This document shows positions 1-64,000 of a stretch of 64,000 nt of DNA, piece after piece. Position 1 is the first letter of the stretch. Each line of letters opens with the position of its first letter. The position numbers and the translations under genes were made by a program. Origin of the DNA: Halichondria panicea (Eukaryota > Porifera > Demospongiae > Suberitida > Halichondriidae); NCBI RefSeq assembly GCF_963675165.1, contig NC_087383.1, forward strand, positions 1,580,979-1,644,978, given 5' to 3'. The notes under the pieces were generated by a model. That model made no database searches and was not told the DNA's origin. It saw only the letters and a program-made list of their open reading frames with translations.

Positions 1-143
1 GATCTTTTGATTTCATGTCTGCATCCTGACTTTATTTATAGTTATAAAGTAAAGCAGTTTCTCCATATTCCTTAATTTTTTTATACACCGTCACTGATGA
101 CGTTACAATAAGAGAATCGTAATATGCTGGTATTCTCTCTCAG

Positions 144-485
144 GTACTCCGGAGGTGGCTGGTCTCACTCCTATTCAGGGCATGGAGATAGTGAGGGGCT
201 GCAGAGGACTCAATCTGATTGGTGCCGATGTTGTTGAGGTATTTATTCATCTAATCACTATAATTATTAGCATGCCTTACATATCACTCTGTACATTCTA
301 TTAGTCCTACACTTGTCTATCTGCATCAAAAGTTTTTATAGAAAAAAAAACACCTCCAGGTGAACCCTCTGTACGACCCTAGTGGAGTCACTGCCAACAT
401 GGCTGCCAATCTCCTCTTTGAAATACTGTGTGTCCTACCAGGAGTCAAGTACACGGACCCACCCACCAGCAACTTTGACTTCTAA
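144..485 (+). CDS. Agmatinase-like ureohydrolase, copy 1 (3' end only)
   Basis: These are the last two exons of a ureohydrolase whose upstream exons lie outside the window: 144-238 (after an AG acceptor) and 360-485, ending in TAA. They encode the C-terminal part of the agmatinase fold, beginning [20 protein letters not shown] and ending in TSNFDF. The stretch is almost identical to the last two exons of the complete copy downstream (835-2236): exon 144-238 differs at one silent base and the final exon at a handful. The intron between them is unrelated in sequence to the matching intron of copy 2. Family knowledge: such enzymes hydrolyse agmatine or other guanidino compounds to urea. The metal-binding half is not visible here, so activity cannot be judged. 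Confidence 0.85.
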
Positions 486-834
486 AGCAACTATCATTGC
501 TTATAGCAAGCTCTTTAAACTACTTTAATGTTACTATTATAGACGGGTAGTAATTTCAGATTTTTCTCTGTTTTTAGGGTACTAATTTTGGCAGATTTGT
601 AGCAAATTCATTAGCATAATATTAAAGATGTATAACTTTAATGTAAAGTTTTGAGTCAGATACAAAAGGGCTAGCTTGCTTAGCATACTCTCAAAAGTAC
701 ACTCTCAAAAGTACATTTTCATAAGAAAAAAGTTTTTAATGAGATTCATAATTTTTTTAATGCGTTTATTATGAGCGCGGACTTAATTTAGCCTTAATTA
801 CAAATTCGCTAAAAATAAAAATAAAATAATTAAG
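486..834. other. Spacer between the two agmatinase copies
   Basis: An AT-rich spacer of about 350 bp with no coding signal. It holds a short direct repeat of ctctcaaaagtaca near 690-715. It presumably contains the 3' UTR of copy 1 and the promoter of copy 2, but I see no defined element. Confidence 0.5.
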
Positions 835-2236
835 ATGTTGTGCTCATTGAGAGCCTCCCTGAGGCTGGTGTGTAGGCAGAACAGAAGATTGCTGCACAAT
901 TCTACTGGTGTGTGTCAGTTCAACAAGCCTGTGAGTGGCTATGTCATGCCTCGCTCTGGTGGTATCGCCACAACCTTCAGACTGCCACTGCATGAGAACT
1001 CTCCTCAAGGACTGGATGCATGCTTCGTGGGGATACCCATGGATACTGGAGCCTCCAACAGATCCGGTACAAGACTTGGTGAGCCGTCACAGCTAGCCGA
1101 ATAGAAGGGTGTGAGAGAGGTGTGATAGGGATTGGCATTTTAAACTGAAATGGTTTAAAATATGACTAACGGAGAATTTGTACTACTGTTCTTTTCTAAC
1201 AGGTCCACGACATATTCGATACGAGTCTGTTCTAATTCGAGCCCTGAGCATGTCTGGAACGATGCCGTTTGATTCACTGCAAGTGGCTGATATTGGAGAC
1301 GTCCCAATAGTCCCGTACAACATCCAGAGGTCATGTGACATCATCACTGACTACTACAACAACATCTTAAAGGCTGACTGCACTCCACTAACTATGGGCG
1401 GGGATCACACACTCACTTACCCCATATTGAGAGCAATCAAAGAGAAATATGGAGCAGTGGGTTTAATCCAAGTCGATGCTCATTTAGATCTTGAACAGGA
1501 GATGATGGGAGAACCTATTGCACACGGAACTCCATTCAGAAGAGCTTTGGATGAGGAATTAATTGATCCCACTAAGATGTTCCAGATTGGCCTCAGAGGA
1601 AGCCTGTATGTTGAGGAGGAGATTCAGGAAGAGTTTGTTGAACCGCAAAAACTGGTGAGTTTATTCATAGTCGATTCGTGGCAAAACGGGGCAGTAATAA
1701 ATTATTGCATGTGTAATCACATACACATGGACACACTCATCTCCAGGGCATTCGTATGGTTCTGGCGGAGGACTGCTGGCACAGGTCACTTGAACCCCTC
1801 ATGGCCAAGATACGACAAGAACTGGGAGACACTCCCGTCTATCTCAGCTTTGATATCGATGGCATTGACCCTTCTTGCTGTCCTGGCACAGGTGAGAGTG
1901 TATTAAGCCATCATGATTATCTCTGCCTCTGAAGCCTGTTAATTGGCTTCTTTCTCAGGTACTCCGGAGGTGGCTGGTCTCACTCCTATTCAGGGCATGG
2001 AGATAGTGAGGGGCTGCAGAGGACTAAATCTGATTGGTGCCGATGTTGTTGAGGTAATTATTCTTCCACTTACAATTAATCGTTAAAACCGTTCAACCAC
2101 CTCCATGCAGGTGAACCCTCTGTACGACCCTAGTGGAGTCACTGCCAACATGGCTGCCAATCTCCTCTTTGAGATGCTCTGTGTCCTACCAGGAGTCAAG
2201 TATACGGACCCACCCACCAGCAACTTTGACTTTTAA
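835..2236 (+). CDS. Agmatinase-like ureohydrolase, copy 2 (complete)
   Basis: Five exons: 835-1078, 1203-1654, 1747-1891, 1959-2053, 2111-2236. They total 1062 nt and encode 353 residues. The N-terminus is basic and Ser/Arg-rich (MLCSLRASLRLVCRQNRRLL), typical of a mitochondrial targeting peptide. All three manganese-binding motifs of the ureohydrolase superfamily are visible: GGDHT, DAHLD and SFDIDGIDP, which supply the six metal ligands. The order and spacing fit the AGMAT branch rather than arginase ([20 protein letters not shown]). Agmatinase converts agmatine to putrescine and urea, but members of this branch also act on other guanidino acids, so the substrate is inferred. This is the downstream member of a tandem pair. 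Confidence 0.9.
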
Positions 2237-2585
2237 TCAAAGAACTCTATAATCATTAACGTACATGCCATGCTCTACAATAATATTATGATATGACTGG
2301 TTTTCTCAACAGTTTATAAATATTTTCTCAATGCCAAAAATAGTGACATAATGATGCAACAATGGTACAATACGATTACTATACAATAAAATATAGATTG
2401 TCTCTATAGTTTTTCGGTCAGCTCTGGTACAGCCTGTGTGGGAGGGGAGAGGGGTTGGAAGTGAGAGCTTGTAACAAGTATAGTACAATTTCGATGTATC
2501 TATACATCCACGTAAATGCTCTTTAGTGTTCTAATGCAAAAAGCTACATGTACTCAAAGAGAGCTCGTATTCTCAACAGCACACA
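2237..2585. other. Convergent 3' region between agmatinase and ETFA
   Basis: Non-coding AT-rich sequence of about 350 bp between two convergent stop codons. It must hold both 3' UTRs. No repeat or RNA gene is recognisable. Confidence 0.5.
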
Positions 2586-4683
<2,098 letters not shown>

Positions 4684-4904
4684 TTTTATTATTCTATATA
4701 AAGCGCATAATTAAAGATCAGGTGCATAGGTCAAACCATAGCCATAGGTCAAACTACAGTTCATGCGGCCTGAAATCGAGGCTACTAGCCACATGGATCA
4801 CCAAAGCAACATGGAGTGCAGTGTGGATATTGGTGAAATGTGTGTTCATAAAGAATGTTTCATTGCTGTATATTTTGCATAAAAAACTATTTGTTCCAAT
4901 GCAG

Positions 4905-7118
4905 GTCCAACAAAAACTATCAACCGCCCAAGAAGAAAAGGTGATAATTCAAAGATATAATTATTATGTATATATATATACGTACTAGCCTCGAGACCAG
5001 GCTGTTCGTTGTCTGAAAGAACGCCTGGGTCAAGTTCCAATGTAGAACTTATCTAATTAGTCCAGGAATTTCTTGGACTGATAATTGCCCACAACAACCA
5101 TACTTACCTGTGAATATCATTATGATGCTTCCAGTAACATGCAGCTGGCTATAGTATTGTTGTGTTTGCGGTTACCACGATCATGTTCACAAATACTCAA
5201 GCCTAACCACTCGCTGACTCAGCTAGACGAGTTCTACATTGGAACTTGACCAGGCGTTCTTTCAGACAACAAACGGCCTAGTCTCGAGGCTAGTACGTAC
5301 ATCTTGCTTAGTCTCGCGGGCCATACTTTGAACTGATTTTATATACTATATCTTCAAAGTGTGGCCTGCGAGACTACGTCTTGCTTTGATTAAGTATTTG
5401 TTTACTGTTTATAAATTTTTCCCACTCTAGGAGGGTCCAGACATTATCCCATGACTTCACGCAAGAAGATGATGATGATGCCCAAATCGTGCAACCACCG
5501 GTAGTCCTAGTGGAGGAGTGAGTTTACATAGCTCATTCTTGATGCGTGAGAGTTTGGAGTTCTAGAGTTTCACTTCCTCCCACTTATTGTACACCACATC
5601 TGTATGTACATGCACTGCATATACTACTTAACTACGTCTTAAATTTCACTATAATCACACATAACATAATTTTCGTTCGCCGTGCTATCTGAATAGTTCG
5701 AGTGCGTGGGACCATAAATTATTTAGTCTCCAGTCATTAAGCAAACATACAATTTATAGACGCCTACATTCACTGATGCGTTGGAGTTGATTGAATGGCT
5801 ATTTGAAATCTTATACGATTGAATTAAAGGATGGCGTGTCCTGAATCCCAGATGTGGGGGGTTCTATTAATTACTTTAGGAGCCTAAATTTCTCATGTGA
5901 TAGACTTTTGAACAGCGATACTTGTAAGTTTAATACAGACAAAGCATAACATGCTCTAGGAATGTAATCTTAGACCTGTTTTCGTAGCTAACTTTGCGGG
6001 TCCTTAAACTTGAATTAAGAGTGTCCAATAAAGTATCTGTTTCGTAGTCCTACAGTAATTACAGTGTGCTTAGATCAGGATTGCTTTCATGGCCCAAATT
6101 TTCCATTCTCTGAAATAAAGCATGGACTGTAAGTGGGTACTATAGAACAAAAAGACAACACTTAACAATACCATGCTTGATGGTGATGGTTCTATAAGTC
6201 TTTCATTTAGGGAAGCTTCAATAAAATAATTACACTGTATCTGGTCCCTCTAATTGTGTTTGTATTATTTTCAGGAGGTCTTCTCAGCTGGTGCCTGCCT
6301 CACCATACCTGTGTGATCTCAACGACACTCTCTCTGAAAACTTTCACTCGCCCGTTGAGAAACGTAAATGTCCCACCCTCTCCACTTTTAACACCCCTCA
6401 CCCCCTCACACCTCTCACTACATCCAAACCAAAGGCAAAGGCAGTAGCACTCTCCACTAGGCCTCCAGCTAGACCTCTCATCTCCCAGACAGTCAAACGA
6501 GCTTTGGATTTTAGCAAAACCAAGCGAGAGCTAGATAAAGAGTGGCTGGAGAAAATTGTGGATTCCAGATGTGCACAACAAGACATGCATTGCCCTGTAT
6601 CCTTATGTAGATCTAGATGTGTGTTTCAGTATGTAGCATTCATTCCACTGAGTTGTGTGTTTGTTGTACCTGTCACAGAGACTAGTTGTGAGGCATCCAA
6701 AGCATTAGCACATGTCTCATAAGTTAATGATGCATATAATCTATGTCCCAAAACGTGAGCAAAACTACCAAATAAAGTCTTGGGCCACCTGTTCCTCATC
6801 ACTATGTTTACTGTGGATCTATAATCATCAAGTATTCATAGTCATAAGCCTTTATACAATAACATGCCCGTTCTCCTATTTGTTAACCATGATGTTTTTG
6901 CAGCACATGAGTATAACACAGGGTACTATTTTGTGTGCAGTAACAGAATCCTTAACTGACATTGCCAGCCTTACACACCGCCTTCATTGAACCTGTCTAC
7001 TCTACTTGAGTCTAGAGCAGTGATTCTACCTGACCATCCCAACCAGACCAGTCGCCCCGAGGACAGACCCAACTTCAACCACCTGAGCATTCTACGTTAT
7101 ATCCCTCGCGAAGAGTGA
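4905..7118 (+). CDS. Unrecognised basic protein with NLS-like start (5' end uncertain)
   Basis: I do not recognise this protein. Exons in compatible phase: 4905-4940, 5431-5517, 6275-6596, 6969-7118 (stop TGA). The first exon encodes an NLS-like PPKKKRRV, followed by an acidic patch (QEDDDDAQ). The middle is Ser/Thr/Pro-rich and ends in a charged, probably helical stretch (SQTVKRALDFSKTKRELDKE). The last exon reads SLNLSTLLESRAVILP and ends in LRYIPREE. The phase entering 4905-4940 needs an upstream exon, and no ATG in that phase is evident. An ATG-containing exon ending at 4832 exists but is in another phase, so the N-terminus is unresolved. The gene is divergent from ETFA. It is probably a short nuclear protein, which is an inference from composition only. 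Confidence 0.5.
4985..5293. mobile_element. 309-bp MITE with about 63-bp TIRs (TAGCCTCG ends)
   Basis: Arms 4985-5047 and 5231-5293 are inverted repeats of about 63 bp, starting ctagcctcgaga and running through ttctttcagacaac and aagttccaatgtagaac. They are flanked by tacgta on both sides (a possible 6-bp target duplication, palindromic). There is no coding content. The terminal tagcctcg is shared with the RecQ-carrying element at 45217-46020. Confidence 0.85.
5309..5375. repeat. Short perfect-type foldback
   Basis: An inverted repeat. The arm tagtctcgcgggccatactt (5309 onward) pairs with its complement ending at 5375 (aagtgtggcctgcgagacta), around a loop of about 20 bp. Similar words (tcttgctt) lie on both sides, suggesting a small foldback transposon next to the MITE. 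Confidence 0.6.
5518..6274. other. Intron of the unrecognised gene
   Basis: 757 bp of intronic sequence with no recognisable element or coding signal. Confidence 0.4.
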
Positions 7119-7362
7119 ACATTTGCATAGTATAGTATCATCTCATAATCCGTCAACACAAACTAACATGTCCTGTCAATATTCATTGTGATTGTGGTAT
7201 TTTAACAAAGTGCATTCCTATCAATTGAGTGTGTGGGTGTTTGTGTGGTCAACAGAAGCCCTGGTATGCACACATTTTAGGGGTGGGGCTTGTATGCTGC
7301 AACACTTAGCAAAGCAGCTCAGCTTTTGTAGCACAACTATAGTATAGCTAAAGTTATTAACA

Positions 7363-10300
7363 ATGAAGACTTTAGGTATTTTAGTAGTACTCTATTTATT
7401 CACCATTAATGGCCTTTCTTCTGGAAGTCTTGAGAGACAGTAAGTTTGCTGTAACTAGGCCTGTAGCTAGTGTACTTTAATAGCTGGATCAAATGTGTAT
7501 TTTGTAGCAATGTATGGTATTGAATTGCTAGGACATATCTCCCATTAGTACATCAACTGTTTTCTCTTCCCCTACAGACGAATTGTAACTAACGAAGAGA
7601 ATGCCCTCTGCTGTGATAGAAACCCTGCAGTTTACTATCTTGAGGAAGGGGATTCCGATGGCTGGGTGATTTTCTTTGAGGGTGGTGGTGGCTGCTCCAC
7701 TGCACAAGAATGCAACGAACGTTATCTAAACAACAGTACTAGGATTCTTATGTCAGCAAAAAAGCTCACACAAAGCATTGAGGGAAAAGATTTGCTCTCA
7801 AATAATATGGAGGACAATCCTTTATTTCACGGTTTTACTCATGTTCTTGTGCCGTATTGCTCCCAAGATGCATTTTTGGCCAATAGTTCTCTACCAGTAG
7901 TAGACCTTGGGGACTCTAAGAATATCTCGTATGTGTTTAGAGGACGAGTGATACTGCAATCCATCATTCAAGACTTGTTGCCACTTGGTTTGAACAGCTC
8001 AAAACGTGTGGTACTCGCTGGAAGCAGTGCTGGTGGGGTTGGAATACTGAATAACCTGGAGTGGATAAAAGAACACCTAAGTCCCTCTGTTGAACTATCT
8101 CTTATCATCGATTCATCGTGGTTCATTCCATACAGTGGCTATCATGCCATTAACTTTTCATTGGAATATGCAAACTTTTACAACCTCGATCAGCCTGCTT
8201 GTCTCGATCACTCTCTTGGTTTCCCATGCTGCACCTCTCTTGCTTGTCTTCTAACAGATGACTCCATTCAGAGATCTCTTCCACACACATTCTTTGTCAC
8301 AAGTTTATTCGATATATTCACACTGGAGGAGAGCCTAAAGGACATTATTGAAATGTTGGATTTCTCGGCATCTGCGGAAATCAGTGATCAGGACTTTCTG
8401 CGAATGTTTAATACTTACGGTGCCCTCATGAACAGTACACTGTTGGACACCTTTGCTCATCGTAACAATCCAAATGTATCTGTTTTTGCACCATCTTGTA
8501 CTCAGCATGTTTTTCTTGCCACCTCTAGTCTCTGGGACGAAAATGGTCTTCTCAATGCCACTGTTGATGGAAGCTTCACAGAAGGTGTTTTCCGTTTGAC
8601 TAATCCTGTAAAAAGTGGCCAATGGAACTCAGTGAAGATAAATATGACCATCAATGAAACACGACACATCAGTTTACATGAAGCTCTTCAAAACTGGTAT
8701 AATGATAGCAAAAGCCAAGTGTTTTATGCTGACGTATGCAGAGGTCCGGCTTGTGGCGAGTGTCCCAGTACAATCAGGCTGGAATTTACCTATGACCTCT
8801 GGGCCAACGAAGCAATAATCGCTGTGCTTGTAGTCTCATCAGTAATGGCAGCCCTTCCACTATTTATCAAACTATTTCTCTACATGTATATGAAGTGTAT
8901 GCTCTATCGACAAAAGCTATACATCTATAACATAACTCGAACTCAAAAGAACAAGCCCAAGTTTCCAAAAGCTGTTCATGCTGTGAGTGTATCTTGTACA
9001 AATCTCTACTACCTTCTAGACACAACTGAGAACACTAACAAACCAGAATTGGAGCAAAATGAAGTAGCACACATACATGACAGTCATTATCGCCTGTCTG
9101 CATTTGCCAACACTGTTGTACCTTGCTGCAAGCCGTTGTGTTATCGCTACAATGCACCAGTAGGAGACAGTGAATGTGGAAAAGCTGGCAGTCCCACACA
9201 ACCAAACCCAACTTGCTTCAATGGTCTAAAATCAGATTCAGGCATCTCCTCGTCGAATGTGAGTCAGTCTATCAACAAGAGTTATAGCGATGCTACGAGT
9301 ATGGACTTAATAATTGAGTCTAGACCCAGTCCCGTTCACAAGCCACCCAAGAGCTCCTCCTCCTCCTCTTCGAGAAAGAAGAAGGTTATCCTACGCCAGG
9401 TGAACATGTACGTGAATCCGGGAGAGCTCCTGGCAATTATGGGACCATCTGGATCGGGCAAGACCACCCTACTGGACGTGATACTGGGGAGACGAAGGAC
9501 TGGACATGTGCAGGTAATTATACGTGTGATAAATGGTCGTGAATATCCTTTACATGTCGTTACAGTACTGAGGTGTATTTTGTGCAGCGTAGCTTTCCTT
9601 GATATGTCTAAATGTTGTATTCTCGTTGTTGTGGCTTGAATGTGGAATGTGCTGAATGCGTTGTAATTGTGATCTCCCTGTAAATTATATTATCCCATAT
9701 TTGACGGTGATATTGGAAGCTCTACAGTGTAAAGTGTGCATGTGATTACTTAAGTAATGGCCTGCTTGGGTGTTCTGTAATGGACTGTAAAGCACGAGGC
9801 TCCTGTCTCCATAATACATCTAGTCTGGGTTGCATAATTATTGCTTTTGTGGTTGATTTTACACCCCCACACATAAACACCACGATGTTGATTCTGCTCG
9901 CTCCAAATAACATCACACAGACACACAATATTGTCCATTGTCAATTTAATCAACAGCCCTTGAAGCACTGTAATTGTACTCGGGGAAGATGGCAAAGGAA
10001 TTTTCCTGATTAAATTACCACTTCCCTAGTTTGGTGCGAAACGTTTGCCAGCTGGGAATTGCTAACTCTGTTGACACTTGTTTAATTTACATGTTGGTGT
10101 TCTCAAGTGATAACGGCCACAAACACTTGAATTCCTAAAGGGATGTCATCACATGCCAACTCTATAAGGAACAAAACCTCTTGTGTGTTTATCCCATTAC
10201 ATTATGCATTCCGTACATGTAGCAGCCTGCTGCCATAGCAATGCTTTCTATTTCCTGTCTCCCTCCTGGTATAGTGTCTAAAGCTGAGAGCCACTCCCTC

Positions 10301-13300
10301 CCTTATATATACCCTCCTTGTCTGATAACTTAAAATTTAAAACTGCCAAGCTGTCTTATACATTCATCAATAATTTCTTGTTTACAGCGTTCCTAAGGCT
10401 CCCAATTTCTTATCTTACCATAATACGTTTGTCTCATTTAGAAGTAACAACAATACATTTGTGCTTCTCTTTGAATTTAACAAATAACTTAATTGTGCAA
10501 ACTTTTCTGCAGGGTGATATATATGTGAACGGCTCCCCATTAACAAAGATGAGAGACTGGTTTATCATGAACACTGGCTACGTGCGACAACTGGCCACCT
10601 CATTCTACAACGAGCTGACTATTCGAGAGAATCTTCTCTTCTCCATGAACATGCAAGCTCCAGTTGGTATGACTCTGACCCAAAAACTGGAACGTGTGGA
10701 GCAAGTCATCAGAGAGACTGGACTTCAAGAACAAGCAGACTTTGTAGTTGGTAGTGGGATAGGTCTCGGTCTAAGTGGAGGACAGGTGGGTTTGTATTAT
10801 ACACTAGTGTGGTTATTGTGCGTGGGGATGCATAGCAATCTTAGTTGACATACATCGTGATCTATTTTCTCTGAAATACTTTCAAAAGCTGTCAACATAA
10901 ACTGAAGCCTTGCTTGTTTAACAGTGTACATTCCTCTCCGTCCCATACAGCGCAAGAGATTGACGATTGCCGTTCAGTTGTTGAGTATGCCCAACATCAT
11001 ATTTCTGGACGAGCCTACATCAGGTGACAACCACTTAACCACCCACACACATGCTTTGTTACGCTAGTTTACTACATTGGTATGTGTAGCAATAAATACA
11101 GTTCTGTTCGTGTAATCACTTCCCCCACATTCTTCAAACCACCATCATTTGTGTTGTTATCATCACTGACAAACTCCACACTTGTATATACATGACAATT
11201 ATCATATGAGAGATTTGAGGTGATAGGGTACCAACAGTTAAGTTGATGGTACCCTATCACCTCAAATATGTGAGAGATCACCTCAAATCTCTCACAGCTG
11301 CATGTAGCATCATATATCCATCTCCACACACAACACACCAACACATCCTCGGTACCTCACACCTCACATACTCACACTCACATACCCACACCCACACACC
11401 CTCCCTCCCTCCCCTCCCCTCCCCTCCCTACCTCACACACCCTCCCTCCCTCACACCTCACACACTGTCACAGGCCTCGACTCGGCTTCCTCTCTGGACA
11501 TTCTAAAGAGCCTGCAAGTGATGGCTGGCACTGGCAGAGCCATTGTTGTGACTATTCACCAACCACGCTCTGAGATTTTTCACGCCTTTGACAAGATCCT
11601 GCTATTGTGCAAAGGACAAGTGGCATTCTTCGGTTCTCCGGTCAAAGTTTGGGATTTTTTCCAGAGGGCCATTATCAATGAAGAATTGGAGGTACCACAT
11701 TTGAAATTCAATGCTTGGTGTGCATGTTGGTGGTACTTTTTTAGACAATGATCTACATATTAGGAATCTGCCCCTCTATTCAGTACCAACCACAATCTCA
11801 CAAAGTACACAACCTCTCGCATCCTCTCTCTTACAGTAAATACCAGCAGCTGCATATGTGGGATGTTTTTTCCTAATGAATATTGTTAATTTTGATTGTT
11901 TACTAAAAAGCTATCTTGTTTATTGATATTTTATGTCCATTAGCTGTAATAGCACATTACCAAAATCCACTATGTTTCTGTGTCCATAATTATGTAGAAA
12001 CACGAGGGTCAAGTGCAGGACCAGATCTTGGACCATCTTAAGGAGAAGAAGTCACAGGACCAGGTGCTCAATGCCTACAACAAAAGTCTCGAGCCAAAGA
12101 AGGTCAAATCGGCTGTCCTGGAGGGTAGGGAGCACACTGATTCTGCACCCTCACCTATTTACAAGTAAGTCTGCCTGTGCAATATGGAAGACCAAATGCA
12201 TTCTCTGGGGACCCAGATGTTAGGAATCAAGTCTCCATTCACTATATGTTGTAGTAACAAGTCTCTAAGTACTGTTAATTAAAACTTCCCTCTGCATTAA
12301 ACCTCTGAAATGGCATGTATGTACATGTACTATATTTACTGTGTTTCTACGTCTACGCATGTACAGACGTGACCCTGGGCTCTGGCAAAGGCTTGTTTCA
12401 CTGGAAGCTAGGGCTTCACTGAGGCAAACCTTCTTCTCCATCATCTACCTTCCTGTAGTGTACACCGTGTTCGGGGCATTATTGGGTAAGTTTACTTGCA
12501 TTCTTGCATTCATTACCAAGTATCGTGTGTCCTGTGTATTCTTGCATTCATTACTAAGTATCGTGTGTCCTGTGTTTACATCATTTGCTCTTCCTTTTAT
12601 TGTGTACTAATTACAGGAATGCTATAACATACGTTGTGTATTAGGAGAATGCCTATAAGAGTTGTGTTTTCATGGTTGTGGCTGTGTGAAATATGTTATC
12701 TTAATGACCTATATGATTACAAATGTTTGCTCTCATTACTACAGGGACAACATATCTGAGAACGCAGAATCCCCTCCAAGTCATGTCCGTTACTTGTCTT
12801 CTCAGTTGCTCCAGCTCTCTCTTCATGAGCTCCATTGTCATGAGTCTACTGATTGAGCCCCTCAAACTATTCCAACTAGAACAATCAGACGGAGTGTCGA
12901 GATCGTACGAATTGATCTTACAAGTCTTCTTCAGAATGAGCTTTGTGGGGACCATACCACTATCCGTGTGTGCTACACTAGTCTTTGCTTTAGTCTACTT
13001 GCAAGAGGATTTCCAAGTGTATGTCATCGTTCTACTATCGTTTCTGCTCGTAAATCAAGTCTGGATTTCAATTTTTATTCTCCTAACGGTACTAGCTCCA
13101 TCTCAGGCCCATAGACTGTGTCCCGTCTTTGCAGCTGTTGGCGGTTTCTGGTGTGGATTCATCATCCCCAAACCTCTCATGCCTGACTACTACGAGTGGA
13201 TTTTCTATATCAACCCTTCGTATTATGCCTACTCTGCTACTAGTGTGACTGTACTCAACGGATTGGACCTGCAGTGCTCCAGAGCCTCAGAACTCGAGTG

Positions 13301-15166
13301 TTTCCGGTGAGTAGGCTGTAATTCATTGTATCTGTGAGCGTGTGGTTCTCCATTCATTAATAAAAAATTTATATAGGCACAAGGAAAACTGTTTGTTGCT
13401 ATAGCTACATGTATCTTGAGTTATGTATATACCTTGAGTTTAGAGCAATTACTTTTAATTCTTTTTGTAGCCTTTAGATATTTCAGTGATGTTAATTTTT
13501 GTGTTTTTTCACCTCTGCAGTACTTCAGGGTACGCTGTTCTGTCTCAGTTTGGCATATCTGATGTGAACCCTTTCTTCCACATGGTGATCTTGATGATCA
13601 TGACTTTTATCATTCTGCTACTGGCCGTGTCCGTGCTGCAGCTGAGAGTCTCACTCTCCCTCATTATCGAGCGCCTCAAGAACTGGCTCTACTCTTGCAA
13701 GAAGAGAAAGTGAGTTAGCCCTCCCCAATTGTGTTTTGTACAAGTTCTGGCAATGCAATTTTAATGACTGAAAGCTTAGAAAGAGCTCTTTCGTTTGGTA
13801 GGCCTTGAACAACCATTTACACATGTACCTATATCACCCAATTTATGTTTTTACTGTAAATAAGGCTAGCAGTAAGCATGATACTAGTTAAAGGAAACAA
13901 GCTTTCCACATGAGATGAGATTATGTGACAAGCTTTCGTAATTAGATGATTATATTACTTCCCACCTAACTGTGAATGTCTCCACCTCTACAGTAACACA
14001 GAGACCAAGATCTGCTCGTCAACTGACAACCTGAACGAAGTAGACACTCCACTGGCACTGAAGTCATTCAGGAGGAATCGTTTGCCGGGAGAGACAAAGG
14101 AGAGCATACAGCAAGCCCGCACAAATGCCTTATCTGCTACCTTATCCGCTGCCTTCATAGAGAGTAACACGCATCAGGTAAATTCAATAGTGGCCTAGTT
14201 TCTGTACTGTGCAGGCCGGCTACCTTGGCTCAGTTGCAATGTGTACTTAAGTAGAACGTGTACAGTATTAATTTAAAAGTGTATAAACTTATAGCAAAAA
14301 CTGTTCAGTAATCAAGGCTACTTTGGCGCAAATACATGTGTACTTAAGTAGAACGTGTACAGTTTAATTTGAGTTAAGTGCATAAACTTCTAACAAAAAC
14401 TGTTCAGGTCTCCCAGTAATCATCTGACACTTTTACTCTGCTACAGATCTACCACAATTTCCCATGGGAGAGGAATGTTTTGGAGGAGGCTGATGGCCTG
14501 GATGGCGGTGAACCCAACCTCTTCTCCCCCATCTCCTCAGGTTCAAGACGTTCTCGACTTGGATCCGACGGTAGTGAGAATGTGTTTGAGCCTCCAGAGT
14601 TAATCAGCATGTCTGTGACTGACGAAGAACATGACGAGGACATACGCAGGAAACAGGCAGAGCAGAAATGGGAGGCTCGTCGACTCAAGATTGAGACTGA
14701 GATAAGGAGACTTCGAGTGGCTAACATTCATCGGAAAGCAGCACTGAGACACAGTATAGCATCTTTTGGAGATGACTTAGAAGATCAGATATTCGATAGA
14801 CGAGAATCATCAATGCCTAGGAAACGCTATCTATCGACAGCCAACCAAATATCAGAGAACGGAACAAAAGGCCTTGAAATTGAAAAACCACCTGTAAGGA
14901 AAGAAAAACCACCTTTTATGAGAGCAATTAGTCTTCCTACAACGGGAGCCTTGTTTTCAAAGATGGCAGGTGTGCCTACGCTGGATACATACGAAGAAGA
15001 AGATGACGAAATGATGGACCTGCCCCCAAAAGACATTCCTCACTTGAGAGAGTCGATGGAACATATGGAGAAGATTGATTACGAGGACATACCTCCCCAA
15101 CAACTCAGTGCTGTGCCCTCCTCTCAAGAGAGCAATGGTAGCAGGTGGAGTGAACATGAGATATAG
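7363..15166 (+). CDS. NOTUM-like hydrolase fused to an ABCG half-transporter
   Basis: Eleven exons: 7363-7439, 7578-9513, 10513-10785, 10951-11023, 11474-11691, 11998-12164, 12367-12485, 12745-13306, 13521-13709, 13994-14177, 14447-15166. They total 4518 nt and encode 1505 residues. Order: signal peptide (1-22); NOTUM/pectinacetylesterase domain (about 30-400) with nucleophile motif GSSAGG (about 172), acid SLFDIF (about 267) and His in [10 protein letters not shown] (about 335), many N-glycosylation sites; one TM helix (about 436-460); cytosolic ABCG nucleotide-binding domain with [27 protein letters not shown] and TIHQPR; ABC2 membrane domain (about 915-1205); acidic tail of 300 residues. 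One uninterrupted exon (7578-9513) encodes both the whole hydrolase and the Walker A region, so the fusion is not a splice-model artefact. NOTUM removes palmitoleate from Wnt; ABCG transporters move lipids. A role in exporting and deacylating a lipid or lipoprotein is inference. Confidence 0.9.
9514..10512. other. Largest intron of the NOTUM-ABCG gene
   Basis: An intron of about 1 kb between the Walker A exon and the next NBD exon. No coding exon or repeat is evident. Confidence 0.5.
11208..11293. repeat. Nested foldback in the NOTUM-ABCG intron
   Basis: The arm gagagatttgaggtgatagg (11208 on) is complementary to 11246-11267. Part of it is complementary again to 11278-11293 (cctcaaatctctcac), giving a triple palindrome-like structure. 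Confidence 0.65.
11330..11473. repeat. CA- and CCCT-rich pyrimidine tract
   Basis: Low-complexity cacacc/ccctccc sequence forming the 3' part of an intron of the NOTUM-ABCG gene. The complementary strand is G-rich enough to form quadruplexes. Confidence 0.6.
12498..12577 (+). repeat. 39-bp tandem duplication in intron
   Basis: Two imperfect copies of a unit containing attcttgcattcattac.aa and gtatcgtgtgtcctgtgt, inside an intron of the NOTUM-ABCG gene. Confidence 0.7.
14218..14407 (+). repeat. Tandem duplication of about 95 bp in intron
   Basis: Copies at 14218-14308 and 14317-14407 share gtgtacttaagtagaacgtg and aaaaactgttcag with scattered differences. They lie in the last intron of the NOTUM-ABCG gene. 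Confidence 0.75.
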
Positions 15167-15362
15167 GACTACATGATACTTACGTATCTAAGACTACAAC
15201 TATAGTCAATCATATTTTTTATCTTTCACGATACTGCTGTTCATTATATCAATTTCACTACGTTAAGTTGTTTTATATATATTCATCATAAAAAAACTGT
15301 TGAATAAGTACTAGATAATTGTTATGTTTATCTACCATATAGCAATGAATAGAAATGCACTT

Positions 15363-17324
15363 TTACTTCTTCTGGCACTCTGCCCGCACTTTGAGGTAGT
15401 CGTCCACATTCTCCGAAGATCCAATGAAGATGGGGGCGCGGTCATGAATGCTGACGGGTTGTATGTCCAGGATACTTTTGGTTCCAGTAGTAGACTTGCC
15501 ACCAGCCTTCTCAATAATGTAAGCCATTGGATTGCACTCATACTGGAGTCTCAGCTGTGCATGTGTGTGTGTGTGGGGGAGGAAGTGATTAGAAGGATGT
15601 GGGAAAACATGACAGTGTGTGTGTGCATACAATATGTCTCTTTCAAGGGCTGTAATAAATTATTAGTACTCTAATTAAGTGACAGCCATGTGGACTGAGC
15701 TACAAAGAAATAGCAAAACTGGAAGGTTTACAATTAAGGGCTGTAATGGGAGAATTTAATTTTCCTGATCTGGCAATACCTAGAAAAGCTACATTGCCTA
15801 TTTTAGGGTGCCAGGACAGACATTAAATTTTATTCAACTATAACGCACCACAAGCTGATACGCTAGTATAACACTAACCCCAACCCACCTTTCCCTTTGG
15901 GCTCTTGGTAGAGGCAGGGTACATAAAGATTCCACCATAGAGGAGAGTGCGATGCAGATCAGCTACCATGGAACCGACGTATCGAGCACCCATGGGAGCC
16001 TTCCCGTCCTTGGGGAACTTGCACTGACGGACATACTCTGTGGCAGACTCGTCCCAGTACTGTGCGTAGCCCTCGTTGATGGAGAATATATTGCCCCTCG
16101 GAGGTACCCTGATGTTAGGATGGGTCAGTACAAACTCTCCAATAGACTGGAGGGAGGGGGGGGGGGGGGAGAGAAAGAAACACAAAATTGTCATTTCAAT
16201 AGGACTACTAGATAGAGTATTATACACAGAAATATAGATCTACTACTGTGTTAAGCTAGATTTAGAATTACTCAATCAAAACTCTTTAAGAGGATTTTTC
16301 CTTTACCAAACGATTAATAAACTCACAGGGTCAAGGGTGAATCCATTAACAAGCTCTCCAGTGCACAACACGATCATGGTGGCACTGCCATACAGGGCGT
16401 ATCCACCGGCAACCATCTCCCTACCAGACTGGAGGAGGTCAGCTTCACACGCCGGACCTTCACATACCTGCAAAATTAGACAGTCTGATAATTCAACCTC
16501 CACTACCTACTGAAGCCTGATAGAGGAAGCTATTATAAGTGCATTCAGCAATGGCTTCTGGCTCAAATAACATGCGCAGCATTGTGACAAAAAGATGCAC
16601 TAGCTACCGTCAGGAACTCCTGCTATATACCGTACAAGGAGGTTATGAGATTTCACACACCTTTTTCCAAATTCCAAAGATGGAGCCAATGGAGACCAGA
16701 CAGTCAATGTTGGAGGAGCCGTCCAGGGGGTCAAAGGACACGACGTACTTGCCACGTTCGGCTGCAGGCACTTCAATGCACTTTTCGTTCTCCTCAGACA
16801 CCATCACACCGACCTGAGCACAGTACAGCGTGTACACAGTATGTGAAGGGGCGGGGTATTATTGTCAATAAACTCACTTCAAAGGAAGACTTGAGCATAT
16901 TGATGAACAGGTCGTTGGCGAGGACGTCCAGTTTCTTTTGCTCCTCTCCTTGCACGTTGGTGCCTCCTACAGCTGTACCCCTGTATCAGATAAAGAGGTA
17001 ATTACAATTGTGAGAAAATTCATTAAGGAGCTATTAATAGAGCTACTATTAAATTGCAAAAAACAATCACATCTAGCTATTTAACTGTTAATGTTGTATG
17101 CATGAATATCTTTATCTACACAGTTAGTTACAAATATCAGCTTACAGTTTAGCAAATCCAGCCTTGCGCACTGCAGTGGAGATGGCTTTGATTGCAGTGA
17201 GGAGGGAATTGAGCAGCAGGGTCAGGCTGCCTGTAGCTCCTTTGATCTTGCGTTGCTCTGTCAACACGAACCGTGTCAGAGTCATTGTGTCCGAAGCTAT
17301 CCCGTCCATATCTCCACTGGCCAT
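15363..17324 (-). CDS. FBP1: Fructose-1,6-bisphosphatase
   Basis: Six exons on the minus strand: 17146-17324, 16878-16980, 16661-16813, 16327-16467, 15889-16146, 15363-15554. They total 1026 nt and encode 341 residues, the normal length. Seen: the N-terminal [13 protein letters not shown] region; [20 protein letters not shown]; the metal/substrate motif [71 protein letters not shown]; and the C-terminal [19 protein letters not shown]. The enzyme dephosphorylates fructose-1,6-bisphosphate in gluconeogenesis in the cytosol. AMP-site residues at the N-terminus look conserved ([11 protein letters not shown]). The reading frame is intact. It is convergent with the NOTUM-ABCG gene (196 bp between stops). 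Confidence 0.95.
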
Positions 17325-17846
17325 GGCTGCAGTCTGTCTGTGTGTTCAGCTTGAATCAAAGAGACTTCTCAACTTAACTAACTTGGAACAGCTCCTGCTT
17401 TCATAAGGGGCACGGAAGTTGGTACTCAAATATTTCACACGTAGTCTACATGCACAGCACATAAATAGATACACTTTGCAGAAAAGGGGAGGGGCTCACA
17501 CTGAATTATAGTCAATCATGTATAAAATTAGTCTCAGGAATCAGGCTGATTCATGAGACTTACTATCATGTAGTATGAATGCATGAATGCATTCTATCAC
17601 ACATATACTGACTAGCTACTAAACATTCAAGGCACTGATGTAGAAAGAACTTGCTAACTCATGATCAACTGCCTGAAGTGTGTACTATACTTGTTTTTTT
17701 TAACAACACAGTTATAGAATATAAAATGTACACATGTACCTCAAATAAGTATTTCACAGGCTGTCCACAATGACATTATAAATAGATACACTTTGCAAAA
17801 AAGGGGGGTGGGGCTCATACTGTAAACAACAACTAAAGTACTGAGA
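17325..17846. other. Intergenic region with a dispersed duplicate
   Basis: A gap of 522 bp between FBP1 and the phosphatase gene. Two related segments, near 17461-17503 and 17779-17821, share aaatagatacactttgca and a following g-rich aaaaggggnggggctca. The flanking sequence is also loosely alike (tatttcacac.. / tatttcacagg). No coding signal. Confidence 0.6.
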
Positions 17847-20674
17847 CTATGTGAGCAGAGCTAAAGTGTCTGCAGAGTTCTCCTCTTGTATAGTGGGCTG
17901 TAGCTGGGTAAATGAACTTTGTCCTCTTGCCATGCCACCTCTGTATGTGTTGCGTACTTGAGACAAGTAGTGACCATACTCCAGCAAAATCTGTATTAAA
18001 TTATGATGAATGAGCATGCTGCTGTAGCTTGATATTATATCTCGCCATAATTTATAATTATCATTAACATAAGTATCACCCTCCAACCTTGTGCAGAAAG
18101 GCGTACTGATCCCTTGTCTGTACCATCCCCCCTCTGTCCTGCCTCATGGTGGAGACGATCTTGAGCAGGTCCACCTGTCCCTCTTCCTCCAGCTGTTGCA
18201 TACCAATGTCTGCCCCAATAAACACTCCCGTCCGACCAATGCCAGCACTGTGCAAGGGGTGGGATAATAGTTTAGTGGGCAAAAAATTGCAAAAAATTTA
18301 ACAAATTACGACTGAAATACAACTATTTGCATAGGGTTGTCTTTTTTGCATGTATACACAGTGATTCAATGCACGGCAGATATCCAGCATTTGCTATTAT
18401 TTCAGGATAGTTTAGTCACCTGCAGTGGACTACACTGGGTCCAGGTATCTCTCTTATCAGTCCTCGAACATGCATCAGAAACTCCACCACAGATTTGGCA
18501 GAAGTAGGTACACCATGATCTGGCCAACCAGTGAACCAAAAATGAGTCACCTCTCTAGATACCATTTTCTACAGGTGTTGATTGCGTTTATTAAAGCCCA
18601 TATTGTAGAATACATGCAGGCTGGCTCACTTGTCTGTGTGCAAGGTGGAATGTGGTGGTGGTGTAATCCTTGTTGGAAGCCGTAAGCCGCCTCTTAAGTC
18701 TTACTTCCAGATCCTCAAAAGTTGTGCCGTGGTTAATCGTAGTATCTGGCCAATACCTTGCGCACTTGTTCTGAGCAAAACATCCGAGATACAGTAAATA
18801 TATGGCAGTTTAAGCAGCATCTTACCGTTCCTCTTTCTTCCAAGCCAGTGACCATAATGATGGTGGACACTCGCTGCTCCCAAACCATCCTCCAGAAGTC
18901 AGCAACTGTCCACTGCAGAGGTCCTTGTGTCGCTATGAAGTTCTTGGACCTGTCTTTGTAACCTCGAATGTAGTTGGCATTGATGTAGTCAGAGTTCGAA
19001 ATTCCAAACTTGAGGAACAAGGATACCCTCGTGTAAGGATCTGTATATGGAAAAAACATTTTCAAATTCATCACAATCATGCATGCAGAAGAAACACTCT
19101 CCACGGCCTCACACCAGCCATAGCCTACAGCCATATAATACGTATCATCAGTGCAGTGATGCTTATAGTGCCATATGTCAAGCTTACTTGGCAACACGTC
19201 TCGATATCTGTTCTTGTCCTCTGCTCCAGGAGGTACCTCTGCCATACTGACCATGTTGGACGGGATAGACTTCATGCAAGTACAAAATATAAGTCAACCT
19301 TAAGATTCCATGAGACGAATACCAATAAACTCACAGCATATTCATTGTACAGTGCTGCGGTGTTGTCTACCAGCGGCTCAAGCTCCTCAAGAGTCAGTGG
19401 GTGAGACAACTGCTGTAACTGACATACACATTGTTATACACAAGTTAACAAACTCTGCAGTTACATGTCTTATATACGTTGGGCTGTACACCAAACCAGA
19501 GAGCAAAACGATGTAAATTTACCATTCCTTTTGGTCTTAGTGAGATCCTGGTCACCTTCCTCGGGTGTCCAGGGTAGGCATTCATCTCTACCAGCGGTTT
19601 GGGGGTATCTTGATTAGGCAGATCAGATTCTTCCAGTTTGTAGTGCTTGTAACCCCTCGGAGTTGACTTCTTTTGCCTTCTTTTCAGAATAATACTCCGG
19701 CAACAGCACTGCGAAAATAATGATAGATTGAGGTTCTCTAATATATAATAACCTTGTGCTTACTGTTGTTGTGATAAGCAGAGTTAGCATTACGAGTGTA
19801 GCGCCTACTGTAACAATAATCCACTGCCATAGTGTGAGTGTAATTGGCGTGATTGGCGTGATTGGTGTGCTCGTCATTAGCTCAAACGTCACACTCTAAG
19901 GGAGAAAACAAACTCTTCAAAAGTTTCCAAACACAGCAGGTGAAACTCACATATTTTTTTCTCAACTGAGCCCAAGCAGCATTATTGGTTGACATGAGAG
20001 TGATGAATGCTGTTCGAGTGATCTCTTCTCCAGATTCAGACTCAGTGGATTCGAAGAAGACAAATGTAAGTAGTGTGTCAGATTGTTCCGTATCAACTAG
20101 CACTACTATCTCTGCATTGCTCTTAGTAATGTTCCTCAGGATGGCTATAAGAGTTGGCATGACAGTTGTGTTGAACTCCTCTCTCGTTGCATTGAAAGAC
20201 AGCTGTATAAACACTACAGGAGTAGCTGGGGGCATAGTTGTTGCAGGAGTAGCTGGGGGCATAGTTGTTGCAGGAGTAGCTGGGGGCATAGTTGTTGCAG
20301 GAGTAGCTGGAGGCATAGTTGTTGCAGGAGTAGCTGGGGGCATAGTTGTTGCAGGCGTTGGTGTTTCAGTTGGAAGTACTGTGGCACTGGTAGTCATTGA
20401 GGCTGTAGCCGTTGCTGTGGTGGTTGGTATGACTGCAGACATGTATGGTATTAAATAGCTATAGTTGTCTCCTGAGCCAAGACCACTGCCTTGCCATGTC
20501 ACTGCATGTAGGTAGAAGTAAAGATTAAGCAAAATTTAAGCAAAATAATGATAGACTATAAAAAGACCTATGTAGGGTTTACTTACCAGAAGAGCCACCC
20601 TGACTATTTACAGTTGCCACAGCAAACAGTATTGCACAAACTAGAACCAATGATGATCTTTTAGACAATTCCAT
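17847..20674 (-). CDS. Receptor-type protein tyrosine phosphatase with mucin-like ectodomain
   Basis: Eleven exons on the minus strand: 20587-20674, 19951-20501, 19764-19895, 19523-19708, 19335-19412, 19188-19269, 18826-19040, 18630-18770, 18420-18550, 18088-18247, 17847-17990. They total 1908 nt and encode 635 residues. Signal peptide ([15 protein letters not shown]), a Thr/Pro mucin-like region with five nine-residue repeats, a SEA-like globular stretch ([19 protein letters not shown]; tentative), one TM helix ([17 protein letters not shown]), then one catalytic PTP domain. Catalytic features: [39 protein letters not shown] and [11 protein letters not shown]. The active-site Cys and the rest of the P-loop are on separate exons. 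No second PTP domain. It dephosphorylates phosphotyrosine at the plasma membrane; the ligand is unknown. Confidence 0.88.
20217..20355 (-). repeat. 27-bp minisatellite encoding (ATPATTMPP)n
   Basis: Five nearly identical 27-bp units (gcaggagtagctgggggcat on the plus strand) in frame in the phosphatase ectodomain. Only isolated single-base differences separate units, so the array is young and probably length-variable. Confidence 0.9.
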
Positions 20675-20841
20675 GTTGTTTTGAAACAAATTCAAGCTAG
20701 TGACCTAGAAGCAGCCCCACCCCTCTTTTTCTGGCCTTTAGCAGCTACACCTACTGCGTCAATGAATTTCCCTAACCTTCCGGACCTGTTGATAGATTAG
20801 AAGGGGCTTCCTCAAAACGCCAGTGGAACGATGGTGATGGC
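20675..20841. promoter_or_regulatory. Shared divergent promoter, phosphatase / ELL
   Basis: 167 bp between two divergent start codons (20674 minus and 20842 plus). It must contain both 5' UTRs and core promoters. No TATA box is seen. Confidence 0.5.
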
Positions 20842-23800
20842 ATGGCTACTCTGAATCTCTCTGACCTGAAGACCGGTGTGGCTCACCCTTTAGAGAACAG
20901 CCAGTCCTCTGGAAAATGTCTCATTCATATGAAGCTCACAGATCAGTGCACCAAATCTATAGATGCCTTGGTGCATAGCAGAAAGGTGAGTGTGAGTGTG
21001 TGTGTGAATTGTCATGTGGTCAGTTTTGCTGTGATCTTTGTACAGGGTGCCTTTTTTTCGCTTCGATTCTCTGTTGCTGGAGGGGTAAGTATCTATTTGT
21101 GTGGTGTGTGTGTGTGTGTGTGTGTGTTGATATACGAGTTGTACATGTGTAATCTGACCTCTCATTCTCTTTTATACTGTGATTACTCAGACAATGGTGA
21201 TCCCAGCGGATGATGGCAAACCCTGCAAGTTTCAGTTCAAGACGTCCAGTCTTCAGAGTCGCTACGAGGGCCAGAACATGTTGGAGTGTGTACACCAGGC
21301 AGCCAATGGCTCATATCTACACAAGGTACGTCCTCACACTATCCACACACCCTCACACCATCCACACACCTCTTACACCCCTCACACAGCTTAGTTGCAC
21401 TGGAACCATTGATCATCGGCTCACGGTGCAAGGTAACGACCAGATCTTCCAGTCCACAAAGGATCGAATGAAACAGGTGGAGCAGAAGAGGAAGGAAACT
21501 ATGACACAAGAGATCAAACTACCGACCAAAGGTGACACCACAGCATCCTGTTACCTGGGTAGCTAACAGTAGTGATTCTTTTCCTCTTCAAGTTGAAAAT
21601 GCTGTTGACCTTTATGATAACTATGGTGACCACAAAATGCATGTGGGCTGGTAATTTGTTGCATAACAATAACGTGGATCACTCTAACTTGTGGGTCATT
21701 CTCCACCACCTCTGTGTAGGTCGTGCGAAGAAGCCCAAGTCAACACTAAAGGCCCCTCCACCCATGGATAGGACCACCCCCTCTCCAACGTTTAGAAAAC
21801 CTGTCAAACACGCTCCTCCCAAGAGCACCTCGTCAGTTGGCAAGTCATCAGTGGGAGGGGCTGGGGGTGGACGGATGAGCTCTCACACAAAGTTAACAGC
21901 CCCTGTGCGTGTGTCTCTCTCACTCAAAGAGAGGGTGATTCATTTCCTAGCTATAAAACCACAGAAGAGGGATGAGGTACTTCTCAAAATCAATAAAGGT
22001 GATTACAGAGTGTCTGCAGTTGATCTCTGTAGAATTGTTGTTGTCTTCAAATTCCTGAATAATTTTCCTGTTATTGTGGCTATTGTGTTAACATGAGACC
22101 ATTCCTTTACTGAAGCATGCTTAATTCTTGGAGTCAGTTTACTTATTCCTAACCCTGTCAGCGTGTATCTATACTAACCTATTATTTTTATGCAGAGTCT
22201 AAGAAGATGGATACCGATGTGTCAGCAATGCTGGATGCTGTCCTCAGTGAGGTATGCATAGCCTAACCCTAACCTCCTTTGTCCCTTGTCCGTAAGTGGC
22301 TTCGTTTGGATATTAATTTTGGGACGCCCCAGGGACGAACGAATAAACAAGCGCATAGTGTGAGCTTTTAGCTGTGCGCAGCGCAAAAATTTGAGCAATA
22401 CAATTTGTACCACAAGCTTGTGTAATCGTATGTTTACCTAGTTCAAAGGTCTACAGGTCTGTTGTGGTTTTATTGTGGTTGCTGTTTGGTTTGCAACTGA
22501 GAAATACATACGGCAACATTAGCCCAACTTGAGTATGTGATTATAGTTGGAAATGTTAGGGTCTCTCGTTTCTGTGAAGAATTTGAATTGTCTGTCTAGC
22601 TGTCATTGTTGGGTTTCTGTATGGTCTGTTCATTTGTATGTACAGGTGTCCGAGGTATCCAGTGGCAACCACAAACTGAGACCAGAGTTCTATGGTGACA
22701 TACAGATTGAGGACTGGCCCCAGTATAATGACGCAGAGAGACATCTCGTTCGCAGGCAAGTTGCTATGGCAGTACCATTACATGTATATTATGCACATGT
22801 ATATGACTTTATTTATTCGTTATTTTGTGGCTGTAGGAGGTATGGAAAGCCATCATCAGTCCCCAGTAGTAGCCAGTCTGTTTCAAGTGCTTCAACCATA
22901 CCCTCTATAAAGGTGTGCCAGCCATCACACCACACACACCCTCTCATTGCCCCCCCTCACACAACACACACACAGCGAGGACTTCTCGAGCCAGAACCAG
23001 ACATAGCCCCAAAGAAACCTAAACTGGAGTATCCTACAACGCCCGCCCATAAACCACACCCACTAACAATTAGCAAAGACGCTACCAAGCCTCTTGACCC
23101 ACCTCAACCATCCTTCAAGACACCAGAGCCTCCAAAAAAGAAACCAAAAGAAAAGAAAAAGAAAAAGAAGCATAAGCCGGATGAGGGCGCCAAACTGAAC
23201 TCTGACCCCTCGACTATGACTTCAGATCCTTCTACAGTGACTTCTAACCCCACATCAACGACCAATGACATCCCTGATTTCAAAATGTACGTTCAATACA
23301 TTATGTAGTTGTACAATTCACTTGCAGTGTGCATGTAAGTTTGTCTTTCCCTAACACGGAGGAGGTTAGAGTTCGTTGGATACGTGTCATGTCATGTGAC
23401 ACATGTTTCCTTCTGACCACTCATAGCTCGTGTACTGTATTAGAAATCTACAGCTAAATTAGTTACGATTCGCATTGCTACATGTATGTGAGCACGTAGC
23501 ATAATGCTGACTCAGCTGGTTCCTAAAGGTTTAATGAATTCGCATGATCATTGATGACGCTTGTCCAACCTCCTCTACTACTAACAATAGAGAGCCGTAG
23601 ATTGACTCATCGTTATGTCCGCTCCCCCCTCCAGGGAGTTTCCTCCTATTCAAACAGATGAGCAAAGGACCTTTTACAAAGAGGTGTTCAACAGCGACTA
23701 CACTGAGTACATTCAACTCAAGGACAGCATGGATAGTGTCTCCACTCCACATCAGAAGCTCTGTTCCGAGCTCAGTGACAAACTCAAGCAGCTGCCCAAG

Positions 23801-24422
23801 CGTTGTGAAGAGGCCAAAGTGAGGATGTTTGCTTGCTTTAACTAGTGATCGATAAAGCCCTCTCTTTTTGCCTTATAAGTAATCCCCTTGGACAGCCTGT
23901 CCTAAGGTGGTATGTCTTCCCCCTCCCCCCCCCCCCCAGACATCTGACCCTAGAGTAGGCTGTCCTACCACAGGGAATTTTTTCACCCCTGTATTTTGCA
24001 AGCATGCGTAGTACTGTCACTAGTAGCTATGTACAGGAGTGAAAAGAATGTATTAGGTTGTTTTTTGCAGTGAAGTCACCCTCTATACTGTAAATACTGT
24101 AATTGTACAGCCGGCCTCGAAGTCTCCATGATTTCAACCTTTGTTAGTTTGTTGCTTATTACAGTACACAATCGATACACAGCTAGGTTTCACCTGTACA
24201 CGTGTAGTAAGAGTAAACACTGTGTGTACGTCCATGTACATTGTGGTAGTTACTGACAGTAACCTCTATCTGCAGTCGATTCGTAAGCGGATCAGAGCCA
24301 AGTACTCAGAGGTGCAACAGAATAAGGTGTATCAGGAGAACAGACGTCGCTTCCAAGAGTTACACCATAAACTGGACTATATCAAGAAACAAGTCGTAGA
24401 CTATGATCGGACGAAGCAATAA
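20842..24422 (+). CDS. ELL: RNA polymerase II elongation factor ELL
   Basis: Ten exons: 20842-20985, 21046-21084, 21191-21325, 21390-21531, 21720-21998, 22196-22251, 22646-22755, 22837-23286, 23635-23818, 24276-24422. They total 1686 nt and encode about 561 residues. The N-terminal ELL domain shows LIHMKLTDQCTKSIDAL, FSLRFSVAGG, PCKFQFKTSS and VRVSLSLKERVIHFLAIKPQ. A Lys-rich NLS-like linker (PKKKPKEKKKKKKHK) follows. The C-terminal occludin/ELL domain has FPPIQTDEQRTFYKEVFNSD and ends in a coiled coil (RRFQELHHKLDYIKKQVVDY). ELL suppresses Pol II pausing and works in the super elongation complex. The intron after 22755 appears to start with GC (cgcag/gcaagt). A 63-bp in-frame segment, 22913-22975, could also be an intron. 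Confidence 0.9.
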
Positions 24423-24666
24423 ATTCTCTGCATGAGGAAGCCCCCCGTGATCAAAGAAAGCAATCAATCATCTTATTAATTGGACAGAATGTCTTTAATA
24501 ATTCACATGCATGTTATTTATGTCAGAATTATTGAGTCTATATATCAAAAATTTGTACACATCTTTATAAGAATGTCAAACGTGAGGTATTTCCAAAAAA
24601 GGGTAATTATGTCGAAGAATGATTGTGTCTTTGATTGGTATAATAGTAAACACTAGTGTCAGTGTG

Positions 24667-25798
24667 TCATAGTTCGGTTTTCTTTTCTGCTGGTTCGGTC
24701 CACCCTGCACAGTTGAAAGACTGCTGCTCAAAAGTGACAGTAGTGCAGTCAGTCTGAGTGATGATGTAATCTTTGACATCCCAGGCCAAACTCCCGTCCG
24801 TCACCATGAGTAACACACGATCATCAGACACCACATAACGCTGGACCTGGTAGGGGTACATGGCCAGGGCATGAACATTACTGAAGTTATAACTCTTGCA
24901 CTAGTAACAGCTACTTGTACTAAAAGTAACAGACTTACATGTATGGCTCGTAAAAAAAATGTGGCAGATTTGGGCTAAATAGCATAAAAATACACCACTC
25001 CCTAAGAACTATAGACTGTACTTTATATAATTATAACCTATATCTTTTGTTAACATGTACTATCGTATAGAGGGTTGGAGGTCTGACCACGAATATTTTG
25101 CCCACGAATGAAGCGACCTTGCCTTATCTTTACCTGCAGTGCAAGCAGCAACCACGAAAATATTATCCACGAAATGACTAAATGCTGCTCAACCACGAAT
25201 ATTTTGTCCCCCGAAAATTACCCGTTATAAGGTATAAACTAAAGTTACGGGCAGTCAAAAACTGTAGTATAAAGGAACTATAGTATAAGGAGACAACACT
25301 GCAATGAGACGACCTAACACCAATTACCTGAAGGTGTGCATTCTGCAAGCTCTGTGCCCACAAACTGCTGACTTGTTCCGTCCGCTCCCGATCTGGCACA
25401 CCTCTGACCCCGATGAATAGCATAATGGGCTTCCCTTTCTTGCTCATTTTCATCATCTCCTGAGGGTTGATCTTTCCTTCCCTCAGGGCGTCCAGGTTGA
25501 TACCTGAAGGAAACAAAATTAATAACACATGCAAAATTATTATAATAATTATAATAATTATTATACACGAGCTAATTTTCAGACACTGTAATCAGGATTA
25601 TTAAAAGCTACCTTGAGGGGGTTGAGGTGGTCTGAGCATATCATCATCGTCATCATCGTCATCATCGTCATCATCGTTCTCATCCCACTGACGGTAGATC
25701 CTCTCCACATCAGCCTCATTGTACTCCAGCACACTCTTTTTGGACCTCACAGAAGATGCACAAAGAAGAAAAAGGGCTAAAAGGAACAATCTCTTCAT
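24667..25798 (-). CDS. MESD: MESD, LRP-receptor chaperone
   Basis: Three exons on the minus strand: 25612-25798, 25328-25503, 24667-24846. They total 543 nt and encode 180 residues. Signal peptide MKRLFLLALFLLCASSVRS, then SVLEYNEADVERIYRQWDEND leading into an Asp tract. The core MESD fold has KGKPIMLFIGVRG, RTEQVSSLWAQSLQNAH, YVVSDDRVLLMVTDGSLAW and DVKDYIITQTDCTTV. It ends in KTEL, a KDEL-type ER-retention signal. The chaperone helps LRP5/6-type Wnt and lipoprotein receptors fold their beta-propeller/EGF modules in the ER. The Asp tract is encoded by a (CAT/CGT)n run near 25640-25680 (plus strand), which may vary in length. Confidence 0.92.
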
Positions 25799-26087
25799 GG
25801 TTGGCTTTTTAGTATAGTGGGCGATTATTAGAGTCAGAAGTTCATTGTACTACAACTTGTAGGTCAAAGATCAAAGGTCAGTGATGATCTACTGTTAATT
25901 TGCACATGCGCACTTGAGACTTGCTAACTTCCTAAACTTACTAAATGCTGTAGCTAGCTACAGAAGCCCTCACCCATTCACACAAATTTAATTTAAATTA
26001 ATGTATGAGATCAATGATAATACAGTACAAAACGGATAGTGATAAAAACATGAGTAAGTGATATGGAATGGAATGATGAAACAACGA

Positions 26088-27955
26088 CTAAATCCACACA
26101 GCTGCATAGTTACCATAGAGACCTAAGGGTAATGGTCCACCAGCAGTGAATATCTTAGTTCTCATTGGACTATAACTATGAGTATACAATGCATTGGGGG
26201 GCCGAGGTAGGCCACTGAAGAAATCACGATATGTCTGGTCTTTACGCTGCAAGAAGGGGGAAAGCATTGATTCCATGAGCGCATCATTATGTACAAAATA
26301 CTGGAGAGGTATAATAGCTGAATTACTCCTTTAATAAAAAAGCATCTCAGGAAGTTGGTAACAAATCAGAGCTAGAGCAGTAAGTAACTCCAGATAGGTC
26401 AGTATGGTGTACGGTAGTAAACACGATCAATCCTTAGTATGACATACATTGATTTGTACATGCAGCTACTTACAAGCCATCCTGGTGTGGATTGAAGAAA
26501 ACACTTCTTATAGGTCAACTCATCCTCAAGAAGATACGATTTAGCTCTCAAGTCGTAAAAATATACATGTCCAGCTCCAGTACCCATACTTAACAGTCCA
26601 GAGTTGAAATTAAGTGATCTTACGCCACAGTCTTTATCAGGTGATCGAAATGCCGTAGGGGGCTGTGAGGAAGCCACTCGACTGTCTATCAGAGTGACAT
26701 GTGATCGTGATCCAACAGCATAAAGTCCAGTGCCATAATCGTCCACTTCCAAACACACATTCTCAGCACAAAAAGGCATCTGGTAGTTGTTGACCTGTGG
26801 TGGTGTAAGTGTGGGTGTGTGGGTGTGTGAGGGATCGAGGCAGAGGTATTTCTCAAAATTACCTGTTGAAATGTGTAGACATCCCAAAAGTGCACTGAAG
26901 CACCACATGGATTCGTTTGGAGAGATCCAAGTTCCTGCATCAACACAAGACCAGACAGTTTTACATTTATTGCTCTGAATAAATCTTGAGCGAACTTACC
27001 AGAGAGTTTTTGTGGAAGGCAAGGCTCCTTACTCTCTCTCCACAGTCCGAGGGTAGGGAGCGAACATTAGAAAAGTGGAAGAGTGGATCAAACAATGTCG
27101 TCTGCTCAGCTAGGCAGTGAGTGGAATCCTTTTCTTTTATTGCCCAAAGTACCATGGTAGCATCCCTTGAACCTGGAGGGGTTGGCAGGAGTTTTGTGAT
27201 AAGGAAGGAGCTTGAAAACTTACCAGTGATAACTAACGAATCAGAAATCCATTGTATGTCAAATATCCAATCTGTATGAGCCTAAAGAATACGATAACAG
27301 TAAACTACATATAATTATATCAAAGCCGTTTTTACCTGTCCTAGTTGTAAGGGTGCTAGTTGAGGTAATTGGTAGATGGCCAGGTCATTGGGATGTTTTC
27401 CACTGGTAGCTAGGTATCTCCCATTAGGACTCATTGACACACTGTGGATACCCGAGGATTGACTGCGTTCCAACGGTGTATTGGAGAGGGTCGGTACCTG
27501 AGGGAGTGTGTTGTCAGTGTGGTGGGTGGATACGGAACATAATTATCACTGAAAGTACATTTACAAAGCCCTTGGATATTGCTATGTTGCATACCTCCAC
27601 TGAAGATATAGTAGCTTCTGTGCTCTGAGTGTCTACCAGATACAACTGCAAAGGTTGGATGGTAGGAACATAATTACAGCTAGCTAGCAGCTCCACCCCC
27701 TTTTCGACTCACCTTGTTGCATTTTGTACCCACTACCACATGGTCTTCTGAAAGCCACTGTGAAGCAAATATTTTGTCAGATTCATTCCATCTGAGCTGT
27801 TTTTCTCTGAGCAGAGGAGGTAATCTCTGTGCAACAAAATTGTCCATGTCTGCTTCAGCTAGCTGCCCAATCACTCTATTCTCAGCTCTGGCTGCAGCAT
27901 CCCAGCTGTGTGAAGTATTTTGGTGATGCATGTAGCTTGATAAGAGCGACATCAT
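26088..27955 (-). CDS. DCAF12: DDB1- and CUL4-associated factor 12 (WD40 protein)
   Basis: Eight exons on the minus strand: 27713-27955, 27595-27645, 27336-27497, 27224-27281, 27000-27172, 26863-26934, 26474-26794, 26088-26246. They total 1239 nt and encode 412 residues. Diagnostic stretches: [67 protein letters not shown], and a C-terminus reading [16 protein letters not shown] followed by [16 protein letters not shown], matching the DCAF12 family closely. DCAF12 is a substrate receptor of CRL4 ubiquitin ligase, recognising C-terminal degrons. The N-terminus is shorter than in vertebrates. It is divergent from eS17. Confidence 0.92.
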
Positions 27956-28127
27956 GGATTTAGATGACTATTCACGATCACAGCAGCTTGCAGTCCATTC
28001 TCCACCATCGATCAAGGCGTCCTCCAATTTGAAGGTCCACCACGCCCCTCTCCATGGAGATCCTGTAGCTGAAGTGTGCGCACGTGAGTTCTTTCTTTCC
28101 ACGTTTGTTTGAAGAGTCAAGGGCAGC
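27956..28127. promoter_or_regulatory. Shared divergent promoter, DCAF12 / eS17
   Basis: 172 bp between the DCAF12 and eS17 start codons. A pyrimidine-rich stretch (ttctttctttcc, 28088-28100) just upstream of the eS17 start could be the 5' TOP tract expected for ribosomal protein genes. That is an inference from position. Confidence 0.45.
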
Positions 28128-28972
28128 ATGGTAAGGGTGTTCTTATGTATCTGCTGTGATCCACCGTCTTTGTAATTAATTCATATTAGTAGTAACTTTA
28201 ATGTCCTTGTTGTCTCCTCTTTTAGGGTCGTGTGAGGACCAAGACCGTGAAGAAGGCCTCCAGGGTCATTATTGAGAAGTACTACCCCAAGCTTACATTG
28301 GACTTTCATACCAACAAGCGTGTGTGTGAAGAGATAGCTATCATTCCAACCAAACGGCTACGAAACAAGATTGCTGGGTAAATCTCTCAAATTACTTCCT
28401 GTCGAAGTCTGTCCTGTGGTACTGTGCTGTACTCTACTGCCGTGCGCACGTACACTGTATTTATGTACTGCTTTTTTATGCATATTCAGGTTTGTAACTC
28501 ACTTGATGAAGCGTATTCAGAAGGGTCCAGTTCGTGGAATATCCATCAGACTACAAGAAGAAGAGAGAGAGCGAAGAGACAACTATGTCCCTGATGTAAG
28601 ATCACCCATTAAAATTTTATTCTTTTACCCTTACTGTTTTTCCACCACTAGGTGTCTGATCTTGAGAAAGACATCATCGAGATAGACCCAGAGACTAAGG
28701 AAATGCTCAAATCACTGGTAAGCAAGAGCTGTACCGAGAACTATACTGATTTTAGTATATCTACATGTATCAAAACACGATTACTAATGAGTAGGTCTTT
28801 TTATTTTCTGATCTGTCAAATAATGTTCTGTTTCTGTCTGCAGGAGTTTGGCAACATCCAAAACCTCCAAGTGCTTGCTCCAGTGCAAGGAGGAGGAGCT
28901 GGCTTTAACAACAGAGGAGGAGGTGCCTTTACTAATAATAGAGCTGGTGGAGGCGGATACAACAGGCGTTAG
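28128..28972 (+). CDS. RPS17: Ribosomal protein eS17 with glycine/arginine-rich tail
   Basis: Five exons: 28128-28130 (the ATG alone), 28226-28377, 28490-28595, 28652-28717, 28844-28972. They total 456 nt and encode 151 residues. The body is clearly eS17: [60 protein letters not shown] and [18 protein letters not shown]. An intron immediately after the initiator ATG is a classic feature of this gene family. The C-terminus departs from the usual short tail: after LQVLAPVQ it reads [20 protein letters not shown] and ends in GGGGYNRR. The protein sits at the beak/head of the 40S subunit; the tail would be solvent-exposed. Confidence 0.95.
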
Positions 28973-29333
28973 AGACACTTTATGATCTAAACATGTGTTG
29001 TGTTTTGTACTGGTTTAATGTGCAATGAGAATAGATGTTGATGCCAGTTAATTTTTGCTGACTTGTACTCAATTGTTATGATTCAAAGCGTTCCATTGTT
29101 TCATGGTTCGTACAGGATGGATTGCACTACATAGCTGATACATTATCTGTTAACTTTTTTCCACTGAAATTTACGATTGCCTATAATTATAGTTAACTTG
29201 ATTGTATTGTAGTTTATGTTATGCACTCTACCCATGCATGACAGGGTCGGGTGAAGTACTTACAATTATTAGACACAATTAACCTGTAATAAAAATTACT
29301 TGACGTAAAAATAAATGTCACAGAATATAACTA
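28973..29333. other. Convergent 3' region between eS17 and DONSON
   Basis: 361 bp of AT-rich non-coding sequence between convergent stop codons. It includes aataaa-like words near 29289 and 29311. No other feature seen. Confidence 0.5.
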
Positions 29334-31181
29334 TTATAAAGTGCCCTGCAGTGCCCTAGTAAATGCTGAGGTATAGTTTGACTCTACACTGTGTACTACG
29401 AGTTCGAGTTGAGCTCTGTCCAGCAGTGCTCTCAGTTGCCTCAGTGTGTGGGGGAGGAGTGGGCCCACAATGTCCATGTAGTGCTTCTTGATCAGGCCAT
29501 GCCCACCCTGCTCAGACAGGCTCCCAATAGAGGCCTGAATGAAAGGGAACCGAAAGCATATGACTGTTGCTCTAAATTCAAGTTTGGGGCATACTCAAAG
29601 ACCAACATTTTTATAAAACACACTTCTTTTACTGTAGTACCAGGGATTTGCCCAGAATTTTCTAGGTGGTGGTGTGGATATTTTTCAACATACAAATTTT
29701 CCTAACATGTGCATGGTAAACTAGACTTAAGAGGTAGTTAGTACTGAACTAGTGCATACATGTATACCTTAAGTGTTCTAAGTGTTGCTCCCTGAAATGC
29801 CACGGGAGCTATGAGGGTGGGGGGTACTCCTGCCAGGGAGCCAGTGGGGCTGATGAGAGTCTTGCAATTGAGCAGGTAGTTGAACAGAGACTGAAGTGAG
29901 GTGGTGGGTACAAGAACTGTGGACTCGGGACGGCTGTCTATGGACTGACCCTGATGACTGGATTTACTATAGAGAGAAAGAGTTAAAAATACGATACACT
30001 ATTGTGCAGTATGCTCATACAATGTATAAGTAGGGTACGTACATGGTGGTCTTTGTGACAGCTCTTCTTTCTGCCCCAATGACACTATCAATCCAGCTAG
30101 AGCACTCATCATCACTCTCATTCTCGTGTGGCCCCTCGGGAACAGGTTGACTCGTGTCCAATGGGATAGAAAACTCCACCCCCTCTCTGTTTAGTGCCCG
30201 TCTGAATCCGCTAGTTGTTGGAGAGATCACAGCCTGAGGCGAGCCGGGGTCAGAGGTCACAAAGAGGATGGTTAGGCTGGAGGTACAGAGGTAGAAATGA
30301 GAGCATGTGCCCAAACGGAAGAGTTGGAACAACGAGCGAAAACTAGTGGACCTGAAAGAAAGGAACGTGGGATAAAAACAGGCAATGAAACTACACATTC
30401 TGCTAATTCTAGGTATCAAAATGTACTGTACAGCACCCAAATAATTATTGCTTTTAGAATTCACATGCTAGCATGCAATACTAACTCAGAAAGTGAAAAA
30501 TCAAGCAGCATCACTCACCAATCTTCCTTGAGAGAGTCGGTGAATGCATTGTCCTTGAGAGGTCCACTAATGGCCAGTCGGTGTCTGTCCTCTGCAAACA
30601 GAGAGAGGGACGGAATAGAGGGGTGCTCCCAGTAATGGAGGAGGGACCGCAGCTCACACACTGGCTCCTGTAATAGACAAATTGTATTATAGCAATACGG
30701 TATACCATTGATATGTTTATGTCAACACGTTTCATAGTTATTGTCAAAAAATCACAGGTTTAATGTCCTCACAAGAGTGTCCGTGTGTCCCTGTATGAAT
30801 GCAGCCAGTCCCTGACTCTCTTGTCTCACTCGCTTCACCTTGGCCCAGTCAAACGAGTGTGGAGATACCAACCGAACCTTGGTCTTGAGCCCCCAGTCCA
30901 ACGTAGGCTCAGCACACAGAGGTATCGGCTCAGGCTCTGTTTTTGCCCTCTGTACAATGGATGCACAGTAGTACAGGCTTACAGTAATATTGTAAAGCAT
31001 AAACTTACTTTAAGTACTGAATTTTCTTTGTTGATCCCACGAGTAACATTAATAGAGTGGCCAGGTAATATCTGTACTGTGGAGTCAGTTTGCTGATGCA
31101 TTTTGATGAGATAATTCTTACCTTTCGTTTTCTGACTTTCACAAGACGACGTACTGCTTTCTGTTCACCTTCAGCTTCCAT
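29334..31181 (-). CDS. DONSON: DONSON, replication fork / helicase-loading factor
   Basis: Six exons on the minus strand: 31122-31181, 30773-30949, 30519-30667, 30043-30351, 29768-29966, 29334-29534. They total 1095 nt and encode 364 residues, well below the vertebrate length of about 560, so the disordered N-terminus is reduced. Diagnostic stretches: LDWGLKTKVRLVSPHSFDW, LLHYWEHPSIPSLSLFAEDR, FYLCTSSLTILFVTSDPG, AVISPTTSGFRRALNREGVE followed by FSIPL, GSLAGVPPTLIAPVAFQGAT, and MDIVGPLLPHTLRQLRALL. DONSON helps assemble and protect replication forks in the nucleus. An in-frame upstream Met at 31226 is possible. I chose 31181 because it follows a purine-rich context and starts the conserved basic segment. 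Confidence 0.85.
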
Positions 31182-31406
31182 TTTTATATAGGTACTAGCA
31201 GCTCCTGGTACTAGGACCCTCAACAAACATCGACATCCACAAACGGTTTTGCAGCTTTATTAAAAAGGTCAAAGGTCATTAGTGTTTTCCCGCCATTAAA
31301 GTGCCATTCACATTTTCATGGTCGATCATTTCCCACTCTCTGAGCTTCTGCCAAACAACAAAAACAAACAAATTATGTTAATTAAGCAGCAATAAATTAA
31401 TATTAA

Positions 31407-33674
31407 TTAAGCAGCAATATTAAAGTACAGGACCTCCCAGAGGTCAACAGAAAACTCTACAGTATTACCATTACCACATACATGTCCTTTACAGTTATCT
31501 CTTGTAGCATCTGCTGGTGTCCAACTCGTCCCCTTTGGGAAGTACACATCTCTTGTTAGAACTCCTCCTTCTAGGACGGGTGCTACCATAACTTGATCTC
31601 CAATCAGAAATTGGTCATCAATAGTCCAAATAGGAGAGTCTTTGGATTCAGCTCCGCTCAACCACCACAGGGGACGTATAATGGGGATGCCCCCACTAAT
31701 TACATCGTCAGATAGAGGTATGAAGTACTTCTCGCTCAATGTAAGGTGCAAATTCATCATCGTCCGAACATGATTCATCAATTTCTCGTTATTGTATCGC
31801 CAAGGTCCTAGTGAAAATTGCCCAAAGGGTAGAAAAGTGTTCAGTTGAAGCCATCGAATAAACAACTCAATTTCTGGCGGATCGGAATTATTGAGATCTG
31901 TAGCAACTACACCATTGCCTCCAATCATATCAGGAAGAATGTAACTGTATCCAGCAAGCCCCAGTGACAGCACAGCATTTAGAACAGATTTCAGTCCATT
32001 ATTTGTCCCCCAAATAGAGTTTCTATCCAACAGTCGAGTTAGAACAGAGAACTCTTGGGTGTAGTATCCAACTCGCACTTCAGCACGACCAGAGTACGAT
32101 TGATTTGCAACAAAGTTCACATAGGCTTTAGCGAACATAGCTGGATCGTTGTCGAGTCCATGAATGTACACACAGTTAGGCAGATAGGTGAATTCTCCAG
32201 CATCAAACTTAAGAGAGGTGAGGTGGTTACTGGCTACAAAATTGTTTAATCGTTGAGCATGCCATTGAGAAGTGTTAGAACGTAGGAAGTTGATCACAGC
32301 ACCATAACCTTGCCACCACTTGACAAGGGACACACTGTTACTCTCATCTATGAAGAATCCGGGTAAAAAATGGTCATTAATCAATCCATACAAAAAATCA
32401 TTGGCCTCGTGATTGATAAACGGATGTACCCAAGCAGTCAGAGGTACACTGTCACTCAAATCTTTCAGTGTTGAAGCAGTGAACTTTGTGTTAAAAGCCA
32501 GATCACCATAATGTTCTGAGTAGCCATCATCTATTTCAAGTTGACTAATTTCAAAATTATTTGAAGAAATATTTTGATAGAAATTTCTAAGAAAATCGTC
32601 GTTTATATTTGTCTTGCCTTCCACCCATGTCGACCAGATGGGTTTCTTAAACAGTTCTTCGTCAGGTTTCGATTTTGGATGGGGTATGACACCAGATTCG
32701 TTCAAAAAGTATTTAGCAGTGAGGGTAATATTGTCAAAGTTGCATACGGTATAATTTAGATAGATTCTGTCGGAGGCTTTAGGGACACATTCAAGTTCGT
32801 AAGGTTCAGCCAGAAAACAGAAGTTAGTAGAGTTTATTCGATAATACAACTGTACTCCATCGTCGATATGAATCCCAGATCCTTTAGAGCTTAACCACAG
32901 CGGATGTAAGATAGGTCCAAACACTTTTGAGCTTCCGAGATAGTCAGTTGGTAGAAATGGTGTGAGCGGTATTTCAGCGCCATTGATTGGCCACGTTTGG
33001 TTCTTGGTTGTATACATGCCGTACCAGTGAACTTTTTCTTCTCCGTTTTCTCCCAAACCCAGGCTGTAGCAATCTTCTATAGGGGCTTCTCGAGACGACA
33101 GCCCAGTCCATTCCACACGGAGACAGTTCGAATTGAGTCGAGATATATTGAGAACAGTGTTCGAAGAGTGCCTGTACACATCAACTTTGACTTCCTGTAA
33201 CGGTGTGTGGTTCGTTCCTAGTATCCCCTCCAGAACTGGCTCACCACGACGACACAATACAAATTTTCCATTCGTAGATTCCTCGAAAAGAAACGGAAAT
33301 TCCTCGTAGTTGGTATATCCACGTACGTTCTCAAAGTCGACACACTCTTGATGTTCGGATGGCTTCAATACTGAGGGGATTAACACTAGTAAGAAAGACG
33401 CTATAGCGAGAATGGTCGCAGTCACCCACCAAAGCTTTCGTGTTGGAGTAAAATTAGTTGAAAGTTTCGTCCTAAACTTCTTGACACGAGTGGGTAGATC
33501 TACAGAGACAGGTACGTGATGGACTTCATCATGCAGAGAAGAGTTGCTTGAAGGGAGATCATCATCAGAGATATTGTTTTCACCAACTAGCTGGATCTGA
33601 TCCTCTTCTATCACCGACATTGACTGCTTTTTTCTAAATCTAACAGCTAGACCAGCCATACAGTATATACACAC
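31407..33674 (-). CDS. GH31 family type II membrane glycosidase (MYORG-like), single exon
   Basis: One uninterrupted reading frame of 755 residues. Cytosolic N-terminus, one TM helix (WWVTATILAIASFLLVLIP, about 80-100), then a lumenal/extracellular glycoside hydrolase family 31 domain with many N-glycosylation sites. Family motifs: WPINGAEIPLTPF, FEISQLEIDDGYSEHYGD, LTSLKFDAGEFTYLP with the catalytic Asp (FDAGE), GLAGYSYILPDMIGG, IRWLQLNTFLPFGQFS and PVLEGGVLTRDVYFPKGTSW. The combination of type II anchor and FDAGE resembles MYORG, an ER/Golgi alpha-galactosidase of the GH31 family; the substrate here is inferred. Translation may instead begin at the Met 18 residues downstream (MSVIEEDQ). It is intronless while almost every neighbour has 3-20 introns. 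Confidence 0.9.
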   Translation of the reverse strand: MCIYCMAGLAVRFRKKQSMSVIEEDQIQLVGENNISDDDLPSSNSSLHDEVHHVPVSVDLPTRVKKFRTKLSTNFTPTRKLWWVTATILAIASFLLVLIPSVLKPSEHQECVDFENVRGYTNYEEFPFLFEESTNGKFVLCRRGEPVLEGILGTNHTPLQEVKVDVYRHSSNTVLNISRLNSNCLRVEWTGLSSREAPIEDCYSLGLGENGEEKVHWYGMYTTKNQTWPINGAEIPLTPFLPTDYLGSSKVFGPILHPLWLSSKGSGIHIDDGVQLYYRINSTNFCFLAEPYELECVPKASDRIYLNYTVCNFDNITLTAKYFLNESGVIPHPKSKPDEELFKKPIWSTWVEGKTNINDDFLRNFYQNISSNNFEISQLEIDDGYSEHYGDLAFNTKFTASTLKDLSDSVPLTAWVHPFINHEANDFLYGLINDHFLPGFFIDESNSVSLVKWWQGYGAVINFLRSNTSQWHAQRLNNFVASNHLTSLKFDAGEFTYLPNCVYIHGLDNDPAMFAKAYVNFVANQSYSGRAEVRVGYYTQEFSVLTRLLDRNSIWGTNNGLKSVLNAVLSLGLAGYSYILPDMIGGNGVVATDLNNSDPPEIELFIRWLQLNTFLPFGQFSLGPWRYNNEKLMNHVRTMMNLHLTLSEKYFIPLSDDVISGGIPIIRPLWWLSGAESKDSPIWTIDDQFLIGDQVMVAPVLEGGVLTRDVYFPKGTSWTPADATRDNCKGHVCGNGNTVEFSVDLWEVLYFNIAA

Positions 33675-33793
33675 AGATCTATGTATTGTTTTTAGGTTAA
33701 GATTGGTATTCTAAGAAGAATGGAATGAATGTCTGTTTGTTTACTTTTGCCCTAAACCATCTTTACCGTAAGCACATATTCCAATCGATCATC
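33675..33793. promoter_or_regulatory. Shared divergent promoter, GH31 / HAX1
   Basis: 119 bp between the two divergent start codons. Confidence 0.45.
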
Positions 33794-35276
33794 ATGAATG
33801 GACTGTTTGGCTCCATGTTCGGTGAGCTGTTCCTGAATAGAGACTGTGCCAGTATCCTCCAGGACCCCAATGCAGACCCTATGGACAAGTGAAATCCTTA
33901 TGCATTATCAAACTGTTAGGCTATGTATAGCGAAGTACAATAATTTAGATACAATATCATCAGTATGGCAACCAACGGGGTAGGGATTGATCATCAGTAC
34001 AGAACATAATTATAACACTGAATTACTTTACTCTGGCCTTGAGATTTGAGTATAGTTGCTCCTCAGGAGCACTTTCTCTAACAGTGAAGTACAGCCGCAA
34101 ACGTCAGTGACACAGTATATTTTTACAATGCAGAGATATTTGCCAGGCTTTCAAAGAGTTCAACTCCTCTGGGTTCCCATCAATTGATACCATCATAGAC
34201 AGAGGACATGGTATGCTATCATGGCGGAAGTAATTTCCGCTGTAAACGCTATTTATATATGACTTGTACAGATGAAGGAGGTCCTAGTCAGGACAAGCCG
34301 GACGCCCAATCACTGAGAGACTCTATTCTCAAGAGGACACCATCAACACATCACGTGAGTTGATAGTGGTTATCAACTTATTGCTGCAAGGTACAGTAGA
34401 ACCTCGATTATCTGGCTTGGCAATTTGGGCGTGTTCCTTGATGCAAATGCTCAATTAACATCTGTTACTATGGACACAGTCATGTTTGTCTTCTGCGCAT
34501 GCGCAGACGCCCACGTGCACTAAATTTGCACTGAGTTTATCAATTAAGTGGATGGATCAAGGCGTGGTTTATCCTAGTTATCTAGCCTGCCTCTGGAACC
34601 AAAGTGTCCGGATAATCGAGGTTCTACCTGTACTAACATTTCAACATAAAAGTGCATAATATTAAGACCTACGTAATTCCTATAGGAAAGAAAGCACAGA
34701 CAGTACTCAAAAGGTGATCAAGGTTAGTTGTACACATAGCATGTGTCGAGGACCAACTGTATATAGCTATAATGTGATTTCTGATGGTATGATTTTTAAT
34801 CGAATATGTGGTAGATTTGGACGGCCAGGTGGCGAAAGGTGTTGACCCCAGCACACTAGTGGAGCCTGAACAGAGGAGGGAGGCTTTCTCGTCCTACACA
34901 AGAGTCACGGTCACCAGGAAACCAGACGGAGTGAGCTTTATAGTATTGATTGATAATTTTCCATAGCCATGGATTTCTTTCTGTGCGTTCTGAAATTATA
35001 TGTTTTGAGCTGATAGTAAAACATGACTCGTGACCAATAAATTTTAAATCAATATTTTTCAGTAGCATTTCTGTTCTTCCGTATTAGTATAGCTGAAAAT
35101 GCTATGAGGTGTACATGCCACCCCCCCCACACCCCTACACACAGACGGTGGAAGAGAGACGCACTCATCGAGACTCGCTGGGTAATGAGACTGAGACCAC
35201 AGTGATCAGGGACAGTCCCTCAGAGCAGCCCACCACCTGGAGAAAACTGTCAGACTGGGTGTGGCCTAAAACATGA
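33794..35276 (+). CDS. HAX1: HAX1-like mitochondrial protein
   Basis: Six exons: 33794-33888, 34134-34210, 34272-34354, 34686-34713, 34815-34930, 35145-35276. They total 531 nt and encode 176 residues. Features shared with HAX1: a short hydrophobic FGSMFGELF start, DAQSLRDSILKRTPS (compare LRDSMLK), DLDGQVAKGV, YTRVTVTRKPDG followed directly by TVEERRTHRDSLGNETETTV, and a Trp-containing C-terminus (KLSDWVWPK). HAX1 is an intermembrane-space partner of the CLPB disaggregase in animals and affects apoptosis. The sponge-type protein is shorter than vertebrate HAX1 (about 279), lacking much of the acidic mid-region. The homology call rests on motif order. Confidence 0.75.
34394..34630. mobile_element. 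pogo-type MITE (237 bp) in HAX1 intron
   Basis: Terminal inverted repeats cagtagaacctcgattatc / ggataatcgaggttctacctg, flanked by TA on both sides, as expected for Tc1/mariner-pogo elements. No coding content. Confidence 0.85.
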
Positions 35277-35492
35277 TTTACCTGCTGCCATCATTCCATT
35301 GTATTTTGTTGTCATGACATTCAAAACTTTGTTCATTTATATTCACGTACACGTATATATATATACGTACATGCATAATTATTCTTTTTGTTCGCAATAC
35401 AAATTGATAAAACTAATACAGAAATATGCAATCTAAAGTTCTCGGTCCAATAATCGTAAATGTTCATGTATATACACATCGGAATGTCTCCA

Positions 35493-36831
35493 TTAATAAT
35501 CGGCAGCGTATGGTTCCTCCACTGGTATAGTCCCACAATCCACAATAGTCACATCTTTTTCAGGACGATCGCCGGGTTTCTTCGGAACTTCCTGTATCTC
35601 GTTCACAACATCCTACAGGGAAAATTGATAGCAGCTCTCAAAGTAATACAGTGCTCAGTGCAATGAAATGAAAGCATTTGTTGTCAAATCAGTGACAAAT
35701 TCGAGATGAACAGCTTTGCCTTGACAACAGATAAATACATAATAAACATAACAATACATGCTTTCTTTAACGATCGAGATACAAATTACGAAATGCTTCT
35801 AAATGTACAAAAATTGAATTCCCAGGCTACAAATCAAACTAGAGCACGAATACTCATTTTCGGCTGTAGTGTAAGCATAATTTTAGGCTAGACATAGCGA
35901 CACGTACCATTCCATTGATGACCATCCCGAAGACAACGTGTCGTCCATCGAGCCAGGAGGTCTTAACGGTGGTGATGAAGAACTGAGAGCCGTTGGTGTC
36001 CTTGCCTGCGTTGGCCATGCTCAACCATCCGGGACCCTCGTGCTTGATCTTGAAGTTCTCATCCTTGAATTTGTCACCATAGATACTCTTGCCTGCAAAA
36101 AAGAGACGTTATAACAGTTAATTAGCATAAAAAAATTATTGGGTACAAACCACTTACCGCCTGTACCATCTCCTCTAGTGAAGTCACCACCTGCAGTGAA
36201 TTGACATTATCACATGAATCACAGGATAATTATGCTGAGCCTACCTTGAATCATGAAATCTTTGATAACGCGATGGAAGTTACTGCCCTTGTACCCAAAG
36301 CCTTTCTACAGACACATAGTAACATGCAGACACATAGTAACGAATTTACACATTGAAATATCATTTATATATAACACACACCACATTTTTACTAAGTGTA
36401 CCTCGTGTGTGGCCAGAGACACAAAGTTTTTGACCGTCTTTGGCACCACATCCCCAAACAAACCAATCTCAATTCTTCCCATCTTTTCCCCACCATGCTC
36501 CACATCAAAGAACACCTACGTTCAACAAACATACATAACAAAACAATCAGCTAAACAAACACAGTGCTGTACACTATTGAATCGTGATCGTGACCATAAT
36601 ATTAATCATCAAGGATTAAGATTGCACAATGGCCAACTATGATTGTACGTATTAAAAGAACAAGGGGCATGTGTGTGTATTATCGTCAATAATCACAGTT
36701 TGCAGTACAGCAGCCCTCACCACATCAGTGATTAGAAGTTCTTTCTTGGCCTTTGCCTCCACTGCAGGTTGCATGGACATGAGCCAGGCTCCAGCCACCA
36801 AGAGGATTACAGTACCACTTACTACCGCCAT
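35493..36831 (-). CDS. PPIB: Cyclophilin B-type peptidyl-prolyl isomerase
   Basis: Six exons on the minus strand: 36721-36831, 36402-36515, 36245-36305, 36158-36190, 35908-36092, 35493-35612. They total 624 nt and encode 207 residues. Signal peptide [17 protein letters not shown]. The catalytic core has [52 protein letters not shown] and [11 protein letters not shown]. The active-site Arg (FHRV), Phe, Gln and Trp are present. It isomerises proline bonds during folding in the ER. An ER-retention tail of the vertebrate type is absent; the protein ends in VEEPYAADY. The start at 36831 places the signal peptide first; an in-frame Met lies 11 codons upstream. Confidence 0.93.
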
Positions 36832-37034
36832 TGTTACCGGTTTAGTCCTACACATGTACAAATATAGAACATCACACGTGGTGATGCCAATTTACAATGT
36901 TTCTTGGGTTCTGATATTTGGATATTCCTACATGCAATGTGCATTCCCTGACAACCCACAGGCACACATTAATTAACACTACTTTACATTTGCACACAGT
37001 CATTTCACAGATATAATAAATGGTGATGTTATAG

Positions 37035-37422
37035 TTATTGTCTTTGATTCTGTAGTTTAGAACTGTACGACTTTGAGGTAATGTTCCACGCCTCCATGTA
37101 GCGATCCATACACATTGATAGACATTTCTGCAAGAGATATATGTACTCGTAATTAAAAATTCACAAATTTAAATCTTCCCACCTGCTCTCTGGAGTCTAG
37201 CTCACTTCCAGGTGCATTAATGCATTTTCGGAAACATTTATCGGACATTTTCTGTGCAAGAATGTGAAACCACAAATCAGATCAAGGAGCTATAGACATA
37301 GCTACCTGTATAAGTTCCTGTGCACTGGCCACTGCCACCTGACTCCTCATTTGTTCCATGAGCTTGGCATTGTCACTGCCACCACCACTGCTGTAGCTAG
37401 GTAAGTTGCTGTAGGAGGACAT
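37035..37422 (-). CDS. TIMM13: Mitochondrial import inner membrane translocase subunit Tim13
   Basis: Three exons on the minus strand: 37306-37422, 37183-37251, 37035-37127. They total 279 nt and encode 92 residues, matching the family length of 95. Twin CX3C motif: CFRKC and CLSMC. Flanking residues are typical: LMEQMRSQVAVASAQELIQK and MCMDRYMEAWNITSKSY. Tim13 with Tim8 forms the 70-kDa intermembrane-space chaperone that passes hydrophobic precursors to TIM22/SAM. Confidence 0.92.
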
Positions 37423-37750
37423 TTCTTGTTCCTTTTGGCTTTTTTTGACCACGTGTTCAATGCAGTCCGCGGCTTAATCCTGAGGTCAAGGTTAAATTTT
37501 TTATCAAGCTCTGCTTCTGAGTTCACTCCAGTATTTTCCAGGTGCCCCAATCAAATACTGCAGTAATAGTTGCCTAAACCAGCCAAGGTTTCCTTGAGGA
37601 GAGTTGAGCTGCAGACCAGCAGCCCCACCCATCTTTCTTGGGAAAGGGAAAACCCAACAACTTATTAAGATCAAATAAGATAGCCTACTAATTTTCACAA
37701 ATAACACATACTATAGAAATCAGGAGAGAGATTATCTGTCCATAAATAAT

Positions 37751-38431
37751 TCACTTGGCAAAAGTGGTGCCATCGTATCCTATTTCCGAACGTTGTGCAT
37801 CATGGAACTCAAGATACGCCCTACAATGGATAATATAGCCACATGTAGCCAGACACACTCGACTTTCATGAATAGCTTACGCACCTAGTTCCTTCAATGC
37901 TGAGCTTTTCCTTGATCAACTTGAAGATGGATGCAGAAATCTTCTTGTTTTCCTCAACACCTAGATTGCCGACGGAGGTGATTGACATCAAGGCACACGG
38001 TTCCTCAGTCCCGCCAAAGCTCATCATCTGATCAGGCTGCACATGCACAGATACCCACTGCAGGGGAGAGTATTACAGGACCCTGAGTGCGTGACATGTA
38101 AATAGTGTAGGGGGATAAATCTAGCCACCTCCGCGGACTGTACTGGGAGGGGCATGACAGCTGGTCCACGAACACTCGCAGCTGGCCAACGCTGGGTAGC
38201 AAACTCTCGGTAGTTATCATAGTAATGGCATATCGTATTTAAAAGAGCAAGACCAACTGTAAGTACGTTAAGTACGTGTTACAGGCCTTTGAAGTGGGGA
38301 GGCTAGTATAGATCTAGATTCACCTTTATTGGTTTGCCTATTGCCTGCTGAAACACTTCAGCAGCATCCTTTATAAAGTCCTTGGGGATAGCATCTCGAG
38401 GAACATTTGTAGCAATTGTGAGAGAAGGCAT
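37751..38431 (-). CDS. MIF / D-dopachrome tautomerase family protein
   Basis: Three exons on the minus strand: 38324-38431, 37885-38057, 37751-37820. They total 351 nt and encode 116 residues, the exact family length. Pro follows the initiator Met (MPSLTIATNVPRDAIPKDF), as needed for tautomerase activity. MMSFGGTEEPCALMSITSVG and FHDAQRSEIGYDGTTFAK match MIF/DDT. I cannot decide between MIF and DDT from sequence alone. The family includes cytokine-like tautomerases that lack signal peptides. Confidence 0.9.
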
Positions 38432-38622
38432 TCTTGATTTTTTTACGAGTAGATCTTTAATTATTGTGAGATTGGTTTGATTGGTGTACTCAACGTACAT
38501 GTGACTTCACTGTGTCTCACCCAGTCTCAATACCCTATGAATTTCATCAACAGAACTTCTGCTAACACTCAGCCCCTCCCACTTGCATGCTCATAGCTAG
38601 CCGGCCAGCCCCAAACAAAATA
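38432..38622. promoter_or_regulatory. Shared divergent promoter, MIF-like / MPPED
   Basis: 191 bp between divergent start codons. An alternative upstream Met of MPPED at 38587 would shorten it. Confidence 0.4.
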
Positions 38623-39988
38623 ATGGCAACTGTTGCTGCTGTAAAGATTAGTGTCCCTAGTGACTCTGTGGACCCAACTAATGCATGGGACCGCCGCAAA
38701 GTGAAGCAGAAAGTAACGAAAGTGACACCAAAATCTCACAAAGAAAAGAAAAAAGAAGGCCACACAAGATTTGTGTGTATTTCAGGTACTAGGTAGCTCA
38801 TGCATGGAAAAGCACATTTTAAATGTGTACGTGTACGTGTATGGTGGTGCATGGTATAAGCTGCTTAATTTTCCCCCCAGATACACACTCCAAAACTAGA
38901 CATCTTAAAGCATTACCAGAAGGGGACGTTTTGATGCATGCTGGCGACTTCTCAAATGTGGGATTGCCACTAGATATTGAGAGGTTTTGTGAATTTCTGA
39001 AAGCACAACCACATCCGAATAAGGTAATCTCTAAAATACATACGTTTGCAGTTTATTATCCTGTAATATAGGTTGTGATAGCAGGCAACCATGATTTGAC
39101 CTTCGACACTGCCCACTATGACCAGCTATACCGACGATTTGGTCACCCTGAGATGTACAACTCTGAAGAGATAAAAGCCTCTCTGGCCAACATACCCTCT
39201 GTCACATACCTCGAGGATGCTGGTACCACCATTAACGGAATATCCATCTGGGGATCCCCATGGTGAGTATGTACCAACAGGAGTTACCAACGCCTTGTAC
39301 CAATTGCATCTGAAAATAAACTATGAAGTGTTTACGATAAGGTATACAGTTGTTTGAGTTCCCTCAGCCTTGAACTGACTTCAAAATCCTAAGGGAGCTC
39401 TATGTTTAGATCCATTGCCATAGATCACACGTGTTTCAATGAACATTGTACAACAGTTTTGTTGTGATTGCAGTGTAAATTTGTCATGCACACAAACACT
39501 GCATCGTCTAGGCAACCCGAGTTCTGTGACTGGGCATTCAACCTGCCGAGAGGACAGCCTTGTCTGGACAAGTGGGACCTAATACCTGCCGGAGTTGACG
39601 TCTTGATGACCCACGGCCCTCCACTGGGACACGGGGACCTCTGTCAGAGTGGCTTGAGGGCAGGATGTCTACAGCTATTAGACACGATACAACAGAGGGT
39701 GAAGCCACTGTACCATATCTTTGGGCATATCCATGAAGGTATGTGCTTTCTATTACACTGAGTGTACATATTACCACTCACCTTGTATTACAATCTACTC
39801 TAGGGAATAATGATTATACCGCCTTTGTTATTACAAACAATATTGTGTTGCATTTAAATAGCTTCTCTTACTTTACAGGCTATGGCGTAACTACTGATGG
39901 ACACACTACCTATGTCAATGCTAGTACATGCAACTACAGCTACCGGCCAATCAACGAACCAATCGTTTTTGATCTCCCCAACAAGTGA
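38623..39988 (+). CDS. MPPED1/2-type metallophosphoesterase
   Basis: Five exons: 38623-38785, 38881-39023, 39072-39262, 39512-39738, 39879-39988. They total 834 nt and encode 277 residues. Calcineurin-like metal motifs in order: CISDTHSKT, MHAGDFSNVG, VIAGNHDLTFD, LMTHGPPLGHGD and FGHIHEGYGVTTDG. The end NEPIVFDLPNK matches MPPED. The family hydrolyses cyclic nucleotides with low activity. Here the GHIHEG histidine is present, whereas mammalian MPPED2 has Gly at this site; MPPED1 keeps His, so this protein should be the more active type. An in-frame Met at 38587 would add 12 residues. Confidence 0.92.
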
Positions 39989-40081
39989 ACTATAGTTTAC
40001 TTCAGCGAACAAATTTTTATTCTCAGTAGAATAATTATACATGTGATATGTGTGTTGATGAGAGCTTGACAAATTGAGTGT

Positions 40082-41999
40082 TTAAAAACTTGAACGTTTT
40101 CTGAAAAGCATATTTAGAAAACTATACAACTGACCACATAATGACGTGGTCCATCTGCACATGACACTTTCTAGTACATAACGTCTGGTGTATGAACACA
40201 CATTGTTCTGAAATGGTTGTCCTCCATTGCTATAGTAACAATACACAAGGCCAGCTGCCGGTCTGTTTTGTATGTGATAGTAGTCAGAGATACTGCACAC
40301 CTCTTTGAATCCAAGCCTTCTGTAGAACTCTAGAGTGTATGTGTGTGGAGGGTGAATGGACAATGTATCAATAATATTATACAGTAAGTGTTAAAACTAC
40401 ATGTACAGTGTAGGTACAGAATGCTAGGCCATACTAAAGAAGTAGATATTAGGAGTGTAGCATGTGCACTGCAGGGCTGCATTGAGGGGGGGCGAGGGGG
40501 GTAATTCCCCCCCTGGGCACAGTTTCGCCCCCCCCCCCCCCCCCTAGGATCTGGCAGATTCATTTTTACTGCTATAATTCTGATGACTTAGCCCCTCCTA
40601 CAATTTTAATTTGCCCAATCCTGGATGTAGCCCTGCACTGTATGCACCACACAAAGTGAAGAGATCTACTAGAATTGAGGGTACTGACTCACCAATGGCC
40701 TGTGTGTTAGTGAATTGAAGGTACTGACTCACCAATGGCCTGTGTGTTAGTGGCCAGTACATGGAGGTACACTAGGAAGCAGCTCTTGAGCTCTGAGACA
40801 TGAGTGAGCACTGAGTTGACTAGGTACGACCCGATACCAAGATGTCTATACTCTGTCAGAACTCCTATATATGTGAATGAAAGGGTGGGTGGTAATGTGC
40901 CAGCTAGCTTGTAGTTACATTAATATATGTGAAGCACACACACTATTACTGAGGGGTTACAGTGTAGGTTGGTCCAACACTGAATCCATATGACACTGAA
41001 ATGGTATATCATGAAATGGATATATTCAGATATGTTGTTAGAGACCTAACAGACTCACCTAGACTGAGAATGTACATGGATGTGGTGTCAGTTTGCACAG
41101 AGTTCAGTACAGGTCCAATGTCTCCCTCTAACACTGACAACCTCTGTACATCGGCCACCACCATCCCTACCAAACGACCATCTCCAGAGAACGCACCCAT
41201 TGAATACACCTGTATGAAATGTGAGCAGGTGGTATTATAATGGTAATGGCCCATACAGTACAGTAGAACCTCGATTATCCGGACACCTTGGTTCCAGAGG
41301 CAGGCCGGATAACTGATATACCGGATAATCGATTAGATAAACCACGCTTTGATCCACCCACTTTATTGATAAACAGCAGTGCCACATGGTTGTCTGTGCA
41401 TGCGCAGAAGATAAGCAGACCTGTCTCCATAGTAACAGCTGCAATGCGCATGTACATTTCAGGGATACGCCCATTTTATGAATCTGATTAAAAATAAAAT
41501 TCCAAGCCGGATAATCGAGGTTCCGGATAATGGAGGGCCGAATATTATAAATCGAGGTTCTACTGTACAGATGTTTTGATAATCGATTAGATAAACCACG
41601 CTTTGATCTACCCACTTTATTGATAAACAGCAGTGTCACATGGTTGTCTGTGCATGCGCAGAAGATAAGCAGACCTGTCTCCATAGTAACAGCTGCAATG
41701 CGCATGCACATTTCAGGGATACGCCCATTTTATGAATCTGATTAAAAAGAAAATTCCAAGCCGGATAATCGAGGTTCCGGATAATGGAGGGCCGAATATT
41801 ATAAATCGAGGTTCTACTGTACAGATTTTTTGATGTGCATAGTAGTATAGAAGAACCTACCCACCTTATCAGAAGTGACAAATTTGAACCACGAATCAGG
41901 ATACTTGAGGGGAAAGCAGTCAGCACACAGGGCCCGTACATCCTCGACAGAGGCTGGGGTTAGAGGTGAGAAGACTAGAGAACTTGTTGAAAGCGACAT
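40082..41999 (-). CDS. NAA60: N-alpha-acetyltransferase 60 (Golgi NAT)
   Basis: Four exons on the minus strand: 41865-41999, 41059-41209, 40733-40864, 40082-40329. They total 666 nt and encode 221 residues. GNAT features: CADCFPLKYPDSWFKFVTSD, GRLVGMVVADVQRLSVLEGD, TSMYILSLGVLTEYRHLGIG followed by SYLVNSVL (acetyl-CoA loop), LVYLHVLATNTQAIEFYRRL. These match NAA60, which acetylates N-termini of transmembrane proteins facing the cytosol. The tail contains a hydrophobic/basic end (LYSFLNMLFRKRSSF) consistent with membrane association. The 5' splice site of the third exon is duplicated (see 40688-40750). Two pogo MITE copies lie in the first intron. Confidence 0.88.
40465..40647. mobile_element. 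Inverted-repeat element with poly-C/poly-G core
   Basis: Ends gtgcactgcagggctgcatt and its inverted partner (ggatgtagccctgcactgtatgcac) enclose a stretch containing g7, c9 and c18 runs, in the last intron of NAA60. MITE-like; no clear target duplication. Confidence 0.55.
40672..40751. repeat. 40-bp tandem duplication of an NAA60 splice donor
   Basis: Two copies of gtactgactcaccaatggcc followed by tgtgtgttagt, 40 bp apart. On the minus strand each copy contains the last nucleotides of exon 3 and its GT donor. The second donor, if used, would add 40 nt and shift the frame. Confidence 0.85.
41261..41819. mobile_element. pogo-type MITE plus truncated tandem copy
   Basis: A complete element at 41261-41565 has TIRs cagtagaacctcgattatcc / ggttctactg and TA target sites. 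It is followed at once by a second copy, 41578-41819, missing the left end and differing at only a few bases (for example atgcac versus atgtac). Same family as 34394-34630. Confidence 0.85.
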
Positions 42000-42073
42000 C
42001 TTTTAATAAATATTTTCTAAATAAAGCCTCCTGCTGAATCAGCAATTGGAGTTGTGTTCTAATTAGAATCAAG
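42000..42073. promoter_or_regulatory. 74-bp divergent promoter, NAA60 / FADD-like
   Basis: Only 74 bp separate the two start codons, the tightest divergent pair in the window. Confidence 0.45.
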
Positions 42074-43153
42074 ATGGCGATTGCGATTGATAGACGAGCT
42101 TTTCAGTTTAGCAAGCTTCTGGCCTCCGTGAGTGATGGACTGGGTCGAGAGGATGTCCGTGGCATTAAGAACCTTTGCTATGATAACATACCTGCACGGA
42201 AAAGAGAGGAAATAGATAATGGACTGGACATTTTCCAAGTTCTCAGAGAAAAAAGTGAGAAGCCATACTATTTAATACTGACTGTACAAGAGTATATGAG
42301 GCTTCTGCGCTCCTGGTAGTTCTGATTACGTACCTGCCCTTGTACCTTGTATGCAGAGGTGATAGCTGCCGACAATCCTGCGTTCCTAAAGGAGCTACTT
42401 ACTGAGATAGGTCGTGTGGACCTGGCTGAGAAAGTCGATGAATATGTCCAAAAAGTCCTTGATGGTATGCACGATATGCAGGGCTAGCTAGTTGTAGGTG
42501 GTGTTGAGTGTGATCTGCAACACATGCCATGTTAGCATGTTTATATGTGCCTTATACCATAAAGTTATTGGGTGAAATTTCCCTCACCCCCCACCATATT
42601 CGACATGTACAACTGTGTAGTTACTATTCCTGCTGCTTTCACCACATGCAGTTGGACTTGTGGAACCTCAGAAGGTCACTGAGTGCCTGGAGCGAGGGCA
42701 GCTGATGAGGATCGCAACAGACGTGGGCAGGGACTGGAGGATGCTGAGTCGATATCTAGGCTTGGATGACACTACAATAACGTCTATCCAATTACAGAGT
42801 CAGGGTGACCTAGCCGAGGCATCACTGCAGTCCCTACTAAGGTGTGTATGTGTGTGTGTGTGTTGGACCATTGATCATAATTACGAATTGAAGTAGCTCT
42901 TAGAGAGCTTTGCCAATTTTCATATTCATGTGTTTAAATACACGTTCTGTGCTACAAGATGTCAGCTAGCTATATATATTCCTAGGCTAGATGCACGATT
43001 AGCTTAGACCTCATTGTAATAGTGTTATTGTTCTAAACACACTCACACAGGTGGCAGAAGAATTCTGGCCCGGAAAAGGCCACTCCTCGAGCACTGAAAG
43101 CAGCCCTCACTGAAATGAAACTATTGGGCATTGTACACACACATTTTCAATGA
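42074..43153 (+). CDS. FADD-like adaptor (death effector domain + death domain)
   Basis: Four exons: 42074-42254, 42357-42464, 42652-42841, 43051-43153. They total 582 nt and encode 193 residues, close to FADD (208). Residues 1-95 fit a death effector domain: FSKLLASVSDGLGREDVRGI, GLDIFQVLREK and FLKELLTEIGRVDLAEKV, where RVDL fits the RxDL motif. Residues 110-185 fit a death domain: GRDWRMLSRYLGLDDTTITS, GDLAEASLQSLLRWQKNSG, and RALKAALTEMKLLGIV. This order is that of FADD, which links death receptors to caspase-8-type proteases. The assignment is from motif order; partners are not in the window. Confidence 0.8.
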
Positions 43154-43293
43154 ACGTTCAATTTTTTACTGTTATAGTACTGTTAGTTTTTGTTTTTAGT
43201 TAACAACGTTCAATGTTTGTTTGTGAACAGAAATTAAAAGTGATCTCTTGGATGCAACATTTTATATGAAAGTATGTACAATAAGAAAGAATG

Positions 43294-43916
43294 TTAAGTG
43301 ATTGCATGGATGTCACATGACCAGTCCAAGAGGCTGATTGCTATTGAATGTACAAAGCTATTCTCGTCCTTAGTTACCCCTAGCGATATTGTCCACAAAC
43401 TCTCACAACCTCTGAGACAGGACAGGCGCTGGCACAGAGCTTGCTTCATATCAGTCATCTAGTAAGGGGGTGGGGTGAGTGGGTGGGGCTATAATTATAC
43501 ATGTGGCTGCGATACTCACCTTCTCTTTATTCTTGGACAAGCTTATGTGCACTATCTCGATTGGCTTGATACCAATCACCTTCAATTTGTGTGTGTGTTG
43601 GATACATGAATAAGTGACTGCATGTGAGCAACTCTTGATTTACTTTTGGACTGACGACGTGTGTTGCCATGACTACACTGCACCCGGAGTCGTCCCTCAA
43701 TGTCACAGCAAGCATCCTAATAAGTATTAGTTTTCTGTTAATTAAAAAAGTACATAGCTGTGTTAAACATGTACCTGTAAAAGTAAAGAAAGCTTGGTTG
43801 CTGCTCTGCAAGTATATAGAGTAATTCAGTTACGATTTTGCTCACTATTTTATACCTCTTGAGAGCAGACACGGCATGCACTGACGATAGACACCATTCT
43901 CATCCTGTGCGTATGA

Positions 43917-43950
<34 letters not shown>

Positions 43951-46900
43951 ACCGTAAACCGCGACATTGACCGTAATTTGAGACTAAAAGGAAATACATT
44001 ATACTACGTAGATTTTGATTTTGGGACCTGTATTTGGTGAGAAGTACTTGGCCTGTTGCAGCTGTACAGAGTGCACATACCTGAGATAGGAAGTTGGAGC
44101 AGCTACCACAGCCAACATAGATACAGCTCTGAAACAATTCCTGCACCTGCATAAGGGGAGGAGACGTATAGTCATTGCTTTTTCTTCGAGGATGGAACAT
44201 TTTCATCTGCAAGCAATCCTCTGACCTATAGATAGGCCTTTCAAAGGACTACCTAAATGCACAATCCTAACTCAAGTTAAGTTTATGAGCGCTCAAAGTT
44301 AGCTATCAAAACAGGTCCATTTCGGGAAATCACCACGGCTAGGAATGAGTGTGTGTGCATGTGTACACTCACCAGAGATGAAGGTGAAAGGTCACACACA
44401 CTCTCCAAACTCAGACTGGCCCCATCAATAAACCTACACTCATGAATACAATCATATAATTATAGTCGCCCTTCCGTGAAACACAGTTACTCACTCTACT
44501 CTTTCAGCCCTTGCCTTTAACTGATACACACCTGCTCATAAAAATATCGTTACAATACGCTAATAATCAGAGCATGTGACAAATGATATTGTTTTCTTGC
44601 TCACCTGAAGACTTGCCGAGGAGTACGTCAGAAATGGACATTCCCTTGGTAACCAGTCCAGTGCCACAATCACCCTCTAGTGGAAACAGCTGGGAGAGAA
44701 GATAATAGTATCAAAACAACTATTAATTGTCATTCTACCTTTAAGATGTCCATGCTGACTTGGCAGTCTTTGTCTAACACTCTTAGCTGAGAGCGAGAAG
44801 TAGCGTGTAAAGTACAGCCTGTGAGGAGTGCAATACAAACACACGTATTATTACCATCTCTTGCACATTTCTGAAGCTACACTGAAAATAAAATCAGAGT
44901 CATGCAAATAGACTTATAATATATGTAGTCAGTCATAAAATCACTATAAACCCACCACCCTGAGTGAGTGTGTCAGGTGATGAGGTTAGGTAGGTGAATT
45001 CCCACACTCTCCCTAGCCCACCCCTCAACTGAGGCGACCACAGTGAAGAGTCCACACCCACTCTAGAGAGAGGAGAAAGTATATCGACTAAAATCAGAGT
45101 AGTCATGCATCTCTCCAATCAATCATAACTTACAAATAGAGACAGAATTCTTTGTCGGGCACGTCTGACAAGACTAGTACTGTAAAATAATAGACTGCAA
45201 TGATATATCTACAGTATATAGCCTCGACCCCCGGCCGATCCGTCTCCAATTGAACGCTAGGTCGCCTACTAGGCCTGGTATTGATTGTATTTGGATGTGA
45301 TCTGGGCGTGGTTTTTTAATACATAAAACAAATTGACTTGTGGTACAACAAAAAATGAATCCTCCAACAGTGGTCTTCAACAACAGCCTCTGGGGCAGTA
45401 TACAGCAGGAAATACTTCCCAGAAGACGCTTCTTTGGCAGTGGCAACCAAATCTTTGTCGATTCCTTTATTGCTACTGAGGATGGCAGCAGAAACACCTC
45501 TATTGTTTAGACTCCTGATCTGGTCAATCATGAGTCTCATGATGAGAGATACAAGGGGAGAGACAATTAACAAGAACAACACTTTTGTCAACAGGAGGAG
45601 CCTTGGTCCTACCTAGCTTGTAGTCCATTAAAAAGGGTAGCAACTGATATAGCAGAGAGACTTGCCATACCCCGTTGGGAACCAGATAAACACGTCCCTT
45701 CCCTCAAACAGGAGCTTGAGAGCCTGGGCCTGTTCTGCCATGAGAGTGAGGCCATCTTGCTTCAAACAAGACAACGCGTTGCATGCCATAGCTAGCTAGC
45801 TATAAATTGAGAACATGACACGGAGTTAAATTACTGTAACTTTTACGGGAGTAAAATGCCTCTACGTATACCTTTAGTATTACAGAAAAAAAGCAGGAAA
45901 CAAAATGTAAAGAATCACTGCTTTTGTTTCCGGTTCCTGCCACGCCCAGATACAATCAATACCAGGCCGTATTTTTCAACTTCGTTCTATTAAAAAAAAA
46001 TCGGCCTGGGACCGAGGCTATATCTACAGTAGTAATTCAGCGGTGTGTACCTTTGTCAGTGACCATTGAAAGCAGTCTTGCCCTGAAGTGAACCAGCGAA
46101 TGATTGGACAGTTGGTCAGAGCTAACAAACTCAACAATTCCTGCACCAGAGCAGCTACTGCTAAGTGCATACAATGCTACGTCAGTAACTCACTCCGTGA
46201 CTTCGGTACCGAGCCTTGAAACAAGTAGCCAAAGAACTTGTGTGCCCAGCGCACGAGGCAGTCCAGGCTCTCCTCAGGAATCTCACTAGACACTGCAGAA
46301 AGAAGAAATAGAGTGGGTAATTCAAACATACCAATAAAACCTGAAATTTGAGCAAACAACATGGACGGGTAATTCTGCTACGCAAGAAGGTAGATATTTT
46401 TATGACCTTGTGGAGGAAGAGATTTCTTTGGCTGGTGGAGATTTAACACTGAGGAGAACATTGTCGTCGTGCCAACCACCTCGCCACGCCACGTCTTGAG
46501 TCTTATTCCTGCAATAAAGTAGGCTCATGATTATTATAAATGCACAGCGGGAACGATGATGAGTTACTTCTGAAATAGATCACATCCCCTGCTGATATTC
46601 TTTCCACCCATACGGCTGCTTGTCTCCAGAGCGATAACTTGAAGTACGACTTTGTGGGGTCTGCCAATAGCAACGAAGACATGGGAACAGTTTGTCCAGC
46701 CTGTACACACATTAATTGGATGTCAATCATAAACTACATAAAAGTACAGTGTACTAAGAATATACGTCCTTGAAATTAAAATTATTATACTTCACCTTGT
46801 TTCCCACTCTGCAAGACACATCCATCACTGGATTAACTGTGTATGATCATTCCATCAATTACTGAATGCTTGCAGTACGTACAATATATTTAAATAGCCC

Positions 46901-47656
46901 AATGTACCAGGACTATGCCCAATGATCACACTGACCTTGCACCACTAGAGCCAACACAAAGACAGTGCCTTGCTTCCCTGAACAATCCTTGAGAGCGGTG
47001 GCACGAGGAGGACAGGTGTACTCATCTCCACCCCTAGAAAGCTTCCTTTTTCTACCTCTTTTAGTTTTCTCACATTTTGTTGACTGACCCACAGTTGCTG
47101 TGTTGGATTGATTTGCTATCTGGTTGCAAACATCATCGGTAGTATTTAATTTTGTGACACAGGGGACATCAGAAATAGTTGCATCAATTTTGATAGCCAG
47201 TTCAATATTAGGTTGTAAGTTAATCCACTGATCTTGGGCGTTACTTTGATTGGTGTCAAGGTGATCAATTGTACCACTATGATCAGGTGAAGTGAAGAGA
47301 AGTGGAGAGTGCTCTACCATCGGATCTTCCTCACCCCCTCCTGCAACTAGACCATCCTCCTCAACACGAGGCAGTGAGGAGAGACTTATCAACGATGGAG
47401 CATTGGCCACAGTATTCGAGGTATTAGACTTGGTGGATACGAGAAAGCCTTGTGAGTTAAGAATTGGTTCATTGGGGAGTGAGCTGGTGGTGTTTTGCGA
47501 CTGAGTGCTCCCACCTACACATTGACCGAATAAGTGTTCAAGATAAAAGGGTAGTGAGCATTGTATCTGGTCATCTTCAAGTTTCCCTTCCAATGCATCA
47601 TCTTCATTAGCATCACTGGTAGGCTTTTCAATCTTTCCTCTCTTGCTGAAAGACAT
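43294..47656 (-). CDS. SHLD2: Shieldin-2-like OB-fold / zinc-ribbon protein
   Basis: Eighteen exons on the minus strand: 46936-47656, 46796-46827, 46568-46700, 46407-46508, 46202-46292, 46051-46157, 45134-45179, 44959-45062, 44739-44818, 44605-44689, 44495-44531, 44373-44433, 44081-44146, 43856-43904, 43775-43805, 43644-43716, 43520-43579, 43294-43458. They total 2043 nt and encode 680 residues in one frame. A disordered first exon with a basic NLS-like KRGRKRKLSR is followed by OB-fold-like strands (FKLSLWRQAAVWVERISAGD, RLKTWRGEVVG, VYQLKARAERVEFIDG) and a zinc ribbon inserted in an OB fold (CIYVGCGSCSN, YRQCMPCLL), then YFYRMLAVTLRDDSGC. This architecture fits SHLD2, the ssDNA-binding subunit of shieldin, which limits DNA-end resection. 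Some donors are weak (46202, 44959). A RecQ-bearing transposon sits in intron 6. Confidence 0.6.
43917..43944. repeat. GT microsatellite
   Basis: A (GT)n run of about 13 units in an intron of the shieldin-2-like gene. Confidence 0.8.
45206..46031. mobile_element. 804-bp TIR element with 11-bp target duplication, carrying a RecQ fragment
   Basis: The element spans 45217-46020, flanked by exact direct repeats tatctacagta at 45206-45216 and 46021-46031. The ends are inverted: tatagcctcg.cccnggccgat, and further in aggcctggtattgattgtat with ctgggcgtgg, so the arms reach roughly 75-95 bp. The interior (minus strand, about 45789 to 45316) encodes a RecQ-type helicase fragment. Long TIRs, a 9-11 bp duplication and a captured gene piece are the hallmarks of Mutator-like Pack-MULEs, so I infer that type. 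It lies in an intron of the shieldin-2-like gene. Confidence 0.8.
45316..45789 (-). pseudogene. RecQ-type helicase fragment inside the TIR element
   Basis: On the minus strand the first segment reads DGLTLMAEQAQALKLLFEGR then DVFIWFPTGYGKSL, which is helicase motif 0/I with a Walker A (GYGKS). It continues in shifted frames through FLMDYKLGRTKAPPVDKSVV, then IVSPLVSL..MIDQIRSLNNRGVSAAI and KYFLLYTAPEAVV (motifs Ia-II region). Frame changes occur near the GKSL and VVLV positions, and a short insertion sits at LIMRLMID, so it cannot encode a helicase. It is probably a captured copy of a host or transposon-encoded RecQ-like gene. Confidence 0.75.
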
Positions 47657-47771
47657 TATTTTGAATTTATGCCACGTGGGTGACCTTGTTTACATGTTGC
47701 TCTGGGGATTTCCCTTATTTAAAGCGTAGATCAAAGGTCAAAGTTTTGATCGTCAGTAAAAGTTCACCAAG
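47657..47771. promoter_or_regulatory. Shared divergent promoter, shieldin-2-like / small membrane protein
   Basis: 115 bp between divergent start codons. Confidence 0.4.
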
Positions 47772-48161
47772 ATGGTGTTTGGCAGGCTATTGAAATTGAA
47801 TAGACTCACACGCCAAAGTACTGGCTCAAGAAGCTTCATAACATGGTCTAACCAGAAGATAAAGTTCTAGTAAGCAAAAATACATTCACAATTCATATTA
47901 AAAGCTCCCCTCATGAAACACAACACCAAGAGTGCAGCCGCATACGCCTAGCCTTTGATAGTACACGCTACATACACTTTCACCATAGCTACTATAAATA
48001 GGCTGTGCTCTTACCTACTGTTGTTTCTCCCCTCGTGCAGCGCGGGTACCCTGACAATGTGGGGTGTTGTGCTCGGAGTGGTGGGAGTGTACATGACCGA
48101 ATGGCAACTCATCATGGGGAAGATTCCATACGTGAAAGATCGCTTTGAGAAGAGAGACTAA
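47772..48161 (+). CDS. Small single-pass membrane protein, probably mitochondrial
   Basis: Two exons, 47772-47869 and 48041-48161, total 219 nt and encode 72 residues. I do not recognise the family. The N-terminus is basic without acidic residues (MVFGRLLKLNRLTRQSTGSR), like a mitochondrial presequence. A hydrophobic helix follows (LTMWGVVLGVVGVYM), then a charged tail (KIPYVKDRFEKRD). Size and layout resemble accessory subunits of respiratory complexes, but no match is claimed. The frame is open across the splice, and both splice sites are consensus. Confidence 0.65.
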
Positions 48162-48439
48162 TATTGAACTACGAATGTGAACAGTGCAGTGTATGTGTTA
48201 GGGAAGCTATAATGTTGTAGCTGACTTGATATCCAACCTTTATTTATCTTTGATAAAATGTAGTCAATGGTAGTCAATGAAGAAAATTTTGTTTAAGAAC
48301 TTTTTGTCACAAAACATTATATATACTATACACCACAGAGATATAAACCAGAAATTGAAAGAGTTATAGTGCTATACGTATACATGTACAATAACATTCA
48401 CAAAGAAACATGACTCGATCACGTCAGCCATAACTATTA
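48162..48439. other. Convergent 3' region
   Basis: 278 bp of non-coding sequence between the small membrane protein and the fusion gene. Nothing else is seen. Confidence 0.4.
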
Positions 48440-51400
48440 TTACAGCAGTGTTCTCAACAGTTTGAAAGGGATGCAACCCTTCGACAGCACACGATCATGA
48501 AACTCTTTCAGAGTGAATTCTTCCCCGTGACTCCTCCTCATTTCCTCCCTCAGTTGCATGATCATTACATAGCCCGCAACGTAGCAAGGAGCATAGCCAG
48601 GCCGAGACAAATACATGAATACCTCCCCCTCACTGGCCCCCTCGTTGAACATAACCTCCCTGTGCAAAAACTCTCGACACTCGTCAACGTTCATTTCTCC
48701 GAGGTTCAACTTAGCGTCTAAAATCACTCTAGCTGCTCGCCATAGCCTGAGTCGTAACTGTGTTAGTCTCGTCAGCTGCTCAAATTGTTCGGACGATAAC
48801 TTCTTCACCTCATTTGTAACCTCCTCGACATACTCTAGTTCTCGTTTGAAGAATCCCGTCTCGTATGCAAGCTCTTCAGTATACAGTCCCCATCCCTCGT
48901 AGAACAGAATAGACTCGTGATATTTTCTCAGAACTCTAGGATGCATTTGAGCGAGCAAGGCTTGAACATGGTGACCAGGGTACGACTCGTGCGGTGAGAC
49001 GACAGATATCCAGCAATAATCGTGACCTCTGAGTAGAGCTTGGTGGGTTTCAGGAGGGCGGGCAGCAATCGAATGGAGCATTAGGTGACCAACTCGTTTG
49101 GGAGGGGTTGAGCTGGACATTCCGGCAAACGGAGATGGGTTAAGATAGTCACCTACTGGTGAGAATGGGGTTAAAAACGAAGGGGTTGTGAAGCCATGCA
49201 CACATTCGCCTTGTGGGAGGTCCGATACAAGGTCATGTGACATCATGTGATCTCGTGCTCGATGAATCTCAGCCATGTAGGTGGGCAACAGATCCTTGGC
49301 CGATGGGTGTAGAGGGTTGATAAGTGTCTTTGTTAACTCTTGCCAGGTTTTACTTGGGTCAATCTTTTTGGCCAAAATCTCCAACTCGGTTTTTACGGCC
49401 TCAAAGTGCTTTTCTCCTAGTCTCAATAGGTCATCACTGCTCTCAATGAAGTGGCTGTATCGCAGAATGTCTGAATATACCTCTTTTCCAACACCTGTCA
49501 TACTTGAGCTTTTGGGTAGCAGCTCCTTTGAAAGATAATGTCCAAACGATTCGACACACTTGGCTGCAACTTTGGAGGTAATTTCGATCTCATTAATGAT
49601 GTCTTTGTCAGTACCTCCACTCATAGCAACACAAAGTGGGACAACCTCAGTGGCAAGAAAAGTAGCAAATGATCCGCAAATCTTGATAGCAGTTTCCACA
49701 AATGCCTTGACAGATAGTGTGAGGTTACGATGTGCACAGATGAGGGCACTTGGAATAGCTTGTAGCCGTGAGAGCAACGCAGACAATCGCTGACCAACGT
49801 CCATATCGGCAACTCCAGGGTGGGTGTGTTCTTCTATACTGAACTTTGAACTCTCATTTTCGTCTCCCCAGACTGGAAGTAGATAGAGAATCGAGTTTAG
49901 AGGGAGATAAACGAGTGGGTCTTTCTTGTGACTCTCGACTTTTTGAAAAAGAACAAGTTGTAGCTTTAGCTGTGAAATGATGAGCTGAAGATCGACCAGC
50001 TGTTCTTTGGACAGAGCATCTTCGTTTATTGCTTCTGCTTCTTCGAGTACACATTGCGTTCGTTTGCAGTGAGTATTGATTTCGGTTGGAGACACAATAT
50101 CTGTGAGATGATCGTAGGAGGTTGTCTTGGCAGCAACGAGGGAGTGTTGGTCAGTAGAGGTGGGGGCAGGGAGTCTGTAACCAGTGCGAGTGGCCTCCGT
50201 GGGGTAAGCCGAGAAGTGGAGCTGAAGGTACCTGTAAAGGAGAGGGACATTGTGTATGCATGTATTGTGTGATCATTATTACATTGTATTCGAGTCATTT
50301 GGGCCTACTACATCTGTAGCTCAACAACACACACAAATAAAAATAGTGGAACCCCTCTTAACGGCCACTGGTCAACTGCAATGTATATGCCAGCCACCCA
50401 GGTCCAGTTTAGGTACAAAACACCCCGGCCCTCAACAAAGGCCACTCTACAACAATTTTGTTCTCCAAAGGTGTTCGTAATAAGGGGATTCTGCTGTAAA
50501 ATGAATTCTCCAAGCTACCACGCAGCTAGACTAATACCTGTGACACAGCTCCTCTACATGCTCTGCCATGTTCAGTTTGTTGAGTGTGTACTTCATGATT
50601 CTCCCGTGTGCCCCAGACACCTCCCTCTCCAGCCCGTAAACTGGTCCCTTTAGCCCGGAGGACAGGGACAGAACACTCTCAATGTCAGCTAGGTCCTCGG
50701 GGAGCAGCCTCAGTTGAGTGGATGCAAGTGTCGAGGGCAAATGTCTGTAGACGAGACATTAACTGTAATTATGGCACGAAGATAAATGATCTTCACTGGC
50801 TATCTTTGAGCATCCGTGATACGAATTTAAAGCAATGCTGCTACAGTACATGTAGGTGGTGTATGTGTGTGTAGAGCTATGATATGAGGTCACCTGTTGT
50901 CGTGAGCACCAATGATGACTCCACCCACAGCTTCCTGTGTCAGTACGTACTGAATGGCCACCATTGCTATGGTAACTGCCGAGCCATGTCTGTCTGCGAT
51001 TACGCGCAGTGTTTGTAGCAGCTTCTGGAACAAGGTCCAACCTCCAAACTCCTCAATGATGAGCAGGTACTTGACTAGACTCCTATTCGCAAGATCCTAT
51101 GTATGTATGAGAATAGATGTACAGAAAATATACTTTATTTTCTGTCAGTCACTAACTTTTTTCATATAACCACACAATGTTACAGTAACAAAATTTGCCC
51201 AAATTGATTGTTTTTATACGTACCTCAATGCTTGGTCTTGGGGACCTTAGCCAGCGATCTGTCAGAAATCCTCCAGCCAGAACACCATAGGGCAGTATCT
51301 TGATACCATGCTCTTTGCACAGGGAGACAAGTCCAGAGCTTAGTGGCCGACGATCAATCAGGGAAAACTGCACCTAAAATGGAGAAATATTGATTATAGC

Positions 51401-52658
51401 GATCTTTGCAGGACATTCAGATCCTAGCAAAACCTTAGCTCTGATTCTCTGAACATGCTCAGTAAAAAAAGGAAAATTGCACCGGTTACTCTACCTGAGT
51501 TGTTGCTATAGGGACTCCACTGGTTACAATCTGCATAGTAGTCTCTGTGTCGAAGTTTAATACTCCCAGCTGTTTCACCATTCCCTCTTTGACACACTGG
51601 TAGAGATGTTTCGCCGCATCTATACAGCCGGGCACGCTCATATCCCACCAATGGATTTGCAGCAAACTCAGACAATCGATACTGAGGCGATTCAACGATC
51701 GACGCACACACGATCTCACATAATGCTCACTCACTCCGCCAGATTGAATAATATCCAAATCAGGCACAAACTTAGTGTGAATGTGTACATCAGGGTCCCT
51801 TCCCTCTCGCAGCCTGAGGGAATTAATCAGTCGTCCGTACAGCCATTCAACTCCAGTGTAGATGTCTCCACAATCAAATGCACACACACCAGCATCGTAC
51901 GTTTTCAGGAGGTTAGCAAGCTTAAGAGTGACAGACGTTTTTTCCTTCGCTTCATTGATCACATGACCAGTCGACAACTGCCACCCCCCTTGGATGATCT
52001 GAGAGCACTTGTAAAGATTTGTGGACTTTGCTCCAACAGTGAACACAGAAACTTTTGGGTACAATCTCAAGAAGAGAAGATAGTGAGTTGTCATCAGCCT
52101 TCCAATGTAGTCAGGATTTTTAAAATCACAGGCTTTCTTTAAGTGCTCTTCTGCTTGTTGTAGTGCACCTATCAATTCGTGGTAGATCCCGATGTAGAAA
52201 TGAGCATAGGCCAATGCATTAGCGCCGTTGTAACTTTGTAACGGAGTTCCGTCTTGGTCGATTGCGGCTGTTAGAACATTTTCCACTGAACAGTCTCCCT
52301 TGTAGAGCTTCAGCACTTGCGGCATTGGAGGGAGAGTTGATAGGGAGTCTTGACTCGGTCTTAGCTGAAGAAAACCATCTTGTTTTGCTGCATCATAGCC
52401 AGTCTTCTTCGCACGACTAATAAAATGCCATAAAACCTCTTCGATATCAGATCCATTCTCAGTCATGTTACTTTCAAACTGCAGAGCTGCATTGTCGTAA
52501 TGACCCTTGTAAACACATGCCAGACCTCTCTGCCACAAGCTTGGGTTGTGCATCCCTGGAGACAGGCACAGAGCCGCATCCAGTGCCCACAGAGACTTGC
52601 TGAGCTCTCCTTGCAGCAGGCATTCTCCACCCAGCTTTGTCAGTGACTCAACATCCAT
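48440..52658 (-). CDS. TPR + aldo-keto reductase + DUF885 peptidase-like fusion
   Basis: Five exons on the minus strand: 51495-52658, 51224-51373, 50894-51096, 50538-50744, 48440-50231. They total 3516 nt and encode 1171 residues in one frame. Residues 1-200: TPR-like helices (LWALDAALCLSPG, LWQRGLACVYKGHYDNAALQ, YGIYHEL-type repeats). Residues 230-590: aldo-keto reductase (DAGVCAFDCGDIYTGVEWLY, VHIHTKFVPDLD, LLQIHWWDMSVPG, KILPYGVLAGGFLTDRW, VYGLEREVSGAHGRIMKYTL). Residues 600-1171: DUF885 family with SVVSPHESYPGHHVQ and FYEGWGLYTEELAYE, a gluzincin-like HExxxH/E pair. The DUF885 exon has no in-frame ATG near its start and its acceptor phase fits the AKR exon (CHR|YLQLHF). Without that splice the AKR would end two codons later at HRY-stop. 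Function unknown. Confidence 0.7.
50346..50498. mobile_element. Decayed pogo-type MITE in the AKR-DUF885 intron
   Basis: Ends tagtggaacccctcttaacg and taaggggattctgctgta form an imperfect inverted repeat with TA at the outer edges. Internal sequence is unlike the other pogo MITEs here. Confidence 0.55.
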
Positions 52659-52808
52659 TCTCCAGCAGCAACTGCCAAGGACATGAAGAATTGAGCTAGC
52701 TAGCATGTGCTGTACAAGCCCTGCCCCCCTTCAAGACACATTCAAGACCACATGGAAGGAGCAAAAGTCAAAAAGTGAAAGCCAAAAAAAGAACCAAGCC
52801 TGCATTCG
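52659..52808. promoter_or_regulatory. Shared divergent promoter, TPR-AKR-DUF885 / CMTR2
   Basis: 150 bp between divergent start codons. Longer N-termini are possible on both sides (a Met at 52706 minus would extend the fusion gene; the CMTR2 start is the first ATG in phase). Confidence 0.4.
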
Positions 52809-55800
52809 ATGGCAAGATATGAGGATAGACCTACTGAAGGGTTTGGTTACCGTGGTTCTAGTGGATCCCATCGTGGTGGGGAGCACAGGTGCATAATATT
52901 GTAGCAGATACCCTAAAATTATTATTATTATTATTATATTATTATAATTATGGTGTTTAGTGTTCTGATCTTCCCTCAGTGGTTCGGGTCGAGGGTGGAG
53001 GGGGCGTGATAGTCGAGGGAGGGGAGGATCGTCCGGGTATCCGGGGAGAGGAGGGTCAAAGTTCTATAAGGCCTCTTACAGCGATGACGCAAAGGAGAAC
53101 GTGGACAAACTATTCAACAAAAAGTATGTCATTTCAATAATTTCAGTTCATACTTCCCTGAGCTGCATTCTGATATGCCCTCCACACACGTCATTTTTAA
53201 ATGATCAGAATAATGATCAGTAAATTCGTGTGAACACAGTTGCTTCTGTAATCAGCTTTTCTATTCTAAAATAATAATAAATAAATAAAATCTCTATAAA
53301 AAAAATTTTTCTATCTCTATACAGGTACAAATTTGAGTGTTCTGTTCATGAAGAGTGGGTGCTCCCCCACCACACCTCCATGTTCCAAACGCGAGAAGTT
53401 CTCATTCCAGAGTTGGAGGAGCTCAAAGAGAAACTGAACACGGCCAGAGACCAACTCGACACCACTGAGCCGTTGTCATGGAGAAAACACACCAACTTCA
53501 CGAATAGAGCAGGGTCACTAGTCGGTGGACTCAGTAGAGAGTACCAGACTGAGATGTGCACCATGGTGAGTCACGTGACTGTCACCTGATGTGACCGTGC
53601 AATATCTATACCTATCTCAGAGGCTGTCTTAGTACAGAATAAATCATGGGTCTTTTGTAGCGTTTTCGTAAATTTTATCTATAAATATCTTTCCTTCAGA
53701 ATTGGGCCAAAATGCACGAGATCCTCTGGTCATTTGAAATAATCTCCAAGTCAGCTGTCAAATATAATTCTGTTCACCTATGCGAGGCCCCGGGGGCGTT
53801 TGTCACCAGTCTCAACCACTTCCTCAAGACCCACCGCACTGACTGTGTCTGGAAGTGGATAGCAATCACGCTCAACCCCTATCACGAGGGGAATTCCCTC
53901 ACACCGTACTCGGATCAGGATCTGGTGAGACTCTAGTAACCTCACACAACCCTCCCTCAGAATGTTTAAGTGGTGCCTATTTTCAATCTCAATTTTTTTT
54001 ATAGCCTAACATGTGGTAATTTAAGCCTAAGAGGTAGTTAGTATACGGACCACCACTGACCAGTGTGGGGTATATCCCTGTCTTCCATTCTCACTTATTG
54101 TATCATCTATCTGTAGTTGATGTCAGAGTCCAAGTCTTGCTGGTTTGTTGGTCCGGACAACACTGGAGATATTACTCATTGGGAAAATGTCGTCGCTCTC
54201 AAGGAGGCCATAAAGAAAGACATGAAAGATTCCCATATGGTACGAAAATACCATATACACATAATGTTATTAGCAACAATCCTATTGTTTCTTAGGTGAC
54301 AGCTGATGGAGGGTTGAGCTCGTTCTCGGATCCGAACAGACAAGAAGAGCAGCTGTCCAAGCTCCTCTACTGTGAGGTGGTGTGTGGCCTTCTGCTGCTT
54401 GCCAAAGAGGGCACGCTCATCGCCAAAACATTCACAATATTCGAGCCCCAAACCATCTCTCTTCTCTACCTCCTCACCTGCTGCTTTGAGGAGGTGATTT
54501 AATCAAGCACAGCTGCACATACTACCTAACTACACTATACATGTACATTAATTTCTTGGCGTAAACTTTTCCATATTACCTTATTTTATGTTGCCCGGAG
54601 CTTTATTGGTATCCCACTGATAGTTTAGAGGTGTGTGTCCTTATAGTAACCTGTTGCCCGGAGCTTTATTGGTATCCCACTGATAGTTTAGAGGTGTGTG
54701 TCCTTATAGTAAGTAAACCTTGGAGTTTATTTATTTCTTACTTTGCTGTCTATATGACCCATTCTTCTGCACAGGTGAATTTTTTCAAGGCGGTGACCTC
54801 CAAGGCAACAAACTCTGAGCACTACCTGGTGTGCAGGAGGTACAAAGGTCGACCAGCCGTATCCAAGAAACATTGGGAGCATCTCATCAACCATTATGGT
54901 GAGTCAGCAATTACGTCTACTAGCTCAAGAAAATATCAATGTTACGTACAGTGCATAGTTATGATGCTCTAACTGTTTCATCCACCGATCTCATTAATAG
55001 TGTTACCAGCTAGACTTTAAGACTGGCAGTGGGCTACCTATTTTCACTAAAATTTACTCAATATTAATTTTTGAAAAACTGTAGTGATCCCAGAACTACT
55101 TAAATTAATTGCACTCGTTATTATTTTCAGGAGAAGATGTTTCCGCAACTACTTTATTTCCGATGGAGAGTATCCCAAAGAGTTTTATCAGTGAAGTTAT
55201 TAAGTGTGCAAAGGAATTCACCAACTACCAGGTAATGTCACATGATGTTAGTCACTCGTGAGTGTGTCATGTGACGACCACAGGTTAAGGCTATAGAGAC
55301 AAACTTGGATCTATACGATTGCATGACTTTCTCAGAGAAGAAACAAATTTTAGAAGTAAGTGAGCTCCTGAAACCTACCATCTTGTTACGGTCATTTCGT
55401 AGGAGAGAGACTTAACCTGTGACAAGTACAAAACCAAGTGTTATCTGAAGAAGCTCTCTCGCGACAAAGCCATCGTTCCCACAATGCTTTTGGTAAATCG
55501 TTTGTTCAAGCATGCACTGTATCCCTGCCCACTCACAACCACCTCTCCTCCACCACACCTTCCTAGGACGGTTCTCGACTGACGGTGGTCCCAGTGGTAC
55601 GCAGTGATGACATTGTGAGAGAGTGGTTAGAGAGAAGGTCCGTCGACTCCTTCCTCGCTCACATTAGTCACAGGAAACAGGTACAGCCCCTCCCCCTTGT
55701 GTGATCGTGTAGGAAAATCTAGTGATCCAATTTGAAAGATCTTCCCTCTAGGCTGTACATATTATAATGATGATTACCAATTCATTGAAAGTAGATCACC

Positions 55801-57952
55801 GTGTTTATTATTTAAACAGCCATACAATAAATTTAACAGCCAGCAAAAAAGATGCATGGACACTACCGTGGTCATTAAAATATGTCTGAGATTTATATTG
55901 CTTTTCTCTATATACCAGAACTCTGATCGAGGAAGCGTGAGTGACGGAGTGCCTGAGGCTAAAGTAGCAAGGATTAGTTTAGACCCAGACGCTGCCCTCG
56001 CTGTGAAACAAGTGTTGTCCGCGGTTTGGTTCGATGGGAGCAAGGTTGCCGACAAATCTGGAGTCACTTCCATGGAAATGGAACCTATAGACGTCCAATG
56101 GCTGAGAGTAAGTAGATAATTATGTCATTTAAATTAAGCACTCGTAGTAACATGTATAGCTGTAGACACTAGGACCTTCTCTTTATTGAGACCACTCGGT
56201 ATAATTATTTTGTGGTTAGTGTTTAAGTTTGATTTAACCTCACTGAACAATCGCAGAGTTCTACTAGCTCAACTTATGACATCACTAAAGATATTCAGTC
56301 ACTGGAGGGTGCAAAGATCGCCAAGGTGAATAGATGTTCGTTAAGGCCATGATTGTATAAATTGAAACTGCTTATTTTACAGGTTGTCAACTCCCGTTTT
56401 TGCCACAATGACATCGTCAAATCTCTGTCAACAACACTCGTGCAATCACAGGTGAGGTATACGAACATTTTGAACGCACTTCAATGAACCTGCATGTAAT
56501 TTTCTCCAATCAGATCATGGATTCAGGTCATGTGGATGAACACACCCACATATCTAATCACATGACCCCCGGCCACGCTCTCCTGGCTCAGGATCCTCCG
56601 TTCTTCCTGACCAAGGATGGTGTCAACTTTGCTGCGTTGGACTATATGACGGGCATAGTTAGAAAGGTACATCTTGTACATAGTTTAAAACCCCCCCACA
56701 CACTCTACACCCCCACAGAGCAGTGAGGTGCTCCTGTTCATGGATCTAGCTGGAGCACCGAGTGGATTCTCTCACTACATCTACTGGAGGAGACAGAGTT
56801 TAGCCAAGGTGCTTACCTAACCCCACCCACACACACACTGCAAGCATACATGTACATGCATGTTCATGCACCCCCCTGCTTATTTTATTTTTCATACAGC
56901 TTTTTGCCTAACATTCTCCAATCACTATACATGCTACGCTGTACCGGTAACGGTATAGAGGTAGTAGTCAGTGTATAGCTAACAAAAACAAAATTGTTAG
57001 GTAGACCGTATGTGCTCTTTGATCCCGTCTTCACAGTCAGGGTGATAATGTTCTTCTAGGGTTGGGGTCTCGTTCGGGTGGAGCATCCCATCTTGGGCCC
57101 CGGGTCAGTGATAGAGAGACTGGCTCCGTGGGAGACGTTCCAAGTGCTCGGTCCACACAATGGAGTCGACATCTGTGACAGCACCACCATCAGGAGGTGA
57201 TGCTACTGAGCAAATAATAATAATATTTACGCTTGTGCTATTGTACTAACTTCACACTGTTTTGTAACTTTGTTTAAACTATCTCCTAGGCTACTGCTCT
57301 TTAATAGTTAATGCTCAATAGGCAAGTTAAATACTATAATGTATATAAATGCATTTATGTCACCGTTTTTACCCCTCTCCCTCAGTTTGTGTGCTGGTGT
57401 TGAGAACTACTGTCCTGATGGGGTACACCTCGTGGTGGGGGACGTCCCCGATGTTGCGTTTGGTGCTCACTCTCCCGGAGAGGCGGAGCTCCTCGTCAAC
57501 CAACACTTACTCACCCAGTTCGTCTGTGCACTCAAGGTGAAGAGTCATCCCCTCTGGGTATCATCGTCATGTGTACGGTGTACAGTGTACGGTGTACAAT
57601 TAATCCTTGATATTATAATTGTATTAGGCTGCCTACACATGCACAATGTATACCCCCCCCCCCCCCCCCTACACACAGACATCCACACAGCACGTGTGTG
57701 TGTGTATGTCTGTGTGTGAAATAGTTGAAGCATCTAAACTGCATTCATACATTGTAATGTCCATTATACTGGTTTTTTGGACGAATTCTGAAATAATATG
57801 GTATAACAAACTTTTTCTTTTCCCTGCAGATCTTGGGAAAGGGTGGTGTGTTTGTGTGTCGTTGCTATGGGTTACTCACTCGGTTTAGTGCTGGGATCCT
57901 CTTCCTCATGTACAAGCTTTTCAGAGAGGTGACACACACACACGCACGCACG

Positions 57953-58024
<72 letters not shown>

Positions 58025-58969
58025 GCTTGTACTGCAGAGTCCCTGCAATCTCTGTATCATTAACAAGGTTGATTTCGTTGACTTCCCCTATTGTACGTTT
58101 ATTGATTATAGCAAGCCGAACATTTGATTGCTTTTCTATGTAATTGTTAATTTACCATCTCAGCTGCTGCCCCACCCCCTACCATGCAGGTGACAGTGAT
58201 CAAGCCGTTTACTTCCTCTCCCACCTCCTCTGAGCGATTCATTGTGTGTCGTGGTTACCATGGCTGTAAGGCTGAAGTCACTGACGTAAGTCTCACAATC
58301 ACACTATTATTCTCTCTCTATTAACATTAGCCAATAGACTTTGCCTCGATCATTGCTTTGCTGAATTTTTTTATTACCATAGAAACTGTTGGATATCAAT
58401 GGAGCAGTGAGTGCCCTGAGGGACGAGGTCAATGAGAAGGGGGTTGCTATACTGGAGATAGTGCCCATGCAAGTGCTGCTAGGTGAGTCGGGACATGCTC
58501 TGTCTATCATGTGACTGTCATGTGACCCACTATATACAGAGGAGACGTTCCATCGCTACCTCACTCAAAGCAATGAGAGAGTGGCCAAATATCAGGCAAA
58601 AATGATACAAAATCTGGAGCAAGCATTTCAGAGTCCAGAGGTGTGTTAGTGAAAAATTCTATCTCTGATAAACTGTTTCTCCATAGTATAATCGCTATTT
58701 ATTTGCTGCGTTATAATCATGAATTGCTTTCCCTTTACCAACTTTCACTGCCACCTGTTTCTGTAGAATCCCAAATAACATACAAAGCAATAATTATACA
58801 TGATGATATAAACGTGGAAATCTTAAACAACAAGTATAAGATTATAATTTATGTTCATAATAATTATTTTCCCCTGCAGCATCTTCCCAGTGTCGAGAGC
58901 CAGCAGCTGTTGTGCAAGGGAACCATGGAGATATTGGAACTGCCTGCAATACCAACATTCATTAGCTGA
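52809..58969 (+). CDS. CMTR2: Cap-specific mRNA 2'-O-methyltransferase 2
   Basis: Twenty-three exons: 52809-52888, 52980-53123, 53325-53565, 53700-53924, 54117-54239, 54296-54493, 54775-54898, 55131-55231, 55284-55355, 55403-55492, 55567-55680, 55919-56107, 56257-56325, 56383-56451, 56514-56666, 56719-56808, 57060-57196, 57386-57536, 57830-57928, 58190-58285, 58383-58482, 58540-58640, 58880-58969. They total 2856 nt and encode 951 residues (human 770). An RG-rich N-terminus ([13 protein letters not shown]) is followed by the catalytic Rossmann domain with [11 protein letters not shown] (Lys), [15 protein letters not shown] (SAM site), VTADGG (Asp) and [11 protein letters not shown] (Lys), the K-D-K signature. 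A second Rossmann domain (about 665-900) carries [20 protein letters not shown] and [23 protein letters not shown]2 methylates the second transcribed nucleotide (cap2). Confidence 0.93.
54591..54715 (+). repeat. 62-bp tandem duplication in CMTR2 intron
   Basis: Two exact copies of a unit containing gttgcccggagctttattgg and gtgtgtccttatagtaa, side by side in an intron. Identity points to a recent event. Confidence 0.9.
57933..58023 (+). repeat. CA microsatellite
   Basis: About 90 bp of cacaca with cgcacgcacg at the left end, inside a CMTR2 intron. Likely polymorphic. Confidence 0.95.
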
Positions 58970-59132
58970 CAGTTTAATATGTGCAATCACTTTTATGCAC
59001 TCTTGTACAATGTATCTGTTGACAGTATTTTAATACTACATACAATGATACTTACCAGATCCACTTTAGCTACAGTAACTGTTTTTAATAGTACAACCAA
59101 CGATACTTACCAAATCCACATGGTTTGTCAAT

Positions 59133-62100
59133 ATGAGCACTAACAAAGTTTTGAAGCTAGCCAAGGCTGCTATTGACAAGAAAGACTATGAAGCAGCCCT
59201 CAAGCATTGTCAAGTCAGTACCTGTAACTGTACATGTACTGTACATTAATTGGCATTCTGGGTTGCTGGTGGCCAGTGGGTAAAGCACTCAACTGAAGAT
59301 CAGAAGGTTGAGAGTTCGAGTCCTGTTAGTAGCATTTTCATTTTTTAAGGAATTCACTCAGCTTAATTTGCCCCGAAAAATACCACCGCATCCTGATGTA
59401 AAGGTTTTGGGGGATCTGACTCGACAATAAAATCTTTAACATAACCATGGTAAACATATCATAACTTATATATCCTCAGGATGTGTTTATCAGGGATGCT
59501 AGTAACTACAATGGGAATGTGTTTGCTGGACTGGCTTGTCTCCAGCTGAGTCGACATGACGACGCAAGACGTCATTACAGCACAGCCATTGAGACACAGC
59601 CAGATAATCCTCTAGCCTGGAAGGTCTGTTGACAAGTGGTCAGATACTGTAACTATCAGGAGATTATAAAGTTTACGAATCCTCCCTTTTATAGTATCTC
59701 ATTTTGATTTTGTGATCTTCTCATAGAGTTCAAGTGTATAGATTTTCTGCATTGTTCGGTAGGGTTGAATATTGTCAGGAGGATGAGCGTTTAAAGACAG
59801 TGAACATTCTCAATACTTACAATGTACGTTCTCAAACTGTGAGAGATGTTGCATTATATGCAGGGTCTGGCTAACTACTATGACAAGCACAGGCCAGTGG
59901 TGCAACAGGAGCAACTGGATGCCCTCAACACATACTCCAAACTGCTCTCATTTGTTGAAAGGTGTGAGATTTGACAACTGGTTAAATTTTACTGCAGAAT
60001 GGAACTTTCAATATCATTTTTTTTCTTCTAATACAGTGTGCCTCAGATTTATTTAAAGGATGCATACTTGCATGAATTGTGTGTAATTTCATTCACTCTG
60101 TATTTTCACTCATGCATGTAGTGATGCTACCAAGACCTCCTCCATCCTCTTCAAGATGGCAGTCCTACACGAGGTCCTGAGTCAGCATTCCGAGGTCCTA
60201 TCCTGCTACGGCCGTATCCTGGCAACCACAGAGGAGGGGGCAGAGCTGCCTACGGAGAAAGTAGCTACCATGATCTCTCATTTCCTCTCACAGAAAGACA
60301 CTTCTCTTGCAATATGGGGCATGGTATGTGATTTTTTGTTTATACGCACTGGACTGTTATGCTATATTGATTTTGATGCTATTTTGCAGCTAGTGAAAGC
60401 CTTTGATTTGTTTGAGGGTGACACTAAGAGTGGAGTAAGGTCAAAATTCGTATCAAGGGGGATGGCTGTCTACAAGGTATGTTAGAGGTTTGCATTGTGC
60501 TGCTACTAATTTAAGTTAATATATTTCCCAGGCTAGCATTTCTCTTGATGGAGGTCTGCATGCCAAACTAGTCTCTGAATGTGAAGAGCTTCTCTCCTGT
60601 CAGCCACAGCATGCACTCCTCTCACTGGTGCAGCTCACTCTGTGGGAACAAGGTAGCCATTTTGTTACTTACTGATACATGTTCAATAGTTGTTCCTCAC
60701 AGCTCCTGCAATGCAAGTGCAATATCCGTGTGATGTCTCGCTGGAACTGACTAGCAACCAGAAGGGGTGGTGTGAGCAGCTAGGAGTGTTGATGGATGAG
60801 GGTACATTGGATGCTACAGGATTAGGTGTGGCTTGTGCAGGGGATGCTCTAGTGAAGGTTACTGATGGAAAATGGATAGACGCTAAAACAGTGATTGAAA
60901 ACGGTAAGTATTGAGAGATTATTTGCATATTTAATTCTCATTGCTCCAGGTTTGACCTCATGCCCTGCTATGTGTGAGCTCCACCTCCTCTCAGTCATCG
61001 TCCATCTTCGTCTCCATGACTACCACAATGCCGAGCTGGAAGGTCAAAAAGGTCAGTAGACACCATGTACACCACCACCAACTGAAATTGATCATATGCA
61101 GGTCTGAAGTGTGCATCTTCTTTCCCTAAGTGTCTGATTACTTCTGTGCAAACTAAACTGAAGTGAGTTGCATATAATTTTACTGGACTGCTCTTTTATA
61201 ATTATATATACCCATACTAAACGTTATTGGCTTCTCCATAGACTGTGTCTGCTCTGTGTTGCCACGGAGAGTGAGGACGGCCCTCAATCCAAGGCTCTAG
61301 CAAATGAGGTAAGTAATGGCCACCCTGAGCTTTTATACTTGCCTTCTTTGCAGTTCTCTGAATTGATGTCAGGTGACTTACATATGACTGCACTGGTTAC
61401 TAGAGGGTACATACTCGCTGGGGAACTTCCTCAAGCTAGGGAGGTATGTATGCATTGTACATAATATGTTACATGTATGTTATGTATAATTATAGTCTAT
61501 AATTTTTTCTGTTTATAAGCCCTTGATATAATAGAAGTTGCATGTTTCTGATACAGTGACGTGACTATGGTAACCAACTTGTCACAGGTGCTGCATACGC
61601 TGCAAGGACAGGAGAGTGCCAAACACTTGGTGTGTGCGTTGCAAGGAGAGATATTTCTATCAATGGAGGACTGGGACAATGCTATCAAACAGTGAGCATG
61701 CAACTCTGTATACTACCTTTGATTAAAATATTGAAACCTAACCTCTGTATACGTACGGTTTTTTTCTTGGTTTTGAGCCAGAGAATTAAAGCATGTCCTC
61801 AGAGAGTTGTCTAAAACGGGTCTGTTTCAATAACTTTGAATGCTTGTAATCAAGAGTTAACTTAGAAGACGTAATTGCATGCAACGGAGCTGTACAGTAT
61901 TTATCATTTCCTACTACACTCCTAGATTGACTGCTGCCATTGAACAAATGTCCCAACTCATCCACTCTTCATTTTCTTCATAGGACGGCCATCTGGAGGT
62001 CAGAGGTCACTGACAAGAGACCCGCCTATGCATCATTCATTCAGGTACAGCTCACATTACTATGGCAGTGACATTAATCACTTTACCCTCCAGGCTGCTA

Positions 62101-63920
62101 AATTGGAAAGTGTTTTTCTACTTGGGTAGATACCAGAAGCTTGTCAACAAGAACACAGAGTAAGCACGTATTGTAAGGAAGTGTTAAGTAAGTTACTTTA
62201 AAGTTAAAACTTAGCAGCCATTGCTCAGATTTTAAAGTTTTTCGTATACTTGTTGTGGTGATGTGCATGGCTTTAATTGAGTGTCCTACATTGTTCTGAG
62301 GCTTGTTACATTTTCACAGACGAGCTATAAAGTGCTTCCAGAAGGCAGTTGCTCTAATACCATCTCTAACTATGGCAGCCATGGAACTGGGAGACCTGCT
62401 CACAACCAGTGGAGAAGAGGTCAGATAATGGGAGTTGTGGTAGTCTAGTTGTGGTAGTCTAGTATGTACAGTGAAACCTGCTTACAGTGGGGGCCTTCCC
62501 TGGGAGAGCCCCATGCAACCATTGTAGTGGTTATCCTTGCTGACCAATATGGTAGTAATAATGCCTATATACCAACACATATGCTATGTAGATTGGCAGG
62601 CACCTCTGTATTATCATAGATTGAAGAGTTAGAGGGATAGGAAATGGAGTGGTGCACGTGATGATTTTACATTGAATCTGCAGTGAAGCCTCGAGAATTA
62701 TCCGCGTTACGAGGCTATTAAGCACATTTTTGTCGGGTAACTCCCAAAGCTGTGTTTCCTCGAGACATCATCTCTTTCAGCAATTTATAACACGCCTAGT
62801 CCATGAGCCATGTGTAGTACTTGCTAACGACTGACCACACCCAGTAAAAAGAGACTTTCCAATAAAGTTATATGTTCCCAAGGCTGTTTTAGAGCTATTG
62901 GAACATATAACGTGTAAGCGTGCTGGTTATGACTACTACAATAGGTATAGACCTTGAAATATAAGTGAGTTGCACGGACTAAGCACAGTTACTTGTAGTT
63001 TATTATGCACTGAGTGTAGAAATAGATATTGTTGTGATGGCCTCGATTAAACCGCAGCGTAGCGCGGATGTTACTCGAGATACCAACCGTTTCCTATCCC
63101 TCTAACTCTTCAATCTATGGTATTATAGAGAGTGGCCTGCTTATGCATGCAGTGTGACCAAAATAGAGAGTTTCATTTTTTAACAGTGCAATTGTTCATT
63201 ACACAGCAAAAAGCATTTTGAGTGTACAATAAGATTTGCACCGGCTCCCCTCCTGACAAGTAAGACACACCCATGCATCAACTGCTACCCACACCCCTCT
63301 CCCACCCCCCAGAGGAGACACGCCTGGTTAAGGACTGGCCTGGTTAAGGACTGGCCTGTACCACCACAGCAAGGGGAGTTATAACGAGGCCATTAAGTGG
63401 TAAGTTTTAGGAGGGCAGGTCTTTCATAGTCACACGATCATGTGTTTGTGTTTCCATAGCTTCCAAACGTACGGTCGAGTGGACTCGAGTAATGTGTAAG
63501 TAATATTCAACAAAAGCTATGGTGTATGGATTTTGATCCCAGCCCTCTTTTTTCCCCCCCCTACACACCCGCAGACCCACACACACTGCAGACAATGCTA
63601 GGAGTGCCTGGGTGATGCTTACCTCTCCAGAGGAAACTTCAACTCTGCCCTCAATGCATTCAACAAGTGCCTAGAGGTATTAGCTACATGCAAAACATAT
63701 CAAACCATTAACGAATTCCTTCCCCGATATATACACAGCTGGAGCCCTCCTCCCTCTACTCTCTATATCGGTAAGCTAAGTCGTGCTTGAACAACCAGAC
63801 CACACCCTCTCTCCCATAGACTGGCGGGTATCAAACGTATGTTGGGTGAGCTGAGAGAGGCTGTGACTGAGTACACTGCAGTACTGGAGCTGGACTCGCA
63901 CTATGTGCCCGCTCTTAAAG
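59133..63920 (+). CDS. SKIC3: SKI3 / TTC37, Ski complex TPR scaffold (5' part; frame lesions)
   Basis: The gene runs off the right edge. Exons: 59133-59213, 59480-59623, 59864-59961, 60122-60323, 60390-60476, 60532-60652, 60703-60903, 60950-61051, 61102-61162, 61242-61308, 61354-61443, 61588-61691, 61984-62044, 62094-62159, 62320-62419, 63207-63259 (weak), 63315-63399, 63460-63493, 63602-63676, 63739-63770, 63820-63920. TPR content typical of TTC37: VLKLAKAAIDKKDYEAALKH, NGNVFAGLACLQLSRHDDAR, DNPLAWKGLANYYDKHR, AWLRTGL, ECLGDAYLSRGNFNSALNAF, DSHYVPALKG. SKI3 scaffolds the SKI2 helicase with SKI8 to feed mRNA to the cytosolic exosome. Lesions: exon 62094-62159 is 66 nt where phase needs 65 (T5 run at 62113); exon 63207 has an in-frame TGA; exon 63315 holds a 16-bp tandem duplication (63323-63354) that breaks the frame. 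Confidence 0.8.
59262..59333 (+). repeat. tRNA-like sequence, probably a decayed SINE head
   Basis: In the first SKI3 intron: an A-box-like tggccagtggg, a B-box-like agttcgagtcc and a pairable acceptor stem (gttgctg / tagtagc with wobble pairs), with ctgaaga (GAA anticodon) in the loop position. The anticodon and T stems pair poorly, so a working tRNA is unlikely. Confidence 0.4.
62420..63206. other. Transposon-filled SKI3 intron
   Basis: An intron of about 790 bp. It starts with a pogo-like end (cagtgaaacctgcttacagt at 62469) and contains the TIR element at 62615-63120. The rest is unremarkable. Confidence 0.55.
62609..63126. mobile_element. About 505-bp TIR element with TATTAT target duplication
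   Basis: Inverted ends of about 30 bp (catagattgaagagttagag then ggataggaaa) at 62615 and 63120, flanked by tattat at 62609-62614 and 63121-63126. The interior has a foldback around 62868-62911 (gttatatgttccc... / ggaacatataac) and no long reading frame. Family unknown. Confidence 0.8.
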
Positions 63921-64000
63921 GTCAGCTGTGTTTGTGTGTGCGGGTGAAATAGGCCTGCTGGAATTGGTTGTATGCGGGAGTGTCTGTCGTAATCACAGTA

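Follow-up and report, generated by a model that had tools for sequence, protein, structure and literature searches.

Gene structure and domain order at the locus

The window, the whole stretch of DNA that was analyzed, comprises 64,000 nucleotides of the Halichondria panicea genome (contig NC_087383.1, positions 1,580,979 to 1,644,978). The gene model derived from its sequence occupies positions 7363..15166 of the forward strand and consists of a single frame of 1505 amino acids in 11 exons without an internal stop. It starts with the ATG at 7363, its stop codon ends at 15166, all ten introns have GT-AG borders, and an alignment with 14 homologs spanning the hydrolase, the nucleotide-binding domain (NBD) and the ABC membrane domain (TMD) supports it. 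From N- to C-terminus, the encoded protein comprises a hydrolase of the NOTUM/PAE type, a single membrane helix, and the ATPase and membrane domains of an ABCG transporter. The features are as follows:

7363-7439, 7578-9513, 10513-10785, 10951-11023, +: exons 1-4, GT-AG borders, one frame
11474-11691, 11998-12164, 12367-12485, 12745-13306, +: exons 5-8, GT-AG borders, one frame
13521-13709, 13994-14177, 14447-15166, +: exons 9-11, GT-AG borders, one frame
7363..7439, +: exon 1 with start codon; hydrophobic, signal-peptide-like N-terminus, judged by eye
7582..8790, +: NOTUM/PAE (CE13) alpha/beta-hydrolase ectodomain, residues 28-430
8026..8028, +: catalytic Ser176 (GSSAGG), 25/26 aligned rows
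8311..8313, +: catalytic Asp271, 26/26 aligned rows
8506..8508, +: catalytic His336, 26/26 aligned rows
8812..8868, +: single TM helix, residues 438-456, hydropathy 2.65; modelled helix 436-479
8926..9375, +: cytosolic linker, residues 476-625, conservation somewhat below that of the hydrolase
9442..9465, +: Walker A GPSGSGKT, residues 648-655, still within exon 2
10771..10785, +: ABC signature LSGGQ, residues 758-762, from the sequence
10996..11016, +: Walker B, residues 778-784 (LDEP 781-784), from sequence and alignment
11557..11559, +: H-loop His815, invariant in 15/15 rows
12367..13709, +: ABCG-type membrane domain, exons 7-9, Pfam PF01061 (ABC2_membrane)
13275..13301, +: extracellular-loop motif C-x3-S-x3-C, residues 1132-1140, from the family alignment
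13994..15166, +: cytosolic C-terminal tail of about 300 aa

Exon 2 (7578-9513, 1936 bp) is open throughout and encodes the hydrolase, the TM helix and Walker A. The initial annotation had described such an uninterrupted exon of about 1.9 kb, and both its content and its coordinates proved correct. It is extremely improbable that a wrong gene model merged two adjacent genes here. The frame is known at this locus from genomic sequence alone, and exon 2 can read on into intron 2 (ORF 7549-9639); an intron-2-retained product containing only hydrolase and TM may be formed. Against an artefact stand the single exon carrying hydrolase, TM and Walker A, the same joined stretch in P0165, P0242 and P0259, and full fused proteins in independent annotations. 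P0165, from a separate source, is 98% identical over the matched ABC part and probably comes from the identical or a near species; P0242 and P0259, from other sources, show 67%. A chance fusion or a gene-model error is rejected because exon 2 is shared, fused homologs were annotated independently and the window gene has two paralogs that are fused as well; the artefact explanation is largely refuted. The proposed NOTUM-like and ABCG polypeptide is supported by the gene model, by homologs that match over the full length, by comparison of folds and by conserved residues, and the joining of esterase and ABCG in one frame is confirmed at the sequence level.

Pfam PAE (PF03283) matched residues 28-348 with an E value of 3e-46 and 158.6 bits (curated cut-off 26.6). 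Human NOTUM was the best PDB relative of the ectodomain (E 4.5e-29), which has a NOTUM-type alpha/beta-hydrolase fold with Ser-Asp-His. The earlier statement that this triad and all ATPase motifs are present was confirmed by alignment and motif positions. In the 26-row alignment, P0170 has GSGTGG instead of the nucleophile serine. A pattern check of seven fused proteins outside this alignment, some of which are poor gene models, found the nucleophile motif in 5/7 and the histidine motif in 5/7. P0170, together with two low-confidence stretches in the ectodomain model, would fit a non-catalytic ectodomain acting as a lipid-binding gate that passes cargo to or from the pore. We regard such a gate as highly improbable because selection for binding alone would leave unexplained why the triad is kept in nearly all aligned animal and algal-group rows.

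With respect to topology, 12 of the 20 sequons of the whole protein lie within residues 23-440, three conserved cysteines immediately precede the TM helix, and a K/R-rich stretch directly follows it, in agreement with the positive-inside rule. The hydrolase-outside, ATPase-inside arrangement put forward in the initial annotation agrees with the TM helix, this stretch and the sequons, but its signal peptide was recognized by eye only: the N-terminus remained below the hydropathy threshold that those of P0001, P0004, P0010 and P0047 exceeded. In the linker, identities to P0242 and P0259 were 95/146 and 96/145, compared to 295/403 and 280/387 in the hydrolase.

In the ABC half, Pfam ABC_tran (PF00005) matched residues 631-786 (E 1e-28) and ABC2_membrane (PF01061) residues 935-1122 (E 1e-10), both above the curated cut-offs. 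With the NBD located N-terminal to the ABC2 membrane domain and Walker A, Q-loop (Q697), LSGGQ, Walker B and H-loop intact, the protein belongs to the ABCG (White) type. Of the six membrane-domain helices expected from the earlier description, hydropathy at threshold recovered five, the last hydrophobic segment being 1163-1181; the PF01061 match and the ABCG-type helix set following the NBD in the predicted structure of the homolog P0047 agree with that description. The predicted P0047 structure also resembled the ABCG fold over about 530 residues, within about 477-1070. For P0047 and P0013, Pfam ABC2_membrane gave no match even at E 0.1, and their membrane domain was assigned by alignment, for P0047 additionally by the structural model. 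The C-x3-S-x3-C motif was present in 16/17 evaluable animal rows and 9/10 evaluable algal-group rows, compared to 0/61 evaluable other ABCG/PDR rows. The last-exon part of the tail (14447-15163) had no Pfam match.

Distribution and origin of the fusion

Related joined proteins were found in a coral, in brown algae and in sponges other than this one. This answers in part how widely the architecture occurs, which the initial annotation had left open: it is present in more than one genome. The comparison shows, for the protein sequences, that the joined architecture has been conserved both among animals and within a group including brown algae. In the glass sponge Oopsacas minuta (P0010) both fusion and triad are kept. 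Ectocarpus has hydrolase-TM-ATPase proteins, three named ones of which stop 78-159 residues past Walker B, their stored sequences lacking the membrane domain. The stored sequence of P0176, which falls inside the ABC group, has no hydrolase, and none is among the Pfam domains listed for P0161-P0164, P0167 and P0168, which are animal rows; these entries are either partial models or unfused genes.

A quick tree joined animal and algal-group fusions as a single origin with a support of 88. A more careful NBD-only tree did not separate the animal, algal and PDR groups (AU p 0.316 with P0176 and 0.228 without it). The NBD+TMD tree, calculated without ABCG1/2/5/8 rows, gave 100/99 for the group including P0176 and an AU p of 0.241 for the animal and algal-group rows alone. 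In a quick, unrooted hydrolase tree with only three stand-alone rows, the 27 fused rows lay on one side (93). The 17 animal rows did not form one group there, two changes being needed, and the window's group of five was apart from the other twelve. As an outgroup, prokaryotic relatives of the stand-alone PAE were not found in a scan of genome contigs, which detects close relatives only. A single origin of the animal and algal-group fusions is not settled by these trees. It is possible, though doubtful, that they represent an unnamed ancient ABCG subfamily in which one protein exports and ester-hydrolyses an acylated molecule. Such a subfamily would have been fused before the animal/stramenopile split or passed once between the two. 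Sponges, cnidarians and brown algae would have retained it, the sponge studied here with an increase to three copies, and many other lineages would have lost it. If this is true, we know of no earlier example of a eukaryotic transporter that itself completes the chemistry of its cargo at the outer face.

Relation to NOTUM and Wnt

NOTUM (palmitoleoyl-protein carboxylesterase, PF03283), which silences Wnt, is a secreted single-domain enzyme, whereas the window protein is TM-tethered and fused to a transporter. In NOTUM, Trp128 is a pocket or active-site residue, and Phe268 also has a functional role. The Trp128 position is occupied by Gly in 23 of the 26 rows, by Ser in one and by a gap in two, and the Gln343 position by Gln in none of the 26. 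According to excerpts of PMC5465549, Gln343 is a pocket or active-site residue of NOTUM.

The locus might encode a sponge Notum that is tethered to the membrane and removes the acyl group of Wnt. Wnt genes are present in the sponge, with Wnt-family exons on three contigs of its genome; a human NOTUM fragment found its best genomic match in the window exon (39%), and the genome-wide search with this fragment, which can miss exons, found no separate NOTUM gene. We nevertheless consider a tethered Wnt deacylase quite improbable. The fusion occurs in O. minuta, from which wnt and wntless are reported to be missing (PMC10280926, PMC5684314), and this makes Wnt as the only role less likely. In addition, hydrolase-TM-ATPase proteins exist in Ectocarpus, and the Trp128 and Gln343 positions have changed in a family that also occurs where Wnt is reported absent. 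The NOTUM/Wnt link hinted at in the initial annotation is weakened accordingly, Wnt deacylation as the main role loses ground, and the substrate is probably other than Wnt alone. As an animal in which Wnt is reportedly missing carries the fusion, the latter bears on roles of the NOTUM fold apart from Wnt.

Proposed export and processing by one chain

Sterols, lipids and hormones are cargoes of ABCG transporters; enzymes of the NOTUM family strip acyl groups from signals. The sequence shows one frame with both domains complete and catalytic and ATPase residues kept. We lean slightly towards a transporter of an "export and trim" type, anchored in the membrane and made as one chain, consisting of an ABCG half-transporter and a tethered outside serine esterase of the NOTUM fold. 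The extra N-terminal TM would hold the esterase outside the cell, on the outer face. As each chain has one NBD and one TMD, pairing would be required, and dimerization would place two esterase heads at each pore. The TMD may bring to the outer leaflet either an acylated lipid or a small molecule with a lipid attached, and there the esterase would cleave an ester-linked acyl or acetyl group from the emerging cargo, and this removal at the exit could make release one-way. It is plausible that lipid export and deacylation at the outer face are coupled. The joined protein offers a directly testable eukaryotic case for coupled export and processing.

A simple tether would give the same picture as coupled activities. 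The ABC part might be a mere anchor or a separate pump, with the esterase working independently of transport on nearby matrix glycans, lipids or ligands. Brown algae possess walls, the long linker is somewhat less conserved, and CE13 includes, according to excerpts of PMC5465549, pectin acetylesterases acting on wall glycans. However, lineages that are very distant from each other have retained the junction, and the three cysteines just before the TM and the TMD loop motif are conserved, which suggests that the halves work together; we judge the anchor explanation rather unlikely.

Among the matches listed from the open-licence PMC literature, no description of an esterase-ABCG fusion was recognized. 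Excerpts of PMC3091767 and, within PAE/Notum terms, of PMC10903042 mention PAE and ABC proteins separately rather than fused. The plant pectin acetylesterases (CE13, PF03283) have the Pfam family and the triad in common with the window protein, but they carry GCSxG and NxayDxwQ (excerpts of PMC5465549), whereas the window protein has GSSAGG, no NxayDxwQ and the ABCG fusion. No protein named Adp1, ABCG24 or ABCG28 was among the 120 listed relatives. Yeast Adp1 and plant ABCG24/28-type proteins have an N-terminal ectodomain and the same ectodomain-TM-NBD-TMD order. To our knowledge their ectodomains are not hydrolases, and by this description the window protein differs from them. Bacterial peptidase-containing ABC exporters (PCATs) resemble the proposed role in being ABC exporters with a built-in cargo-processing enzyme, but they have a cytosolic C39 peptidase and an ABCB-like core and process before rather than after export. 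With the half-transporters ABCG1, ABCG2, ABCG5/8, AtABCG16 and AtABCG25 the window protein shares the NBD before the TMD, all ATPase motifs and, judged by the P0047 model, the ABCG fold; it differs from them by the extra N-terminal TM, the enzyme ectodomain, the long linker, the C-x3-S-x3-C motif and the cytosolic tail.

A hydrolase and an ABCG transporter in one reading frame

The initial annotation described a NOTUM-like hydrolase joined to an ABCG transporter in one polypeptide, with the hydrolase, a membrane helix and Walker A encoded by a single open exon. Both points were borne out by the gene rebuilt from the window (7363-15166, + strand). Its 11 exons form a single frame of 1505 residues, all 10 introns are of the GT-AG type, and the same chain contains the Pfam domains PAE (PF03283; residues 28-348, E 3e-46), ABC_tran (PF00005; 631-786, E 1e-28) and ABC2_membrane (PF01061; 935-1122, E 1e-10). 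The exon in question is the following:

7578-9513, + strand: exon 2, uninterrupted; hydrolase, one membrane helix, linker and Walker A

Human NOTUM was the top solved-structure relative of the ectodomain (E 4.5e-29). The reading of exon 2 continues 126 bases into intron 2 (frame 7549-9639, + strand), and intron retention would therefore yield a membrane-anchored hydrolase without the full ATPase; the database relative P0165 is stored as this read-through form. The predicted cytosolic tail (14447-15166) gave no Pfam match. Inspection of the alignment by eye revealed in it a basic 21-residue stretch resembling tail stretches of other animal members, possibly a conserved regulatory motif.

The Halichondria genome (131 Mb, 39 contigs) has two more fused genes, separated by about 54 kb of contig C9, which also carries stand-alone PAE genes.

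PAE loci on contig C9
About 3.73-3.74 Mb: fused PAE-ABCG gene (L009 with L013)
About 3.78-3.80 Mb: fused PAE-ABCG gene (L012 with L014), hydrolase divided among several exons
5.26 Mb: stand-alone PAE gene (L010), YCDGASF stretch
5.75 Mb: stand-alone PAE gene (L011), YCDGASF stretch, GCSAGG

In a quick tree, the paralog own_C9b grouped with P0011 of Ephydatia (support 98), which points to a demosponge. Within the 9.9 kb fetched, L010 and L011 showed no significant ABC match. The L010 piece reads GCSGELL where L011 has GCSAGG, for which an exon end is perhaps the cause.

Distribution, conservation and origin of the fusion

Homology searches yielded at least 32 fused proteins among the matches listed, part of them redundant, with sponges, a coral and Ectocarpus represented. 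The full-length protein query returned 42 proteins, 15 of which carried PF03283 and at least one ABC domain.

Among the fused proteins from the full-protein search
Oculina patagonica (coral): three, on a 24-Mb contig
Corticium candelabrum (sponge): one
Oopsacas minuta (glass sponge): one (P0010)
Ephydatia muelleri (sponge): one

The alignment search added at least 12 (best 120 of 372 matches), including three from Ectocarpus brown algae, and the ABC-part query at least five (best 120 of 7905 matches): two frames resembling exon 2 (67% identity), a further one at 98% (probably from the same species or a close one), an Em protein (EukProt) and a metagenome protein. In Oculina patagonica the gene tags ACROYT_G036176, G036177, G036181 and G036183 are closely numbered and share one 24-Mb contig, which suggests that fused or related genes form a tandem array there.

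Pairs of PF03283 and ABC domains are already visible in precomputed Pfam annotation, and named records of the fused proteins read hypothetical, uncharacterized, unknown, unnamed or ABC transporter domain-containing. We recognised no description of a PAE-ABCG fusion among the open-licence papers listed in our searches. ABC transporters carrying enzymes occur in other forms.

The residue alignment comprised the window protein and 25 of the 32 fused proteins (26 rows). Of the predicted triad, Ser176 was kept in 25 rows, the exception being P0170 (GSGTGG), and Asp271 and His336 in all 26, as were three Cys residues immediately N-terminal of the membrane helix. The seven fused proteins outside the alignment were checked by pattern: five have the nucleophile motif and five the His motif. 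One or both are missing from P0012, P0051 and P0166; the gene models of P0012 and P0166 are visibly broken. Compared with the relatives P0242 and P0259, the window protein has 295/403 and 280/387 identities in the hydrolase, 26/45 and 34/45 in stalk plus helix, 95/146 and 96/145 in the linker, and 43/46 in both at the NBD start. By these counts, linker conservation is only modestly below that of the hydrolase.

In the NBD+TMD tree, animal and algal-group rows together with P0176 were separated from the 21 ABCG/PDR halves of fungi and plants (100/99). Of 19 animal rows given, 17 could be evaluated for the motif C-x3-S-x3-C in the last extracellular loop, and 16 have it; of 11 algal-group rows, 10 could be evaluated and 9 have it. 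It occurs in none of the 61 evaluable rows among 107 other ABCG/PDR rows. One origin of the animal and algal-group fusions seems likely; the NBD-only tree and test did not discriminate between single and separate origins. E-x2-D-G was dropped as a second group marker, as it occurs in 13 of the 61 other rows. The group of five that includes the window protein was separate from the remaining animal rows in the hydrolase tree. P0176, inside the ABC group and closest to the animal fusions, keeps the helix before the NBD, but its stored sequence lacks PAE; it is either an unfused relative or a truncated model. Pfam lists no PAE for the "animal" rows P0161-P0164, P0167 and P0168, so that not every such row is a proven fusion. 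Rows without organism record were labelled algal by their grouping with Ectocarpus.

Proposed mechanism and the relation to Wnt

As the most likely mechanism we propose an export-plus-trimming dimer. ABCG half-transporters would pair to export an acylated lipid or a small lipidated molecule, two tethered esterase heads would cut an ester of the emerging cargo, and cleavage on emergence would render release one-way. The sequence itself shows the single frame, the set of domains, the key residues and their conservation, whereas topology, dimer, substrate class and export-hydrolysis coupling are what we infer here. The main rival explanation regards the ABC part as a simple tether for the esterase. 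A 15-row alignment shows no variation in the core residues of Walker A, LSGG, LDEP and the H-loop. The three Ectocarpus models stop 78-159 residues past Walker B, and their stored forms thus comprise hydrolase, helix and ATPase without the membrane domain; relatives grouping with them are longer (about 430-700 residues past Walker B in 10 of 11 examined).

The framing of NOTUM as a Wnt enzyme in the initial annotation needs correction. The position of NOTUM Trp128 is Gly or Ser wherever filled in the 26 rows, and Gln occurs in 0/26 at the Gln343 position. The Oopsacas protein P0010 retains the triad and the ATPase motifs, and the passages cited report wnt and wntless as absent from Oopsacas (PMC10280926, PMC5684314). 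In Ectocarpus, hydrolase and ATPase are parts of one protein, and the Wnt pathway is termed uniquely metazoan in the passage cited (PMC5797367). PDB entry 6zyf is a NOTUM-ghrelin complex, and the NOTUM fold is therefore not tied to Wnt. Three contigs of the Halichondria genome do carry Wnt-family exons, and a NOTUM gene separate from the fusion was not found in it; the fused protein may therefore have a Wnt role in this sponge.

Neighbouring frames in the window

15363-16239, - strand: fructose-1,6-bisphosphatase-like exons (by eye), convergent, immediately downstream of the fused gene
48443-50272, - strand: DUF885 frame, 610 residues, E 6.1e-69
51489-52730, - strand: one open frame, TPR-like stretch (PF07719, below cut-off) and aldo/keto reductase (PF00248, E 2e-26)

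DUF885 is described as a bacterial family and is found here in a probable animal genome. The frame combining a TPR-like stretch with an aldo/keto reductase is possibly another fusion.
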